64,000 nt of DNA, taken from contig JAFIFB010000076.1 of NCBI GenBank assembly GCA_020832285.1, positions 1 to 64,000 of the forward strand, written 5' to 3'. This DNA is from Balneolaceae bacterium (GTDB lineage Bacteria > Bacteroidota > Rhodothermia > Balneolales > Balneolaceae). The translations under genes and the position numbers were made by a program. The notes under the pieces are model-generated. The model saw only the letters and a list, made by a program, of their open reading frames with translations. It was not told the DNA's origin and did not search any database. Positions 1 to 64,000 of this stretch are shown here, piece by piece (positions within the stretch are counted from its first letter, which is position 1; each line of letters opens with the position of its first letter).

Positions 1-3
1 CGA

Positions 4-56
4 GATCAACCGCCTGTCTCGTTCGGGCTTCGCCCTCACTTCGCAGGCGGTTGATC
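4..56. repeat. Hairpin with 13-bp perfect arms at the window edge
   Basis: GATCAACCGCCTG at 4-16 pairs exactly with CAGGCGGTTGATC at 44-56. The loop contains a smaller GGGC-TTC-GCCC hairpin at 25-35. The left flank lies at the window edge, so what it terminates or belongs to cannot be seen. It resembles the small intergenic hairpin repeats found elsewhere in this window. Confidence 0.6.
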
Positions 57-143
57 AGTGTGTAATTAATAATAAAACACATTACGCCATATGGCACAAT
101 AGTAGGGAAAAGGGTGCCGCGTCGATGGAAAGCCCGCCGCCAA

Positions 144-214
144 CCCCGACCGCCGTCGGGGCTTGACTTTTTGGTCCTTTTGGGTCAAGCCAAAAGGACA
201 GTATAAGTCAAGCC
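144..214. repeat. Nested inverted repeats, terminator-like
   Basis: Three inverted repeats lie in a row: CCCCGAC/GTCGGGG (144-150, 155-161); an outer pair GGCTTGAC/GTCAAGCC (160-167, 207-214); and an inner perfect pair GTCCTTTTGG/CCAAAAGGAC (174-183, 190-199). A T-run at 168-172 makes the first hairpin a plausible rho-independent terminator for a gene upstream of the window. I see no gene in the stretch 1-392. Confidence 0.5.
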
Positions 215-392
215 GATAAAATTGATAATTGAAAAGAGTGTGGCTTGGGCAAAGGAGAAAAGTAGATAGTGCAAGTATTCCGCTTGGGCTGCCAGATCTG
301 AATTCAGTTTAAAATGAATGGCACGGGATAACATTGTATCTTTTAGTGGAACAGAATTATTGAAGCCAATCATCTATTCAAAAAAAATAAGA

Positions 393-755
393 ATGCAGGA
401 TTTACCTGAATGCCCGGAGTGCCGTTCGCCATACACTTACGAAATGGGCTTTATGCTGGTCTGTCCGGAATGTGCCCACGAGTGGTCAAAAGAAGCCAGG
501 GAAGAGACGGGAGTAACACTCGTAGAAAAATCTGTGGATGAAAATGTTGTGAAAGATGCCCATGGCACAGAGCTTAAAGACGGTGATACAATCACTGTAA
601 TAAAAGATCTCAAAGTAAAAGGTGCGTCATCGGTGGTAAAAGTGGGTACAAAAGTGAAAAATATTCGCCTGGTGGATGGTGATCACGACATCGACTGCAA
701 AATTGAAGGATTTGGTTCGATGGGACTGAAGTCTGAGTTTGTGAAGAAGGCGTAG
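393..755 (+). CDS. yjdM: YjdM/PhnA-family zinc-ribbon protein
   Basis: 120 aa, the usual length for this family. The N-terminus starts [17 protein letters not shown] and carries two CPxC/CPEC knuckles (C7/C10 and C24/C27), a zinc ribbon. The C-terminal half holds the family signature around [20 protein letters not shown] and ends with KSEFVKKA, closely matching E. coli YjdM as I remember it. The reading frame is open back to 318, but homology begins at the ATG at 393. The old name PhnA (alkylphosphonate utilisation) is historical and the family is not shown to act on phosphonates, so the cellular role is unknown. It stands alone, with no phn genes nearby. Confidence 0.9.
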
Positions 756-771
756 TAGAAATTTTTAAATA

Positions 772-1632
772 TTATTCACAATCATCCGGGTTTGATTCAA
801 CATACCATGACCGGTAAGACGGGGAATCGGGGTCCATACACCCTTTTAGGTTCAGGAGCTTAATTTTCCGGAAGTGTGTGGGATGGCTTTCGGCCTGCAA
901 TGCGATGTGCCCCTTTGCAACTGGCGTGCCGTCCACTTTGTAATCGGGATTGTAACCACTCACTCCGCCGCCGCCCATCCGCGGTTTAGAATATTCGAGA
1001 ATCACTTCATCTTCCAGAATATGTTGAATTAGCGAATCACCCAGCACAATCGTTTCTGCACGCACCCACCGGTCTCCGTGGTAGGTTCCGGCATCAGCCT
1101 CCACCCAGTTGTCAGTAACAAGTTCACCGTTAATTTTAACCTGTGTTCCCGGTGAATATAAGTTGCCGTTTGTGCGTTCCTCTTCGCCATCACCTCCCAA
1201 AAGCTGCATCTCCACCGAAATGGGAAAATTCTGATTGAAGCCCATCGTTTCTGCCGGCTGGCTGTGCATCATAATGCCATTGTTTCGCCAGCCCCAGCTC
1301 GGACCGCCGGGTACTTGTTCGCCTGTAAATCGATATTCCACAATCAGTTTGTAGTGAGAAAAGGATTCCTCGTAGAAAATATGGCCAAGTTCACCATTCC
1401 ATTCATCGTAATCACCATAGGAAACTTTCATCAGGCCATCTTCCACACGGAATGTGTTGTTGAAATTGTCATTCAGTTCATAGCCTGCAATTTTGATGTC
1501 CCAGCCATCCAGATTTTCTCCGTTGAAGAGATAGAGCCACTCTTTTTCATCGGCTTTATCTGTTGTGAGCTGGGAGCCTGATAAAATAAGCAATGAAAGA
1601 GTTATTAAAGTGATGTGGGTGAGGGTTCTCAT
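772..1632 (-). CDS. Secreted DUF1080 (3-keto-disaccharide hydrolase-like) protein
   Basis: 286 aa with an N-terminal hydrophobic export signal (about residues 7-20, no lipobox cysteine). After it comes the DUF1080 jelly-roll pattern: WLYLFNGENLDGW, a GIMMHSQ core and the C-terminal GHIALQAESHPTHFRKIKLLNL block. DUF1080 members include 3-keto-disaccharide hydrolases and carbohydrate-binding modules, so a sugar-related periplasmic or surface role is likely. The tail after KLLNLKG (MDPDSPSYRSWYVESNPDDCE) is a short Cys-containing extension. It converges on the PhnA gene with a 16-nt gap and no obvious terminator between them. Substrate is not predictable. Confidence 0.8.
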   Translation of the reverse strand: MRTLTHITLITLSLLILSGSQLTTDKADEKEWLYLFNGENLDGWDIKIAGYELNDNFNNTFRVEDGLMKVSYGDYDEWNGELGHIFYEESFSHYKLIVEYRFTGEQVPGGPSWGWRNNGIMMHSQPAETMGFNQNFPISVEMQLLGGDGEEERTNGNLYSPGTQVKINGELVTDNWVEADAGTYHGDRWVRAETIVLGDSLIQHILEDEVILEYSKPRMGGGGVSGYNPDYKVDGTPVAKGHIALQAESHPTHFRKIKLLNLKGCMDPDSPSYRSWYVESNPDDCE

Positions 1633-2068
1633 ATTGATTCAGATTTTGATTCATTACCAGGCTTCGAGCATTCAGCTATCAGCCATCGTTTTTTAAAAGT
1701 GATTTAAAAACTCATTTAACAGTATCAAGAATGACTTAAACCAATAAACATCTAATTTATAAAAACTCAAAAAACCGTTGTAAATGCAAAATATTTACAA
1801 GCGGGGTGAATCGTAAGAAACAAATAGAATGCATCTGTTTTGCTCGATGAGTTTTGTTCAAAGATGATTGTCAAAATTGAAAAATCGGACCATGTTTTTG
1901 GGTATGATTGAAATTAAATCAAGTAAACAGGCAAGTTTCAAATGTTCAGAAATAACTAAAGGGTTTAAATCAATTGGGTTTCCCAATTTCCCATTTTATG
2001 CTTGCAAACACCTGTGAAACCCTTATTTTCAGCAGGTATTCCTCAACTGAAATGTAAGGTGAATCAAC
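1633..2068. other. Intergenic, AT-rich; one ATTCAGCTATCAGC repeat arm
   Basis: No convincing reading frame or RNA gene. At 1670-1683 there is a single ATTCAGCTATCAGC, the same word that forms a perfect hairpin at 25044-25091. The stretch lies between divergent genes and must hold both promoters, but no clear promoter motif was identified. Confidence 0.4.
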
Positions 2069-3631
2069 GTGGCTGAAGAAAAGAACGAACCTGAAAATGA
2101 AGCCCCAAAGAATGAGGGCAAAAGCTCGCTTTTTGACAAATTTCTGAACCTGATCGAAACAGCAGGCAACAAACTGCCTGATCCGGTTACCGTATTTGTG
2201 ATTATAATTAGCTTGGTTATGCTCGCTTCGCTGGTCAGCGCGCTTGCAGGTGTCAGCGTAACCCATCCCGGAACCGGCAACGACATCGAAGCCGTAAACC
2301 TTTTCAGCGGGGAAAATATACAGCGGATTTTTACCGATATGGCTCAAACTTTTGCTGAATTTCCTCCTTTAGGTCTTGTGCTTGTTGTTATGCTTGGTAT
2401 TGGTGTTGCCGATAAAACAGGTTTGATTCACACATCCCTGAAACGGTTTGTTGAAGGAGCACCTGACTCCCTGATTACCGCCACTATCGTCTTTGCCGGA
2501 ATTATGTCATCATTGGCAGTGGATGCGGGTTACGTTGTCGTAATACCGCTTGGAGCGGTGATTTTTTACGGAGTCGGAAGACACCCTCTTGCAGGACTGG
2601 CTGCTGCCTTTGCAGGGGTTTCAGCCGGATTCAGTTCAAACCTTGTGCTTACCAGCCTCGACCCGCTTCTCGTTGGCTTTACCGAACCGGCTGCTCACAT
2701 AATCGATCCGGAATATTTTGTAAATGTAGCGGCTAACTGGTGGCTGATGATTGTGCTGGTTCCGGTTTTTGTTATTGCCGGATGGTTTGTTACCGAAAAA
2801 ATTATTGAACCCCGTCTCGGAACGTATGAAGGGACACCTGAAGAGGACGAAAATGATACTAACGATAAAATTACTCCTCTTGTGAAAAAAGGTCACCGGT
2901 GGGCGGGCGTATCCCTGCTTGTTTCCATTATTGCTGTGGCCTTTCTGGTGATTCCCGAAGATGCTCCCCTGCGCGGTGCGGAAGGCGAATTGACTCCATT
3001 TTACCAAAGTCTTGTGGCTATCATCTTTTTCCTCTTTTTAATTCCCGGCATTGTGTACGGTGTGGTTACCAAACAGGTGAAAAATGATAAAGATGTTGCA
3101 AAAATGACGTCCGACTCGATGGCCAGCATGGGCGCATACATCGTTCTCGCATTTGTAGCGGCTCATCTCATTGCATTTTTTAACTGGTCGAACCTGGGAC
3201 TGATTATAGCTGTTTCTGGTGCAGAGCTGCTCCAGATGATCGGTTTTGGTGGAGTACCCCTGATTGTCTCTTTTATTTTCGTATCGGCATTTATTAACCT
3301 GTTTATCGGGAGCGCTTCGGCCAAATGGGCTATTATGGCGCCAATTTTTGTTCCTATGCTGATGCTGATGGGCTATTCTCCAGAGCTCACACAGGCAGCC
3401 TACCGGATTGGGGATTCGATCACTAATATCCTGACTCCGCTTCTGCCATACTTTCCCCTGGTGATTATTTTTGCACAGAAATACGAAAAAGATATCGGGC
3501 TGGGTACACTAATCTCTCTGATGGTGCCCTATTCCATCGCATTCGGTCTGCTGAGCACAATTGTACTGGTTGCCTGGATTCTATTCGGAATTCCGCTTGG
3601 GCCTGACTCTCCGCTCTACTATGCCCCCTGA
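2069..3631 (+). CDS. AbgT-family transporter
   Basis: 520 aa integral membrane protein with about ten or more hydrophobic segments after a charged, Glu/Asn/Lys-rich cytoplasmic N-terminus of about 25 residues. Diagnostic AbgT stretches include the KLPDPVTVFVI start, the GVSAGFSSNL motif, FVSAFINLFIGSASAKWA and RIGDSITNILTPLLPYFPL near the C-terminus. Members move p-aminobenzoyl-glutamate (folate catabolite) or act as proton-driven sulfonamide efflux pumps, so direction and substrate are open here. Length is typical. The start is a GTG at 2069 with AGGTGA about 8 nt upstream. No abgA/abgB hydrolase genes are adjacent, though an M20 peptidase lies at 6.5 kb. Confidence 0.92.
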   Translation: MAEEKNEPENEAPKNEGKSSLFDKFLNLIETAGNKLPDPVTVFVIIISLVMLASLVSALAGVSVTHPGTGNDIEAVNLFSGENIQRIFTDMAQTFAEFPPLGLVLVVMLGIGVADKTGLIHTSLKRFVEGAPDSLITATIVFAGIMSSLAVDAGYVVVIPLGAVIFYGVGRHPLAGLAAAFAGVSAGFSSNLVLTSLDPLLVGFTEPAAHIIDPEYFVNVAANWWLMIVLVPVFVIAGWFVTEKIIEPRLGTYEGTPEEDENDTNDKITPLVKKGHRWAGVSLLVSIIAVAFLVIPEDAPLRGAEGELTPFYQSLVAIIFFLFLIPGIVYGVVTKQVKNDKDVAKMTSDSMASMGAYIVLAFVAAHLIAFFNWSNLGLIIAVSGAELLQMIGFGGVPLIVSFIFVSAFINLFIGSASAKWAIMAPIFVPMLMLMGYSPELTQAAYRIGDSITNILTPLLPYFPLVIIFAQKYEKDIGLGTLISLMVPYSIAFGLLSTIVLVAWILFGIPLGPDSPLYYAP

Positions 3632-3661
3632 GAGATTGGTCGGAAACAACTCACAATGGAG

Positions 3662-3676
3662 CAAGCGTCCCGCTTG
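3662..3676. repeat. Short hairpin CAAGCG-tcc-CGCTTG
   Basis: A 6-bp perfect inverted repeat with a 3-nt loop between the convergent AbgT and hisE genes. No T-run follows, so it is not a standard terminator. It probably belongs to the dispersed small hairpins of this genome. Confidence 0.4.
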
Positions 3677-3760
3677 TGCCGTTCATACCCCTGTTAAAAC
3701 TTGGGGCCTATATGCTTACGCAATTCCGAATTTACGCTTTTTTTGTCTTTTCATTTTCGC

Positions 3761-4057
3761 CTACTTCTTACTCCTGAGCATCATCTCCTGAATCACCGAG
3801 TCGAGCGGAATGTCACGTTCAACCAGCAGTACAAGCAGGTGGTAGATCAGGTCGGCGGACTCGTTCACCACTTCCGACTGTTTTTTGTTTTTGGATGCGA
3901 TGATCGTTTCAATGGATTCTTCACCCAGTTTCTGAGCAATCTTATCAATCCCTTTCTTGAAAAGCCGGGTGGAGTACGATCCTTTTGGAAGTTCCTTTTT
4001 TCGTTCAATCAGCAGTCTCTCCAGATCGTATAAAAATTCAATTTCTTCTTTTGCCAT
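3761..4057 (-). CDS. hisE: Phosphoribosyl-ATP diphosphatase
   Basis: 98 aa, standard for stand-alone HisE. It hydrolyses PRATP to PRAMP in step 2 of histidine synthesis. The MazG-like all-alpha metal-binding pattern is visible: LYDLERLLIERKKELP, then KLGEESIETIIA, then ESADLIYHLLVLL. It is the downstream partner of hisF, 6 nt apart and clearly co-transcribed. The enzyme is separate from HisI here, whereas many related bacteria use a HisIE fusion. A hisI gene should therefore exist elsewhere unless its activity comes from another protein. Confidence 0.93.
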   Translation of the reverse strand: MAKEEIEFLYDLERLLIERKKELPKGSYSTRLFKKGIDKIAQKLGEESIETIIASKNKKQSEVVNESADLIYHLLVLLVERDIPLDSVIQEMMLRSKK

Positions 4058-4063
4058 ATTGTG

Positions 4064-4840
4064 TTAGTCAGCCATTGTTGGATAGATGATTCGCACCGGA
4101 ATTCCTTCCTGTGCCATCTGTTTTTTTAATTCGTTAATTTCGATTTCTTTGAAGTGGAAAATGCTCGCTGCCAAAACCGCATCGGCCTTGCCATCCAGAA
4201 CAGCATCGCAGCAGTGCTGAATGGTTCCCGCCCCGCCGCTGGCAATAACCGGTATGGTAACCAGTTCGTTAGTCTGCTTGAGCAGTTCAAGGTCGAAACC
4301 CGATTTGGTACCGTCGCGGTCCATACTGGTGAGCAGAATTTCCCCGGCGCCCAGTCTTTCAGTTTCCACCATCCATTCCAGGGCATCGATACCCGTGGGT
4401 TCAGAACCGCCTTTCACAAAAATTTCCCAGGAGTCTCCAATTCGTTTTGCATCTACTGCGGCAACAATTGCTTGTGAACCAAAAGCATCGGAAGCTCTCG
4501 TGAGGAGGTCAGGGTCGCGTACAATCGAGCTGTTCAGGGATACTTTGTCGGCACCGGCTTTTAGAATCTCTTCAATTTCATCAACTGCCTTAATTCCGCC
4601 TCCCACAGTAAACGGAATACTTATTTCTCTTGCAATCTCCTTTACAAGTTTAACAAGAGTTCTGCGTTTTTCTTTGGTAGCGGTTATGTCGAGAAATACC
4701 AGTTCATCGGCCCCCTCGTTTGTGTAACGGCGGGCAAGTTCAACCGGATCACCGGCATCGCGGAGGCCTATAAAATTTACGCCTTTGACGGTTCTTCCGT
4801 CTTTGATATCAAGGCACGGTATGATTCTTTTTGTGAGCAT
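4064..4840 (-). CDS. hisF: Imidazole glycerol phosphate synthase cyclase subunit
   Basis: 258 aa TIM barrel. The two catalytic aspartates are in place: D11 in PCLDIKDG and D130 in VAAVDAKR. Phosphate-binding glycine loops follow (FTVGGGI at 78-83, IASGGAG and VLAASIFHF toward the C-terminus). It closes the imidazole ring from PRFAR with ammonia made by HisH, which is not in this window. It is first of a two-gene hisF-hisE unit on the minus strand. No other his genes are visible, so the pathway is split in this genome or the unit is the tail of a rearranged operon. Confidence 0.95.
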
Positions 4841-5169
4841 AATTTAAACAGTCCAAAAGATAAAAGATTATTTGGAAAGAATGAGGCTTTTGTTTCGATT
4901 TGTTTGTCGCTTAATATTGGCTAAGATCAATCCGCTCATATAGCAACATGAATTATTTACAAACTATTTTATAAAAGCATTTAAACGTAAAAAAAACATA
5001 TTCATACATTGAATTTTAAACTTCACCATACCCGCCTAAATGTCGCTGGTGAATAATTAAGTAAAAAAAAATGAAATACCGGTGGGTATTTGAAACATCT
5101 CATGTGTAACTGTAGTAAACATCCCGGTCTTTTGGGAAAACCATCAAATTAAACGAAATTAGGAGTTTC
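4841..5169. other. Intergenic between divergent hisF and serpin genes
   Basis: AT-rich, with no reading frame, RNA gene or strong hairpin recognised. The serpin ribosome-binding site AGGAG is at 5161-5165, four bases before its ATG. Confidence 0.4.
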
Positions 5170-6414
5170 ATGTCAACCATTAAAGCGATTTCGATTCTTT
5201 TTGCAGCACTCATATTCTTTGCATCCTGCAACGACAGCCTCGTGGGGCCGGATGATCCCATCGGTGAGCTTCCCCGTGAACTGACTCAGGTTGAAAAGAA
5301 ACTGATTGAGGCCGACCGGCATTTCAGTTATGAGCTATTCCGCAACACGGTGGCCTATGATGATGAGGAGAACGTATTTATCTCCCCGCTGAGTATTACA
5401 ATGGCACTGGCGATGACACTGAATGGTGCAGAGGGAGAAACATACGATCAGATGCGTGAAACACTTCGACTGAACGGCATGGACACGGATGAAATCAACG
5501 AAGCATTCGAATCGCTGATGAAACTTCTTACCACTGTTGATCCGAAGGTAACCCTGAAAATTGCCAACTCTATCTGGTACCGTGAAGGGCTGCCAGTGAA
5601 AGAGGATTTTCTGGAAAGAGTACGTTCCGCATATAACGCCAGTGTGGAAGGGCTCGATTTTGCTGACCCAGCAGCCGTGGATATCATCAACAACTGGGTG
5701 GATGCAAATACCCAGGGGCTAATCGAAGAAATTATTGACGAAATTCCCGGTGAAATTGTGATGTACCTGATCAATGCGCTCTATTTTAAAGGCGATTGGC
5801 TGCGGCAGTTTGATACGAATAATACCCGGCCTGCTGATTTTTACCTCGAATCCGGTGAAACTATACAGGTTGATATGATGAGCCAGGAAGACCGTTTTGC
5901 CACCTATTTTTCCGAGGAGGTACAGATGATTGAACTGCCTTATGGCGACAGCCTGTTCAGTATGACCATACTGCTTCCGAACGACCGAGACATGCCCATT
6001 AACCGGTTTGTGGAGGAAAAAGTGTCTGCGCAAAATCTGGCAAAATGGCGATCTAATCTCTCTGTCGGGCGTGATGTGATTCTTCAGCTCCCCAAATTTG
6101 AGCTGGAATATGAGATCACATACAATAATATCCTGAAGGCGATGGGTATGGAGGTCCCTTTCGATGAATGGGAAGCCGATTTTTCAGGTATAGCTGATGT
6201 TTCTCCGCAAAACCTGTATATCGACGAGGTGAAGCATAAAACCTTTATACGCGTTGACGAAGAGGGAACTGAGGCCGCGGCAGTAACCAGTGTGGGTATT
6301 GGGATTACGTCCATGCCTCCGTCTGTCATTGTGGATCGCCCGTTTGTGTTCATCATTCATGAAAGAGAAAGCGGAACGAACCTTTTTATGGGTAAGGTGA
6401 AGAATCCGTCATAA
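5170..6414 (+). CDS. Serpin-family protease inhibitor (lipoprotein)
   Basis: 414 aa. A lipoprotein signal (LIFFASC, lipid cysteine C20) predicts membrane anchoring. The serpin core is complete: FISPLSITMALAMTLNGAEGET near the start, VMYLINALYFKGDW in the middle, and a hinge and reactive-centre loop near the end. The hinge EEGTEAAAV is small-residue rich, as required for an inhibitory serpin. Aligning both the hinge and the following PPSVIVDRPF block with alpha-1-antitrypsin, ungapped, places P1-P1' at Thr380-Ser381. The inhibitor would thus trap a protease that cuts after Thr, but the real target is unknown. An AGGAG site precedes the ATG. It converges on the M20 peptidase gene. Confidence 0.93.
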   Translation: MSTIKAISILFAALIFFASCNDSLVGPDDPIGELPRELTQVEKKLIEADRHFSYELFRNTVAYDDEENVFISPLSITMALAMTLNGAEGETYDQMRETLRLNGMDTDEINEAFESLMKLLTTVDPKVTLKIANSIWYREGLPVKEDFLERVRSAYNASVEGLDFADPAAVDIINNWVDANTQGLIEEIIDEIPGEIVMYLINALYFKGDWLRQFDTNNTRPADFYLESGETIQVDMMSQEDRFATYFSEEVQMIELPYGDSLFSMTILLPNDRDMPINRFVEEKVSAQNLAKWRSNLSVGRDVILQLPKFELEYEITYNNILKAMGMEVPFDEWEADFSGIADVSPQNLYIDEVKHKTFIRVDEEGTEAAAVTSVGIGITSMPPSVIVDRPFVFIIHERESGTNLFMGKVKNPS

Positions 6415-6464
6415 AAACTTTCGGTTCACCCGGTCATAGGCTGCGCTTGTAATCGATCAGATGC

Positions 6465-7838
6465 TCAATGCGAAAATTCTGGCAACAGTTCAAAAAATCG
6501 TGCTGATGTTTTAATCCCTCTGTGAAAATCTTTCAGCGAAAAGCTTTCGTTGGGTGAGTGAAGTGCATCTTTACTGATTCCGAAACCCATTAAAATGGAG
6601 TTGACACCGAGTACTTTTTTAAAATCAGCGACAATGGGAATCGAGCCTCCCTCGCGGCTGAAAAGAACCTCTTTTTTGTAAATATCTTCGAACGCTTTGG
6701 CAGCAGCCTTTAATCCGTAAAATTCCAGGTCGATCACAATAGGGTGGCCTCCGTGATGTTCAACCACCTCAACTGAAACGGTATCCGGCGCAATGGATTT
6801 TACATGATCTGCAAACAGTTTCGCGATTTTATCAGGATCCTGGCCTGGAACCAGTCTCATACTCACCTTGGCCCCGGCTTTGGCAGGCAGTACAGTTTTA
6901 GCACCTTCACCCTGGTAACCGCTCCAGAGACCGTTTACGTCGAGCGTTGGCCGGGCGGATGCACGTTCAAGCGTGCTGTAACCTTTTTCACCGTGCAATG
7001 CATTCAGATCAAGATTTTTCTTGTACTCTTCTTTATCGAAGGGAAGCTGTTTGTAGGCTTCGCGCATTTCGGGAGTGAGTTCTTCCACATCATCATAAAA
7101 ACCTGGAATCTGAATAACGCCGTCTTCATCTTTGAGTTTTGATATCAATTCGCAGAGCACATTTGCGGGATTATCAACAGCACCACCGTAGAGCCCGGAG
7201 TGAAGATCGCGATTGGGGCCGGTGAGCAGAATTTCCATATAAGCCAGGCCCCGAAGTCCGTATGTGATGGAAGGCTGATTTTCTCCGAACATGGAAGTAT
7301 CGGAGATCAGAACCATATCGCATGACAGCAGTTCTCTGTTTTTTTTGATGAATGGAACCAGGTTCGGTGAGCCGATCTCTTCTTCACCTTCCAGGATAAA
7401 TTTTACATTCACGGGAAGTTCGGTTCCGGTTTCCATATAAGCCTGCACCGATTTAATGTGTGTAAAGGATTGTCCTTTATCGTCGCTGGCTCCTCGTGCA
7501 TACACACGGCCGTTTTTTAAGGTTGGTTCGAAGGGAGGTGTATTCCACAATTCATCGGGATCGGAAGGCTGCACATCATAATGACCATAAATCAGGACGG
7601 TTGGCCGGTCCTCGTGTGGACATTTATCAGCTGTAATTATGGGATGGCGCAGTGTTTCATGAAGTGTAACATTGTCGAGGCCGATATTCTGCAGCTGGAC
7701 AATGAGAAATTCTGCCGCTTTTTTTACATCTCCCTTGTGTTTGGAATCTGTACTTATGCTGGGAATCTTAAGCAGGTCGAAAAGTTCGCTTTCAAATGTT
7801 TGAATATTTTCATCGATAAATTTCTGTACAGTACTCAT
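6465..7838 (-). CDS. M20-family dipeptidase
   Basis: 457 aa cytoplasmic zinc dipeptidase, similar in layout to carnosinase/CNDP-type enzymes. Metal site residues are visible: H86 and D88 in LIYGHYDVQPSDP, the GEEEIGSPN catalytic and metal motif, and a C-terminal FSREGGSIPI and LHSPNESF. The lid (dimerisation) domain covers roughly residues 200-390. There is no signal peptide, so it acts inside the cell on short peptides. The gene stands alone on the minus strand. Exact peptide preference cannot be told. Confidence 0.9.
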   Translation of the reverse strand: MSTVQKFIDENIQTFESELFDLLKIPSISTDSKHKGDVKKAAEFLIVQLQNIGLDNVTLHETLRHPIITADKCPHEDRPTVLIYGHYDVQPSDPDELWNTPPFEPTLKNGRVYARGASDDKGQSFTHIKSVQAYMETGTELPVNVKFILEGEEEIGSPNLVPFIKKNRELLSCDMVLISDTSMFGENQPSITYGLRGLAYMEILLTGPNRDLHSGLYGGAVDNPANVLCELISKLKDEDGVIQIPGFYDDVEELTPEMREAYKQLPFDKEEYKKNLDLNALHGEKGYSTLERASARPTLDVNGLWSGYQGEGAKTVLPAKAGAKVSMRLVPGQDPDKIAKLFADHVKSIAPDTVSVEVVEHHGGHPIVIDLEFYGLKAAAKAFEDIYKKEVLFSREGGSIPIVADFKKVLGVNSILMGFGISKDALHSPNESFSLKDFHRGIKTSARFFELLPEFSH

Positions 7839-7981
7839 GAGAAATAGCTGGGTTATGTTTTTGAGAGAAGATAGAGCATTGGATGATGAAAATCATACAA
7901 TGCGGGGTGAGTAATTTGTTCAGTTTACTTCAGAAAAAGAAAAGAGCACTATTGTTAAGTCAAATATGAAATTTCGGTTAA

Positions 7982-8036
7982 AACCTGTCAGCACCTACTG
8001 GACGTTGTCCGACTGCCGGCGGATCTGACAGCGTTG
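7982..8036. repeat. CTGTCAG/CTGACAG hairpin repeat, copy 1
   Basis: CTGTCAG at 7985-7991 is the inverted partner of CTGACAG at 8025-8031. The surrounding words (ACCTGTCAGC and GATCTGACAGCG) recur at 14735-14780 and in opposite orientation at 35034-35068, defining a small dispersed hairpin family. The rest of the gap 7839-8249 holds another small hairpin (CCCGA-ctgctca-TCGGG near 8081-8097) and no gene. Confidence 0.55.
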
Positions 8037-8249
8037 AATTTTGTGCGTAAACCTTCACCCAAAGTTACCGACGCTGACATCCCGACTGCTCATCGGGACG
8101 GAAAAGCACCGGGAATGCTGTCAGGTCTAACCCGTCACTTTATGATTGACTTAACACTATACAGGTATTGCAAGTGTGCAATTACTCTACCACCCTTTAC
8201 AGATGCTGCTGCACTACTCTTTAACTACAAGAAATTCATTTTCTAATGG

Positions 8250-9284
8250 TTAAAAATAGTCCTGCATCTCCTCAATCCAGTACTCCTCCATCTCTTCTGT
8301 AGATTGGGGCTGGTTTTTAGGCACTACTACCCTGAAACCAAGAAACGGGGCGTTGGTGTGCCACCAGAGGCTTTTAGGGAACTGAGGGTCATCGCGTTTC
8401 CAGTTTGGTGTAGAGCCGCGCCTGTGAAGACAGCTTGCAGTCTCTTCAGTGTCTCTCCATGAGCCGCCACGTACCGCTCTCGGGTAAAGCTCTGTGGGTT
8501 TGAACCAGGGGTTTACTGCAGGATCATCTTCAAGGCGTTCTATATAATCAACGTGATACTGATCCAGCGTCCATTCAGCAACATTACCAAGCATATCATA
8601 CAAGCCAAATTCATTCGGTTCCAGTGAGCCAACCAGGTGATAACGATCGTTGCTGTTTCCACGGTGCCATGCATAATTGTCCGGGTTTTCCGGGGGACTA
8701 TACTGCTCATTTTGTCCCGCACGGCAGGCGTATTCCCACTCAGCTTCGGTAGGCAGACGATAAAATGTTCCGGTCTTGGCGGTTAGCCATTTGGTGAACA
8801 TCATGGCATTGTACTGAGTAATGCTAACAGCAGGATACCCCTCAAAACCCATGCCCATGGACATATCGGTGTAGGGAGGCGACGGCAATGAGATGGCATC
8901 ACCCGGGAAATCGACTTGCTGCAGGTGTGCCTGAAGGTCATCAGGAGATTCAGCTGCAAACTGGCGGTAAAGGTCCCAGGTAATTTCATGCTTGCTCATA
9001 TAAAATGGGTCTAATACCACTTCATGTTGCTGATCATCAGCTCCCATCAAAAATGAACCGCCGGGTATCGGCGCCAACTCAATGGCTTCCCCCGTTCCTG
9101 GAATTTCTTCAGTAAATTCTGAGAAATCTAAAGCTTCTTCAGTAGTTTGCTGTCCGGTTTCTTCAGCTTCAGTAAATTCTTCAGAAGTACTGCAGGCACT
9201 TGCCAATATTAACAGGGGGACAACAATGGTTAAGGTTCGAGAATAGGTGAAAAAAATATCAGATAGCCATTTGTACATAAACAT
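8250..9284 (-). CDS. SUMF1/FGE-fold lipoprotein
   Basis: 344 aa lipoprotein (LLILASAC, lipid Cys about residue 31) with a linker rich in Glu and Thr and then a formylglycine-generating-enzyme-like domain. It shows GGSFLMGADDQQ, FYMSKHEITWDLYRQF, YRLPTEAEWEYACRAG, GLYDMLGNVAEWTLDQYH, AVRGGSWRD and the terminal FLGFRVVV. After RGGSW there is only one Cys (TASCLHRRGS), where active FGE has a copper-binding Cys pair, so true sulfatase activation is unlikely. Bacteroidota gliding/T9SS proteins GldJ and GldK share this fold, so a structural surface role is possible. It has no operon partner. Confidence 0.85.
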   Translation of the reverse strand: MFMYKWLSDIFFTYSRTLTIVVPLLILASACSTSEEFTEAEETGQQTTEEALDFSEFTEEIPGTGEAIELAPIPGGSFLMGADDQQHEVVLDPFYMSKHEITWDLYRQFAAESPDDLQAHLQQVDFPGDAISLPSPPYTDMSMGMGFEGYPAVSITQYNAMMFTKWLTAKTGTFYRLPTEAEWEYACRAGQNEQYSPPENPDNYAWHRGNSNDRYHLVGSLEPNEFGLYDMLGNVAEWTLDQYHVDYIERLEDDPAVNPWFKPTELYPRAVRGGSWRDTEETASCLHRRGSTPNWKRDDPQFPKSLWWHTNAPFLGFRVVVPKNQPQSTEEMEEYWIEEMQDYF

Positions 9285-9842
9285 GACGCTAAGGATTATT
9301 TTAAGGGTGTAAAACAGTAGTTTTGCTGCAATTGGTTGAAGTTAACATGGGGAATTTCCCTTTAAGGTAAAAAATAAGAAAAATAAAGATAAGAGAATTT
9401 TGTTTCATTGCGTATGACTGATTTTCTATGTGGTTAAGAGGGAGTCTTTCAGGCCTGATCTACTTTTCGGTATTAAACGAATTTATTTTAGTTGAAGTGT
9501 ATGAGACTGGTTTTGATTATCTGAATTAACTGAATGGGATGATAACGAGTGTATTATCTATTTGAATTGAATAAGAAATTAATAATCCAGAATGGAGATA
9601 GATGCTGTTTTTACAGAAAGCATCTGCTTAATATCAGCTAAAATCAAAAAAAGTGCAGCTGTCACAGAATCAGCAAGCAGGCATTTCAAAAATAAAAAGT
9701 GCCAATTTTAAGCAGCGGAGCCTTTGATTTTTGAGCCAGAAGTGGCTACCTTTTAAAGCTGTTTAGAAAAATATATTTGTGTCATGTTCATTAACTGATG
9801 AACAGCTCTTTTCAATACATTACGATTAAAAAAACAGATTGA
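9285..9842. other. Intergenic upstream of atpD
   Basis: A 558-nt AT-rich gap between divergent genes. No reading frame, repeat or RNA gene recognised apart from the candidate atpD promoter listed separately. Confidence 0.4.
9772..9779 (+). promoter_or_regulatory. Candidate -7 element (TAnnTTTG) of atpD
   Basis: TATATTTG matches the Bacteroidota -7 consensus TAnnTTTG and would give a leader of about 55-60 nt before the atpD ATG. The expected -33 TTTG is not clear (TTTT about 20 nt upstream), so this is only a candidate. Confidence 0.3.
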
Positions 9843-11330
<1,488 letters not shown>

Positions 11331-11345
11331 AACGGGAGTCAAATC

Positions 11346-11753
11346 GTGATAAACAGATTTCACGCACAATTATTAACACCCGAAGGCCCTCTCTTTGAGG
11401 GAAAGGTTGAAAGCGTTCAGGTTCCCGGAATCAACGGGAATTTTCAGATGCTCTACAATCACGCGCCTATTGTTTCTGCACTTGCAATCGGTAAAATTTC
11501 CATTCAAACCGGCAAAAATGAAGAAATCATTTATGCTGTGAGTGGTGGTTTTGTGGAGATGAGTGACAACAAATGTACACTGCTTGCTGAAAAAGCGGAA
11601 CTCGCGAATGAGATCGATACGATTGAGGCACGTAAAGAGCGTGATAAATTGAAAAAACACCTCGCAACACTCAAGACTAACCGTGAAGATGCGGAAATTG
11701 AGCTGGCGATTGCAGAAAATCGTCTCAAAATTGCTGAGATATCAGCTAACTGA
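11346..11753 (+). CDS. atpC: F1Fo ATP synthase subunit epsilon
   Basis: 135 aa. The N-terminal beta-sandwich (LLTPEGPLFEGKVESVQVPG...GNFQMLYNHAPIVSAL) has the usual family signature. The C-terminal helical hairpin (about residues 85-135, Lys/Glu-rich) regulates rotation and ATP hydrolysis. It follows atpD directly and is closed by a clear terminator. The start codon appears to be GTG at 11346 (GTGATAAACAG). Confidence 0.95.
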   Translation: MINRFHAQLLTPEGPLFEGKVESVQVPGINGNFQMLYNHAPIVSALAIGKISIQTGKNEEIIYAVSGGFVEMSDNKCTLLAEKAELANEIDTIEARKERDKLKKHLATLKTNREDAEIELAIAENRLKIAEISAN

Positions 11754-11767
11754 GTATCAAATTAATT

Positions 11768-11805
11768 AAAAAGCCTGTGAGCTATTTGCTTGCAGGCTTT
11801 TTTTA
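11768..11805 (+). terminator. Rho-independent terminator of atpDC
   Basis: The stem AAAAGCCTG...CAGGCTTTT with a roughly 14-nt loop is followed by a run of T, 15 nt after the atpC stop codon. Confidence 0.8.
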
Positions 11806-11996
11806 TATACCCGCCTTATTACCAGCTGCCAGAAGTAACTATCTAAGGATTATTCAGATTTTGCCTTTGACGTAAGGAGTAAACAAATAGACTAACTTAT
11901 CGTATGAGGTAAGAATGATACCTTACTGCGTTGGTATTTAAACAGTTTTTAATTCTTGAGCAGTTCAATTCAAAAACATCTAAACAATAAATCATT

Positions 11997-14561
11997 ATGA
12001 TGGAAATTTTCAGCCATAATAAAATGAACCTGTTGGCAGTCGTGATTTTTTCATTGATTATTTCGGCTTGTGCCACATCTGAGAATACCGTTGATACTTC
12101 TGTTGAGCCAATGGAAGAAGAAACATCCGATTTTGAGCAAGCAATTGAAAAATCGATTGCTTATGAAGGCCTTTTTACGATCTACCAGGATACAACGAAT
12201 GGCTCTGTAAAGTTCGCGGTTCATGAAGATCAGATTGGACGGGAATATATTTATTTTGGAATGACACAGGATGGCGTTTTGGAGGCCGGGCATTTTCGTG
12301 GTCGATTTCAGGACAACAAAATCATCAAAATAAAGCGGTATTTCGACCGCATTGAGTTTGTACACGTTAACACCCGTTACCATTTTGATGAAGAGAATCC
12401 GCTCAGCCGTGCTTCATCAGCCAATATTTCAGACGCAGTTTTGCATTCAGCCTCGATTGAAGCGGAAGATGAAGAGAATGGTATTATTCTGATTGACGGT
12501 GACGGGCTATTTCTTTCAGAAAATCTGCATCAGATTAAACCAAGCCCCAGCATGCTGATGCTGCCGGGTCAATTTTCTCTTGGGAATTTAAGCCGTGAAA
12601 GGAGTAAATACGCCAAACTGAGAAGTTATCCCAAAAATACAGATGTGATTGTGGAGTATGTGTATGAATCCCCTCATGCATCCGGCTCCACCAGCAATGC
12701 TGTTACCGATGGCCGGGCTGTGACGATCGCTTTTCAGCATACTTTCATTGAAATGCCCGATAATGATTACGAACCGCGGTTTGACGACCCGAGAGTAGGG
12801 TATTTTACTACACAGGTGGATGACCAGATTTCAACAAGTGCCACACCTTACCGCGATATGATTCACCGCTGGCATCTCGTTAAAAAAGATCCGGATGCTG
12901 AACTGTCTGAACCGGTTGAGCCAATTGTGTGGTGGATCGAAAACACAACTCCTTACGAATTCCGGGAAACTATTAAAGAAGCTACACTTGCCTGGAATGA
13001 AGCCTTTGAAGCAGCAGGCTTTAAAAACGCTATTCAAGTGAAAGTGCAGCCCGATGATGCAGACTGGGAAGCCGGTGATATCCGCTACAATGTTCTTCGG
13101 TGGACCTCTTCTCCCGTACCGCCATTCGGAGGCTATGGGCCCAGTTTTGTAAATCCGCGAACCGGACAGATTTTAGGTGCTGATATCATGCTTGAATGGG
13201 CCTTTTTTACTAACCGGGTGAGAGAGGAGGATCTTTTTACGGATGATTCCTCTTTCGCGAATATTCTGGAAGCTGCGATGGATCCGATATTCTGTTCATT
13301 CGGACAACATATGCATCACAATAATTTGTTTGGGAAAAATACCCTCCAACTGTTAGATGCATCCGGTGATGAGCTGGCAGAGTTTCAGAAGGAAGCTCTC
13401 AGTATGCTGGTGCTTCATGAATTAGGACATACGTTTGCGCTGAACCATAATATGAAAGCGAGTACGCTTCATTCACCAGAAGATATTCATGACAGACAGC
13501 TTGCTGAAACCATTGGGCTCACCGGTTCGGTAATGGATTATGCTCCGGTAAATATTTCAGGAAACAGAGACGCGCAGGGGCAGTACTACCAGAACAAACC
13601 CGGTCCGTACGATATCTGGGCCATCCAGTACGGTTACGTAACTGTACCCGGCAATCCCGAAGCTGAGCAGTCAAAACTGGAAGAGATTTTATCGAGGTCT
13701 GCTGAGCCTGAACTTGCATTTGGAAACGATGCAGATGATATGCGTGCAGCCGGCCGCGGTATAGACCCGAGGATAATGATAGGGGATATGTCCAGCGATC
13801 CGATGGCTTACGGAGCAGAGCGGATTGAGCTGGTGAGGAAGCTGAAGGATGAGTTGATTGAAAAGTTTGGAACGCGTGAGGGGCAGTCGTACCAGGAACT
13901 GCGCAATGCATACACCATGCTGATGAACCAGTACGGTACCCAGGTAGGGGTGATTTCGAGACAGATTGGCGGAGTATATCGCGACCGGGCATTTATCGGA
14001 CAGGAAGGAGCAAGCAAGCCCTTTATTCCTGTTCCAGCAGATAAACAGAAACGGGCCATGAATTATCTGGCTGATTACCTTTTTGCACCTGATGCTTTTA
14101 ACACCAGTCACGAAGTGTATAACTATCTCCAGATTCAGCGACGGGGTTTTAACTTTATGGGCTCAAACGAAGATCCCAAAATTCACGACCAGGTGCTGAT
14201 CATGCAAAATAATGTACTGAACCACCTTCTTCATCAAAACACATTGCAAAGGCTGACAGATTCAAGGACATATGGCAATGAGTACAGTGTTGCCGATATG
14301 GTGAATGAGCTGACGAATGCTCTGTTTAATGCGGATGCACGAAGTAATGTGAACACATTCCGGCAAAATCTTCAGGTGGATTATGTGAAAAGATTGATCT
14401 CAATCACAGAAAATGATGTCTATGACCATGTTGCAAAATCTGCTGTTCTCTACAATCTTCAAAACATTCGTACAGTAAATGAAAACCGGGGAAATGTGAA
14501 TGCAGAAACCCGGGCACATGCCGCTCATATAAGGCAGATTATTGATAAGGCCCTGGAGTAA
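11997..14561 (+). CDS. Zinc-dependent metalloprotease lipoprotein (DUF5117/DUF4953 type)
   Basis: 854 aa. The lipoprotein signal ends SLIISAC (lipid Cys C25). The N-terminal region (about 45-300) matches the DUF5117/DUF5118 type of beta-rich domain. The met-zincin core holds H474-E475, H478 and H484 in HELGHTFALNH and a downstream SVMDYAPVN Met-turn. The third glycine of the usual HExxHxxGxxH is replaced by Ala, which may alter the active-site turn. The C-terminal half (about 600-854) is helical. It is likely surface- or periplasm-exposed, with unknown substrate. ATG codons at 11997 and 12000 are both possible starts. It is a single-gene unit with its own terminator. Confidence 0.88.
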   Translation: MMEIFSHNKMNLLAVVIFSLIISACATSENTVDTSVEPMEEETSDFEQAIEKSIAYEGLFTIYQDTTNGSVKFAVHEDQIGREYIYFGMTQDGVLEAGHFRGRFQDNKIIKIKRYFDRIEFVHVNTRYHFDEENPLSRASSANISDAVLHSASIEAEDEENGIILIDGDGLFLSENLHQIKPSPSMLMLPGQFSLGNLSRERSKYAKLRSYPKNTDVIVEYVYESPHASGSTSNAVTDGRAVTIAFQHTFIEMPDNDYEPRFDDPRVGYFTTQVDDQISTSATPYRDMIHRWHLVKKDPDAELSEPVEPIVWWIENTTPYEFRETIKEATLAWNEAFEAAGFKNAIQVKVQPDDADWEAGDIRYNVLRWTSSPVPPFGGYGPSFVNPRTGQILGADIMLEWAFFTNRVREEDLFTDDSSFANILEAAMDPIFCSFGQHMHHNNLFGKNTLQLLDASGDELAEFQKEALSMLVLHELGHTFALNHNMKASTLHSPEDIHDRQLAETIGLTGSVMDYAPVNISGNRDAQGQYYQNKPGPYDIWAIQYGYVTVPGNPEAEQSKLEEILSRSAEPELAFGNDADDMRAAGRGIDPRIMIGDMSSDPMAYGAERIELVRKLKDELIEKFGTREGQSYQELRNAYTMLMNQYGTQVGVISRQIGGVYRDRAFIGQEGASKPFIPVPADKQKRAMNYLADYLFAPDAFNTSHEVYNYLQIQRRGFNFMGSNEDPKIHDQVLIMQNNVLNHLLHQNTLQRLTDSRTYGNEYSVADMVNELTNALFNADARSNVNTFRQNLQVDYVKRLISITENDVYDHVAKSAVLYNLQNIRTVNENRGNVNAETRAHAAHIRQIIDKALE

Positions 14562-14590
14562 AAAAGGGATATAAAGTGCCGATTTTTTAC

Positions 14591-14617
14591 AAGCCTCACG
14601 AAAACGTGGGGCTTTTC
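14591..14617 (+). terminator. Terminator after the metalloprotease gene
   Basis: AAGCCTCACG-aaaa-CGTGGGGCTT (one G-T wobble) followed by TTTC, 30 nt after the stop codon. Confidence 0.7.
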
Positions 14618-14734
14618 TGTTTATAAAGTATTTAGATTGTACATTTTCCGTTCACAACACCCGAGTCTTTGAGAAACAGGCCCCGCGCCTCGCAAGAGTT
14701 GATGAAGTACATCTTTATCTGTTTGAATAAAACA

Positions 14735-14780
14735 AACTGACAGCGACCCCACGGGGCACCCACCGGATCTGTCAGCGTCG
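14735..14780. repeat. CTGTCAG/CTGACAG hairpin repeat, copy 2
   Basis: CTGACAG at 14737-14743 faces CTGTCAG at 14769-14775, with GACCCC/CGGGGC-like words between. The flanks (GATCTGTCAGCGT) match copies 1 and 3. The rest of the gap 14562-15324 (763 nt) holds no recognisable gene. Confidence 0.5.
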
Positions 14781-15324
14781 TGAACAAAAAAAAACTATTT
14801 GTGACGTTGATTCCGAATCACCGAAAGAAAGAACCAGATGGAGCAGGATCAGAAAAACACTGGCACCGGGCACACCGACTGGTCGTTAACGTATTGAAGA
14901 AATGATCACAGGTCCATCATGTTCATTCAGCGTGATAAGTGTTATATCTGTTATAAAATGCTGCCAACGCATCGTTGAAAATACAAAGCTTGTTCTGCGA
15001 AATGTTCCAGATCCCCGATGTTTCAACGCAGTAGAGGTTTAGGAGATAAGGTGCTCATGCCAGCTGATTCAGGCCGGATAAAATATAGCTTAAAAGATTT
15101 TCACTTATTGAAGTCTGTAAAGTTTTGCTTTCATTTTTTTTATTGAAAATTACGGGATAACTTTTCTTGTGGGATGCCTTGCCATTAAGTAGTTTTTGTC
15201 GAATGGAGCAGTTCATATTAGTGGTATTAATTTACAATTTATTACATTTACTTGATATAGTAATTTGTTGATTAAAAGTGAAAGTATTGGTGCATGTGTC
15301 ATTTTGAAATCTCTCTGATTCTCT

Positions 15325-15873
15325 ATGAAGTTATATTTGGACATTAAAAAGCTGCAAGATCTTAAAAACGGAGATAAAGAAGCATTTGAAAAAATCTACT
15401 GGATGTACCGAAAGCCGGTTTATGGTATGGCCTATCGTTATTTGAAAGTGCACGAACTTGCAGAAGATGCTGTCCAGGACGTGTTTTTTAAACTTTGGGA
15501 AAAAAGAGAGACCCTGAATGTTGAAAAACCTTTTGAACCATTTCTGTTCAGTATTTTAAAAAATCATGTGTTAAACATGATTAAAATGAAAAAAAGAAGA
15601 ATCCTGCGTCAATTTGAATACACAAAAATGAATTCAAATAAAGGAAAAGAAACGGATGAGGATGTCATTTATTCAGATACAGAGCGTATTGTCCAGGAAG
15701 GGTTGAGCTTGTTGCCGGAGGGCAAGCAGCTTGTGTTTAAAATGAAACGAATCGATGGCTATTCTAACAAAGAAATTGCAAGAGAACTGGACATTTCTGT
15801 GCACACTGTGAAATCGCAAATCTACAAAGCCAGTAAGTTCTTACGCACATTTGTAAAGGCGCAAGAGGATTGA
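15325..15873 (+). CDS. ECF-type RNA polymerase sigma factor
   Basis: 182 aa sigma-70 region 2 plus region 4 protein of the Bacteroidota expansion type. Region 2 is DKEAFEKIYWMYRKPVYGMAYRYLK with HELAEDAVQDVFFKLWEKRE. Region 4 carries the helix-turn-helix SNKEIARELDISVHTVKSQIYKA. It precedes fecR, susC and susD on the same strand and is expected to transcribe them when released by the FecR anti-sigma protein. The 281-nt gap before fecR suggests fecR has its own, possibly sigma-dependent, promoter. Confidence 0.93.
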   Translation: MKLYLDIKKLQDLKNGDKEAFEKIYWMYRKPVYGMAYRYLKVHELAEDAVQDVFFKLWEKRETLNVEKPFEPFLFSILKNHVLNMIKMKKRRILRQFEYTKMNSNKGKETDEDVIYSDTERIVQEGLSLLPEGKQLVFKMKRIDGYSNKEIARELDISVHTVKSQIYKASKFLRTFVKAQED

Positions 15874-16122
15874 TTTTACATGATCTGACCTTAGTATATG
15901 ACCAGATAAACACGGATATTTTACCTGTGAATAGGTTGTTCATAATGTAACTTTTGAATACCATACATTCTATTCTCCTTTTTGAGGATTATTTTCCTTG
16001 GTGAGTTATCTGAACAAAATTCAGTCATTTCAGCAGATAATCAGATAAGTTTATTTACCGGCTGGTAATCCACCTGATATTATTTTAAAAAAAGCGGCAT
16101 ACGTTTTTCAATTGGTGTTGTA

Positions 16123-16136
16123 GTATTTAAAAATAC
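16123..16136 (+). promoter_or_regulatory. Short palindrome upstream of fecR
   Basis: GTATTT-aa-AAATAC is a perfect 6-bp inverted repeat 18 nt before the fecR ATG. It could be an operator or a leader hairpin. Function is unproven. Confidence 0.3.
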
Positions 16137-16154
16137 CAGCACGGAAAGTCGCCA

Positions 16155-17165
16155 ATGAAAATCGATAAACAGTGGATTGAAAAATATTTTGATGGAACTG
16201 CTTCGCAGGAAGAAGCGGATAAAATTCTGCACTGGTTTCAGACAAAGGAAGGCCGCGAATTTCTGAACCAGCGTTTCGAGGATGATATAAATAATGAAGT
16301 AAATGCTTTTTGGCAGGACTCCTCGGAAGGTGTCAAAAGCCTGAATAAAATTCATTCCAGAATTAATGCTTCAGAAAGAGTCGGGAGCAGGAAATATTCA
16401 AGAAGAAGTTCATCTGTTTGGGCAGTTGCAGCTTGTATTGCATTTTTGATTGCAACAGTTGTTGTTTGGGAATTTCAAAATGGTTTTGGAACATCGGGTT
16501 ATGATGGTCCGGCTGTATCACTCTATTCTACAACGGATTCTGAACACAGGGTTATCACTATGTCTGATGGATCAAGAGTAAGGCTCAATGAAAATTCAGA
16601 AATTGAAATTCCCGATTATTTTACTCCCGAACTGCGTTCCGTGCGTATTCGCGGAGAAGCCTTTTTTGAGATAAGTCCAGATGAGGCCCGGCCATTTGTG
16701 GTAAATGCCGATGAAACTCAAATTCAGGTGTTGGGTACGGCGTTTATGGTTCGTTCAGCCACACCTTCCCAAAAAACAATGGTGGCAGTCAGAGAGGGCA
16801 AGATATCTTTCGGAGCTTCAGGTATGAGCACTGAAGCTCATAAAATTTTAGAAAAAAATATGATTGGTTTCTACGATCGTGACATTAATGATGTGACTGT
16901 TGAGGAAATCGCCATAACCAACTATTTGACCTGGATGCACGGGCGGGTCATTTTCGACAGAACTCCATTCCCGGAAGTGTTAAGACAATTGGTGCATATT
17001 TATAACATCGAACATGAAGTAGCCGATGAAGAGATCAATAATCTTGTATTAACGGCTGATTTTTCTGAACGGTCGTTAGACAATGTCCTTGAAACCATTG
17101 CGCATTCACTTGGTATTCGGTCGGTGCGCAACGGAGATATTGTAAAATGGAGCGCAAACCAATAA
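16155..17165 (+). CDS. FecR-family anti-sigma factor / signal transducer
   Basis: 336 aa. The cytoplasmic N-terminal part (1-86, KIDKQWIEKYFDGTASQEEADKI) would bind the sigma factor. One membrane helix lies at about 87-106. The periplasmic FecR domain follows (about 135-240: DGSRVRLNENSEIEIP, VRIRGEAFFEI, PFVVNADETQIQVLGTAF). The C-terminal DUF4974-like region (about 260-336) would contact the STN domain of the receptor. It sits between the ECF sigma gene and susC, the standard order for trans-envelope signalling. ATG at 16155. Confidence 0.93.
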   Translation: MKIDKQWIEKYFDGTASQEEADKILHWFQTKEGREFLNQRFEDDINNEVNAFWQDSSEGVKSLNKIHSRINASERVGSRKYSRRSSSVWAVAACIAFLIATVVVWEFQNGFGTSGYDGPAVSLYSTTDSEHRVITMSDGSRVRLNENSEIEIPDYFTPELRSVRIRGEAFFEISPDEARPFVVNADETQIQVLGTAFMVRSATPSQKTMVAVREGKISFGASGMSTEAHKILEKNMIGFYDRDINDVTVEEIAITNYLTWMHGRVIFDRTPFPEVLRQLVHIYNIEHEVADEEINNLVLTADFSERSLDNVLETIAHSLGIRSVRNGDIVKWSANQ

Positions 17166-17263
17166 CAACCTTCAGTAAGGCTGATACGAATCAGCTAATT
17201 GAGTTGATAATAAAACAATAAAGCAGAAAAACTTAAACAAACAAAAACCCAAATCTACCAGCT

Positions 17264-20200
17264 ATGAGCAAACATACAGATACATTAAGCTACGAAAGTG
17301 GATTGGGGGGATTCCGAAAGATTTTCAGGTTTCCGCACCCCAATAGGCTCTTTAAAAGGTGGAGTGCGATGGCACTGGCGGTTCTACTTATCTCAATAAG
17401 TGGATTCGGTACTTCTGCCCTCGCATTCGGCCAAGATACAGATGAACGATATATTGCAAGTGAACTTCATAACTCACTTCGGTTAATTACACTTGACCTG
17501 GAAGATGTAAGCTTTGAAGAGGCTTTAAGCAAAATTGCAGAAGAAGCAAGCATCGGGCTTTCCTACGATGCTAATTTACTCCCTGAGAAAAGCGTTTCCA
17601 TGAAAATTGAAAATGCTTTGGTAATGCAGGCTGTAAATGCTCTTTTAAATGGAACAGGCCTTCAGGCTGCTGCAACGCCCAACGGCAGCACACTCATGAT
17701 CGAAAAAGCTGAAGCAGAAATTGAGTTATTCCAGGATATAACAGGACGTGTTACCGATGCAACAACCGGTGAACCCCTCATTGGTGTTACCATTATGGTG
17801 GTAGATACTAATGTGGGAACAACAACCGATTCAGACGGAACCTTCTCCCTGAGTATACCAGATAATGCCCAGACGTTAAGGGTTTCTTACATAGGATATC
17901 TTGCACAGGAGGTTCCTATTGGTGACCAAACGCAGTTTGATATTCAATTAAGTGCAGATGTAGCCCAGCTCGATGACCTTGTTGTTGTGGGGTATGGAGT
18001 GCAGAGACGATCCGAAATTACCGGATCGGTTGGTATCGTTACTGCAGATGATCTTACCCCAACCTCTTTTAATGCACTTCAGGGTCTGAGAGGAAAGGTT
18101 GCAGGTGTTAATATTTTTACGAATTCGGGAGCTCCTGCCGGAAGTAACAGAGTCGTTATCCGCGGAACCGGTTCACTCACTGCTTCAACCGACCCGCTTT
18201 TTGTTGTGGATGGAGTAGCTATGGAAGATGGAATCAATTTTCTGAATCCCAACGATATCGAAAGTATCGAGGTGCTGAAAGATGCATCAGCCACTGCGAT
18301 TTATGGTGCCCGCGGCGCCAACGGTGTTGTTCTCGTGTCAACTACACGAGGGGGTACCGGAGATCGGATTGACGTTGGATATGACACAAATATGAGTCTT
18401 GGCAGAATGAGAGGCCGGATGGATGTGATGAATGCGGAAGAATTCATGGAAGTACAGAGAATCGGTTTGCAGAATGTTCCTCTTTTCGATCCGGAAATCG
18501 ATCAGGCGCCTGTTGTGGATTTTCACGGGCTCGACCCAGAGTTATTTGATGCGAACGGTAATCCAATCTATGACACCGACTGGCAGCGTGAAGCAACGAG
18601 AACAGCTTTTTCACAAGATCATAACTTGAGAATTCAGGGCGGAACCGACCGTTCTTCTCTTGGTGCTGTACTGAACTATACTAACCGTGAGGGAATTCTT
18701 CTTAACTCCTATATGAACCGGGCCAGCCTGAAAGTAACCTATGATGTAACACCACGCGACTGGCTGCGATTAGGGACCAATGTAACCTTCAGCCGAATCG
18801 GTGAAAATCACGTGGAAGAAGGCGGGGGCGGACAAGATGTGCGCAGAACCATGATTGAAATGGCACCCATCTATCCAATTACCTGGCCTGAAGGTACTCA
18901 GCGACAAGGACAGTGGAGTAATCAGACACATTCGAATTCTTTAACTCTTGAGGGTCAGGCCAATCCGGTTCACAGGCTGAAAGAGGAAGATCGTCTTCGG
19001 GACAGAAATCAGCTTTTTGGGAATACTTATCTTGCTGTTCAGATCAACCCGAATCTCGAATTCCGTACACAGCTCGGCATTAACTCCGAACAGTATGAGG
19101 AGAGAAGGTATCGGCCAAGTGATATGATTGCTGCAGGTGCACCCGATGGGATTGCCAATTACAGCACTAATGAGATGTTCTACTGGCAAAGTGAAAACTA
19201 TCTTACCTACGAGCAGGATTTCGAAAATTCGAGACTCTCAGCTGTACTGGGAGCAAGCTGGCAGGAGCGTCAGTTCCGTAGTTTTAGCCAGCAAGTAAGA
19301 GGTTTTGCCGATGATTTCTTCCGATTCAATAACTTTGGAGCAGCTACCAATGTAAGCTCACCAAGTTCAAATGCATTTGAGTGGACCCTGAATTCTTACT
19401 TTAACAGAATTACCTACTCTTATGATGACACTTATACACTCACATTTACAAGCCGTCTGGATGGCTCTTCCAGGTTCGGTGCCGATTCCAAATGGGGTTT
19501 CTTCCCGTCAGCAGGTTTCTCGTGGCTGGTTTCGAACGAAGATTTCATGCAAAATGCAGGCTTCGTAGATATGCTGCGTTTAAGAACATCTTATGGTATC
19601 ACTGGAAATACAGAGATTGGAGTATTCCAGTCATTGGCAACGATTGGTTCCGGTACCACACTTATAGGTGGGGAACGACGCTCAACAGCGTTTACAACCC
19701 GCTTGCCAAATCCGGATCTCGAGTGGGAAAAAACATACCAGTTTAATGTGGGTATGGATGCCAATTTCTTTAACCAGGGATTGTCTCTTGAAGTTGACTT
19801 TTATCACAGGCTTACCACAGACCTGCTTCTGGATCGCCCGGTTCCTGCAACAACTGGCTTTACAGTTATTCAGGATAACATTGGTGCGGTATCCAACCAG
19901 GGTTTTGATGTTATGCTTACTACGCAAAATGTCAGAACACGCGATTTTTTCTGGTCAACTACCCTCAACTTTAATTATAACCGAAACCGGGTAGAGCGTC
20001 TCGGAGCCGGTGGTGAAGATATTTTTCCCGGTCCAAACTGGGTATCAGGAAGCCAAACCATCCTTCGAGTGGGTGAACCGGTTGGTAACTTCTATGGTTT
20101 TATACGACATGGAACATGGGGAACCGATGAAGTTGAAGAAGCCGCTGCCGTAGGTGCTATTCCCGGAGAAGCCAAGCGTTCGGAAGACCGGACTATCATT

Positions 20201-20725
20201 GGTAACGGACTTCCGGACTTTACAGGAAGCTTCATCAATAGTGTAAACTTCCGTAATTTAGATTTTCTGGTGGACCTCCAGTTTGTGCTCGGAAGCGATA
20301 TCATGCAGCAGTACCTGCACACAGCTGAAGACAGGCAAGCACTTACCAACGGCTTGAGAACTCAGTTACACAACGCCTGGACTGAAGACAATCAGAATAC
20401 GATGTATCAGCGAATCAGGCATCAGCCCCGTTCCGGTCAGAATACCCAGGCCGACAGCCACTGGATTGTTGACGGTTCGTACCTGCGAGGAAATCTGATC
20501 CAGGTTGGGTACAACTTCGATCAGTCCACTCTTGCTCGTTTAGGTCTCAATCAACTGAGGGTAGCACTGAGTGTTGAAAATGCATTTGTAATTCATTCAA
20601 GTGACTTCAAAGGGCATGATCCCGAAGCTACTTCATGGGGTGGAAATATCCACGCACAAAACATTTTCTTCTATCAGTATCCAAGACCGAGAACCGCTTC
20701 CCTTGGAATCAGATTACAATTTTAA
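17264..20725 (+). CDS. SusC/RagA TonB-linked outer membrane receptor with STN domain
   Basis: 1153 aa. A long cationic N-terminus leads to a signal peptide ending SALAFGQ near residue 56. Domains in order: STN signalling domain (about 65-130, LDLEDVSFEEALSKIAEEA), carboxypeptidase-regulatory-like domain (about 155-240, ITGRVTDATTGEPLIGV), plug (about 250-370, GYGVQRRSEITGSV and VLKDASATAIYGARGANGVVLV), and a large beta-barrel ending in Phe (ASLGIRLQF). It imports a bulky ligand captured by SusD using TonB energy. The STN domain matches the upstream FecR/ECF pair, so the receptor itself should sense substrate. No degrading enzyme lies next to it, so the substrate is unknown. Confidence 0.95.
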   Translation: MSKHTDTLSYESGLGGFRKIFRFPHPNRLFKRWSAMALAVLLISISGFGTSALAFGQDTDERYIASELHNSLRLITLDLEDVSFEEALSKIAEEASIGLSYDANLLPEKSVSMKIENALVMQAVNALLNGTGLQAAATPNGSTLMIEKAEAEIELFQDITGRVTDATTGEPLIGVTIMVVDTNVGTTTDSDGTFSLSIPDNAQTLRVSYIGYLAQEVPIGDQTQFDIQLSADVAQLDDLVVVGYGVQRRSEITGSVGIVTADDLTPTSFNALQGLRGKVAGVNIFTNSGAPAGSNRVVIRGTGSLTASTDPLFVVDGVAMEDGINFLNPNDIESIEVLKDASATAIYGARGANGVVLVSTTRGGTGDRIDVGYDTNMSLGRMRGRMDVMNAEEFMEVQRIGLQNVPLFDPEIDQAPVVDFHGLDPELFDANGNPIYDTDWQREATRTAFSQDHNLRIQGGTDRSSLGAVLNYTNREGILLNSYMNRASLKVTYDVTPRDWLRLGTNVTFSRIGENHVEEGGGGQDVRRTMIEMAPIYPITWPEGTQRQGQWSNQTHSNSLTLEGQANPVHRLKEEDRLRDRNQLFGNTYLAVQINPNLEFRTQLGINSEQYEERRYRPSDMIAAGAPDGIANYSTNEMFYWQSENYLTYEQDFENSRLSAVLGASWQERQFRSFSQQVRGFADDFFRFNNFGAATNVSSPSSNAFEWTLNSYFNRITYSYDDTYTLTFTSRLDGSSRFGADSKWGFFPSAGFSWLVSNEDFMQNAGFVDMLRLRTSYGITGNTEIGVFQSLATIGSGTTLIGGERRSTAFTTRLPNPDLEWEKTYQFNVGMDANFFNQGLSLEVDFYHRLTTDLLLDRPVPATTGFTVIQDNIGAVSNQGFDVMLTTQNVRTRDFFWSTTLNFNYNRNRVERLGAGGEDIFPGPNWVSGSQTILRVGEPVGNFYGFIRHGTWGTDEVEEAAAVGAIPGEAKRSEDRTIIGNGLPDFTGSFINSVNFRNLDFLVDLQFVLGSDIMQQYLHTAEDRQALTNGLRTQLHNAWTEDNQNTMYQRIRHQPRSGQNTQADSHWIVDGSYLRGNLIQVGYNFDQSTLARLGLNQLRVALSVENAFVIHSSDFKGHDPEATSWGGNIHAQNIFFYQYPRPRTASLGIRLQF

Positions 20726-20746
20726 ACAGGTTAAACTCACAGTATT

Positions 20747-22321
20747 ATGAAAAAATTATTAATCGTAGTCGCAGGCCTGTTTATCTTTATGGCGTGTGAT
20801 GACTTTTTGACCGAGAGCCCGAAGACCGAGATCGCTGTAAATCAGTTTTTTAATGATCCGAGTGATGCAAGGAGTGCCGTAAATGCACTCTACAGAGATG
20901 GTTCGGGTGCGAATTCGTACGATTCGGGCGGATTCAGAGGCAGCAATGTAATGATTGGTGCGTTTATGAGTGGATTCTTTGATAATGAAGCGAAAGGCGA
21001 GCGTATCGAAGGTCAGCTTGCCCACGCCCTCCAGCAGGATCCGGTAAACTTTAATGACTTTGCCGGAGGATGGTGGAATGCAAAATTCCGCGTTATCAAT
21101 CGCGCAAACCTGGTGCTTTCCAGGATTAATGATATCCAGCCAATGGATGAAACGGAGCGTGCGAACCTGACTGCCGAAGCCCGGTATTTCCGTGCACACA
21201 ACTATTTCTCCTTGGTGAAACTGTTTGGTGATGTGCCATTGATTACTGAGCCTTTTGATGGATTGGATGACATCTTTGTAGAACGGCAAAGTTCTGACCT
21301 GATCTATGATTTGATCATCGAAGACCTGAATTGGGCACTCAACAATGCATCTCTGCCCGATTCACCATTTGGCAGCGGTAACAGCGGCCGGATTACCGAA
21401 GGTACTGTAAGCACACTGCTGGCAAAAGTACATCTCCAGAGAGCCGGTTATCCGCTTCAGCAAAATGATGGTTACGCAGCCGCAGCCGATGCTGCCCGGA
21501 GCATTATCAATTCAGGAACTTATAGCCTGATTGAACACGGCAGTAATGTTCAAGGCCAGAGTGCATACAACCAGATGAGAACTTCCGAACAGGAAGCTGA
21601 GTATATCTGGTCGGTTGAGTACGATGGTGATATTTCCGAAAGCCAGTATCCCAGAATAACAATTCCGGGTGTTATTCGACCATCGGGAATTCAGTATGGC
21701 CGGACACTGAATATGTATCGTCCGATTACTGCGTTTGTACGAATGTACGATCCGGAGAACGACCTGCGAATTCAAAATCGCCAGATGTTTTTCACTTCGC
21801 TTGAAGTGGGCGGTGAGGAACTAGAATTTGGTGAATATGTGCCATATGTATGGTTCGAAGAGCAGGCTATTTTCGAAACGGCCCGAGGCACCAGGAACCT
21901 CAATATCACCCGATTCCCTGAAGTGCTGTTGATTGCTGCCGAAGCAATTGCGCGATCTGAAGGTGTAACAGGGGAAGCTGTTGGTTACCTGGCTGATGTT
22001 CGTTCCCGTGCCTACTGGAATACCGACCGTGCCGAAATAGAAGCTCAGCTCAGCGGTCTCTCTGTCGACGATTTTGTAGAGGAGGTTTGGACAGAGCGCT
22101 ACCGTGAACTCGCTCTCGATTTTGTGGCCTGGCCCGACATTCTTCGTACACGGCAATATCCTACAACTTCTGCTGATAATCCCGGAGAAGTGAATTATGT
22201 GAACGTGATTGGTGCCAACAACAACTGGGGGCAAACGTATCAGGAGCGTGATCTGCTATATCCAATCCCTGACAGCGAAATGCAGCGTAATGAAAATTTA
22301 ACCCAAAACCCCGGTTATTAA
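20747..22321 (+). CDS. SusD/RagB-family substrate-binding lipoprotein
   Basis: 524 aa. Lipoprotein signal LFIFMACDDF with lipid Cys C17 and the typical FLTESPKTEI start. The TPR-containing SusD fold is seen in ARYFRAHNYFSLVKLFGDVPLITEP (about 145-170), LLIAAEAIARSEG and the C-terminal WTERYRELALDF...DLLYPIPDSEMQRNENLTQNPGY. It caps the SusC channel 21 nt downstream of that gene. A perfect terminator follows, ending the four-gene locus. Confidence 0.95.
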   Translation: MKKLLIVVAGLFIFMACDDFLTESPKTEIAVNQFFNDPSDARSAVNALYRDGSGANSYDSGGFRGSNVMIGAFMSGFFDNEAKGERIEGQLAHALQQDPVNFNDFAGGWWNAKFRVINRANLVLSRINDIQPMDETERANLTAEARYFRAHNYFSLVKLFGDVPLITEPFDGLDDIFVERQSSDLIYDLIIEDLNWALNNASLPDSPFGSGNSGRITEGTVSTLLAKVHLQRAGYPLQQNDGYAAAADAARSIINSGTYSLIEHGSNVQGQSAYNQMRTSEQEAEYIWSVEYDGDISESQYPRITIPGVIRPSGIQYGRTLNMYRPITAFVRMYDPENDLRIQNRQMFFTSLEVGGEELEFGEYVPYVWFEEQAIFETARGTRNLNITRFPEVLLIAAEAIARSEGVTGEAVGYLADVRSRAYWNTDRAEIEAQLSGLSVDDFVEEVWTERYRELALDFVAWPDILRTRQYPTTSADNPGEVNYVNVIGANNNWGQTYQERDLLYPIPDSEMQRNENLTQNPGY

Positions 22322-22336
22322 GGATGGAATAAGTTT

Positions 22337-22360
22337 ATCATTAAAAGCTTTTTTAATGAT
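22337..22360 (+). repeat. AT-rich hairpin after susD
   Basis: ATCATTAAAA-gctt-TTTTAATGAT is a perfect 10-bp stem just after the susD stop. It may add to termination or protect the mRNA 3' end. Confidence 0.55.
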
Positions 22361-22377
22361 AGTATCTTTTCTTTCAA

Positions 22378-22410
22378 ATCAGCCCTGTTCAGGCAGGGCT
22401 GATTTTTTTT
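22378..22410 (+). terminator. Strong rho-independent terminator of the sus locus
   Basis: ATCAGCCCTG-ttcagg-CAGGGCTGAT forms a perfect 10-bp stem immediately followed by eight T. Confidence 0.9.
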
Positions 22411-22591
22411 TGCGCGCCCGGCATGGTGCAGAACATACAGGGTGCGAATTCCGAGAACGCTAAAAATTGAACGGAAATTTAGAAATCATTCACACACCCC
22501 GAAAATAAGATTCCGATAATAATCAGAGATTTCATCCTCATCTTTTTGTAATTTTAAGGCTATTTTAAAATTCTCAAACAAAGAGCCTCAG

Positions 22592-24829
22592 ATGTCTCAA
22601 ACTACGCTGAAAGAACCTGAAGTAACCCTTGAACTCGCTAAAGATCACGGTCTCACCGAAGAAGAGTTCGATATGATCAAAAATTACCTGGGTAGGACAC
22701 CCACCTTTACCGAGCTTGGTGTCTATTCTGTGATGTGGAGTGAGCACTGTTCTTACAAAAACTCCATCCTTGAAATCAAAAAACTGCCGCGTGAAGGGGA
22801 GCATCTTCTTGTGGAAGCCGGAGAAGAAAATGCCGGTCTGGTTGATATTGGAGACGGACTCGCCTGCGCATTTAAAGTGGAAAGCCATAATCACCCCAGT
22901 GCTATTGAACCATACCAGGGGGCGGCAACCGGTGTGGGCGGTATTCACCGGGATATTTTTACGATGGGTGCACGTCCGGTTGCATCACTCAACTCTCTAC
23001 GTTTCGGAACGATGGACAATCCCCGCGTCAGGTATCTGCTTGATGGAGTGGTACGCGGTATTTCGGACTACGGAAATTCCTTTGGCATTCCCATGATCGG
23101 CGGTGAAATTTACTTCGATGAAGCCTACGAAGGCAATCCGCTTGTAAATGCGATGAGTGTGGGAATCGTAAAAGTGGGTGAAACCGCATCAGCTATTGCA
23201 GAGGGAATCGGAAATCCTGTATTGATTGTGGGCTCAAGTACAGGGCGTGATGGCATTCACGGGGCCACGTTTGCATCGGAAGATATCAGTGAGGAGAGTG
23301 AAGCCAAACGTCCAAGTGTGCAGGTGGGAGACCCATTCACCGAAAAACTGCTGCTGGAAGCCAGTCTTGAAGCACTTAAAACAGGTGCTGTGGTTGGTAT
23401 GCAGGATATGGGAGCGGCCGGGATTGCCTGCTCTTCCTCCGAAATGACGGCTAAAGGCGGCCAGGGAATGAAACTCGATCTCGATAAAGTACCTGCCCGT
23501 GAAGAAGGGATGACCGCCTACGAACTGCTGCTGAGTGAAAGCCAGGAGCGGATGCTTGTGGTCGCTGAAAAAGGCCGTGAACAGGAAATAATCGATGTTT
23601 ATGAAAAATGGGACCTGAATGCCGTGGTAATCGGTGAAGTAGTTGAGGGTGAACATGTAACCTACTGGAAAGACGGAGAAATCAAAGCGGAGATTCCGGC
23701 AGACTCCCTGGTGCTTGGCGGTGGCGCACCTCAGTATGTTCGTGAAGCCATAAAACCCGATTATATCGACGGAGTGCAGAGTTTTGATACAACCACCCTG
23801 GATCATCCCAAAAACCACAATGAAATTTTGCTGAAGTTACTGGCGTCACCTAATATCGCTTCCAAGCGATGGGTTCACGAACAGTACGATACGATGGTGC
23901 GGACCAATACGGTAAATGGGCCGGGTGCTTCCAATTCCGGGGTGATTCGTATTAAAGGTTCCAAAAAAGGGTTGGTCGCAAAAACCGATTGCAACGGACG
24001 TTATGTTTATCTGAATCCGCGAAAAGGAGGGCAGATTGCTGTTGCTGAATCAGCCCGGAATGTGGTTTGCAGCGGAGGAAGGCCGGTAGCTATCACGAAC
24101 TGTCTGAATTTTGGAAATCCCTACAAACCAGATGTTTACTGGACTTTCAAAGAAGCTCTCGGCGGAATGGGTGATGCCTGCCGGGCACTGAATACACCCG
24201 TGACTGGTGGTAATGTAAGTCTTTACAATGAAAACCCGAAAGGAGCCATATTCCCGACTCCCGTGATTGGAATGCTTGGTATCATTGACGATGTGGAAAA
24301 TCATACGATGACACCCGGGTTCAAACAGGAAGGGGATGTGCTCTATTATCTCGGTGCAGAAAGAAAAGGGCTGGGTGGTTCCGAATACCTGAGTACTATA
24401 CACAAACTTACAACAGGTGATGCACCGGAACTGAATCTCGACTTTGAAGTGAAGTTACAGGAATTCCTGCTCAGTTTGATTCAGTCGGGAAATATCAATG
24501 CAGCGCATGATATATCTGACGGAGGCCTGGCTGTAACTCTCGCTGAAATGGCGATCTTTTCCGGGATTGGAGCTTCGATTTCGGCAAAAGGGCTGAACGG
24601 CTCAATCCATGAAATTTTATATAGTGAAGCGCAATCGGGTGTAGTGGTAAGCGTCAGCAGTGAACAGAAGCCGGATTTTGAAAAGAAACTCGCCTCATCC
24701 GGGATCCCGTTTCAGACACTTGGCGTTGTGGGTGGCAGCGAATTGATCATTAATACAGATGTGAAACTCCCCGTACCAAAAATGGAAGAAGCTTATGAAA
24801 CGGCCATTCCAAAAGCGATGGAACAGTGA
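22592..24829 (+). CDS. purL: Phosphoribosylformylglycinamidine synthase subunit PurL (small type)
   Basis: 745 aa, the size of the Bacillus-type PurL that works with PurS and PurQ. It converts FGAR to FGAM with ATP and glutamine-derived ammonia (purine synthesis step 4). Visible landmarks: [15 protein letters not shown] near residue 50, [24 protein letters not shown], the LNSLRFG stretch, [17 protein letters not shown] and the second-half [15 protein letters not shown] and [15 protein letters not shown]. It stands alone here, so purS and purQ must lie elsewhere. Confidence 0.97.
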
Positions 24830-25043
24830 GCCAGCCTACGCTAAAGCTTCAGGATGGCAGGCATCGCGAACGACGCCCTGGGATAAAATGTAACACAAAA
24901 ACACCCCGAGTAGTTTTGAAAAAGCAGCAAACAGTTTCGAGGGGTTATCTTTGGAACCCAGGAAGGGAAACCGCCACGTATCGGTCTGGACTGGCAAGAT
25001 GGGAGTGCAGGGGCTGTAAAATCAATTTACGAGAGTTGTCAGC

Positions 25044-25091
25044 ATTCAGCTATCAGCTGACCAGTACTGGTTTATCTGCTGATAGCTGAAT
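25044..25091. repeat. 14-bp inverted repeat ATTCAGCTATCAGC
   Basis: ATTCAGCTATCAGC at 25044-25057 pairs perfectly with 25078-25091. The loop holds the palindrome CCAGTACTGG. Related words occur at 1670-1683 and 33073-33143, so this is a dispersed hairpin family. The rest of 24830-25128 shows only degenerate hairpins. Confidence 0.7.
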
Positions 25092-25128
25092 AACTGTACG
25101 ATGGGTATCTTCCAAAAATCAAATGATA

Positions 25129-26040
25129 CTATCTCGAACCGGTTTCGCGAGGTGGCAGTGACCGCAGGTATTCAAATAGTCCGGAGAGCTCTTCGTCCGT
25201 CATAAAACCGAAAACACTCCAGGGCATAAACTCCGGATTCATCTCTCGGCCGTCGGGAGTTATACCGGTTCTCATCGTTGTGAAAAAGCTTTCTTCACTA
25301 TAATCTGCCAGGGCACCTCCGGTTGTAATATTTGAAGCCTGAGGCCAATGAGGCGGTACACCGGGAATTGGCCCGCCTCCGTAATTGTCGCCATGACAGC
25401 TGACACAGGTTGTTGCAACATATGCACCCAGTTCCCTGGGCGAACGTTCAGCCACCGGTTCCGGAATTGAAACAGAATGATCGATGAGCCGGGCGGGGAA
25501 AAGATGGATTTCTCCTCCGCCAAGTATGTACATAGCCCGGAAGGGAAGGGCAATTTTGGTTTTTGGCAGATGACTGCTGTCAATTGGGTCTTTGCTTCTG
25601 ATATAGGCAATGAGCGCTGCCATATCTTTGGAATCGATCAGGTTGTACTCATGTGAAGGCATGAAAATGACCGATTTGCCATCTTTCCGGACACCATGCC
25701 GAATGGCTCGTATGAAGTCTTCATCACTATAATCCCTCCCTATGCCTCCGGGTCCGTCCGTAAGGTTAGTGGTAACTAACATCCCGACAACCGGGTCCTC
25801 AATAAAAACTTTCCCGCCCAGATTGTCACCGTGACACTCTACACAGGCTCTGATCGTTGCCACATGCCTGCCCGTCTGCAGAATTTCTTGATTGTTATAA
25901 TCTATTTGCAGCGAGGGAACGTCGATATGATAGACCTGGTTTTCGTGCTGTTTACTTATAAAAAACAGTATCGTAACAACAGAGATTAATACCAGTACAA
26001 TACCACCCAAAATAAAGCCAATCCATTTTAATATTTTCAT
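25129..26040 (-). CDS. Membrane-anchored dihaem cytochrome c
   Basis: 303 aa. One N-terminal membrane helix (about 5-28) anchors a periplasmic protein with two c-type haem sites, CVECH at 66-70 and CVSCH at 212-216. Each lies in a cytochrome-c-like repeat that ends in a Met-containing segment (FMPSHEY; EFMPWSVFGFMTDEELSGLFEYLRSL). The duplicated domain layout suggests electron transfer to or from a dehydrogenase or oxidase, none of which is adjacent. It is a tandem paralogue of the next gene upstream (26197-27087). Confidence 0.88.
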   Translation of the reverse strand: MKILKWIGFILGGIVLVLISVVTILFFISKQHENQVYHIDVPSLQIDYNNQEILQTGRHVATIRACVECHGDNLGGKVFIEDPVVGMLVTTNLTDGPGGIGRDYSDEDFIRAIRHGVRKDGKSVIFMPSHEYNLIDSKDMAALIAYIRSKDPIDSSHLPKTKIALPFRAMYILGGGEIHLFPARLIDHSVSIPEPVAERSPRELGAYVATTCVSCHGDNYGGGPIPGVPPHWPQASNITTGGALADYSEESFFTTMRTGITPDGREMNPEFMPWSVFGFMTDEELSGLFEYLRSLPPRETGSR

Positions 26041-26196
26041 ACTATCTCCTTGCCTTTAAGTAAGTTGTAAGAGGAAAGCCAACTTCGGATAGTAGGAACT
26101 TAATAGATTTGAATCAATATTCAGGCAAAAATATTTTAGATAGAGAAGTCTCTCTATCGTATATAAATCTCCGATTCTTTTACATTTGGTACGACA

Positions 26197-27087
26197 CTAC
26201 TTTTTTGACAGAGATTGCAGGTATTCGAAAAGCCCGGAGAGTTCTTTATCTGTCATTTCACCGAATACATGCCACGGCATGTGTTCGGGATCCATCTGAT
26301 GTCCGTCGGGTGTAATTCCGGTTCTCATGGCCGTAATAAATTCACCTTCAGTCCAGCTGCCGAAAGGTCCGTCAGGTGTGAGGTCGGGTGCTTCCGGCCA
26401 GTCAGGCGGAACTCCCGCAATCCGGCCCCCTGATAAATCGGGTTTATGACAGCCTGCACAGGTAGCAGAAAGGTACTCTCCAAGCTCAATCAGGGATCGT
26501 TCGGTAACCGGTTCGGGAATAGAGAGGGAGTGATCAATAAAGCGCCGTGGGAATAGTTCTACATCCGGCAGTAAAATGTGGCCAACCCTGGCAAGCAGTC
26601 CGATACGGCTTGCCGGTAGTTCATTGTTAACCGGGGGCACACTGCGGATGTAGGCGATCAAAGCGGTTAAATCATCCCGGTCAATTTGCACGTACTCATC
26701 AGATGGCATAAAAACCACCGATTCACCCTTGTTGTTTACCCCGTGGCGTATTGCGCGTACGAAATCCTCATCCGAATAGCCGCTGCCAACACCCCCTTCT
26801 CCTGTGGTCAGATTGGTGGCGACAACAAGCCCTGTTATGCGATCTTTATAAGAAATTTTGCCCCCGAGATTTGTACCGTGGCAATCTCTGCACTGACGGA
26901 TAGTAGCAACATGTTCTCCCTGCGCTAAAAGCTCCTCGTCTTCAGGGTCATAGTGGAGTGAAGAAACTTGAATTGTGTAAACAGCAGTTCTCTGATGTTC
27001 AGTAATCAGGTAAGAGATAAAAACAAGCAGAATCAGCAACAGTAATACAGAGAAAGCTGCCAGTGATAACCATTTTAGAAACTTCAA
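26197..27087 (-). CDS. Membrane-anchored dihaem cytochrome c (paralogue)
   Basis: 296 aa, same plan as its neighbour: N-terminal helix (about 8-28), haem motifs CRDCH at 66-70 and CAGCH at 210-214, and closing motif HMPWHVFGEMTDKELSGLFEYLQSL. The two proteins align over their whole length and share blocks such as YSDEDFIRAIRHGV and IDHS.SIPEPV, so this is a tandem duplication. The 156-nt gap to the downstream copy suggests they may be transcribed separately or as a loose operon. The electron partner is unknown. Confidence 0.88.
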   Translation of the reverse strand: MKFLKWLSLAAFSVLLLLILLVFISYLITEHQRTAVYTIQVSSLHYDPEDEELLAQGEHVATIRQCRDCHGTNLGGKISYKDRITGLVVATNLTTGEGGVGSGYSDEDFVRAIRHGVNNKGESVVFMPSDEYVQIDRDDLTALIAYIRSVPPVNNELPASRIGLLARVGHILLPDVELFPRRFIDHSLSIPEPVTERSLIELGEYLSATCAGCHKPDLSGGRIAGVPPDWPEAPDLTPDGPFGSWTEGEFITAMRTGITPDGHQMDPEHMPWHVFGEMTDKELSGLFEYLQSLSKK

Positions 27088-27280
27088 AAAATATTATTGA
27101 GGTTGTGTAATAAGTTTCACAAAAACAATCCTTTTGGATAGTAACAGATTCTGGGTAATGAATCAAAAAAAATCAGGATTCCAGGCCAAAATTAAATCGG
27201 GAAAACCGGGCTTCTTTGTGATGAACGATTCTTCAATATTCTGGCTTTCTTTTATCAAATTAATCAAAGCTAAAATTTTT

Positions 27281-28000
27281 ATGAAAGATCAGGTTGTTTT
27301 AATTGTAGGCGGTTCGGGGGGTATCGGGCATGCCTGTGCGGAACTCTTTTGCAAGGCAGGTGCGAAAGTCGTTCTTGCGGCAAGAAACAGAGAGAAAGCA
27401 GAAGAAAAGGCGAAATCAATAAAAAAACGTGGTAGTGAGGTCCATGTGATTGAAGTGGATGTAACAAATCTGGCTTCAGTATCGGACATGGCAAGAGAGA
27501 TAGATGAAAAATTTGGTGGAATTGACGTTTTGGTAAATGCTTTTGGTACAGGAATCATCCAGCCGCTTCTCGATATCAAACCGGATGATGCGAAAGAACT
27601 ATTTGATGTAAATGTATTTGGGACCTTTCTTGTGACCCAAACGGTTGTTCGCTATATGGCAGCAGCTAAAAAAGGCAGTGTGATTATGTTTCCCGGAATT
27701 CTTGGAAAATCTGTTATGAGAAATACCTCTGTATATTCAGCTTCCAAGTATGCAGTAACCGGATTTACCAAAGCATTGGTTGAAGAAAATAAGCGCTCAG
27801 GTATAAAGTTTTCTTTGCTATATCTCGGGGGTGTGGCTACCGATTTTTGGGAGAATCCTAAAGTAGAGTTGCGTGTACAAAAAGAGAAAATGCTTACAGC
27901 CGCGGAAGTTGCAAAAGCGGTTTATTATGCAGCATCTCAGCCAGGTCAGTCTGTACTGAATGAACTGGTTCTTCAGCCGGAATCACATCAGATGGTTTGA
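27281..28000 (+). CDS. Short-chain dehydrogenase/reductase (SDR)
   Basis: 239 aa classical SDR. The nucleotide loop GGSGGIG follows beta-1 (VVLIVGG), the structural NAFG replaces the usual NNAG, and the catalytic YSASK is present (VYSASKYAVTGF), with Ser expected slightly upstream. The frame is open back to 27134, but SDR homology starts at the ATG at 27281 (MKDQVVLIVGG). Position of the arginine/aspartate after beta-2 (ARNREKAEE) favours NADP. Substrate unknown. It is divergent from the cytochrome genes. Confidence 0.88.
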   Translation: MKDQVVLIVGGSGGIGHACAELFCKAGAKVVLAARNREKAEEKAKSIKKRGSEVHVIEVDVTNLASVSDMAREIDEKFGGIDVLVNAFGTGIIQPLLDIKPDDAKELFDVNVFGTFLVTQTVVRYMAAAKKGSVIMFPGILGKSVMRNTSVYSASKYAVTGFTKALVEENKRSGIKFSLLYLGGVATDFWENPKVELRVQKEKMLTAAEVAKAVYYAASQPGQSVLNELVLQPESHQMV

Positions 28001-28004
28001 TAGG

Positions 28005-28222
28005 GAAAAGTTTGTCAAAACCATGACTTGTCGTGATTTTGTTGACTGATGAGGCGTGTGTTTACAAAGCCATGAAACGGGCTCAGGACACATAAAATGG
28101 GCCTAAACCCAGAACACACCCCTCGTTCGATTAACCAGGCTCCGCCTTTTTGTTTTCACATTCCCCCTCTCAAAGAGGGGACTCCAGGAGCCATAATATC
28201 AATTTATCCACAACAATTTCCG
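28005..28222 (-). repeat. Two-part dispersed hairpin element, uninterrupted copy
   Basis: Read on the minus strand this stretch contains ATTGTTGTGGATAAATTGAT, then TAGTCCCCTC-like words, then ACGAGGGGTGTGTT (28113-28126) paired with an imperfect partner at 28049-28062, then a CACGAC..GTCATG-like hairpin. The same order occurs on the plus strand at 63574-63950, where an extra ~170-bp repeat sits in the middle. It carries no gene. Confidence 0.6.
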
Positions 28223-28252
28223 TCTTTTTATCTAAGACACAACAGTAGTATG

Positions 28253-28789
28253 TCAGCCTCTTACATAACCTTCGTGTGCAAGCATTTTTCCGGCTTCGTC
28301 ATAAGCTTCCTTTTCTTCGGGTGCCCAGGTTCCCAATCCGTCAACATAACGGTTGTACATACAAAAGGCAGCGGCAATCAAAACAGTATCATGAATTTCA
28401 AGGTCTGTGGCGCCTTTTTTTTTCGCGGCCTCTACATCATCCCGGGTAACCTTGTTGCCCAGAATCTGAACTTTTTTTGCGATGTTCAGCAACGCTCTGA
28501 GTTTAGAAGAGATATCTGTTTTTTTGAAACCTGCCTTGATATCATCCAGCAGATCCAGATCTCCGTTCAGGTGATGAGCGGCCGCTGCACCGTGTGAAGA
28601 GTGACAAAAATGGCATTCGTTTTGATGAGATACATAGGAAGCAATCATCTCACGTTCTGCAGAAGTGAGGGTGGAAGGGCCTCGGAGCAAGATTTCAGCA
28701 AGCTCACCGAGTGGTTTAGCGGTTTCGGGGCGGTATTCGAGAAGTCCGCGGATTCCCGGTAGATCGTTGTTCAGTTTGATATAAGACAT
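28253..28789 (-). CDS. AhpD-like / peroxidase-related CMD-family protein
   Basis: 178 aa, all-alpha carboxymuconolactone-decarboxylase fold of the 'peroxidase-related enzyme' type. The redox CxxC with nearby His is at C59-H-F-C62 with H66 (ECHFCHSSHG). This is the AhpD-style site, which reduces peroxides using a thiol partner. Other conserved parts are TSAEREMIASYVS and DLEIHDTVLIAAAFCMYNRYVDGLGT. It lies 93 nt downstream of the lysine aminotransferase gene on the same strand. Confidence 0.85.
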   Translation of the reverse strand: MSYIKLNNDLPGIRGLLEYRPETAKPLGELAEILLRGPSTLTSAEREMIASYVSHQNECHFCHSSHGAAAAHHLNGDLDLLDDIKAGFKKTDISSKLRALLNIAKKVQILGNKVTRDDVEAAKKKGATDLEIHDTVLIAAAFCMYNRYVDGLGTWAPEEKEAYDEAGKMLAHEGYVRG

Positions 28790-28882
28790 GAGCGTAGTGT
28801 TGATTTTGAATGTTGAATTGTTGGATTATAATAAATCTAGGGCTTTGGAAAAGGGAAATTTTACTTATCGATTACATGACAT

Positions 28883-30235
28883 TCAACTCTTTAAAACCGG
28901 ACACTTTTCTTTTGCTGAATTGAAGCTCTGTTTAAGTATTTGAATACCTTCATCCAGTTGCTCTTTTTGAATGGTCAAAGGAGGCCTGAAACGGATGGTG
29001 CGGGTTCCGCATCCCAAAATCATAAGCTGGTTGGCCAGGCACTCTTTTTTTAGGGCATCGCGGGCGTGAGTGTTGGGCAGATCGATGGCACAGAAGAGAC
29101 CTTTGCCTCTCGGATTAGTCAGATGTTCGGATTCTTCAGCCCAATCAGAAATCTGTTTTTGAAGATATCTTCCGGTTTCAGCTGCGTGCTGAACCAGATT
29201 ATCTTCTTCAATAACCTCCAGGATTCGATCGAAGCGTACCATATCCACAAGATTTCCTCCCCAGGTGGAATTGATACGCGAAGAGACATGGAAACAGTTG
29301 GTCTCAATATCATCAATCCGATCGCTTGCCAGGATACCGCAGACCTGCGCTTTTTTGCCAAATGCGAGAATATCGGGCCTGACGTAGTGTTCGTGTGCCC
29401 AGAATTTCCCAGTGAGGCCCACTCCGGTCTGCACCTCGTCATAAATCAGTAGTGCGTCAAATTCATCGGCCAGATCGCGCAGGGCCTGATGAAATTCGAC
29501 CCGAAAATGATTGTCACCACCTTCTCCCTGGATTGGTTCAAGCAGGATGCATGCAATGTCGTCTTCATGCAGTTCGAAGTAACGGCGTGCCTGCGAAAGG
29601 GCTTGTTCTTCTTCAAGACGGGCTTGCCGTAGAGAATCTTCAGTCAGCGGAAAAGTGACAGCTGGATTGTGAATTCTGGGCCAATCGAACTTTGGGAAGT
29701 ACTTGATTTTCTGTGGGTCGGTATTCGTCAGGGAAAGAGTATAACCGCTGCGTCCGTGGAACGCTTTGTCGAGGTGAAGTACTTTATGCCCTTTTTCCGT
29801 GCGGTATCCTTTTCTGAAATTTTTCTGAACTTTCCAGTCGAACGCCACTTTCAGGGCATTTTCTACAGCGAGTGCGCCTCCGGAAACAAAAAAGGTATAG
29901 GGCAGATAATCGGGAATACCCACTCGCGAAAAAGTATCAACAAAATGGGCAAGCTCTTCGGTGTAAATATCAGAGTTGGAGGGTTTGTTGATGGCGGTCT
30001 GGCCAAGACGTTCGACAAATACCGGATCACCTGCCAGCCGTTCGTGGTTCATTCCCAGCGGGTTTGAAGCAAAAAATGTAAAAAAGTCGAGATACTTTCT
30101 CCCGGAAGCTGCATCGTGGAGATAGGCACCTTTACTTTTTTTAAGATCAAGAACCATCTCGTAGCCATCGGCAAGAATGTGCTTTTGCAAAGTGGATCTT
30201 ACCTCTTTGGGTTGAATCGTTTTCATCGTGCTCAA
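28883..30235 (-). CDS. lat: L-lysine 6-transaminase
   Basis: 450 aa fold-type-I PLP enzyme of class III. The pattern is that of lysine epsilon-aminotransferase: FFTFFASNPLGMNH near residue 55, FVSGGALAVENALKVAFDWK, LLEPIQGEGGDNHF, YDEVQTGVGLTGKFWAHEH and the PLP-lysine stretch AFGKKAQVCG (K294/K295). It removes the epsilon-amino group of lysine onto 2-oxoglutarate, giving a semialdehyde that cyclises to piperideine-6-carboxylate. It is next to an ornithine transaminase on the same strand. The role (catabolism, osmolyte or stress) is not resolved. Confidence 0.92.
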   Translation of the reverse strand: MSTMKTIQPKEVRSTLQKHILADGYEMVLDLKKSKGAYLHDAASGRKYLDFFTFFASNPLGMNHERLAGDPVFVERLGQTAINKPSNSDIYTEELAHFVDTFSRVGIPDYLPYTFFVSGGALAVENALKVAFDWKVQKNFRKGYRTEKGHKVLHLDKAFHGRSGYTLSLTNTDPQKIKYFPKFDWPRIHNPAVTFPLTEDSLRQARLEEEQALSQARRYFELHEDDIACILLEPIQGEGGDNHFRVEFHQALRDLADEFDALLIYDEVQTGVGLTGKFWAHEHYVRPDILAFGKKAQVCGILASDRIDDIETNCFHVSSRINSTWGGNLVDMVRFDRILEVIEEDNLVQHAAETGRYLQKQISDWAEESEHLTNPRGKGLFCAIDLPNTHARDALKKECLANQLMILGCGTRTIRFRPPLTIQKEQLDEGIQILKQSFNSAKEKCPVLKS

Positions 30236-30345
30236 AGTTTAAACTAACCCGGATTTCTCACCAAGAGATTTCCAGGCTTAATAATCCATCAGAATGATTT
30301 TATTCAGAATAACAAAGTGCGCGGAGAACCAAAAATGAATTATCC

Positions 30346-31611
30346 TCACTGTTCAAATTCAAGAAAGGTTTTTTTGATGATATCGATGCATTCTGTAAGC
30401 TGTTCTTCCGTCATCACAAGGGGCGGTGCAAAACGGATGATATTTCCGTGAGTGGGTTTGGCTAGGAGGCCGTTGTTTTTAAGTTGTACACACAGATTCC
30501 AGGCCGTACTGCTTTCGGGAGAGTCGTTAATTTCTACAGCATTAAGCAGTCCCTTTCCTCTGACAATGCGTATGAGATTACACTCTTTTTGAAGGTTCTT
30601 CATCTCAGACCGGAAGATCTCTCCGAGTTTTCGGGCGTTTTGAGCCAGATGTTCATCACGAACCACTTCAAGCGCTGCAATAGCTACACGGCTGGCGAGC
30701 GGATTTCCGCCAAAGGTAGAACCATGTTGGCCGGGTTTGATAACATCCATAATTTCATTATCAGCAAGTACGGCCGATACAGGATAAACCCCGCCCGAGA
30801 GTGCTTTCCCGAGAATCAGAATGTCGGGTTTGATGTAGTGTTCCGGCTGTCGCTCACAGTGATTTTTGCATGTGCAATCACCGCAAACGGCTAACAGGCT
30901 TCCGGTGCGGGCAATTCCGGTCTGAATCTCATCGCAAATAAAAAGGGTGTTATATTTTTTGCAGAGTTTAGAGGCTTTTTTGAGATAATCATCGTCCGGA
31001 ACCATCACTCCGGCTTCACCCTGAATCGGTTCTACCAGGAATCCGGCTATATCCTCATCCTGAAGAGCGTTTTCGAGCTGACTGAGGTTGTTGTATTCAA
31101 CCTTTACAAATCCTGGAGTGTAAGGCCCAAAGTTTTGGTTGGCATCGGGGTCATTCGAGAAAGAGATAATTGTAATTGTACGCCCGTGGAAATTGTTACC
31201 GCAGACTATGATTTTTGCCCGGTTTTCGGGGATGCCTTTTACCTCATACGCCCATTTCCGGCAAATTTTGATGGCTGTTTCCACAGCTTCGGCCCCGGTA
31301 TTCATCGGCAGTACTTTATCAAAGCCAAAATATTCGGTGATAAATTTTTCATACTCACCCAAAACACTATTATAAAATGCCCTGGATGTGAGTGTAAGTG
31401 TTTCAGCCTGCTCTTTTAGTGCATTGATAATGCGGGGGTGACAGTGTCCCTGGTTTACGGCAGAGTAGGCGGAAAGAAAATCGAAATAGCGATTGCCTTC
31501 GGGGTCCCACACATGCACACCATCCCCTTTTTCCAGAACAACCGGAACAGGATGATAATTATGAGCTCCATATCTATTTTCGAGGGAAATTGCCTTGTCG
31601 GTAGTAATCAT
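30346..31611 (-). CDS. rocD: Ornithine--oxo-acid transaminase
   Basis: 421 aa class III aminotransferase. N-terminus [29 protein letters not shown] and [13 protein letters not shown] are typical of ornithine delta-aminotransferase. PLP sites are D227 ([14 protein letters not shown]) and the Schiff-base lysine K269 ([17 protein letters not shown]). It makes glutamate semialdehyde from ornithine. A Cys-rich insertion, [17 protein letters not shown], lies at 243-259 between these sites, where most OATs have a short loop. Similar insertions occur in some Bacteroidota OATs as I recall. The frame stays open to 31830 only because it reads the tRNA backwards, so the ATG at 31611 was chosen. Confidence 0.93.
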
Positions 31612-31754
31612 TTTCAGGCGTAAAACATTATTTATTGGATATGACCCTGAAAGATAACAAAATCGTTCTCCTGTAAGAATATATTTTTTCTTTTGGTGTG
31701 CTTGACAAAGGAAGGGTAAAATCCGTATCTTTCTAGTCTTGAAACAATTCATAT

Positions 31755-31827
<73 letters not shown>

Positions 31828-31833
31828 CATCGA

Positions 31834-31872
31834 AAAAAAGGCTCAATTGCTCAAAGCAGTTGGGCCTTTTTT
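31834..31872 (+). terminator. Terminator after tRNA-fMet
   Basis: AAAAAGGC-T-CAA-T-TGCT pairs with AGCA-G-TTG-G-GCCTTTTT (two G-T wobbles), loop CAA, followed by a T-run. It sits 6 nt after the tRNA and just before the GIY-YIG gene. Confidence 0.8.
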
Positions 31873-31889
31873 GATAAATGGAGAGAATC

Positions 31890-32141
31890 ATGTACACAGT
31901 TTATGTATTACATTCCCCGGATTACGACAAGATTTATATTGGCTACACCCGGAATTTGCAAGAACGGATGAGATCACATAACGAATTGGGGACAAAAGGG
32001 TGGACGATCAAATATCGTCCCTGGAAAATTGTCCATACCGAGGAATATGCCACTAAACAGGAAGCGATGGCAAGGGAGAAGCAGCTGAAAGGCGGACAAG
32101 GCAGGGCGTGGATTCGTCAAACTCTCTTAAATAATAAGTAG
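31890..32141 (+). CDS. Small GIY-YIG endonuclease-domain protein
   Basis: 83 aa single-domain GIY-YIG protein: MYTVYVLHS (the GIY strand, here VYVL), KIYIGYT (YIG), conserved R in LQERMRSHN, and the metal-binding Glu in KQEAMAREKQLKGG. An upstream in-frame ATG exists at 31878, but GGAGAG at 31879-31884 is well placed as the ribosome site for the ATG at 31890. The gene lies between the intact initiator tRNA and a damaged second tRNA copy. Its TAG stop is itself the TAG of the TAGCTC word of that copy. This suggests insertion into, or duplication with, the tRNA. Confidence 0.9.
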   Translation: MYTVYVLHSPDYDKIYIGYTRNLQERMRSHNELGTKGWTIKYRPWKIVHTEEYATKQEAMAREKQLKGGQGRAWIRQTLLNNK

Positions 32142-32193
32142 CTCCGGGCTCATATCCGCCTGAGGCGGACGCAGGTTCGAATCCTGCTCTGTC
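32138..32193 (+). pseudogene. Truncated tRNA-fMet copy
   Basis: GTAGCTC, then CGGGCTCATA, then (after a foreign TCCGCCTGAGGCGGA hairpin replacing the 3' anticodon stem and variable loop) an exact 18-nt match CGCAGGTTCGAATCCTGC, aligned to the intact tRNA 0.4 kb upstream. The acceptor stem and D-arm 5' half are missing, so it cannot fold as a tRNA. It begins inside the stop codon of the GIY-YIG gene. Confidence 0.85.
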
Positions 32194-32316
32194 ATTTTTT
32201 TGTTTTAGTTTCTAATCAAATCTGCTTCAAAGAGATAAGGTTTCAAAGCTTCTGTATAGCATCAAGATCCTGAATGGTTACCAATACAATAGCTTTCCCT
32301 TCCGTCTCAGAGCGAA

Positions 32317-33003
32317 TCAAAAGAGGTCCCTGAAAAAATCCTCAATCCGGTCAAGAATTCTGGAGCCGCCTTCTTCAACCAGTTTTGCTCTCGCCTGGTT
32401 TTCCACTTCATCGAGCAGAATCTCGAATAGTATCTGGAGTGTGGTCTCGAGATCGTTGTTTTCTTCGTGCCCGATGTTGGTTTGCTCAAATCGGTCCAGC
32501 GTGAGCTGAACAGGCTCCATATCTTCCAGCGGAACTCGGACTTCAAGACGGGTGTTTTCCATCAGGAGCCTGTCGATGATGATCTGCCGTCCATCAGTGC
32601 CTGTTTCATCCAGAGGTGGCAGATTGCCGGCCAGTGTACCGAGGTTTGAGCCTCTTGACGTAAGTTCATAGGAGAGATCCATGTCTTCGATTTCAATCAG
32701 TTTCACAATAACAGGATCATTTAGGAATGAGAAAGGTTCAATTTCAGTTCTGACCGATTTGATCCGGAGGGCTGTTTCTCCGTCGAATCCATCGGGATTG
32801 GTAATTTGAATTCCGCTGATGGATCCGGAGCCGTTCAACAGTGAGAGACGAACACTTTCGACAGTTACTTCCGTGTCCAGAAGATCGCTCGAGACCCGTT
32901 CGATATTAGATTTTACTATGCTGTCGAGTGTAAAAGTCAGGATAAAGGCTGAAATGAGCAGCAGTCCCAAAAGTGCAGCAGAAATTTTAAGAATAGTTTT
33001 CAT
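32317..33003 (-). CDS. AsmA-like membrane-anchored protein
   Basis: 228 aa. An N-terminal membrane helix (about 5-28, LKISAALLGLLLISAFILTF) is followed by an AsmA/DUF748-like segment: LDSIVKSNIERVSSDLLDTEVTVESVRLSLLNGSGSISGIQITNPDGFDG, the pattern shared with the repeat unit of envelope lipid-transfer or AsmA proteins. It is much shorter than AsmA itself. The C-terminal 60 residues are acidic and helical. A periplasmic envelope role is inferred, nothing more specific. No operon partner. Confidence 0.7.
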   Translation of the reverse strand: MKTILKISAALLGLLLISAFILTFTLDSIVKSNIERVSSDLLDTEVTVESVRLSLLNGSGSISGIQITNPDGFDGETALRIKSVRTEIEPFSFLNDPVIVKLIEIEDMDLSYELTSRGSNLGTLAGNLPPLDETGTDGRQIIIDRLLMENTRLEVRVPLEDMEPVQLTLDRFEQTNIGHEENNDLETTLQILFEILLDEVENQARAKLVEEGGSRILDRIEDFFRDLF

Positions 33004-33072
33004 TAATTGGTTATTTGAAGTTTGTTTTGTTAAGGAGCTAAGTGGTAGAATTTTGTTTGCTGACTATAAAAG

Positions 33073-33143
33073 CTGTCAGCATTCAGCTATTAGCTTTCAG
33101 CAGTCAGGCTGGTATTGAACTGATAATAGCTGCTGGCTGACAG
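33073..33143. repeat. Compound hairpin repeat (CTGTCAGC / GCTGACAG)
   Basis: CTGTCAGC at 33073-33080 pairs with GCTGACAG at 33136-33143. An inner pair around ATTCAGCTATTAG and ATAATAGCTG also matches. It shares words with the 25044-25091 hairpin. The rest of the gap 33004-33382 has no gene. Confidence 0.55.
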
Positions 33144-33382
33144 GTTGATCCTTTTGAAGGGTGGTCAAAATTTATTTTCAGAACTCAGTATATTTGTCGC
33201 CGCTAAACGTCTTTTATGGGTGTCCACTCAAGTCAAAAAAACCATCCAAAAAAAGTCATCTGATTATTGATTATTTTATTTGTAGCAGATATGATGATAC
33301 AGATTATCCGGATAAAAAAATCGTATGCACTGTTTTTTAATGATATAAGTCAAATAAGTTCCAAAATAATTACCCGATCGGT

Positions 33383-34819
33383 TTGTCAGAAATTGCTCAA
33401 AAACCTTCCATTGCCGCCATCGCCACACCTGTGGGAGAAGGGGGGATTGCGGTAATTCGGGTCTCCGGGAGGGAAACTATCGAAAAAGTACAGGGATGTT
33501 TTAAGGGTAGAGATCTGACCCGGGCCGATTCTCACACCGTCCATTTCGGGAAAATTGTGAAAAAAGACGGCCGTGTGGTGGATGAAGTTCTTGCCACGGT
33601 GTTCCGCTCTCCAAAATCGTACACCGGCGAAGATACGGTGGAGATCTCATGCCACGGCGGGGTACTGGTTACCCAGGCTGTTCTTGAGTCAGTATTGGAA
33701 CAGGGAATTCGTTCGGCTGAGCCGGGGGAGTTTACCCAGCGGGCATTTCTGAACGGAAAGCTGGACCTGGATCAGGCCGAGGCCGTAGCCGACCTGATTC
33801 ACGCCAAAAGTATCAAAGCAGTGGATGCGGCCCATCAGCAGCTTGAAGGCCGGCTTGGCAAGCATATTAAAACATTCCGGCAGCAGATTATTGACGCCAC
33901 AGCAATGGTAGAGCTGGAACTCGATTTTATTGAGGAAGATGTGGAGTTTGCCAACAAAGAGCAGCTTCGGAAACTGTTATCGGAACTAAAGGATGAGATT
34001 GGCAGGCTTCTGGATACGTACGAAACCGGCCGGCTGGTGAAAGATGGTGTCAAAACGGTATTTATCGGCAGGCCGAATGCCGGAAAATCAACCCTGCTGA
34101 ACACGCTTGTGGGCACCGAACGTGCCATAGTGACGGATATCGCCGGAACCACGCGGGATACTATCGATGCCGACTGGAGCTACGACGGACTTCTTTTTAA
34201 ACTGATCGACACAGCCGGTCTCCGCGAAACGGAAGATGTGATTGAGGCCGAAGGTGTGAAGCGTTCGCAGAAAGCGTTTGAAGAGGCTGACCTGGTAGTC
34301 TATTTGAAAGATCTCTCGCTGCCGCTGGATCCAGGTGAGCGAAATGAAATTACCGGTTTCCAGAAGCGGGCTGCGGAAACACCTTTTCTGCTTGTCGGGA
34401 CCAAACTGGACCTTCAGCACAAACCGGACAGTGAGGAAGAGATCCAGTACCATCGGAGCTCGCCCGGCACTCATGTCTCAGAGACTATAGATGAACGCCT
34501 GCACTACGATCTTAAAATCTCTGCCCTTGAAGAACAGAACATCGGCTCCCTCAAAAAATTAATGAAACAGCGTGCTCTCGAAAATAAAGATTACGATGCG
34601 TCGAGTCTGCTGGTGACCTCCTCACGCCACCGTGATGCCCTGCAAAAAGCACGGGAAAATATCGAACGGGCTATCGGGGCACTGGACCAGGGAATGACCG
34701 GAGATTTTCTCTCCATAGACCTGCGCGCCGCCCTTAAAGAGCTCGGAACCATTACCGGAGAGATTACCAATGAACATGTGTTAGATTCTATTTTCTCGCG
34801 GTTTTGTATCGGTAAGTGA
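33383..34819 (+). CDS. mnmE: tRNA uridine-5-carboxymethylaminomethyl modification GTPase
   Basis: 478 aa. The N-terminal formyl-THF-binding domain (about 8-120, IAAIATPVGEGGIAVIRVSG and SPKSYTGEDTVEISCHGG) is followed by a helical domain. Into it is inserted a Ras-like G domain with GRPNAGKS (229-236), AGTTRDTID and DTAGLRET. The C-terminus is the hallmark FCIGK. With MnmG it modifies U34 of certain tRNAs. The apparent start is TTG at 33383 (no in-frame ATG before the conserved N-terminus) and no clear Shine-Dalgarno site precedes it. Confidence 0.96.
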   Translation: MSEIAQKPSIAAIATPVGEGGIAVIRVSGRETIEKVQGCFKGRDLTRADSHTVHFGKIVKKDGRVVDEVLATVFRSPKSYTGEDTVEISCHGGVLVTQAVLESVLEQGIRSAEPGEFTQRAFLNGKLDLDQAEAVADLIHAKSIKAVDAAHQQLEGRLGKHIKTFRQQIIDATAMVELELDFIEEDVEFANKEQLRKLLSELKDEIGRLLDTYETGRLVKDGVKTVFIGRPNAGKSTLLNTLVGTERAIVTDIAGTTRDTIDADWSYDGLLFKLIDTAGLRETEDVIEAEGVKRSQKAFEEADLVVYLKDLSLPLDPGERNEITGFQKRAAETPFLLVGTKLDLQHKPDSEEEIQYHRSSPGTHVSETIDERLHYDLKISALEEQNIGSLKKLMKQRALENKDYDASSLLVTSSRHRDALQKARENIERAIGALDQGMTGDFLSIDLRAALKELGTITGEITNEHVLDSIFSRFCIGK

Positions 34820-35033
34820 GGTTTTTTAAAATATGTTGAAAAAGACTATTTGTGTAGCCAGCAATATTCATGCACCCTGAGGGCTGAAAGATTTGGAATA
34901 CCGATGAGTCTGATTAATTTATCCAATCCATCATAGTACTGAAAAATCTATACAAACTTATTTGACTGTAAGAGTGCCTTCTTCCAATAGTGCGCTTTTC
35001 CTGTAAAGAAAAGTCTTTCAGTGCCTTGCCTGA

Positions 35034-35068
35034 CGACGCTGTCAGGAGCTGCCGCACGCTGACAGGTC
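35034..35068. repeat. CTGTCAG/CTGACAG hairpin repeat, copy 3 (reverse orientation)
   Basis: CTGTCAG at 35039-35045 faces CTGACAG at 35059-35065 with loop GAGCTGCCGCACG. It lies just upstream of the class V aminotransferase gene, so it could also form a hairpin in that leader. Confidence 0.6.
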
Positions 35069-35106
35069 TTGGATAAATATTGTAGAAATGTTAAATAACC
35101 GTCCGC

Positions 35107-36252
35107 ATGGAGTGTAAAAAATCTGACTTTCAACTCGATCCTTCTGTAACCTGGCTGAACTGTGCGTATATGTCACCGCTGCTGAAAAACGTGGAGCAGG
35201 CCGGTATTGAGGGGATCCGGAGAAAAAGGAATCCGTTTCAGATATCACCAGAACAGTTTTTTGGAGAAACGGATGAACTGAGGGCGGAATTCGCAAAACT
35301 GATCAACAGCAAGCAGCCGCAGCGGGTTGTTGTGGTGCCTTCGGTATCGTATGGTATGGCGAATGTGGCGCGGAACCTGTCCGTTTCAAAGGGTGATCAA
35401 ATTGTTGTGGCAGGTGAACAGTTTCCGAGTAATGTCTATCCCTGGATGACCCTGGCCAAAGAGAGAGGGGCTGAGCTGATCACCGTGGAACCTGCGGATA
35501 TGGTTTTTCAGCGTGGGAAAATCTGGAATGAACGGATCCTTGAAGCGATCAGTACAAAAACGAAAATGGTAGCTGTTGGCAATGTTCACTGGGCGGATGG
35601 CACTCTCTTTAATTTGAAAGCGATCCGTGAACGTACCCGCGATGTTGGCGCATGGCTGGTTGTTGACGGTACCCAGTCTGTTGGTGCGCTCCCGTTTGAT
35701 GTACAGGAAATTATGCCTGATGCTTTGGTATGTGCCGGTTATAAATGGCTTTTGGGTCCTTACAGCATTGGTATGGCATATTACGGGCCGGCACTGGACG
35801 GAGGTCGACCTGTGGAAGAAAACTGGATAAACAGAGATAAAAGTGAAGATTTTGCCGGCCTGGTTAACTATAGCGAAGATTATCAGCCAGGCGCACTACG
35901 GTATGAGGTGGGGGAGCACAGCAACTTTATACTGGTACCGATGATGCTCGCTGCCCTGAGGCAATTGAACTCCTGGGGAGTTGGTAATATTCAGGATTAT
36001 TGCCGAAGGATCGTTACTGATTCTGTAAACAGGCTTGTTGCAGCCGGTTACCAGATTGAGAGAGATGAATACCGGGCTGCACATCTGTTTGGCATTCGCA
36101 TGGGGAAACAGTACGATGCAGATCAGATAAAGAAGGTTTTGGATGATGAAAAAATCCTGGTGTCCTGGCGGGGAGATTCCGTTCGCATATCCCCCCATGT
36201 TTATAATACCAAAGAGGAGATGGCCGGGTTGTCAGAAATTCTTCTGAGATAA
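35107..36252 (+). CDS. Class V aminotransferase (cysteine desulfurase-like fold)
   Basis: 381 aa fold-type-I PLP protein. Cofactor residues are visible: D187 in WLVVDGTQSVG and the Schiff-base lysine K213 in VCAGYKWLLGPYSIG. The C-terminal small domain ends RISPHVYNTKEEM. A cysteine desulfurase would carry a catalytic Cys in a mobile loop. No clear equivalent is seen here, so the protein may be an isopenicillin-epimerase or kynureninase-like lyase or aminotransferase. It is followed within 3 nt by a serine acetyltransferase and then by cysM, which suggests a role in cysteine or serine metabolism. Confidence 0.82.
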   Translation: MECKKSDFQLDPSVTWLNCAYMSPLLKNVEQAGIEGIRRKRNPFQISPEQFFGETDELRAEFAKLINSKQPQRVVVVPSVSYGMANVARNLSVSKGDQIVVAGEQFPSNVYPWMTLAKERGAELITVEPADMVFQRGKIWNERILEAISTKTKMVAVGNVHWADGTLFNLKAIRERTRDVGAWLVVDGTQSVGALPFDVQEIMPDALVCAGYKWLLGPYSIGMAYYGPALDGGRPVEENWINRDKSEDFAGLVNYSEDYQPGALRYEVGEHSNFILVPMMLAALRQLNSWGVGNIQDYCRRIVTDSVNRLVAAGYQIERDEYRAAHLFGIRMGKQYDADQIKKVLDDEKILVSWRGDSVRISPHVYNTKEEMAGLSEILLR

Positions 36253-36255
36253 GTT

Positions 36256-37197
36256 TTGGTTAAAAAGGTTTCATTTAAACGGGGATTCAGGTTTGAACTG
36301 ATCTGCTTATATTCTTTGTTCAATAAATATAAAACTGAAACCTGGCTATCACGATCCCCATATATTTTGAGCACATTTAACGCTTTCATAAAAGAACTTG
36401 CACAAGCGCACAGAAATGCAACCAGTTGTCCGCCTCCTAAGAAGACAGTGCGTTTTTTTGACAATCTGCTGGACCTTCTGTTTCCGGAGTTTTCCGAATC
36501 ACGCTTTACGGAAGAAGCGGCAGTAAAAAAACAGATTGACGCACTGAAAAAGGAACTCCGGTATCTTTTAGATAAAAATACCGAATGTATGAAAAGCCAG
36601 AAAGAAGGAATTGTGGAAGAAATCTTCAGTGAGATTCCGGGTATACGGTCTGAGCTGGTGCTCGATATTGAAGCGATTTACATGGGTGATCCGGCTGCCA
36701 AAAGTAAAGAAGAAGTTGTAAGGAGTTACCCTGGATTCTATGCTATTGCTGCACATCGTTTTGCACATTATTTACTTTCACTTGGTATCAAATTAATCCC
36801 GCGTATTATTTCAGAAAATGCACACCAGCGTACCGGAATCGATGTTCATCCGGGAGCTAAAATCGGAAAAAGATTTTGTATCGATCACGGAACTGGAGTT
36901 GTGATCGGGGAAACTACAGAGATCGGTTCCAACGTGAAGATTTACCAGGGAGTAACCCTGGGGGCTGTGAGTGTTAAGAAAGAAGATGCAAAAATCAAAC
37001 GCCATCCAACAATCGAAGATAATGTTGTAATTTACGCTGGTGCAACGATTTTAGGCGGTGAAACCGTTATTGGAAAAAATAGTATTGTTGGTGGTAATGT
37101 ATGGCTGACACGCAGTGTTCCGGAAGGTTCAAAAATTTACTATCAGGCCAAAATGACCGATAGTGACGGTGAAACTGATACGATCACTTTCAAATAA
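36256..37197 (+). CDS. cysE: Serine O-acetyltransferase
   Basis: 313 aa. The C-terminal two-thirds are SAT: helical bundle with [35 protein letters not shown], then left-handed beta-helix hexapeptide repeats with [28 protein letters not shown] (catalytic His) and QGVTLGAVS. It makes O-acetylserine, the substrate of the CysM encoded 12 nt downstream. The long N-terminal region (about 1-110) is typical of the Bacteroidota-type enzyme. The start is uncertain: the frame opens at a TTG at 36256, 3 nt after the preceding stop, with no ATG before residue 113. Confidence 0.92.
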
Positions 37198-37209
37198 AAT
37201 ACCGTTTAA

Positions 37210-38085
37210 ATGAAGATTGAAGATCTGATAGGGAATACTCCGCTTGTAGAACTTGAGTATATCCCAAAAAATAAAAATGTAAAGATTTACTGCAAACTTG
37301 AAGGACAAAATCCCGGGGGAAGCGTAAAAGACCGCCCTGCACTGGGTATGATTTCGGGAGCTTTGGAGCGGAATGAAATCAAGCCCGGCGACAAACTGGT
37401 TGAAGCTACAAGCGGAAACACCGGAATAGCTCTTGCCATGATCGCCTCCTACAAGAACCTGGACCTGACACTGATTATGCCCGAAGATGCCACGGAGGAA
37501 CGCATCAAGACGATGAGGGCATTTGGGGCAGAATTGATTTTAACACCAGCCGAAAAAACGATTGAGTACTCCCGTACACTGGCCGAAAAAATGGCAGAAG
37601 AGGAGGGCTATTTTATTTTAAATCAGTTTGCCAATCCTGATAATTATCGAATCCATGAACGAACCACAGGCCCTGAAATATGGAGAGATACTGGTGGGAA
37701 AGTTACTCACTTCGTTTCTGCAATGGGTACAACGGGAACCATTATGGGAGTATCGCGCTTCTTAAAAGAGAAAAATCATGTTATTCAGATTGTGGGCACA
37801 CAACCTACTGAAGGATCATCCATACCCGGAATCCGGCGCTGGACTCCCGAGTTTTTACCGGCCATTTTTGAAGCCGATAGAGTTGACCGGATTGTGGATG
37901 TCAGCCAGGAGGAGGCAACTGAAATGACACGCCGTATGGCCAGAGAAGAGGGTGTTTTTGCCGGTATGAGCAGTGGAGGAGCACTTGCAGCAGCCCTGAA
38001 AATAGCTGATGAGCTGGATGAAGGAGTTATCGTTTGCATTACATGCGACAGAGGAGATCGTTACGTAAGTTCAACACTTTTTTAA
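37210..38085 (+). CDS. cysM: Cysteine synthase B
   Basis: 291 aa fold-type-II PLP enzyme. K40 in NPGGSVKDRPA is the PLP lysine, EATSGNTGIALA is the substrate loop, and GTTGTIMG is the phosphate-binding glycine loop. It joins O-acetylserine with sulfide (or thiosulfate) to make cysteine. It is third of a compact three-gene unit. The protein ends DRYVSSTLF and its TAA stop codon is the first three bases of a 16-bp terminal inverted repeat, so a mobile element has inserted at or just inside the original end of the gene. Confidence 0.95.
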   Translation: MKIEDLIGNTPLVELEYIPKNKNVKIYCKLEGQNPGGSVKDRPALGMISGALERNEIKPGDKLVEATSGNTGIALAMIASYKNLDLTLIMPEDATEERIKTMRAFGAELILTPAEKTIEYSRTLAEKMAEEEGYFILNQFANPDNYRIHERTTGPEIWRDTGGKVTHFVSAMGTTGTIMGVSRFLKEKNHVIQIVGTQPTEGSSIPGIRRWTPEFLPAIFEADRVDRIVDVSQEEATEMTRRMAREEGVFAGMSSGGALAAALKIADELDEGVIVCITCDRGDRYVSSTLF

Positions 38086-38162
38086 CCTGAATTATTCAAA
38101 ATTTTCACCCGACTGCTGTCGAATTTGCCCATAAAAAATTCCTTGGTAAAGAATTCAGGTTA
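38083..38162. mobile_element. 80-bp MITE-like element with 16-bp TIRs
   Basis: TAACCTGAATTATTCA (38083-38098) is the near-inverse (14/16) of TAAAGAATTCAGGTTA (38147-38162). The inner right flank AATTCCTTGG matches the right end of the larger element at 53087-53543. It may be an internally deleted copy. The left TIR overlaps the cysM stop. Confidence 0.65.
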
Positions 38163-38285
38163 GATGTTGATTTTTATTAACTTTCCAGGCATTCACTTGG
38201 TTTTCGGTTTTTGACATTTATTAAGAAAAAAGGAGGTGCTGAATGAAGAGGACGATCAGACGTATTGAGTGTATTCTTAACACTT

Positions 38286-38440
38286 CTCTTGCATTATTCA
38301 CAAAAAATAGTTGATTGGTTTTATTGACATGACCATCAGCAATGTACATCTAAGGAAGATTAAAATTTTATTCAATGTATTGTCACACATTAAGAAATTT
38401 ACCTGCAGGTTGTATTGTTTCAAAAGGGGTTTTGCTGCGT
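38286..38440 (+). repeat. Left arm of the 457-bp element, upstream of a beta-helix gene
   Basis: From CTTGCATTATTCA onward (38287-38440), this matches the left third of the 53087-53543 element, including words such as AATAGTTGATTG, AAGATTAAAATTT and GAAATTTAC. Similarity fades near 38440. Because the repeat runs under the open frame starting at 38311, that part of the frame is probably not protein-coding. Confidence 0.55.
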
Positions 38441-38568
38441 TAAAACTCCGCAAAGAAATTTTACTTAAAACACCTGACTTGCTAAGCTTTTCTGACCCTC
38501 GAAGTCTATACTTAGTGGGTAGTGAAGCAGGAATATTTAAAGATTGTGGCCGGAGCATTTTAATAAAG

Positions 38569-41388
38569 GTGCCGGGGTGTGTTCTTTTTTGCAAGATTCT
38601 CTTTTTTGTTTTGTTAATCCCTTCATTGGCAACAGCCCAATTCAATTCCGGTATAATTTACTTTGAAGAAGGCAGGCTTACCTACGTTTCGGATAGTGAA
38701 GGAAATCGTATTCCGGATTTTAGCCATGCTGGTTACCGTGGAGGAGGGGTTAATTTGCCCGATGTGCCTGTAAGAGAAACCATCAGCCCTGTACAGGGTG
38801 ATAATCGTGCACAGATTCAAAATGCAATTAACCGGGTTGCAAACTTAACACCAGATGAAAACGGAATTCGTGGTGCTGTGAAAATGGATCCGGGAATTTA
38901 TAATATCAACAGCAGCCTGCAAATAAATCACAGTGGAGTCGTTCTGAAAGGATCGGGAGATGGAGATGATCCTTCAGAAGATACAATCATCAGGGTTTCT
39001 CGAAATGTTAGAGATTTTGTGATTCAGGTGGGAGATGAACGAACGAGCTGGACCCGGATCAATGGTTCCGAAATTGATATTATTTCAGACTTCTTGCCAG
39101 TTGGTTCAAGAAGCTTTGAAGTTGAAGATGCATCGGGATTTTCGTCCGGAGACAGGATCATTTTATTGCACCCTGCAACGAATGCATGGATTGATGCAGT
39201 GGACGGGGGCGGTACAGAAGGCTCCCCTGCCTGGGTACCGGATCCAATGCTTGAGATTATTTACAATCGCCAGATCACTGCTATTCGTGGCAATGTAATT
39301 ACAATAGATGCCCCGATCTTCAACCACTTCGACAGAACTCTCTCACAGCCATATATCTACAAGTTTGATGATACAGACCTAGTAACTGAGTCGGGAATTG
39401 AAAATATCCGGATCGATATTCAGTCTGTAGGTGAAAGAGCTAACAATCATGCAGAGTTGGGCGTCTATTTTTATGGGGCCGCAAACAGTTGGGCAAGAAA
39501 TGTTACGGTAACTAATTTTCAGAGATCAGGTTTTAAAACACACCGTGCATTCAATATAACGATTGAAAATTCACGTGCTTTGGAGCCACATTCACCTATA
39601 ACAGGTACAAACCGTTACAATTTTAATGCTCATTTATTTTCCAACAATATATTATTCAAGAATGTACTTTCTACAAATGGACGAAGAGATTTTGTAGTAA
39701 ATGGCTCTGCCTCTGCCTCAGGAATAGTCTTTCACAACTCAAAATCAGATCGGACTTCAAACTCTTCCGAGGGGCACCGGAGATGGTCTCATGGGCTTTT
39801 GTACGATAATATTACATTTGAAAATGCCACTTACTATAATATTCTGTCGCTCTATAACAGGGGAGATTTCGGTTCTTCACAAGGCTGGGCTTCGGCCCAT
39901 TCCGTAGCCTGGAATACAGATGCTGAAGGATATCACATCTATATACAGAAACCTCCCACTGCCCAAAATTATGGAATTGGAAATAAGGCAACTGTTTCTG
40001 GCAGCGGTTTATTCGATCATCCCAGGGGATATATTGAAGGAACCGGGCGAAACCCCGATCCCGGATCATTGTACCTTGCACAACTGGAAGAGAGGCTGAA
40101 TTTTGGTGTTGCACCTGATGCACCCAGGAAACTCTCTGTATCAAATGATACCCACAATCAATTGGACCTGAAATGGAATCATGTTGCGCATGAACGGGTA
40201 GAGTTTGAAGTTGAAAGGTCACCGGTTGGTGATCAAAATTTCGAAAAAATTGCTCTTATCAGGGGAGAAACTTCTTTTATAGATAAAAGCCTGGGAGATC
40301 AAACATATCTCTACCGGGTCAGGGCAGTTGGTGAGGGAGGAAAATCCGCATATTCTTCGGCAGCAGAACAAACACCAAGATTTGATGAGAGTGCTATTTC
40401 GGGATTTAGCCTATTGGCCCCGGAAGATGGAAATATTGTTATGGTAAAACCTGATGTCGATGATGAAGTTGTTTTTTCGTGGGAAGAGGAGAGTAATCCC
40501 CTGAAAATATTTTACAGTGTGCTTATCGATCTGCCGGGAGGTAACTTTACCTCACCTGTCGAAATATTGGACGCAACGGATTCTGCCTTTGCTTCTTTTC
40601 ATTTTTCCAGAGCTGAGCAGCTTTTTGAGAGGTTTGAGGTACAATTTGGCGATACACTCGAAATTCAATGGACAGTAAATGCCAAATTTTCTTCTTTCGA
40701 AAAAAGGTCTGAAGATGTTCACCAAATGAAACTGGTTAGAGACTATCCTGATGATGTGATTTCGGATTTCAGGTTGAACCAGCCTGTGGATGATACAGAA
40801 TTAATCATAGATTCGGAGAAAGATGATGATATCCGTTTTACGTGGGATGAGACAAACAGTTTATTTGATGTTTCCTATTCACTTTTCATCGATTTGTCAG
40901 GAGCGGACTTTTCTTCCCCTGTAAAAGTGATTGAGTCACTGGAATCGGCTTCGCTATCTTTGCATTTTAGTGAAGCAACAGAGCTGTTTCGTCGGATGAA
41001 TGTGGCAGAGGGTGACACACTAAATGCTCAATGGACAGTTAAGGCAAATTCCGGCCCGTTTGAACATTGGGCTGAAGAAGTTCGGCAGATTAAGTTAGTA
41101 AGAAAACCCTCGGTTCCTGAAGGACAATCGGCCCGGCTTGATCAAAACTATCCGAACCCTTTTGACCCCGCCACAACAATACAATATTATTTATCAGAAC
41201 CCGGCCAGGTTAGAGTCGAAGTGTTTGATATTCAGGCAAACAGAGTAGCTGTACTTGAAGAAGGCCACAGAGAGACTGGATTTCATACTATTCATTTTAA
41301 CGGTTCGGGTCTTGCTGGTGGTGTATACTTATACCGTTTGACTGTCGGTAATTTTTCTGAAACGAGAAAAATGATATTGATCCGATGA
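38569..41388 (+). CDS. T9SS-exported right-handed beta-helix protein (lyase-like)
   Basis: About 939 aa from a likely GTG start at 38569, giving a signal peptide that ends SLATAQ. The frame is open back to 38311, but that part overlaps a dispersed repeat. Mature order: GRLTYVSDSEGNRIPDFSHAGYRGGG start, a right-handed beta-helix (about 40-470) like pectate-lyase superfamily enzymes, an FN3 domain (APRKLSVSND...YRVRAVGEGGKSAYSS), two SusE-like Ig repeats beginning ISGFSLL and ISDFRLN, and a type A T9SS tail (LDQNYPNPFDPATTIQYYL...RKMILIR). It is a predicted surface carbohydrate-active protein. Substrate unknown. It is a paralogue of 42267-44783. Confidence 0.85.
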   Translation: MPGCVLFCKILFFVLLIPSLATAQFNSGIIYFEEGRLTYVSDSEGNRIPDFSHAGYRGGGVNLPDVPVRETISPVQGDNRAQIQNAINRVANLTPDENGIRGAVKMDPGIYNINSSLQINHSGVVLKGSGDGDDPSEDTIIRVSRNVRDFVIQVGDERTSWTRINGSEIDIISDFLPVGSRSFEVEDASGFSSGDRIILLHPATNAWIDAVDGGGTEGSPAWVPDPMLEIIYNRQITAIRGNVITIDAPIFNHFDRTLSQPYIYKFDDTDLVTESGIENIRIDIQSVGERANNHAELGVYFYGAANSWARNVTVTNFQRSGFKTHRAFNITIENSRALEPHSPITGTNRYNFNAHLFSNNILFKNVLSTNGRRDFVVNGSASASGIVFHNSKSDRTSNSSEGHRRWSHGLLYDNITFENATYYNILSLYNRGDFGSSQGWASAHSVAWNTDAEGYHIYIQKPPTAQNYGIGNKATVSGSGLFDHPRGYIEGTGRNPDPGSLYLAQLEERLNFGVAPDAPRKLSVSNDTHNQLDLKWNHVAHERVEFEVERSPVGDQNFEKIALIRGETSFIDKSLGDQTYLYRVRAVGEGGKSAYSSAAEQTPRFDESAISGFSLLAPEDGNIVMVKPDVDDEVVFSWEEESNPLKIFYSVLIDLPGGNFTSPVEILDATDSAFASFHFSRAEQLFERFEVQFGDTLEIQWTVNAKFSSFEKRSEDVHQMKLVRDYPDDVISDFRLNQPVDDTELIIDSEKDDDIRFTWDETNSLFDVSYSLFIDLSGADFSSPVKVIESLESASLSLHFSEATELFRRMNVAEGDTLNAQWTVKANSGPFEHWAEEVRQIKLVRKPSVPEGQSARLDQNYPNPFDPATTIQYYLSEPGQVRVEVFDIQANRVAVLEEGHRETGFHTIHFNGSGLAGGVYLYRLTVGNFSETRKMILIR

Positions 41389-41460
41389 TTTTTTGTATTC
41401 ATTCTGAAAATGCTGAACCTGTAATTATTTTATCCGCTAGCCCGTAATTTTCCCCAAAAA

Positions 41461-41595
41461 GCCTGCTCTTGGAAGTTTTCCTGGTTCTCGAAGTTTTAAC
41501 GTAGTAGGGCGGGCAACACTATTTCAGAAGTTACAGGATATGAGCTTCTAACGGTAAGCATGTGAATGTATCCAGTGCTGGTGATATTCTGGTTC
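41461..41595 (+). repeat. Dispersed repeat (AAGTTTTAACGTAG type), copy 1
   Basis: GCCTGCTCTT..AAGTTTTAACGTAG followed by GGCAACAC, TTACAGGATATGAGC and a GGTTCC tail matches 50250-50405 in the same orientation. It forms partial hairpins (GCCTGC..GGGCGGGC). It lies in an 878-nt gene-free gap (41389-42266). Confidence 0.6.
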
Positions 41596-41671
41596 CAATC
41601 CACCATTGCAAAATAATCGAGATCTCTTTACTTCACCACACTCAGTCTCGTAGAGACGACCGAATGTAGCG

Positions 41672-41870
41672 AGACTGTCCAAGAAGACAAAATTATCTAA
41701 AACTTGCCTAAATTATTTAGGTATTAACAAGTTCCGAGCTTTTCTGACCCACCCCCGTCCCCTCCCTCCAGCGAAAAACACGCCGAAAGGAGGGGTGCTC
41801 CTTTTCAATACCTTGGGAAACTTAAAAAATTTAGGTTCTAAGATCTTGAAACTCACTTCTTAGACAGCCT
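41672..41870 (+). mobile_element. Nested ~195-bp repeat element, copy 1
   Basis: The ends ACTGTCCAA...TTAGACAGC are imperfect inverses. The body has CCTAAAT-t-ATTTAGG, GACCCACCCCCGTCCCCTCC, a GGAGGGG partner and an AGATCTTGAAACTCA tail. It is about nine-tenths identical by eye to 53306-53500. A more distant copy lies near 63640-63810. Confidence 0.7.
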
Positions 41871-42070
41871 AGTTTTTGTTGTGCGTCAAACCATGCAAGT
41901 CCCGTTACGGGACGACACGGCAAACTCAAAAATCAGCCAATCTCAAATACTCTATCATTATTCTGCTCTGGCACCAGTTGGAAAATGACCTGAATGGAAT
42001 AACGGGTAAAATACCAGAACAACGCAGGCATGTGCTAATGTTTGGGTTTGTAGCGCATCTTTTATTTTAT

Positions 42071-42173
42071 CTACCCATATTCAGTCCAGGGATAAATTTA
42101 GCAGCAAAATTTGTCGAGATGTTATGTTATTTGAACTTGGGTTTAGTGTCCCTTAGTGACAAAATATGGGTAG
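42071..42173. mobile_element. 103-bp element with perfect 11-bp TIRs
   Basis: CTACCCATATT at 42071-42081 and its exact inverse AATATGGGTAG at 42163-42173 bracket the word AAATTTAGCAGCAAAATTTG. A partial reverse-orientation copy is at 50123-50206. A 111-codon frame across it looks like repeat noise, not a gene. Confidence 0.6.
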
Positions 42174-42266
42174 TATTTTTTTTAAGAAAATTGTGGGCTA
42201 AATTCGAATAGAAATTTTATTCACAGATCTCTGTGAAATTAAGAGATATCTAAAGTGGCTTTGGAG

Positions 42267-44783
42267 ATGAGAAAGATTGCTTTCTGTGTTGCCGTTAACA
42301 TTGCAAGTAAGTGTCATTTTGTATGTGCAGTAATGATGCTGAACCTACTGATTCCGGTACTGTTTGTATCGCCCGGATTCGCTCAAATTGAGTCAAAAAT
42401 CATTTATGTTGAAAATAATCGCCTCACGTATATCTCGGACAGTGAGGGAAACCGGATTCCTGACTTTAGCCATGCGGGATATCGTGGCGGTGGTGTTCCA
42501 TATCCGGAAGTGCCGGTAAAAGAAATTTTGGACCCTGTTTCCGGAAACAATGCGGCTCAGATTCAGCAGGCACTTAACAGGGTGGGCAATTTGCCGTTGG
42601 ATGAAAATGGAATTCGCGGTGCAGTAAAACTTAATCCCGGTATTTATACTATTTCACAGCCGGTTTTTATTCGGCGCAGCGGAGTGGTTTTGAGGGGCTC
42701 CGGGGATGGTGCAGAACCATCAGAAAGCACAGTTTTTAGGGTAACACAAAATGTTAGAGATGCCGTCATTCAGATTGGTGAGGAAAGAGTGGAATGGCAT
42801 GCTGTTCCAGCCGAACGGGTAAACATCATCTCAGAGTTTGTGCCTGTTGGGGCCAGAAGTTTTGAAGTGGAAGATGCCTCAAGGTTCATCCCGGGAGACA
42901 GGATCATTATTCGGCATCATAGTACACCGGACTGGATCCGAGCCGTGGACGGAGGCGGTACTGAAGGAGCACCGGAATGGGAGCCAGAGTACCTGGATAT
43001 TTACTATAGCCGGGAGATTATCCGGATTTCAGAAAATGTAATCACTATTGATGCACCGGTATTTAATCATTTGGACAAAAACCTTGCTCAGTCGGTCATT
43101 TTCAAGCCGAGAGGTCGCCTGCCGGTAACCGATTCAGGGATTGAAAATCTCAGAATTGAAATTCAGTCAGCACACCCAGGGGCAGATACTCATGCAAGTG
43201 ATGGGGTTTATTTTAATGGTGCAAACCATAGCTGGGCGAAAAATGTAACGGTTTTACATTTTCGTCGTTCAGCCTTCAAAACCCGATATTCAGCCCATAT
43301 CACAGTTGAAAATTCGCGGGCACTTGAGCCGCATTCACCACTTACGGGGGAAAGGCGATACAATTTTAGTAGCGGGCATTATTCAAATCATATTTTATTC
43401 AAAAATGTTATTTCAACGAATGGAAGACGTGATTTTGTATCGAATGGCACCAGTGTGGCATCGGGCATTGTTTTTCACAATGCAAGATCTGTCGGGACTC
43501 TCGGTTCATCCGAAGGCCATCAAAAATGGAGCCAGGGTTTGTTGTATGATAAAGTCGTATTTGAGAATCCTTCTCACTACAACGTACTCTCTCTTCATAA
43601 TCGCGGGAATTTGGGTTCATCCCATGGCTGGGGAGCAGTGCATTCTGTAGCATGGAATGTAGATGCCGAAGATCACTACATTTTTATTCAAAAACCACCC
43701 ACTGCACAGAACTATGGAATCGGTAACAGGGGTAATGTTTCCGGTGATGGACTTTTTAATCATCTGGCTGGATACATTGAAGGTACCGGCATCGAGCCCA
43801 TTCCGGCGTCACTCTACCAGGCACAGCTTGAAGAGCGGCTGAACTATGGTGTTTCACCTGACGCACCGGCAAAACTTTCCGTTTCAAATGAAAAATTTAA
43901 CAAACTGACGTTGAGTTGGCTGCACGCATCCACAGAACCGGTAGAGTTTTTTATTGAGCGTTCCTCAGACGAAGGAGAAAACTTCGATGTCATTTCAGTG
44001 GTTCCCGGTGATGAAAGGTCATTCGATGACCATGATGTTTCAGATAAAAGCTACAGATATCGTGTAAGAGCAGCGGGAAGTGAAGGAAAATCAGCTTATT
44101 CCAATCCCGCTTCAGCCAGTCCAAAGTTCAACAATGATGCTATTTCGGATTTCAGACTTCAGCTGCCAATAGACAGGGCTGTTTTTTTGATAGATGGTGA
44201 ACCGGATGATTATATAAATTTTATGTGGCACGAAGCAGAAAGCTCATTGGATATTACCTACTCCTTGCGATTTGATGTAGAAAACGGTGATTTCTCTTCA
44301 GCTGTGGCTGTTTTCGATTCGTTATCGACAACCACAAAGCCGATGCCTTATTACGAAATTGACCGGATGTTTGAAAATACAGGAACCGAAGTTGGTGATA
44401 CACTCAGAGCTGTATGGTATGTGACAGCCAAAGGCCTTTCATTTGAAAAAAAGGCAGAACTGGTAAATGAAATTGAGTTAATCAGGGGAAAAAAGTTGGC
44501 AATGTTTGAGATGGAAGATGAATATGTCCAGCTCGATCAAAATTATCCCAACCCTTTTAACCCGGAAACCACAATCCGGTATCATTTGAGTGAGCCGGGT
44601 GAAGTAACGATTGAAGTTTTTGATCTTCGGGGGGTACGTGTGGCCAAATATGAAGAAGGAATGAGAAACCAGGGAACGCATATACTTCTGTTCAACGCAG
44701 AAAGGCTTGCCAGTGGCCTCTATCTCTACAGGTTAACAACCGGCCAGATTGTAAGGACCCGAAAGATGATGCTGATCAAATAA
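42267..44783 (+). CDS. T9SS-exported right-handed beta-helix protein (paralogue)
   Basis: 838 aa from the ATG at 42267 (the frame opens at GTG 42255). The long signal ends FVSPGFAQ. It has the same layout as its neighbour: ADSEGNRIPDFSHAGYRGGG-like start (here ISDSEGNRIPDFSHAGYRGGG without leading residues), beta-helix with NSRALEPHSPLTG and WSQGLLYDKVVFENPSHYNVLSL, an FN3 domain (APAKLSVSNE...YRVRAAGSEGKSAYSN), then only one SusE-like repeat (ISDFRLQLP) and a type A T9SS tail (LDQNYPNPFNPETTIRYHL...RKMMLIK). Predicted secreted or surface enzyme acting on polysaccharide. Catalytic residues are not assigned. Confidence 0.86.
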   Translation: MRKIAFCVAVNIASKCHFVCAVMMLNLLIPVLFVSPGFAQIESKIIYVENNRLTYISDSEGNRIPDFSHAGYRGGGVPYPEVPVKEILDPVSGNNAAQIQQALNRVGNLPLDENGIRGAVKLNPGIYTISQPVFIRRSGVVLRGSGDGAEPSESTVFRVTQNVRDAVIQIGEERVEWHAVPAERVNIISEFVPVGARSFEVEDASRFIPGDRIIIRHHSTPDWIRAVDGGGTEGAPEWEPEYLDIYYSREIIRISENVITIDAPVFNHLDKNLAQSVIFKPRGRLPVTDSGIENLRIEIQSAHPGADTHASDGVYFNGANHSWAKNVTVLHFRRSAFKTRYSAHITVENSRALEPHSPLTGERRYNFSSGHYSNHILFKNVISTNGRRDFVSNGTSVASGIVFHNARSVGTLGSSEGHQKWSQGLLYDKVVFENPSHYNVLSLHNRGNLGSSHGWGAVHSVAWNVDAEDHYIFIQKPPTAQNYGIGNRGNVSGDGLFNHLAGYIEGTGIEPIPASLYQAQLEERLNYGVSPDAPAKLSVSNEKFNKLTLSWLHASTEPVEFFIERSSDEGENFDVISVVPGDERSFDDHDVSDKSYRYRVRAAGSEGKSAYSNPASASPKFNNDAISDFRLQLPIDRAVFLIDGEPDDYINFMWHEAESSLDITYSLRFDVENGDFSSAVAVFDSLSTTTKPMPYYEIDRMFENTGTEVGDTLRAVWYVTAKGLSFEKKAELVNEIELIRGKKLAMFEMEDEYVQLDQNYPNPFNPETTIRYHLSEPGEVTIEVFDLRGVRVAKYEEGMRNQGTHILLFNAERLASGLYLYRLTTGQIVRTRKMMLIK

Positions 44784-44813
44784 GCAGGGATTTAACCCGG
44801 ATATCTCACAGGT

Positions 44814-44855
44814 ATTGTTGTGGGTAAATTGATATAGTGGCTCATGTAGTCCCAT
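44814..44855 (+). repeat. Dispersed repeat (GTGGGTAAATTGATAT type)
   Basis: ATTGTTGTGGGTAAATTGAT followed by GGCTC.TGTAGTCCC matches the first part of the two-part element at 63574-63620 and, inverted, at about 28185-28222. Confidence 0.55.
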
Positions 44856-44960
44856 CTTCTTTTAGATTTCCTGTGAAAAGTTTTGTTGGTTTTAAACCAA
44901 CAAAAAAATGCTGCCGAATCCCGACAGGCAACCTCTGGCCCTCTTTGGAAAAACCCATCT

Positions 44961-45207
44961 CTCGAATCGAAAGCCTGCCGCTTTGGGTTTGCTCCACACC
45001 CCTACCCGTCCGGCAGCTCGGTGAATCGCACCGAAAAAAGTAGCGGATTTGGCCAATTCTGAAGTCAGACGGGTGATGCACCAAGCAGTCCTGAGCGTCA
45101 AAACACATTATCCGCAATACAAGGAGTATTACGAGAAAAAACGAGCCGAAGGAAAAGAGCACCTGTTGGTGATCAATAATATTATAAATAAATTGAATCG
45201 CCTGTAA
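44961..45207 (+). pseudogene. IS110-family transposase C-terminal remnant
   Basis: One frame reads ESKACRFGFAPHPYPSGSS then VNRTEKS, and after a frameshift near 45035 another reads KKVADLANSEVRRVMHQAV then LSVKTHYPQYKEYYEKKRAE then GKEHLLVINNIINKL. This follows the IS110 order: the YAGVAP..SGSS..RG(R)T block, then the ANK..KTLLHMAALS block, then YY.RK..EGK. and N.IRNKL. The N-terminal RuvC-like domain is absent and the frame is broken, so it is dead. It lies 216 nt upstream of the livG gene. Confidence 0.7.
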
Positions 45208-45422
45208 TGCGTTATATGGAATAACCCCGCTGAGTACAATCCCGATTATATTCAAAAAATTAACACAAATGGAAAAATCCACTTGAAATACTTGATTAAG
45301 TCATAGTATTCGATTGGGGATTGTACGGCCACCAAAACAATTTCTGCAGAACCTTTTAGTTTTAACAACCTCGAATTTTCCGGTAAAATTTATACCATTA
45401 CTAAAAAACATATTCTTCAATT

Positions 45423-46211
45423 TTGACTGAAGCATCACCTGTTCACAATCCACCCCTGCAGATCTCCGGCCTCAGCCTGTCGTTCGGCGGGGTGCAGGCG
45501 CTCGACGGGGTTTCGTTTCGTGTTGAACCGGGCACGATTCATGCCATTATCGGTCCGAATGGTGCCGGGAAAACCACTCTTCTGAACTGCATTTCAGGGC
45601 AGTACACACCAAAGGGAAAGATCCGTTATGGTGATACAGAACTGACTCGAATACGCGCCCACCGTCGTATCAAACTGGGCATTGCACGAACATTTCAGCA
45701 TATCAATGTTTTTACAGAACAGACGGTTTTGGAAAATATGATGGTCGGAGGCCATCACCGCCTAAACCGCGGCCTGATAAGCCGGTGTCTCTTTTGGGGG
45801 CGTTGGGGCTGCCGGGATGAAGAACGCGCACTTCAGCATGAAGCTTTTGAACTGCTGGAAAAGCTGGAGATGAAACAGTGGTGGAATCTGCCTGCGGGGG
45901 AACTTTCCTACGGACTTCAAAAAAAACTGGAACTGGGCCGGGCACTGATGGCGCAGCCCGGGTTATTGCTTCTGGATGAACCCATGGCCGGAATGACAGA
46001 GCATGAAAAGAAGGAGCTGTCCGGCTGGATTGCCGGCATTAACCGTGATGAAGCGATCACCATTGTGATGATTGAACACGATATGAGCGTGGTACAGTCT
46101 CTTTCGCATTTTACGGTTGTGCTCGATTTCGGCAGAAAAATCGCTGAAGGAACACCCGCAGAAGTCGTGAAAGATGAACGGGTTCGCAAAGCTTACCTGG
46201 GGGAGGATTAA
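45423..46211 (+). CDS. livG: Liv-type ABC transporter ATPase (LivG-like)
   Basis: 262 aa ABC ATPase. Walker A GPNGAGKT at 44-51, Q-loop in RTFQHINVF, signature LSYGLQKKLELG (variant of LSGGQ), Walker B LLLLDEPMAGM and a switch His in MIEHDM. The C-terminal KAYLGED end is typical of LivG. It powers import of a branched-chain or other amino acid-type ligand with LivH, LivM and LivF. The start seems to be TTG at 45423. It opens a five-gene run whose stop and start codons overlap. Confidence 0.9.
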   Translation: MTEASPVHNPPLQISGLSLSFGGVQALDGVSFRVEPGTIHAIIGPNGAGKTTLLNCISGQYTPKGKIRYGDTELTRIRAHRRIKLGIARTFQHINVFTEQTVLENMMVGGHHRLNRGLISRCLFWGRWGCRDEERALQHEAFELLEKLEMKQWWNLPAGELSYGLQKKLELGRALMAQPGLLLLDEPMAGMTEHEKKELSGWIAGINRDEAITIVMIEHDMSVVQSLSHFTVVLDFGRKIAEGTPAEVVKDERVRKAYLGED

Positions 46212-47098
46212 TGGATTATTTTTGGGGGCTATTGATCAACGGAATCCTGGTGGGTTCGATCTATTCGATGGTGGCACTGGGTTTCGTGCTGATCTACAAG
46301 GCATCAAAAGTGCTGAACTTTGCCCAGGGGGAGCTGCTGATGATCGGTGCGTATATCTGTCTGGAACTGGTTTATCAGCTTCAGATTGGTGTTCCCGGTG
46401 CATTTCTGCTCACCCTTGTATTGATGTCGGTAATGGCCATACTGATCGAACGGCTGGTGCTGAGGCGGATGATGAATGCACCCGTCATGAGTGTAGTGAT
46501 GGTAACAATCGGGATCGGAATCATTCTTCGTTCCATCGTTTTATTGGTTTGGGGGCCGATCACTCTGCATTTTCCAGCCTGGATTCGCGATGTACCTGTA
46601 GACCTGGGCTTCGTAAGGGTAAGCGTTATTTACATCTATAGCTTCGTAACCTGCCTGATCTTTATGGCGGGTTTCGGGCTGTTTTTCCGGTACACACGAA
46701 CCGGCCTTGTCATGCGTGCGGCGGCCAGCTCTCAGGTGGCGGCAAGAAGTGTGGGAGTGCCTCTGCACCGGGTGTTTGCCCTGGCCTGGGTGGTGGCGGC
46801 TATCGTATCGGCAGCCGGAGGGGTGATTACCGGCAATATTGCAGGACTGACTCCTGAACTGAGCGCTTATGGTGTGCGTGTCTTTCCCGCCGTGATCCTG
46901 GGAGGGCTGGACAGTATCGTCGGCACAACGATCGCCGGGGTGATCATCGGGGTGATCGAAGAACTCGGGGGCGGCTACCTGCGCGACTGGACCGGACTGA
47001 GCGGACTCGGTACAGTGGCGCCATTCATTGTTTTGATAATCATTTTATGGATCCGCCCGCAGGGACTGATGGGAACCAAAGAGGTGGAGCGGCTATGA
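46211..47098 (+). CDS. livH: Liv-type ABC transporter permease (LivH-like)
   Basis: 295 aa permease with about eight hydrophobic helices. Family landmarks: NGILVGSIYSMVALGFVLIYKASKVLNFAQGEL at the N-terminus and AGLTPELSAYGVRVFPAVILGGLDSIVGTTIAG with the EAA-like loop near the C-terminus. The ATG shares one base with the livG stop, so translation is coupled. Base composition is visibly richer in G+C than the flanks (the 60 bases at 46801-46860 hold 32). Confidence 0.92.
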   Translation: MDYFWGLLINGILVGSIYSMVALGFVLIYKASKVLNFAQGELLMIGAYICLELVYQLQIGVPGAFLLTLVLMSVMAILIERLVLRRMMNAPVMSVVMVTIGIGIILRSIVLLVWGPITLHFPAWIRDVPVDLGFVRVSVIYIYSFVTCLIFMAGFGLFFRYTRTGLVMRAAASSQVAARSVGVPLHRVFALAWVVAAIVSAAGGVITGNIAGLTPELSAYGVRVFPAVILGGLDSIVGTTIAGVIIGVIEELGGGYLRDWTGLSGLGTVAPFIVLIIILWIRPQGLMGTKEVERL

Positions 47099-48150
47099 AA
47101 CAATCCGCAGAAAAACATCATCCCATGCCAAATGGCCTGCCGTTGCTGGAAACGCAGTTTGAGCGATACGGTGCGGCAGCGATCATTTTGGTGCTGGTGG
47201 TTGGTTCCCAGTTTTTGTCAGGCTACTATGTCTCGCTGCTGACCACGATCACCATCTTTTCACTGGCGGCAATGGGGCTAAACCTGCTTTCAGGGAATGC
47301 CGGGCTGATCTCCATCGCACATGCGGCTTTTATGGGAGTGGGGGCATTCACCGCAGCCTGGTTTGTGATCGATATGGGATTACCGCTGCTGCTCGCCCTT
47401 CTGTTGGCAGGATTCGTTACGGCCGTTGTTGGCCTGCTCTTCGGGCTGCCCTCTCTGAGGCTGAGCGGAGTTTACCTGATCCTGGCCACCTTTGCGGCGC
47501 AAGTCATTCTCTACTGGTTTTTTGAACAGGCTCTGTGGCTGACCAAAAGTCCGGATGGCCGACCGGTGGGCATCGCTTCCATCGCCGGTTTTCATTTTGA
47601 TGATTCGGCTCATTACTTTCTGCTTGTGCTGGCTTTTACCGTAGCCGGCGGGGTTGTTTATCTGAACCTGCTGCGCTCAGGCCTTGGCCGTTCGATGGAG
47701 GCGATCAGGGACCGGCCGGTAGTCGCACAGCTAATGGGCATGAATCTGCAGAAAACCAAACTGGTAGCCTTTGCGACAGGCCATTTTTATGCAGGCCTTG
47801 CAGGAGCACTCTATGGATGGCATCTTCAGTTTGTGGCCACCGAGGCATTTAACCTGATGCGGTCTATAGAAATGCTGGTACTTATCATTATCGGCGGACT
47901 GGGTTCGCTGGCGGGAGCCGTTTTAGGAGCGATTTTCATCGTTTTGGTTCCTGAGTTTCTCGATATGGCCGGCAACCGTCTCCTGGATGATGTCTCGGTG
48001 ATCGCACCGCTGCGGCTGGGAATCTTCGGTCTGCTGGTTGTACTATTTCTGCTTTACGAACCTCGCGGGCTTGCCCGTTCCTGGCGAAAAACTGTTCATT
48101 TATTTAATAATCAGATCTTCAAAAATCAAACCAAACAGAACCGCTCATGA
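47095..48150 (+). CDS. livM: Liv-type ABC transporter permease (LivM-like)
   Basis: 351 aa from the ATG at 47095, which overlaps the livH stop as ATGA. About nine helices with the LivM signatures AAMGLNLLSGNAGLISIAHAAFMGVGAF and IIGGLGSLAGAVLGAIFIVLVPEFL, and the terminal FLLYEPRGLARSW. The frame opens earlier (47047), but that part lies inside livH. It forms the second half of the membrane pore. The substrate is set by the binding protein encoded next. Confidence 0.92.
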   Translation: MKQSAEKHHPMPNGLPLLETQFERYGAAAIILVLVVGSQFLSGYYVSLLTTITIFSLAAMGLNLLSGNAGLISIAHAAFMGVGAFTAAWFVIDMGLPLLLALLLAGFVTAVVGLLFGLPSLRLSGVYLILATFAAQVILYWFFEQALWLTKSPDGRPVGIASIAGFHFDDSAHYFLLVLAFTVAGGVVYLNLLRSGLGRSMEAIRDRPVVAQLMGMNLQKTKLVAFATGHFYAGLAGALYGWHLQFVATEAFNLMRSIEMLVLIIIGGLGSLAGAVLGAIFIVLVPEFLDMAGNRLLDDVSVIAPLRLGIFGLLVVLFLLYEPRGLARSWRKTVHLFNNQIFKNQTKQNRS

Positions 48151-49301
48151 CTATCTTTTCTTCACTACTCAGAATATGCGTGATTATTGTTTTTCTTTTT
48201 TCATTTCTGCTGATGTGGAACGGATGCGCACCGGCCGAAGAGGAAGGAACTATCCGTATCGGGCAGATCACAAACCGGACCGGTGAAACCTCGGATGTGG
48301 GTATTCCGCTGGCAGACGGAGTTCGCGACGCCTGGCGCTGGATCAACGAACAGGGTGGGGTGCGGGAGCGTCCGGTCAGAATTCTGGAAAGGGAAACCGG
48401 CTACAATGTTCCGCGCACCATAGCTGCATTCCGGGAGCTGTCGGGCGATTATGGTGTGCCCCTTATACACGGTTTCGGCACACCGGATAGTGAAGCCGTG
48501 ATGGACCTGGCCACACGCGCGCAGGTCATTTACATGCCCACCTCCTACGACGAACGGTTTGTGAACCCGGAGATGGCTCCCTACTTCTTTATCACCAATA
48601 CCGACTATTCCACAGCGGCCCGGAGCGCCGTTCGCTATGTGGCCGAACAGAACGGCAGGCTGGGGCTCGCACGCAACCCCGGCGGATTCGGGATGGCGCC
48701 CATTGGAGCCATCAAAGATGAAGCGGAAAAGGTGGGAGTTCCCATCGTATCGGAGCAGGATATGAGTTATACGCCAACTTCGGCAGTTCAGCAGTCACTG
48801 GCATTCCGGAATGCTGATGCCACACATGTCTGGATGGGTAACACTCACACGGCTATGGCGGTTCTGGCCAGGGATCTCCGGCGCCAGGAAAGCGATGCGG
48901 TGATTATCGGGAATATTTATGCGGGAGATGAGAATTTTATCCGAACCGCCGGCAATGATGCGGAAGGGCACCTGTCGCTCTACGGCTCTGTGGAGTACGG
49001 AGATGAGAGCGCCGCCATGATGGAGGTGATCATGCAGGCCGGTTATCGCGATCCCAATACACACTATATCCGCGGCTGGGCCCAGGCGCTGCTGGCTGCC
49101 GAAGTGATCGGGATGGCCATAGACCGGGAACTGGAGATTACCGGGGAAAACCTGCGGAATATGTTTTATGAGCTGGAAGATTTCTCTCCCGGCGGACTGG
49201 TGCCGCCCGTGAACTATACCCCTGAAGACCATCGCCCCGGTCAAAATTCATCCATCTACCAGGTCCGGGACGGGCGCTGGGTAAAAATCTGGGAGGATTA
49301 G
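48147..49301 (+). CDS. Amino acid-type ABC transporter substrate-binding lipoprotein
   Basis: 384 aa type I periplasmic binding protein. A hydrophobic signal leads to LLMWNGCAPAEE, a probable lipoprotein cleavage site. Then the Leu/Ile/Val-binding-like fold: TIRIGQITNRTGETSDVGIPLADGVRDAWRWINEQGGV, LSGDYGVPLIHGFGTPDSEAV and YIRGWAQALLAAEVIGMAID. It overlaps livM by ATGA and is placed between livM and livF. Ligand cannot be named (branched-chain amino acid, urea/amide or aromatic acids are possible). G+C is high (36 of 60 at 48481-48540). Confidence 0.9.
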   Translation: MTIFSSLLRICVIIVFLFSFLLMWNGCAPAEEEGTIRIGQITNRTGETSDVGIPLADGVRDAWRWINEQGGVRERPVRILERETGYNVPRTIAAFRELSGDYGVPLIHGFGTPDSEAVMDLATRAQVIYMPTSYDERFVNPEMAPYFFITNTDYSTAARSAVRYVAEQNGRLGLARNPGGFGMAPIGAIKDEAEKVGVPIVSEQDMSYTPTSAVQQSLAFRNADATHVWMGNTHTAMAVLARDLRRQESDAVIIGNIYAGDENFIRTAGNDAEGHLSLYGSVEYGDESAAMMEVIMQAGYRDPNTHYIRGWAQALLAAEVIGMAIDRELEITGENLRNMFYELEDFSPGGLVPPVNYTPEDHRPGQNSSIYQVRDGRWVKIWED

Positions 49302-50062
49302 TGAGCCGCTCAACCGAACAAAACAGGCCCCTGTTACAAGTTCAAAGCCTGGAGGCATCCTATCAAAATGTGATCCGGGTGCTTCACGGAGTGGACCTTC
49401 ATGTGGATGAAGGCGAGTGCGTGGCTCTGCTGGGAGCAAACGGGGCCGGAAAAACCACTACCCTTAAATCTATTTCGGGCATGCTTGAAGGAGAAGGAAG
49501 TATAACCGGGGGCAATGTGTTTTTGGATGGGGAGGATACGACAGGATACCCCGCTCATTTGATGGTTTCCCGAGGGCTGGTTCATGTGCTGGAAGGGCGC
49601 TTTGTGTTTCCTGATCTGAGTGTGTATGAAAATCTCCTGATGGGTGCCTATACCCGGAAGGACCGGGACAAAATTGAAACGGATATGGAAGGCGTGTTCG
49701 GCTATTTTCCGCGGCTGAAAGAACGTCTGAAGGTTCAGGCGGGGTACCTCTCCGGGGGTGAACAGCAGATGCTGGCCATTGGCCGGGCACTGATGGCCCG
49801 CCCGAAAATTCTGCTTTTGGATGAACCCTCAATGGGCCTGGCGCCGGTTCTGGTGAGGGAGGTGTTCAACATTGTGAACCAGATCCGCAAAGAGGAAAAT
49901 GTAACCCTGCTGCTCGTTGAGCAGAATGCGCGGATGGCCCTGAAACTGGCAGATCGAGGCTACCTGATCGAAACGGGTACTATTGTACTGCACGGTACAG
50001 CCGAAGAACTTCGGGAAGACCCGCGGCTGCAACAGGTGTATCTCGGCGGGATTCACAACTGA
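49301..50062 (+). CDS. livF: Liv-type ABC transporter ATPase (LivF-like)
   Basis: 253 aa ABC ATPase. Walker A GANGAGKT at 45-52, signature LSGGEQQMLAIGRALMARP, Walker B ILLLDEPSMGLAP, and LLVEQNARMAL as H-loop region (Gln typical of LivF). The start is GTG at 49301, sharing its first base with the previous stop. It is last of the operon. The downstream 584 nt carry only repeats and a hairpin at 50417-50441. Confidence 0.92.
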   Translation: MSRSTEQNRPLLQVQSLEASYQNVIRVLHGVDLHVDEGECVALLGANGAGKTTTLKSISGMLEGEGSITGGNVFLDGEDTTGYPAHLMVSRGLVHVLEGRFVFPDLSVYENLLMGAYTRKDRDKIETDMEGVFGYFPRLKERLKVQAGYLSGGEQQMLAIGRALMARPKILLLDEPSMGLAPVLVREVFNIVNQIRKEENVTLLLVEQNARMALKLADRGYLIETGTIVLHGTAEELREDPRLQQVYLGGIHN

Positions 50063-50122
50063 TTCTGCCGGAATATGCTGTGCCTACGGTACAGGGAGAC
50101 GGGTTGGTAATATCATTCTCTA

Positions 50123-50206
50123 CTACCCATATTTTGTCCCTAACGGGACACGAACCCCGAGTTAAAATAACATGTCGACAAATTTTGCTGCTAAATTTGT
50201 TCCGGG
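50123..50206 (-). repeat. Partial reverse copy of the 42071-42173 element
   Basis: The word CTACCCATATTTTGTCCC starting at 50123 and CGACAAATTTTGCTGCTAAA are the inverse of 42100-42173. The second TIR is missing. Confidence 0.6.
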
Positions 50207-50249
50207 ACAGCCTCTGGGAGTTGATATTTATTCAATATTTTTACCTAAA

Positions 50250-50405
50250 AGCCTGCTCTATGAAGTTTTAACGTAGTGGATAACATAGTAGAGCCTGCCC
50301 TTCGAAGTTATAACGTAGAAGGGAGAGCAACACCACTGAGGAGGTGACAGGATATGAGCCTTCAAACGATACCAGGTTAATGTAGCCAGTACCAATGGTT
50401 TTCCT
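50250..50405 (+). repeat. Dispersed repeat (AAGTTTTAACGTAG type), copy 2
   Basis: Matches 41461-41595 in the same orientation: CCTGC, CTTCGAAGTTATAACGTAG, GAGAGCAACAC, GTGACAGGATATGAGC. The internal segment GCCTGCTCTATGAAGTTTTA and GCCTGCCCTTCGAAGTTATA is itself repeated about 45 bp apart. Confidence 0.6.
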
Positions 50406-50416
50406 GAAACCAAACC

Positions 50417-50441
50417 CTCCAAGGGTTTCGAACCCTTGGAG
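50417..50441 (+). terminator. Perfect hairpin downstream of liv operon
   Basis: CTCCAAGGGTT-tcg-AACCCTTGGAG is an 11-bp perfect stem with extended flanking complementarity. A T-rich tract follows about 15 nt later, so it may terminate either strand or be a dispersed hairpin. Confidence 0.5.
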
Positions 50442-50646
50442 AGTTTTGCAAATTACATTTTTTTGATTGCCGGGTAATTAGTAGCTTTTCGCTTATTTCA
50501 GGCATGGCTGGATCAGTAAAATGAGAAACTGTGTATTTGATTTGAAACGTGTTTTTTTATGATCGACCTCCGCAGTGATACAGTAACCAGGCCAAAGTGA
50601 AGGCTATTTTGCGTATTTAAGTATCAAATCCTCTGGTAAATCAATA

Positions 50647-51774
50647 TCACCGGGCAGGCTTCATCGGACCGATGTACTCTGTGGCCATGACCACATTGTC
50701 GAACCAGACTATATTTTGTTCTGTATTTATCAGGTGGTCAGGGTTTTCTTCCGAATATGCCTGTGAATTGCTGAATGTTCCTTCGGATATGTAGTGCTGA
50801 AGCCGCAGTACATTTACTTTTACATCCATATCGTGCCGCCACCGGAAACCTTCAAAAGGCTCTGCATCGGGATGATCCGGATCATTTCGAAAACGGGCAT
50901 TGGGAATAGCGGGATCACCGGGATAGCGGTCTGATGACATCCAGTAACCTTTTGGCATTCCGGGGGCAAAATGAACTGCAGGTTCACCGTCAATCCATAA
51001 AGCCATCTCTCCATCTTTTTCTTCGGGAGATGAGTTTAGCCTGACCATGATTTCTATTGAGATCCACTCTCCTCTTGGTGCAATTGCAGGTTCTTTGGGC
51101 TGGAAAGAGTTGCCATAGTATGGGTTATCCCTGCCATCAGGTTCGCCGTGCGGTGTTTGCCATGAGCGCATTTCCGGCCAATAGGCATAGAATTGCCAAA
51201 CTCCCGGCGGTTGATGCATCACATTAGGATAAGAGTTTATTTCGGCAGTTTTTGGTTCAATTGTTACGCTGAAGTGATTTTCGGCCCGCTGGCCAGCTCC
51301 GCCCATGGGATATGGCAGTGGATCTTTAAAGCCCCGCAAGGCCACAAAATGACCCTGATATCCATGATCGTCGGGGAATTTCGTGTAAAATCTCAGGTAA
51401 ACTTCATCCCATCCCGGATCAAATGTTTTGTAAAGTTCACCACCGCTGTTTTCGCCACGAGTTGCGGTCATTTTTAATGAACGTGTTCCGGCAGAGCCTT
51501 CTGGTACATCACTGCTGAAAGAGATCACTTTATTTTCCCTGTTGTTCCAGTGTCCCCACCTTTCTTTCAAATCATTCAAATCACCGGTTTCAAAATTATC
51601 AGCAAAGACAACACCCGGATGATTTTCGATTCCTTCATCACCGGGATAAAGCCATGCTATCCCGCGGCCGGTGATCTCTTCTTCAGCGTTGTCAGAAGCA
51701 TTGCACCCTGATAATATCAGAAGTGGCAGAATCACCATCAGTGAACTAATATAAAATTGACTCCCTGTTATCAT
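50647..51774 (-). CDS. Jelly-roll (polysaccharide-lyase-like) lipoprotein
   Basis: 375 aa lipoprotein (LLILSGC, lipid Cys about 24). The mature part starts GIAWLYPGDEGIENHPGVVFADNFETGDL and is a predicted concanavalin A-like sandwich: TRSLKMTATRGENSGGELYKTF, YLRFYTKF, GHFVALRGFKDPLPYPMGGAGQ, FYAYWPEMRSW, WISIEIMVRLN, MALWIDGEP and VWFDNVVMATEYIGPM. These are like alginate or heparin lyase folds (PL7/PL14/PL18 type) and LamG, but no known catalytic signature is certain. It is a tandem paralogue of 51899-52984 with long identical blocks, which suggests recent duplication. Confidence 0.68.
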   Translation of the reverse strand: MITGSQFYISSLMVILPLLILSGCNASDNAEEEITGRGIAWLYPGDEGIENHPGVVFADNFETGDLNDLKERWGHWNNRENKVISFSSDVPEGSAGTRSLKMTATRGENSGGELYKTFDPGWDEVYLRFYTKFPDDHGYQGHFVALRGFKDPLPYPMGGAGQRAENHFSVTIEPKTAEINSYPNVMHQPPGVWQFYAYWPEMRSWQTPHGEPDGRDNPYYGNSFQPKEPAIAPRGEWISIEIMVRLNSSPEEKDGEMALWIDGEPAVHFAPGMPKGYWMSSDRYPGDPAIPNARFRNDPDHPDAEPFEGFRWRHDMDVKVNVLRLQHYISEGTFSNSQAYSEENPDHLINTEQNIVWFDNVVMATEYIGPMKPAR

Positions 51775-51898
51775 TTCATCAGGCTTGTTCTATTTCATGT
51801 GCCGTAACCCTATGAGTGGATTCGAATTGAAAAATCCGGTATCGATTCTCAGCCGGTTACGATTATATTCAAACTTTTTTCCTCAGTAATCAGCTCAA

Positions 51899-52984
51899 TC
51901 ACTGCGCCATCTTCATCGGGCCGATATATTCGGTGGCCATAACCACATTGTCGAACCAGACAGTGGCTTGTTCCGTGTTGATCAGCATATCCGGATTCTC
52001 TTCTGAATAGGTGTCCGACCGATCGAAAGCTGTTCCGGAGACATAGTGCTGCAAACGGAGGACATTCACTTTTACATCCATATCATGCCGCCATCGAAAA
52101 CCCTCAAAAGGTGCTGAATCGGTATGGCTGGGGTCATTGCGGAAGCTGTCTCCTCTCCAGTAGCCATCTGGTGTTCCCGGTGCGAATTGTACGACGGGTT
52201 CACCATCGATCCATAATGCGATTTCACCATCTTTTTCATCGGGAGAAGAGTTCAGGTTCACCATGAATTCAACAGACATCCACTGGCCCCGCGGGACACC
52301 AAAAGGATTTTCAGGACGAAAACTGTTGCCGTAATACGGATTGTCTCTACCGTCGGGTTCTCCTTCTGGTGATTGCCATGAGCGCATTTCCGGCCAATAG
52401 GCGTAAAACTGCCAGATTCCCAAAGGTGCATATTCTGTGTTCTGGCTCCGGGTCGGTTCAATGGTTACACTGAAATGGTTTTCAGGTCTTTGGCCGGCGC
52501 CGCCCATGGGATAGGGTAACGGATCTTTGAAACCCCGCAAGGCAACAAAATGGTGGTAACTGCCGTGATCTTCAGCGAATTTGGTATAAAACCGGAGATA
52601 GATTTTATCCCATCCCGGATCAAACGTTTTATAGAGTTCACCACCCGCATTTTCACCCCTTGTTGCTGTCATTCGAAGGGAACGGGTTCCCGCCGAGCCA
52701 TCCGGTACATCATCGCTGAAAAAGATGACCTTACCGTCTCTGTTGCTCATATGTCCCCAGTGAGTTTCCAGATCTTCCAGGGTTCCGTTTTCGAAGTTAT
52801 CGGAAAAAACAACACTTTCATGGTTTTCAATGCCTTCATCACCGGGAAACAACCATGCAATTCCCTGCCCGGGCGGTAATTCTTCTCTTTCATTATTTAC
52901 TGAAGGTGTATCGCACCCTGATAATGTGAAACCTGCAAATGTAATAAGAATCAGGGTGTATATTGTTTTTTTAAATACAATCAT
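51899..52984 (-). CDS. Jelly-roll (polysaccharide-lyase-like) lipoprotein, paralogue
   Basis: 361 aa. Lipoprotein signal LITFAGFTLSGC. It has the same fold landmarks as the neighbour (GIAWLFPGDEGIENHESVVFSDNFE, HFVALRGFKDPLPYPMGGAGQ, FYAYWPEMRSWQSPEG, FDNVVMATEYIGPMK) and lacks about 14 residues in the loop that precedes FRNDPSH. Both genes are on the minus strand, 124 nt apart. Extracellular binding or cleavage of a polysaccharide is inferred from fold and context only. Confidence 0.68.
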   Translation of the reverse strand: MIVFKKTIYTLILITFAGFTLSGCDTPSVNNEREELPPGQGIAWLFPGDEGIENHESVVFSDNFENGTLEDLETHWGHMSNRDGKVIFFSDDVPDGSAGTRSLRMTATRGENAGGELYKTFDPGWDKIYLRFYTKFAEDHGSYHHFVALRGFKDPLPYPMGGAGQRPENHFSVTIEPTRSQNTEYAPLGIWQFYAYWPEMRSWQSPEGEPDGRDNPYYGNSFRPENPFGVPRGQWMSVEFMVNLNSSPDEKDGEIALWIDGEPVVQFAPGTPDGYWRGDSFRNDPSHTDSAPFEGFRWRHDMDVKVNVLRLQHYVSGTAFDRSDTYSEENPDMLINTEQATVWFDNVVMATEYIGPMKMAQ

Positions 52985-53086
52985 TTTATTAAAAATAAGA
53001 ATTTGAAGGATAATTCAATGGTAATTGCAATCGTTTCCTTATGGGTTTAAATAAATACATTATTAAATAAAAGTAAATTATTTTTT

Positions 53087-53543
53087 TAACCTGCATTATT
53101 CAGAAATAATAGTTGATTGATTTATCACTATGTCCATCCGCATGAACCATCAAACAAAGATTAAAATTTATTCAACGAATTGTCACGAGCTACGCTCCGA
53201 GCGCAAGAGATTCCCACGAAGTGAAATTTACTTGTGGACTTCGTTGTCTCAAAAATGGTTTACTCAAAGTTCAAGCCGTCGGACTTTTTCGCCAACAATT
53301 TTGAGGCTGTCCAAAAAGACAAAATCATCTTAAACCTGCCTAAATTATTTAGGAAATAACAAGTTCCGATCTTTTCTGACCCACCCCCGTCCCCTCCCTC
53401 CGGCGAAAAACACGCCGCAAGGAGGGGTGCTTCTTTTCAATACCTTGACAAACTTAAAATTTTTAGGTTTCAAGATCTTGAAACTCAATTCTTGGACAGC
53501 ATCATTGACCACAACCAAATTCCTTGGTGAATAATGCAGGTTA
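53087..53543. mobile_element. 457-bp element with perfect 16-bp TIRs
   Basis: TAACCTGCATTATTCA at 53087-53102 and its exact inverse TGAATAATGCAGGTTA at 53528-53543. The TA at each tip is compatible with a TA target duplication as made by IS630/Tc1-type transposases. It has no transposase, so it would be a non-autonomous (MITE-like) element. Related ends occur at 38083-38162 and 38286. A nested ~195-bp repeat (53306-53500) sits inside it. Confidence 0.7.
53306..53500 (+). mobile_element. Nested ~195-bp repeat element, copy 2
   Basis: The ends GCTGTCCAA (53306-53314) and TTGGACAGC (53492-53500) are exact 9-bp inverses. It contains CCTAAAT-t-ATTTAGG, CCCACCCCCGTCCCCTCC, a GGAGGGG partner and the palindrome CAAGATCTTG. 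It matches 41672-41870. Confidence 0.7.
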
Positions 53544-53611
53544 GTTGTTTTTTTAAGTGAAATTCTGAATACTGTGCTTTGCTTTAAAATTCATTTCAAA
53601 ACAAGCCTGTC

Positions 53612-54337
53612 ATGATCAAAAAAATCTTTTGTTTATTATGCTTTTTCAGTCTAATTGGGTTTTCTTATTTGCCTGCACAGAGTCTGCAGAGTAACGACGC
53701 CATCATTCCGGTTGCCCGGGAGGGAAGCGGGTATGAACGGTTTTTGCATTTGAATGAGGTGGTGCAGGAAAACCAGGGTGAAATCGATATTCTGTTTATT
53801 GGTGATTCAATTACCCAGGGATGGGAGAGTGCCGGCAGCGAGGTTTGGAATGAGTTTTATGGTGCGCGCAGGGCAGTGAATATCGGGATCAGTGCAGATC
53901 GCACGCAGCATGTTTTGTGGAGGCTCGAAAATGGAAATATTGACGGAATCTATCCTGAATTGACGATTCTGATGATCGGAACCAATAATTCCGGGACGGA
54001 CAGGAATACGCCTCCGGAAATACTGGCAGGTTTAAAAGCCGTTGTCGAAAAAATACGATCTTCACTGCCGGGCACGAAAATTTTGCTGTTGGGGATTTTT
54101 CCGCGCGGAGCAGAGTTTAATGATCAGAGAGGTGTAATTACTCAAGTAAACCAGGCACTCAACAAGTTGGATGGCAGGGAAAATATCTTCTTTCTGGATA
54201 TTGGCCATGCATTTTTGGAGTCAGACGGTTTGATTTCTGAAGAAATCATGCCCGACGCACTTCATCTTTCTCCGGCCGGGTACCGGATCTGGGCCGAATC
54301 GATCGAGCCGTTTATTTCGAGGCATCTGGATGAATAA
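53612..54337 (+). CDS. Secreted SGNH/GDSL hydrolase
   Basis: 241 aa. Signal peptide (about 1-22, ending YLPAQS). SGNH blocks: I FIGDSITQGW with nucleophile S66; II GISADRTQHVLW; III LMIGTNNSG; V DALHLSPAGY with catalytic Asp and His. Members of this platelet-activating-factor acetylhydrolase-like group remove acetyl or acyl groups from sugars or lipids. The position among lyase-like genes suggests a carbohydrate esterase, for example a deacetylase of an acetylated polysaccharide. This is inference. Confidence 0.85.
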   Translation: MIKKIFCLLCFFSLIGFSYLPAQSLQSNDAIIPVAREGSGYERFLHLNEVVQENQGEIDILFIGDSITQGWESAGSEVWNEFYGARRAVNIGISADRTQHVLWRLENGNIDGIYPELTILMIGTNNSGTDRNTPPEILAGLKAVVEKIRSSLPGTKILLLGIFPRGAEFNDQRGVITQVNQALNKLDGRENIFFLDIGHAFLESDGLISEEIMPDALHLSPAGYRIWAESIEPFISRHLDE

Positions 54338-54537
54338 AAGAAGTGATGAAACTTTCGATAGATAATAGTTAATAGCTCAAATGTCGCAGTTGGGGTTTCT
54401 CGCAGATTTTCGCTGATATTCTGCGTAGACCTGAGCTAAACTCAGCATAAATCTTTCCCGAAGTATCCAATAGGTGCGAGAAAATATTCCCAATATGCTT
54501 TTTTACTGCGGTTTAAAGTTCAACTGCGACAGTTAAG

Positions 54538-55449
54538 TTAATAATCCGTTTCAGAATTCAGACTGCCGTACCATATTTTCAGATTCCGAAAATAGATATC
54601 CTGATCAATTGGAGATGATTCTGCACCGCCGTGGTAAATATCCCATATAATTTCTCTGATGTCGTATTGATCATACCCTTCGGCGCGAAATTTCAGATCT
54701 GTTTTTTCAAACCGCTGTTCCCCGTTTATCCATCCGCAGATGATTCCGTCATCTTCACCAGGAGTGTTTACACGAACATAAATTTCCATTTCTGTCCATT
54801 CGCCGCGATAGACCCCGGCTCCGTTTTCATCCCTGTCCCAGGAATAGATCGATCCCCATCTGCCCATCTCCATGTGATACACATAAAACTCAACGGTAAC
54901 GGCGTTGTTCTGATCGGGTTGATTTCGCAGGCCGGTTCTGACAGTCCAGCCACTGGTTCCGTCCGTACGTCGTCCGCCCCAGCCATGCTCGTCTCTGTTG
55001 CCAATGCCCGGAAATTTAATGTGTGTGCCCCTGGCCGGCATCCATTCATCGGGCAGGTATTGTTCCCAGCGTAACGTTACTTCATCTGCTCCGCTAAAAT
55101 GATACTGCATCGCCATCCCGTAATGCTGATCTTTCGGGATGTGAACCCGTTTTACCTTCCGGCCGGAATCAGAGTGATCTGTAAAAGAAACTTGATTGGA
55201 ACGATATTGCGAAAACAGCTCTAAATCTGATTCACTGTCTAATGGAATATAAACATCGGGTGACCGCCGATTGCTGCCGGGCCGGGAGGAACAACAGTTG
55301 TTGTTTAGGTCCATGGCCAGTGTTTCTGAGGCAGTTTCTTGATCATTCATTCCCTGTGGTAACTGCGCGTTGATATTTTCTAAAAGGAGAGAAAAGAAAA
55401 GAGATACTGATATTAAGTATGTACACGTTATGGTCGTCGTAATTTTCAT
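54538..55449 (-). CDS. Secreted PL14-like polysaccharide lyase-fold protein
   Basis: 303 aa from the ATG at 55449 (frame open to 55512, but the signal peptide KITTTITCTYLISVSLFFSLLL starts here). The mature part has HYGMAMQYHFSGADEVTLRWEQYLP, HIKFPGIG, GWTVRTGLR and FYVYHMEMGRWG, then YRGEWTEMEIYVRVN, ICGWINGEQRF and IYFRNLKIWYG. This is the jelly-roll of polysaccharide lyase family 14 and relatives (glucuronan or alginate lyases), by memory of fold pattern. Catalytic Lys/Tyr residues are not confirmed. It is the last gene of the minus-strand DUF4249/TonB set. Confidence 0.7.
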   Translation of the reverse strand: MKITTTITCTYLISVSLFFSLLLENINAQLPQGMNDQETASETLAMDLNNNCCSSRPGSNRRSPDVYIPLDSESDLELFSQYRSNQVSFTDHSDSGRKVKRVHIPKDQHYGMAMQYHFSGADEVTLRWEQYLPDEWMPARGTHIKFPGIGNRDEHGWGGRRTDGTSGWTVRTGLRNQPDQNNAVTVEFYVYHMEMGRWGSIYSWDRDENGAGVYRGEWTEMEIYVRVNTPGEDDGIICGWINGEQRFEKTDLKFRAEGYDQYDIREIIWDIYHGGAESSPIDQDIYFRNLKIWYGSLNSETDY

Positions 55450-55553
55450 ATAGTAGTAAAGTAAGATGGATTCACTCACGCTTCTCAGTTCCGGCCTTTC
55501 TGGCCCGTTCACTCACAACGAACATTCACGGTAATAAACGGTTCATCCCGGAT

Positions 55554-56396
55554 TCAGTCCTCCTGTTCACAAAAATCGCAAGGCATAGCGAATATTTGGC
55601 TGGTGATCCCGACCAGATATCCGTTTCCATTTTCCACATTGCCAATGTCCGGGAGTTCTTTTACCTGTGGATCCAGTGTTGGAAAATCAATCCAGTTGTC
55701 TGATGCCGAGGCAACATATAACTGTCTGTACAGAATCGTATAAGACTGTTCAAACTGTTCATAATATTGCTTTATTGTATTGGCATGAGTCCATGGATAA
55801 ATCATAGCCAAATATTCTCCCGGACTTTGTTCAGATACATATTGAATATGATGAAATACAAATCTACGAATATGGCCGGTTGATTCATTTCGAACATGAT
55901 AAATCACATTCACTTCCGCTAAATATTCAATCCCAGATATACTGGCCTCAACAATGACGCGAGGAAAGGCTGATCTGATTCTGTATACTGGTTCAGGGAA
56001 CATTGGAGGCAGCCTCACCATGGCACTGCTTGTCTGTCCATCTTCCCGCTCGGCCTTAAGCAGGTAAGGCTGCTCCGGTTCCAGAACCATAGAGGAGCGA
56101 AAGTTAAACGCATAGATACCCTCTTCATACTGAACCAGGGTATCTTGCAGCGTCTCCGTCTGGCCGCTTTCCATGTGTTGCAGCGTCACCACCGCGTCTA
56201 TGGTGGCATTTTCGTCCAAATACAGATTGTTGCGCACCTCAGAAACACGAATCCAATTGGTATCGGCCGGATATTCGAGCAAACCAAAAATTGAATAAGG
56301 ATGTGATTCACGTTCTGTGATCGGATTAAATGTCTCATCACAGCCTGCCAGAAGAATTAAAAGGCATAAAGCAAATGGCAGCAGTGTAAATTGCAA
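55554..56396 (-). CDS. DUF4249 lipoprotein (downstream copy)
   Basis: 280 aa. Lipoprotein signal LLILLAGC (lipid Cys C19), then DETFNPITERESHPYSIFGLL and repeated beta-strand patterns (VVTLQHMESGQTETLQDTLVQY, YLLKAEREDGQTSSAMVRLPP). DUF4249 proteins occur as partners of TonB receptors and may act like SusD. It follows the TonB receptor by 179 nt on the same strand. Its first ~150 residues are nearly the same as the copy at 58894-59781, while the C-terminal half differs. Confidence 0.85.
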   Translation of the reverse strand: MQFTLLPFALCLLILLAGCDETFNPITERESHPYSIFGLLEYPADTNWIRVSEVRNNLYLDENATIDAVVTLQHMESGQTETLQDTLVQYEEGIYAFNFRSSMVLEPEQPYLLKAEREDGQTSSAMVRLPPMFPEPVYRIRSAFPRVIVEASISGIEYLAEVNVIYHVRNESTGHIRRFVFHHIQYVSEQSPGEYLAMIYPWTHANTIKQYYEQFEQSYTILYRQLYVASASDNWIDFPTLDPQVKELPDIGNVENGNGYLVGITSQIFAMPCDFCEQED

Positions 56397-56575
56397 AGCA
56401 CGCTGCCCGTAGCGCCCGGCGAATATTCAATGCCCGGAAATTAGCGCCTGAAACCGGGAGTTTACCATGTGGGTTATTCTCTCACATCGGCGATACTCAC
56501 TGTCTGTTTTTGTTACTTGGGCACTGCTCAGGACATGTTTTTCACCTTTGCCTTTTGCCTTTTTACTTACAAACA

Positions 56576-58879
56576 TCATCTCACCTCCAGTTTAATGGAC
56601 AGATAGGGCGCAAATGAAAGCTGGTCAATGCGGCGGTGGGTGGACACATCGTAGTAGAAGATGTTTGCGCGGTTGTAGAGGTTAACAGCACCAGCCTGAA
56701 TGTTTAGCCGCGTTTCCTGTAGACGAAACTGCCTGCCTGCCGAGATGTCCAGCCGGTGAAACACGGGGAGACGCGCATTATAGGGCCGGTCCATAATTAT
56801 TCTTGGTACACCAAGTTCTGTCATGATATTGGGCAGTTTGTTTTCAAATTGAATGCGGTCATCAAATCCGAAAGGCCGGGTATAGGGAAGGCCGCTACCC
56901 AGCTGCCAGCCGAGCGAGAGGCTATAGGGGCCGGCCTCTGCCGACGTGAGTGCATTGATCTGGTGGCGGCGGTCATGTGGCGGATGAAATCGCTGCACCG
57001 GCTCGCCGAACCAGGTGCTGAAATGCTCCTGGGCCGTCTCGTATTGCGTCCAGGTATAGCCGTAACCCAGTGATCCATACACCGAACTCCCTTGATACTC
57101 CACCCGTACATCCCCGCCGTACACATGGCCGCGGGCCAGGGTCAGGTCGGTGATAAACTGAGCGTTGGTACTCCATGTGGTCACCGGTTGATTACGCACG
57201 CGCTTGTAAAACCCCTCCACCGACCACTGTAAGACCGGTGACAGTGCCTGGCTCCAGCCGGCCAGTGCGTGGATGGCCTCCTTCTGGGAGCTGCCAATGG
57301 GAACCGGCATCCAGCCGGTAAAGACCGAGCTGACATCGCGGCGATCAGCCACACCCACCAGCGGCTGGCGGTAGAGCCCGAAAGCGGCGCTTAGTTCCTC
57401 CTCTTCGCGTCCGAACGGGTTCCACCGGGCACTAAACCGAGGCTCCATGCTGGCCCCGTAGCCGCCGGGAATAAAATTGAGCGCCACCCCGGGCTGAATA
57501 TGTACCCGGCTGCCCATCGGCACGGTGGCTTCCAGGTGCATACCGGCTCCGATCAGTTCCTCCACGTCCACTTGTGGAGTGAAGAACATTTCCTGGATAT
57601 CGTAGTTCAGAAATTTCATCAGAATGTAGCCGCCATAACCAACCGTGATGCGCCCTGCAGGCTGGCTCACATGGCCGTCGACAACAAATCGGTTCACCGC
57701 CGATTGCAGCTCCGAGTGGCCCACATCCATGGTATTGGATACCCGCGAAAAGTTCATACGCACATCCAGCAGTGCCCCGCTTCCTGCCAGGGCCAGGCAG
57801 CGCCCGCCCATTGTCAGATTGCCCCAGTGGACCTCGTCACCGGAGGCCGTGTCCATACGGCCGCGGTCGTAACTGTGCAGGACTGTGCCCGAACAGCGCA
57901 CCTCATCTGAGCTGTGGCTGAGCTTCAGGTAATGGCTTTGAAACTTCAAGGGCTGCTCTTCACCCAGAAATGTTCCTCCGAGATGCTCGATCAGTGAGTG
58001 GCGCACAGAGGCGATCCATGAGGATTCACCTTCCTTTATCGGACCTTCGGCCCTCAACCCGGCCACAAACGGGCTAATCGAGGCGGCGCCCCGGTTCTCG
58101 TACATGTGCCCGTCCTTCATCTGCACGTCAATCACCGATGAGACGCGCCCGCTATAGCGCGCACCGAAGCCGCCGCTGTGAAAATCGGCCACCGATACCA
58201 GATCCTCGGGAAAAGCCGAGAAGAAGCCCACAATGTGAAACGGCTGATAGATCAGCATCCCGTCCATGAACACCATATTTTGAGAGGGGGTGCCTCCGCG
58301 GATGAAAAGCTGTCCGCCGCGGTCGCCGGCAGCAACCACCCCGGGCTGGATCTGCAGGTAGCTGGCCAAGTCGCCGGTTCCGGCGGGAGTGGGTGCACGG
58401 GACAGATCGGCAGGCCGAATCCGCTGGTGACCCACCGTCTGGTTGGTTGCCCCGCCCCGAACGGTAATCACGAGGTCGTCGAGATGCTCCACGCGGGGCA
58501 ATAGGGCCTTACTCAGGGTAATGCGGCGTTCATCACCCAGATCAAGGGCTTCTTCGTGGGTGACATACCCGAGATAGGAAATGCGCACATCATAGTGGCC
58601 TGGCAGGATACCGCCGATGGAGTAAAACCCGTTTTGATCGGTGGCTGTTCCCCGGAACACCTCCTCCTGCCCGGCCTCAAACAGGATCACATTGGCTCCC
58701 GGTAGTACCTGACCCGACGAGCCGTCGGTGATAAACCCTTGCAGGCTGACGTTCTGGGCTTGGATGGGAGTGGATAGAAGGGTGAAAAATAGAAAAGTGA
58801 AAAAGAAGTACAGAACGAAATTGTGTCGCGACAATAATGGGTCTACAATTATTTTTATACTTGAATGTCTGATATTCAT
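56576..58879 (-). CDS. TonB-dependent outer membrane receptor with carboxypeptidase-regulatory-like domain
   Basis: 767 aa. Signal peptide (about 24-42, ending TPIQAQ). CarboxypepD_reg-like domain at about 45-130 (LQGFITDGSSGQVLPGANV...YLGYVTHEEAL). Plug with DLASYLQIQPGVVAAGDRGGQLFIRGGTPSQNMVFMDGMLIYQP, then a 22-strand-like barrel (length ~500). G+C is far above neighbours (40 of 60 bases at 57241-57300, against about 22 of 60 in the flanking DUF4249 gene), a sign of foreign origin or different selection. It lies 14 nt downstream of one DUF4249 gene and upstream of another. Confidence 0.92.
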   Translation of the reverse strand: MNIRHSSIKIIVDPLLSRHNFVLYFFFTFLFFTLLSTPIQAQNVSLQGFITDGSSGQVLPGANVILFEAGQEEVFRGTATDQNGFYSIGGILPGHYDVRISYLGYVTHEEALDLGDERRITLSKALLPRVEHLDDLVITVRGGATNQTVGHQRIRPADLSRAPTPAGTGDLASYLQIQPGVVAAGDRGGQLFIRGGTPSQNMVFMDGMLIYQPFHIVGFFSAFPEDLVSVADFHSGGFGARYSGRVSSVIDVQMKDGHMYENRGAASISPFVAGLRAEGPIKEGESSWIASVRHSLIEHLGGTFLGEEQPLKFQSHYLKLSHSSDEVRCSGTVLHSYDRGRMDTASGDEVHWGNLTMGGRCLALAGSGALLDVRMNFSRVSNTMDVGHSELQSAVNRFVVDGHVSQPAGRITVGYGGYILMKFLNYDIQEMFFTPQVDVEELIGAGMHLEATVPMGSRVHIQPGVALNFIPGGYGASMEPRFSARWNPFGREEEELSAAFGLYRQPLVGVADRRDVSSVFTGWMPVPIGSSQKEAIHALAGWSQALSPVLQWSVEGFYKRVRNQPVTTWSTNAQFITDLTLARGHVYGGDVRVEYQGSSVYGSLGYGYTWTQYETAQEHFSTWFGEPVQRFHPPHDRRHQINALTSAEAGPYSLSLGWQLGSGLPYTRPFGFDDRIQFENKLPNIMTELGVPRIIMDRPYNARLPVFHRLDISAGRQFRLQETRLNIQAGAVNLYNRANIFYYDVSTHRRIDQLSFAPYLSIKLEVR

Positions 58880-58893
58880 AGTTTAAATCTTCA

Positions 58894-59781
58894 TTAAGGT
58901 TGCCAACAGTTTGTGAAGCTGTTAATAAACAACTCAAAATCAAGTGTTTTGCTGACAATGCCAATAAGATAACCCGCTCCGTTTTCCACATTTCCAATAT
59001 CCGGTAATTGTGCTTCCAGTGAATTCCCTTTTGAAAAATTTTGCCATTCCGAACTGGCAGAAGCAGTATAAAGCTCACTTTGTAAGATCGTATATGGGAT
59101 GTTTTGAGATTCATAAAATCTGCAAATCATCAACCAGTGGGGGATAATATCTAACATCACAATATGTTCATCTGTCGGCGGAGGATTGTGAAACAATTGA
59201 TATCCAAGCGTATCTTGAGTATGATGAAATGTCCATTTCCTTATGGAACCGTTTCTATTATTTCGAACGTCATACGATACACTCACATCCGCTAAATGTT
59301 CAATACCTTTTAATTGCAGACGGACAACCGGCTGACCAGGCTCGATTTTGGGATCGGGAAAGTTCGGAGGCAGTGTCACCTTGGCAATGCTTGTCTGTCC
59401 ATCCGAGCGTTCCGCCTTAAGCAGGTAAGTATGCTCTGGTTCCAGTTCCATCGTGGAGCGAAAGTTAAACGCGATGATACCTGTTTCATACTGTACCAGT
59501 GAATCTTTCAGTGTCTCCGCCTGGCCGCTTTCCAGATGTTGTAGCGTTACCATCGCGTCTATGGTGGCATTTTCATCCAAAAACTGACTGTTACGCACCT
59601 CAGATACACGAATCCAATTGGTATTGGCCGGATATTCGAGTAAACCAAAAATTGAATAAGGATATGATTCACGTTCTGCGATTGGCTTAAACGTCTCGTC
59701 GCATCCTGATATTAAAATTAACATTAGAAAAAGCAAGATGATGACAATCGGGAAATGAATTTTTATAAAATCCATATTCAA
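58894..59781 (-). CDS. DUF4249 lipoprotein (upstream copy)
   Basis: 295 aa. Lipoprotein signal LMLILISGC (lipid Cys C27), DETFKPIAERESYPYSIFGLL and the same beta-strand pattern as the downstream copy. It precedes the TonB receptor by 14 nt, so the two are surely co-expressed. It likely presents ligand to the receptor or forms the lid of the transporter (inference from SusD-like placement). Codon and base use match the genome average and contrast with the GC-rich receptor. Confidence 0.86.
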   Translation of the reverse strand: MNMDFIKIHFPIVIILLFLMLILISGCDETFKPIAERESYPYSIFGLLEYPANTNWIRVSEVRNSQFLDENATIDAMVTLQHLESGQAETLKDSLVQYETGIIAFNFRSTMELEPEHTYLLKAERSDGQTSIAKVTLPPNFPDPKIEPGQPVVRLQLKGIEHLADVSVSYDVRNNRNGSIRKWTFHHTQDTLGYQLFHNPPPTDEHIVMLDIIPHWLMICRFYESQNIPYTILQSELYTASASSEWQNFSKGNSLEAQLPDIGNVENGAGYLIGIVSKTLDFELFINSFTNCWQP

Positions 59782-59790
59782 TACTCATTT

Positions 59791-59831
59791 TAAAAATAAA
59801 ACAACCCCGCAATATATCGGTGCAGGGTTGT
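59791..59831 (-). terminator. Terminator between the small secreted gene and DUF4249
   Basis: ACAACCCTGCA...TGCGGGGTTGT (one mismatch) then TTTTATTTTT on the minus strand. The loop is CCGATATAT. Confidence 0.75.
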
Positions 59832-59851
59832 ATATATTTTATTTGATATAT

Positions 59852-60205
59852 TTAGATGGGGTTAACGGTTATATAATATTCATCTGCCCACATCCCTGAT
59901 TCTCCTTGACATTGTAATTCTACTCTTAAAAAATATCCCTGATATGGATCCCAATCGTAATTGTAGTAAGCATGAAAGTAGCTATCGGAGTTACTTGATG
60001 TACTTGTATATTGACCATATCCCCAAGGAGCAGCTGGGTTGGGTTTATAATACCATTCATATATCTTAGTCGACCCGCAACCAGTAACATTTGCAGTCCA
60101 AGTTTCGTTTTCACCATGATCAACTGTGGTTGGACCGGAAATACTAACCTGTGGTGTCATTGTTTCAACAGTATTTTCAACCTCGGCAACATCTACTTTG
60201 TTCAT
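59852..60205 (-). CDS. Small secreted Ig-like protein, body split from its signal peptide
   Basis: 117 aa from ATG 60205. It contains a PKD/Ig-like beta domain: VSISGPTTVDHGENETWTANVTG, YEWYYKP, YFLRVELQCQG and a C-terminal DEYYITVNPI. As it stands it lacks a signal peptide. Removing one unit of the 10-bp tandem repeat at 60211-60230 fuses it in frame to an upstream signal peptide (60305-60210), giving a 151-aa single protein. So the gene is either broken or phase-variable. It is upstream of the DUF4249/TonB set on the same strand, followed by a terminator. Confidence 0.7.
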   Translation of the reverse strand: MNKVDVAEVENTVETMTPQVSISGPTTVDHGENETWTANVTGCGSTKIYEWYYKPNPAAPWGYGQYTSTSSNSDSYFHAYYNYDWDPYQGYFLRVELQCQGESGMWADEYYITVNPI

Positions 60206-60209
60206 ACCA

Positions 60210-60305
60210 TTATAAGCCTGTATAAGCCTGTAAACTGATAACAGTTACAAAGAAAAACATAATTATAGAAAAAACTAATAATGGTTTATTTGATAGTGTT
60301 TTCAT
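60210..60305 (-). pseudogene. Detached signal peptide of the small secreted protein
   Basis: A 31-codon frame MKTLSNKPLLVFSIIMFFFV-TVISLQAYTGL and stop. It is a classical Lys plus hydrophobic export signal with a cleavage site near SLQA. The stop is caused by the second unit of the 10-bp tandem duplication. With one unit removed it reads on into the body. Confidence 0.75.
60211..60230. repeat. 10-bp perfect tandem duplication
   Basis: TATAAGCCTG occurs twice without a gap. The length is not a multiple of three, so it shifts frame between signal peptide and mature protein of the small secreted gene. Confidence 0.95.
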
Positions 60306-61071
60306 AATAATTTATATTAGTTATTGTTTTGTTCAGTTGTTTAAACTGAAAGCATAGAAAAGCTCCTGAATAGCTTTAAACCTCTCATTTTAAGAAAAGA
60401 TAGTAAAATATATTTAACTTAAAAAAATATTCCCGCTTTTCTTTGTCATTTTTGGTTGTATTAATGCCCGTGGACTGCTTAGTTGCCTCAAATTGAAAAC
60501 GAGACAGATTTTATTCTATAATCATACTTTTTGATGGACCAACCGGTCAATAGCTAAGGCAGATCTCACCATATCTTTAACAATATTATGGGTTCATAAT
60601 TTTAGATTGGTATTTTCGAAGTTAGCATCAAACTGTCACGCTCATACCGGTTGGAGGGTAAAATAACGAGCATTTTCATTTCCTCCCGGCTTGCGCACAA
60701 TCCAGCCCCATATTAACGCATGGAAAACTGCTCCGAGGCCATACTGTCGTGTGAATACATCATTAAAAAATTTTAAATACTGACTTATAGGAAAGTCAGT
60801 TCGATTCCCTGATTTTGCCCAAAAGCGTGGCAACACTATTTAAACTATTTAAAAGGTGCCAGAAAGTTACTATCATCCGATATATAGAAAGCAGCTCACC
60901 CCTGCACGTAGTAGACCTTCAGTTAGTGTTATCCATACCTGTGATCGAGCCTTATTCTGCACCTTGAGTCTGTTGATTTGGTGGTCCTTTGGGAAACCCG
61001 TCTGGTAGTTTTTACTGCTTCCCGGTGATTGTCGCAATTGCCGTAACCTGAGTTTCTAACCTTTGTTCATA
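60306..61071. other. Long intergenic region before the beta-propeller gene
   Basis: A 766-nt AT-rich gap. A minus-strand frame (60642-60836) translates to a short stretch with WGWIVRKPGGN that I do not recognise; it may be a gene remnant. No RNA gene or strong repeat seen. Confidence 0.35.
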
Positions 61072-62136
61072 ATGATCACAAAAAAAACACGACGGGACTT
61101 TATCAAAACCAGTACAGCAATTGCAGTTGGAAGAGTACTGCTGCCCCACTTTAACATTTTAAAAAGCAAACCAAAACCTGGTGATGATATTCTCGGGCAT
61201 GGTGAATTCAGATACCGTGTTCATAAAGAATGGGGCAATCTGGATGCATCAGTAACACCGGTAGATAATTGCCATGAAATGGTGATGGACTCCAAAGGGC
61301 GATTGATCATGATTACAGATGAAGTCCGAAATAATATCATCATTTATGATAAATCAGGCAGGTTGCTGGACAGCTGGGGTGATCAGTTCCCGGGTGGGCA
61401 TGGCCTGAGTATATTCAATGAAGGAGGCGACGATTTCCTTTTTATTACAGATACAGAACAGGGAAAGGTCTTTAAAACTACAACAGATGGCAGAATTCTG
61501 TTTACAATTGAACATCCGGTCAATGTCGGTGCCTATGAACAAGACAACTCTTTCAGGCCTACTGAAACAGCCATAGCTCCGAATGGCGACATTTATGTGG
61601 CGGATGGATACGGTTCGCAATACATTTTACAGTATAATTCAAAAGGGGAGTATATACGGCATTTTGGCGGTCCCGGTAACGATGATGATAAATTCAGCGT
61701 GGCACACGGGGTTTGTATTGATGACCGTGATAAAAATAATCCAACCTTATTGTGCACCTCCCGAAGCCATAATTCGTTCAAACGATTCACCCTGGATGGC
61801 AAATATATTTCCACGATATTTTTGCCGGGTGCATTTGTGTGCAGAGCTGTTATTGACGACGGGAATATCTATTCAGGTGTTTGCTTTTCAAGGCTTCGGT
61901 ATTTAAATGTGACCGAAAACTCCGGATTTGTTACAATTCTTGATGAACATGACAAGGTTGTTTCAAATCCTGGAGGTACCGAACCCACATATCGTGACGG
62001 TGAACTACAGTTGATGGTTCAGGAAACACCTGTTTTTCATCATTGCCATGATGTTTGCATTGATGAAGACAAGAATCTGTATGTTTGTCAATGGAATGCC
62101 GGAAAAAGCTATCCTTATAAACTGGAACGAGTATAA
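61072..62136 (+). CDS. Tat-exported six-bladed beta-propeller (NHL-like) protein
   Basis: 354 aa from ATG 61072. The twin-arginine signal TRRDFIKTS is near the N-terminus. The repeats then have the form GRLIMITDEVRNNIIIYDKSGRLLDSWG, FLFITDTEQGKVFKTTTDGRI, GDIYVADGYGSQYILQYNSKGEYIRHFGG, typical for NHL or SMP-30-like propellers. The end has HHCHDVCIDEDKNLYVCQW. Secreted or periplasmic folded protein, with no assigned catalysis. It is 16 nt upstream of a secreted M20 enzyme, so the two probably form an operon. Confidence 0.83.
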   Translation: MITKKTRRDFIKTSTAIAVGRVLLPHFNILKSKPKPGDDILGHGEFRYRVHKEWGNLDASVTPVDNCHEMVMDSKGRLIMITDEVRNNIIIYDKSGRLLDSWGDQFPGGHGLSIFNEGGDDFLFITDTEQGKVFKTTTDGRILFTIEHPVNVGAYEQDNSFRPTETAIAPNGDIYVADGYGSQYILQYNSKGEYIRHFGGPGNDDDKFSVAHGVCIDDRDKNNPTLLCTSRSHNSFKRFTLDGKYISTIFLPGAFVCRAVIDDGNIYSGVCFSRLRYLNVTENSGFVTILDEHDKVVSNPGGTEPTYRDGELQLMVQETPVFHHCHDVCIDEDKNLYVCQWNAGKSYPYKLERV

Positions 62137-62152
62137 TCATATAAAAAAGTAT

Positions 62153-63475
62153 ATGAAAAACTTCATATCTGTATTAATTTTCCTGTTTGTTTTTAGTAAT
62201 ATCGTGTTTGGACAAAGTGATGTTATTAATAATGTTATTAATGATCATTTTGAATCTCTCGAAGAATTATACAAACACTTTCACGCGAACCCTGAACTTT
62301 CCTTGCAGGAAGAAAATACTTCTCGAAGGCTTGCTGAAGAGCTGCGCCAGCTTGGGTTTTCTGTAACTGAACAGGTTGGCGGGCATGGAATCGTTGCAGT
62401 TTATGAAAATGGTGATGGTCCCGTAATTCTGGTAAGAAGTGATATGGATGCCTTGCCAATGAGAGAAGAGACAGGGGTGCCTTTTGCAAGTACGGCAACG
62501 GCAATCACCGTGGAGGGTGAAGAGACCTATGTGATGCATGCCTGCGGGCACGACTTGCATATGGCAGCAATGGTTGGAACGGCTAATGTAATGTTACAGA
62601 AGAAAGATCAGTGGAACGGAACACTGGTATTTATCGGGCAGCCGGCAGAGGAACTTTTTTTAGGAGCCAGGGCAATGATCAGGGATGGACTATTTGAAAG
62701 ATTTCCCCTTCCTGATTATATGCTCGCCCTTCATGTAGATTCAGCCATGCCATCCGGCCAGGTGGGCTTTTCGTCAGGCTACGCCTATGCAAATGTGGAT
62801 ATGGGAGAGATTGTAGTCAGAGGAAGAGGCGGACATGGAGCATACCCAAACTACACTGTTGATCCGGTAGTCATGGCTTCCAGAATCGTTCTTGATCTCC
62901 ATACGATGATAAGTCGTGAGATTTCTGCAACTGACCCGGCCAATATCTCAATCGGATCGATCCGGGGCGGCTCCAGTGCAAATATTATCCCCAATGAAGT
63001 GAGAATGGAGATTGCTCTCAATGTTCATAACGAAAACACCAGGGAAAGATTAATCAGGAGAATAGAAGAGAAGTTAAAAGCAGCAGGCATCGCCGAAGGG
63101 CTCTCTGAAGAGGAATGGCCGCAGCTGATCCTGAATGATGAAACAAGAGTTGCTTCCGTATATAACGACCCCGAAATGGGAGAGCGTGTACGTAATACCT
63201 TCCAGAGAGTTCTTGGACCGGAAAATGTTCATGAAACCCTGCCATTTATGTATGGTGAGGATTTTGGGGAATATAACCATGCCATGCCCGATATCCCCGG
63301 TTTGCTTTTTGGGGTGGGTTCAATTCCGCCTGATGATATGAAAGCCGCTGAAGCCGGTTTGAAAGAGATTCCTACAACTCATTCTCCCTTATATCTGCCG
63401 GATTTAGAACCAACATTAAGAACCGGTATTTTAACCATGAGCAGTGCCATTATCGATCTGATGAGTGGAAATTGA
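62153..63475 (+). CDS. Secreted M20D amidohydrolase
   Basis: 440 aa from the ATG at 62153; the longer frame upstream lies inside the propeller gene. Signal peptide to about residue 20 (FVFSNIVFGQ). The M20D landmarks are HFHANPELSLQEENTS, VRSDMDALPMREE and the metal-binding HACGHD (C131, H133), followed by FIGQPAEELFLGA, LALHVD and FMYGEDFGEY. This subgroup splits N-acyl amino acids or IAA-, hippurate- or peptide-like amides. It acts in the periplasm or outside. Export and position beside a Tat propeller suggest extracellular amide breakdown. Confidence 0.9.
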   Translation: MKNFISVLIFLFVFSNIVFGQSDVINNVINDHFESLEELYKHFHANPELSLQEENTSRRLAEELRQLGFSVTEQVGGHGIVAVYENGDGPVILVRSDMDALPMREETGVPFASTATAITVEGEETYVMHACGHDLHMAAMVGTANVMLQKKDQWNGTLVFIGQPAEELFLGARAMIRDGLFERFPLPDYMLALHVDSAMPSGQVGFSSGYAYANVDMGEIVVRGRGGHGAYPNYTVDPVVMASRIVLDLHTMISREISATDPANISIGSIRGGSSANIIPNEVRMEIALNVHNENTRERLIRRIEEKLKAAGIAEGLSEEEWPQLILNDETRVASVYNDPEMGERVRNTFQRVLGPENVHETLPFMYGEDFGEYNHAMPDIPGLLFGVGSIPPDDMKAAEAGLKEIPTTHSPLYLPDLEPTLRTGILTMSSAIIDLMSGN

Positions 63476-63573
63476 GTCATATTTCCATCAACTGGTTCAC
63501 ATTTCTTCTGATGAATTCAATCCTTGAGTTTGAGACTGACAAGGGCAAGGCTTCAGAGTTGGTTCGACATGAA

Positions 63574-63960
63574 TTATTGTGGGTAAATTGATATGATGAC
63601 TCCTGTAGTCCCCTCTTGAGAGGCTGTGAGAAAATTGTTTTCCAAAAATAATGGACTTAAATAATTTAAGTTTTTTGTCAAATTCAAAGCTACCAAGCTT
63701 TCGGACCCACCCCCGTCCCCTCCCTATCACACCAAAATGCGGTGTGACAAGGAGGGGAGATCATTAAGAAAATTTATCGCTTTAAATAGTTTAAGTATGA
63801 AGAAACTTGATTTATCGAACGAGGGGTGTGTTCTGGGTATAGGTTCATTTTCTGTGTCCTGAGGTCGTTTTATAACTTCGTAAACACACCCCTCGTCAGT
63901 AAACAAATCACGACAAGTCGTGTTTTTGACTAACTTTTCCCCTCTCGAGTTGAGAGGTTT
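63574..63960 (+). repeat. Two-part dispersed hairpin element, interrupted copy
   Basis: TTATTGTGGGTAAATTGAT...GTAGTCCCCTC (63574-63620) and the hairpin ACGAGGGGTGTGTT (63819-63832) / AACACACCCCTCGT (63883-63896), perfect 14-bp arms, then CACGAC-aa-GTCGTG. The same parts are adjacent in the inverse copy at 28005-28222. Here about 170 bp with the CCCACCCCCGTCCCC repeat lies in between. No gene is seen in 63476-64000. Confidence 0.65.
63640..63810 (+). mobile_element. Nested ~195-bp repeat element, degenerate copy 3
   Basis: Shares TAAATAATTTAA, TTTCGGACCCACCCCCGTCC and the AAGGAGGGG partner with copies at 41672 and 53306, but is clearly more diverged. It interrupts the two-part element. Exact ends are uncertain. 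Confidence 0.5.
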
Positions 63961-64000
63961 TCGAAATCCCGACCCCCCAAAGAATTTTTAAAGTTCTTTC

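Follow-up and report, generated by a model that had tools for sequence, protein, structure and literature searches.

A small gene encoding an exported Ig-like protein is split, in the Balneolaceae genome analyzed here, by an exact 10-bp tandem duplication located between its signal peptide and its Ig-like body. We read this locus as a recent frameshift allele, that is, a young pseudogene produced by ordinary decay, and place the probability of this reading at roughly 0.78. The locus lies in a 64,000-nt stretch of DNA (hereafter, the window), on which an earlier note had proposed that loss or gain of one repeat unit switches export on and off, mentioning simple decay as its alternative; it is the latter that best fits the evidence presented below.

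Anatomy of the split gene

The features on which the analysis relies are the following:

56576-58879, minus strand: TonB-dependent receptor gene (CarboxypepD_reg and Plug domains), syntenic with G017:C478
58894-59781, minus strand: DUF4249-like lipoprotein gene, next downstream of the small gene; closest relative in G017, 80% over its C-terminal part
59794-59831, minus strand: intrinsic terminator of the small gene, with an 11-bp stem and a T-run
59852-60205, minus strand: Ig-like body, 117 aa, in the frame of the signal only with one repeat unit absent
60210-60305, minus strand: signal-peptide ORF, 31 aa, MKTLSNKPLLVFSIIMFFFVTVISLQAYTGL, with its TAA inside the second repeat unit
60211-60230, minus strand: exact 10-bp tandem duplication of CAGGCTTATA, two units, with a 2-bp TA microhomology at its ends
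60835-60853, strand not assigned: 9-bp tandem duplication, independent of the 10-bp one, in a non-coding dispersed repeat; a homologous copy (L150) has a gap of 9
61063-62136, plus strand: gene for a 357-aa NHL-repeat (beta-propeller) protein, on the opposite side of the small gene and syntenic in G017

Read on the minus strand, the duplication consists of two adjacent copies of CAGGCTTATA (60230-60211), which on the plus strand corresponds to TATAAGCCTG at 60211-60220 and 60221-60230, exactly where the earlier note had placed it; a further copy of TATAAGCCTG at position 7436 is unrelated to the tandem pair. The period-10 identity reaches 2 bp further left, yielding a 22-bp run (60232-60211) of 2.2 units. 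The signal ORF begins with an ATG at 60305 and runs for 31 codons to a TAA at 60212-60210, and its product presents two Lys residues in the n-region, a 15-residue hydrophobic core reaching a KD value of 3.0 and a cleavage-like SLQA end. The body frame (60205-59852) comprises 117 codons with no internal stop, the chance of such an open frame being ~0.0003 at the local base composition. Removal of one unit (454-10 = 444 nt) joins signal and body in a single frame of 147 codons plus a stop. The claims that the two-unit form terminates the signal ORF and that the one-unit form encodes a single exported protein are thus both upheld, with a computed product of 147 aa instead of the 151 aa originally given. 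A 12-match run at period 10, together with the joining of the signal to a homologous frame upon removal of one unit, indicates a real duplication rather than a chance repeat.

The duplication is the sole lesion in the gene. As in other pseudogenes, the frame of a recognizable gene is interrupted, with the signal frame stopping in the second unit and the homologous body lying in another frame, and the evidence supports the view that signal and body once formed a single exported protein, which the duplication divided. The terminator downstream of the body was missed by a pattern scan and found by its folding energy (-16.8 kcal/mol, z -5.0); its strength argues that the gene was a complete small transcription unit. 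The ancestral gene would have encoded a stand-alone secreted protein of 147 aa, in which a short linker connected the signal peptide to a single Ig-like domain, and would have formed a transcription unit by itself, terminator included. The gene does adjoin a TonB/DUF4249 locus, as had been noticed, with the DUF4249-like gene next downstream and the TonB-dependent receptor gene beyond it. Two DUF4249-like paralogues (55554-56396 and 58894-59781), which are 60% identical, lie on either side of the receptor gene.

The Ig-like domain and the remnant in a related genome

The body was compared with the genomes of the family by single-sequence and profile searches. As a single query it matched sequences in 22 of 92 family genomes, and a domain profile extended this to 28 of 92, both counts including the window's own genome. 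The closest relatives in the single-sequence search were found in G017 (E 4.6e-13) and G030 (E 6.5e-9), and the profile recovers the window's domain at E 5.2e-30, the window itself being part of the alignment. Nearly all examined matches are C-terminal-side domains of S8 subtilases, metalloproteases or PGAP1-like lipases, names that were assigned by inspecting the sequences, and they have in common the pattern SISGPxxxxxGxxxTWTA...YxWYY. Compared against the PDB, the domain profile retrieved, at 1e-4 to 1e-3, an Ig-like protein (9d7z) as well as phage decoration proteins. Pfam yielded no match to the body at gathering score. An AlphaFold model built from the single sequence was poor (pLDDT 53), was used for strand content only and gave weak structural matches to Ig folds. 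The Ig-like assignment made in the earlier note is thus supported at the profile level, the single-sequence fold being of poor quality. The window gene shares with the Ig/PKD-like accessory domains of Balneolaceae S8 subtilases, metalloproteases and lipases both a homologous domain and an exported context; whereas those domains sit in enzymes, here the domain stands alone and immediately follows a signal peptide. The window's own genome contains no close paralogue; the profile gave a single remote match there, within a 601-aa frame of contig C62. A contig scan with the body alone as query returned no relative.

Among the genomes of the genus that were compared, the locus is present in only one other, the MAG Balneolaceae bacterium CSSed162cmB_94 (G017; locus contig SLGL01000032.1), and the remaining 26 lack the gene. 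The syntenic neighbors in G017 are the 357-aa NHL gene, the TonB receptor gene, the DUF4249 paralogue and an M20 peptidase gene. Between the NHL and TonB genes lies a remnant of the small gene, consisting of the linker and ~50 Ig-domain residues (54% amino acid and 76% nucleotide identity), whose 5' frame is shifted and in which no signal peptide or matching start could be recognized. The rest of the body, its 3' half, was lost together with the DUF4249 gene in a deletion that extends into the TonB frame. The nearest relative offers a truncated remnant in place of the full-length protein that had been suggested as a check, and the G017 copy is decayed by lesions that are unrelated to the 10-bp repeat. 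Two further genomes considered for synteny, G005 and G016, were set aside, as the surroundings of their 357-aa homologs are different and include neither the Ig gene nor the TonB pair.

Following the deletion, the Ig remnant and the TonB receptor share a single open frame in G017:C478 (L062, 7375-9318; 647 aa from its ATG). The C-terminus of this receptor is unlike the window's, and the receptor gene may be broken as well. On G017:C429, a DUF4249 gene (L063, 551-1186) is an apparent chimera of the window's two DUF4249 paralogues and adjoins an ORF resembling a transposase helix-turn-helix protein.

Genes carrying the same Ig domain are also broken elsewhere in the family, where S8 or metalloprotease genes present an apparent frameshift (L055 in G075), a large deletion (L056 in G072) and several frame breaks (L048 in G068). 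Loss of such secreted genes therefore recurs in the family.

Constraint and origin of the duplication

Comparison of the window gene with the G017 copy identified 7, 7 and 7 changes over the three codon positions and a dN/dS of ~0.83, a value that rests on 39 alignable codons and to whose divergence the G017 copy, itself a wreck, contributes much. The corresponding values for the neighboring genes are 0.20 (TonB), 0.07 (NHL), 0.35 (DUF4249 paralogue) and 0.07 (M20 peptidase). The ratio of nonsynonymous to synonymous changes in the small gene differs from that of the TonB gene (Fisher p = 0.004) and does not differ significantly from that of the DUF4249 paralogue (p = 0.14). Relaxed constraint on the small gene is suggested by this small sample. 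Neutral drift at ~0.125 substitutions per site, the window's half of the divergence, would leave the frame open only 9-11% of the time. Since the window's frame is open but for the duplication, the gene was probably under selection until recently and, since the remaining frame is intact, the duplication is probably a recent event on the window's branch. The independent loss of the signal region and the 3' half in the nearest relative points to a gene that was probably dispensable already.

The TA microhomology at the ends of the repeat suggests an origin by slippage, in which the TA ending CAGGCTTATA would have paired with the TA just before it, so that the 10 bp were copied twice. The resulting frameshift brings in a stop four codons past SLQA, and translation would yield a 31-aa peptide but no Ig protein for export. 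Since two perfect units can be reduced to one by the same process, rare revertants would be expected; nothing indicates selection as a switch. The locus in this respect resembles frameshift pseudogenes formed by short tandem duplication, with a single indel not divisible by three, a duplicated unit, microhomology at its ends, an intact remaining frame and a remnant in a relative, and no notable difference from pseudogenes formed by slippage was found.

Short tandem duplications also arise nearby where there is nothing to switch, as illustrated by the 9-bp duplication in non-coding DNA ~600 bp away from the 10-bp one. At 60790-60854, the minus strand carries one of ~20 genomic copies of a short dispersed element (consensus about CTGTCACCTTTGAAATAGTGTTGCCCCGCTTTTGGGCAAGATTAGGGGCTTGACAG), which contains an internal stem (TTGCCC/GGGCAA), has the ends CTGTCA/TGACAG and looks REP- or MITE-like. 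In addition, ~220 bp of non-coding DNA (60808-61027) are 81% identical to G000:C98:19134-19347, and a more extensive dispersed element, or what is left of one, may thus be located upstream of this gene. No credible match was obtained in an Rfam search.

Alternatives to decay

An error of sequencing or assembly would mean that the real genome carries one unit and a normal 147-aa gene. The perfection of the remaining frame and the draft status of the assembly (130 contigs) are compatible with such an artefact. Errors do not, however, usually take the form of short exact 10-bp duplications, a 22-bp run is far below read length, and the G017 ortholog shows real decay at the locus; we regard an artefact as unlikely.

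Under the switch put forward in the earlier note, loss or gain of one 10-bp unit would determine which cells of a population export the Ig-like protein. In its favor are the two perfect units, which form a 22-bp run able to contract by slippage, and an intact body that the one-unit form places in frame. Two considerations weigh against decay: a gene that is switched off yet maintained would look alike, its frame being open save for the duplication, and an indel exactly between signal and body occupies a tidy position for a switch. A precedent is provided by capsule phase variation in pneumococcus, attributed to spontaneous tandem duplications within cap3A, cap8E or tts (Waite et al. 2001, 2003, cited in PMC4022640), which makes a switch mechanistically possible. 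In those capsule genes and in the window gene alike, a perfect tandem duplication breaks the reading frame and is in principle precisely removable; the pneumococcal variation, however, was reported from culture, whereas the window offers one allele from one genome in a gene that looks dispensable. Tandem duplications in Xenorhabdus lrp, in turn, were plain mutations and not phase variants (PMC6786866). A literature search on bacterial switching by 10-bp duplications found nothing closer than these two cases, and among the papers searched none combined Balneolaceae and phase variation.

Several observations run counter to a switch. A phase-variable contingency locus is expected to contain a hypermutable tract of several units and to be otherwise maintained in relatives, but there are two units here and the sole relative with the locus harbors a signal-less, truncated remnant, destroyed by other lesions. 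No one-unit allele was found among the genus genomes, which represent one genome per species. Exact tandem repeats whose unit measures at least 10 bp are rare in the 768 kb sampled from this genome and not in clear excess (3 observed versus ~1.4 expected from composition), and switching by tandem duplication as a genome-wide device was rejected, since at 10 bp exactly 2 were observed versus 1.0 expected. The constraint on the gene appears weak or absent at the codon level, and a comparable duplication occurs in the nearby non-coding DNA. The proposal is therefore not supported, and a phase-variable export switch appears improbable; that a minimal two-unit duplication, placed exactly at the signal-peptide cleavage region, reversibly toggles export of the small protein is more doubtful again. 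If true, the contingency locus would be of unusually small size, and the literature searched contained none for this family.

Translational coupling, with termination at the TAA (60212-60210) and restart at the ATG at 60205, would yield a cytoplasmic body and make the split functional. Only 4 nt separate the stop from this ATG, with which the body ORF starts, but the ATG also fits an internal Met of the ancestral protein, the family members are C-terminal-side domains of exported enzymes, and an Ig domain lacking a signal would end up in the wrong place; we find coupling scarcely credible. Ribosomal +1 frameshifting to rejoin the frames was rejected upon inspection, which revealed neither a slippery P-site (UUA to UAU) nor a prfB-like context.

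Read as decay, the locus would cleanly illustrate the loss of an exported protein through one slippage event, and it carries a caution: a two-unit repeat between a signal peptide and the body that follows it is, by itself, no switch.
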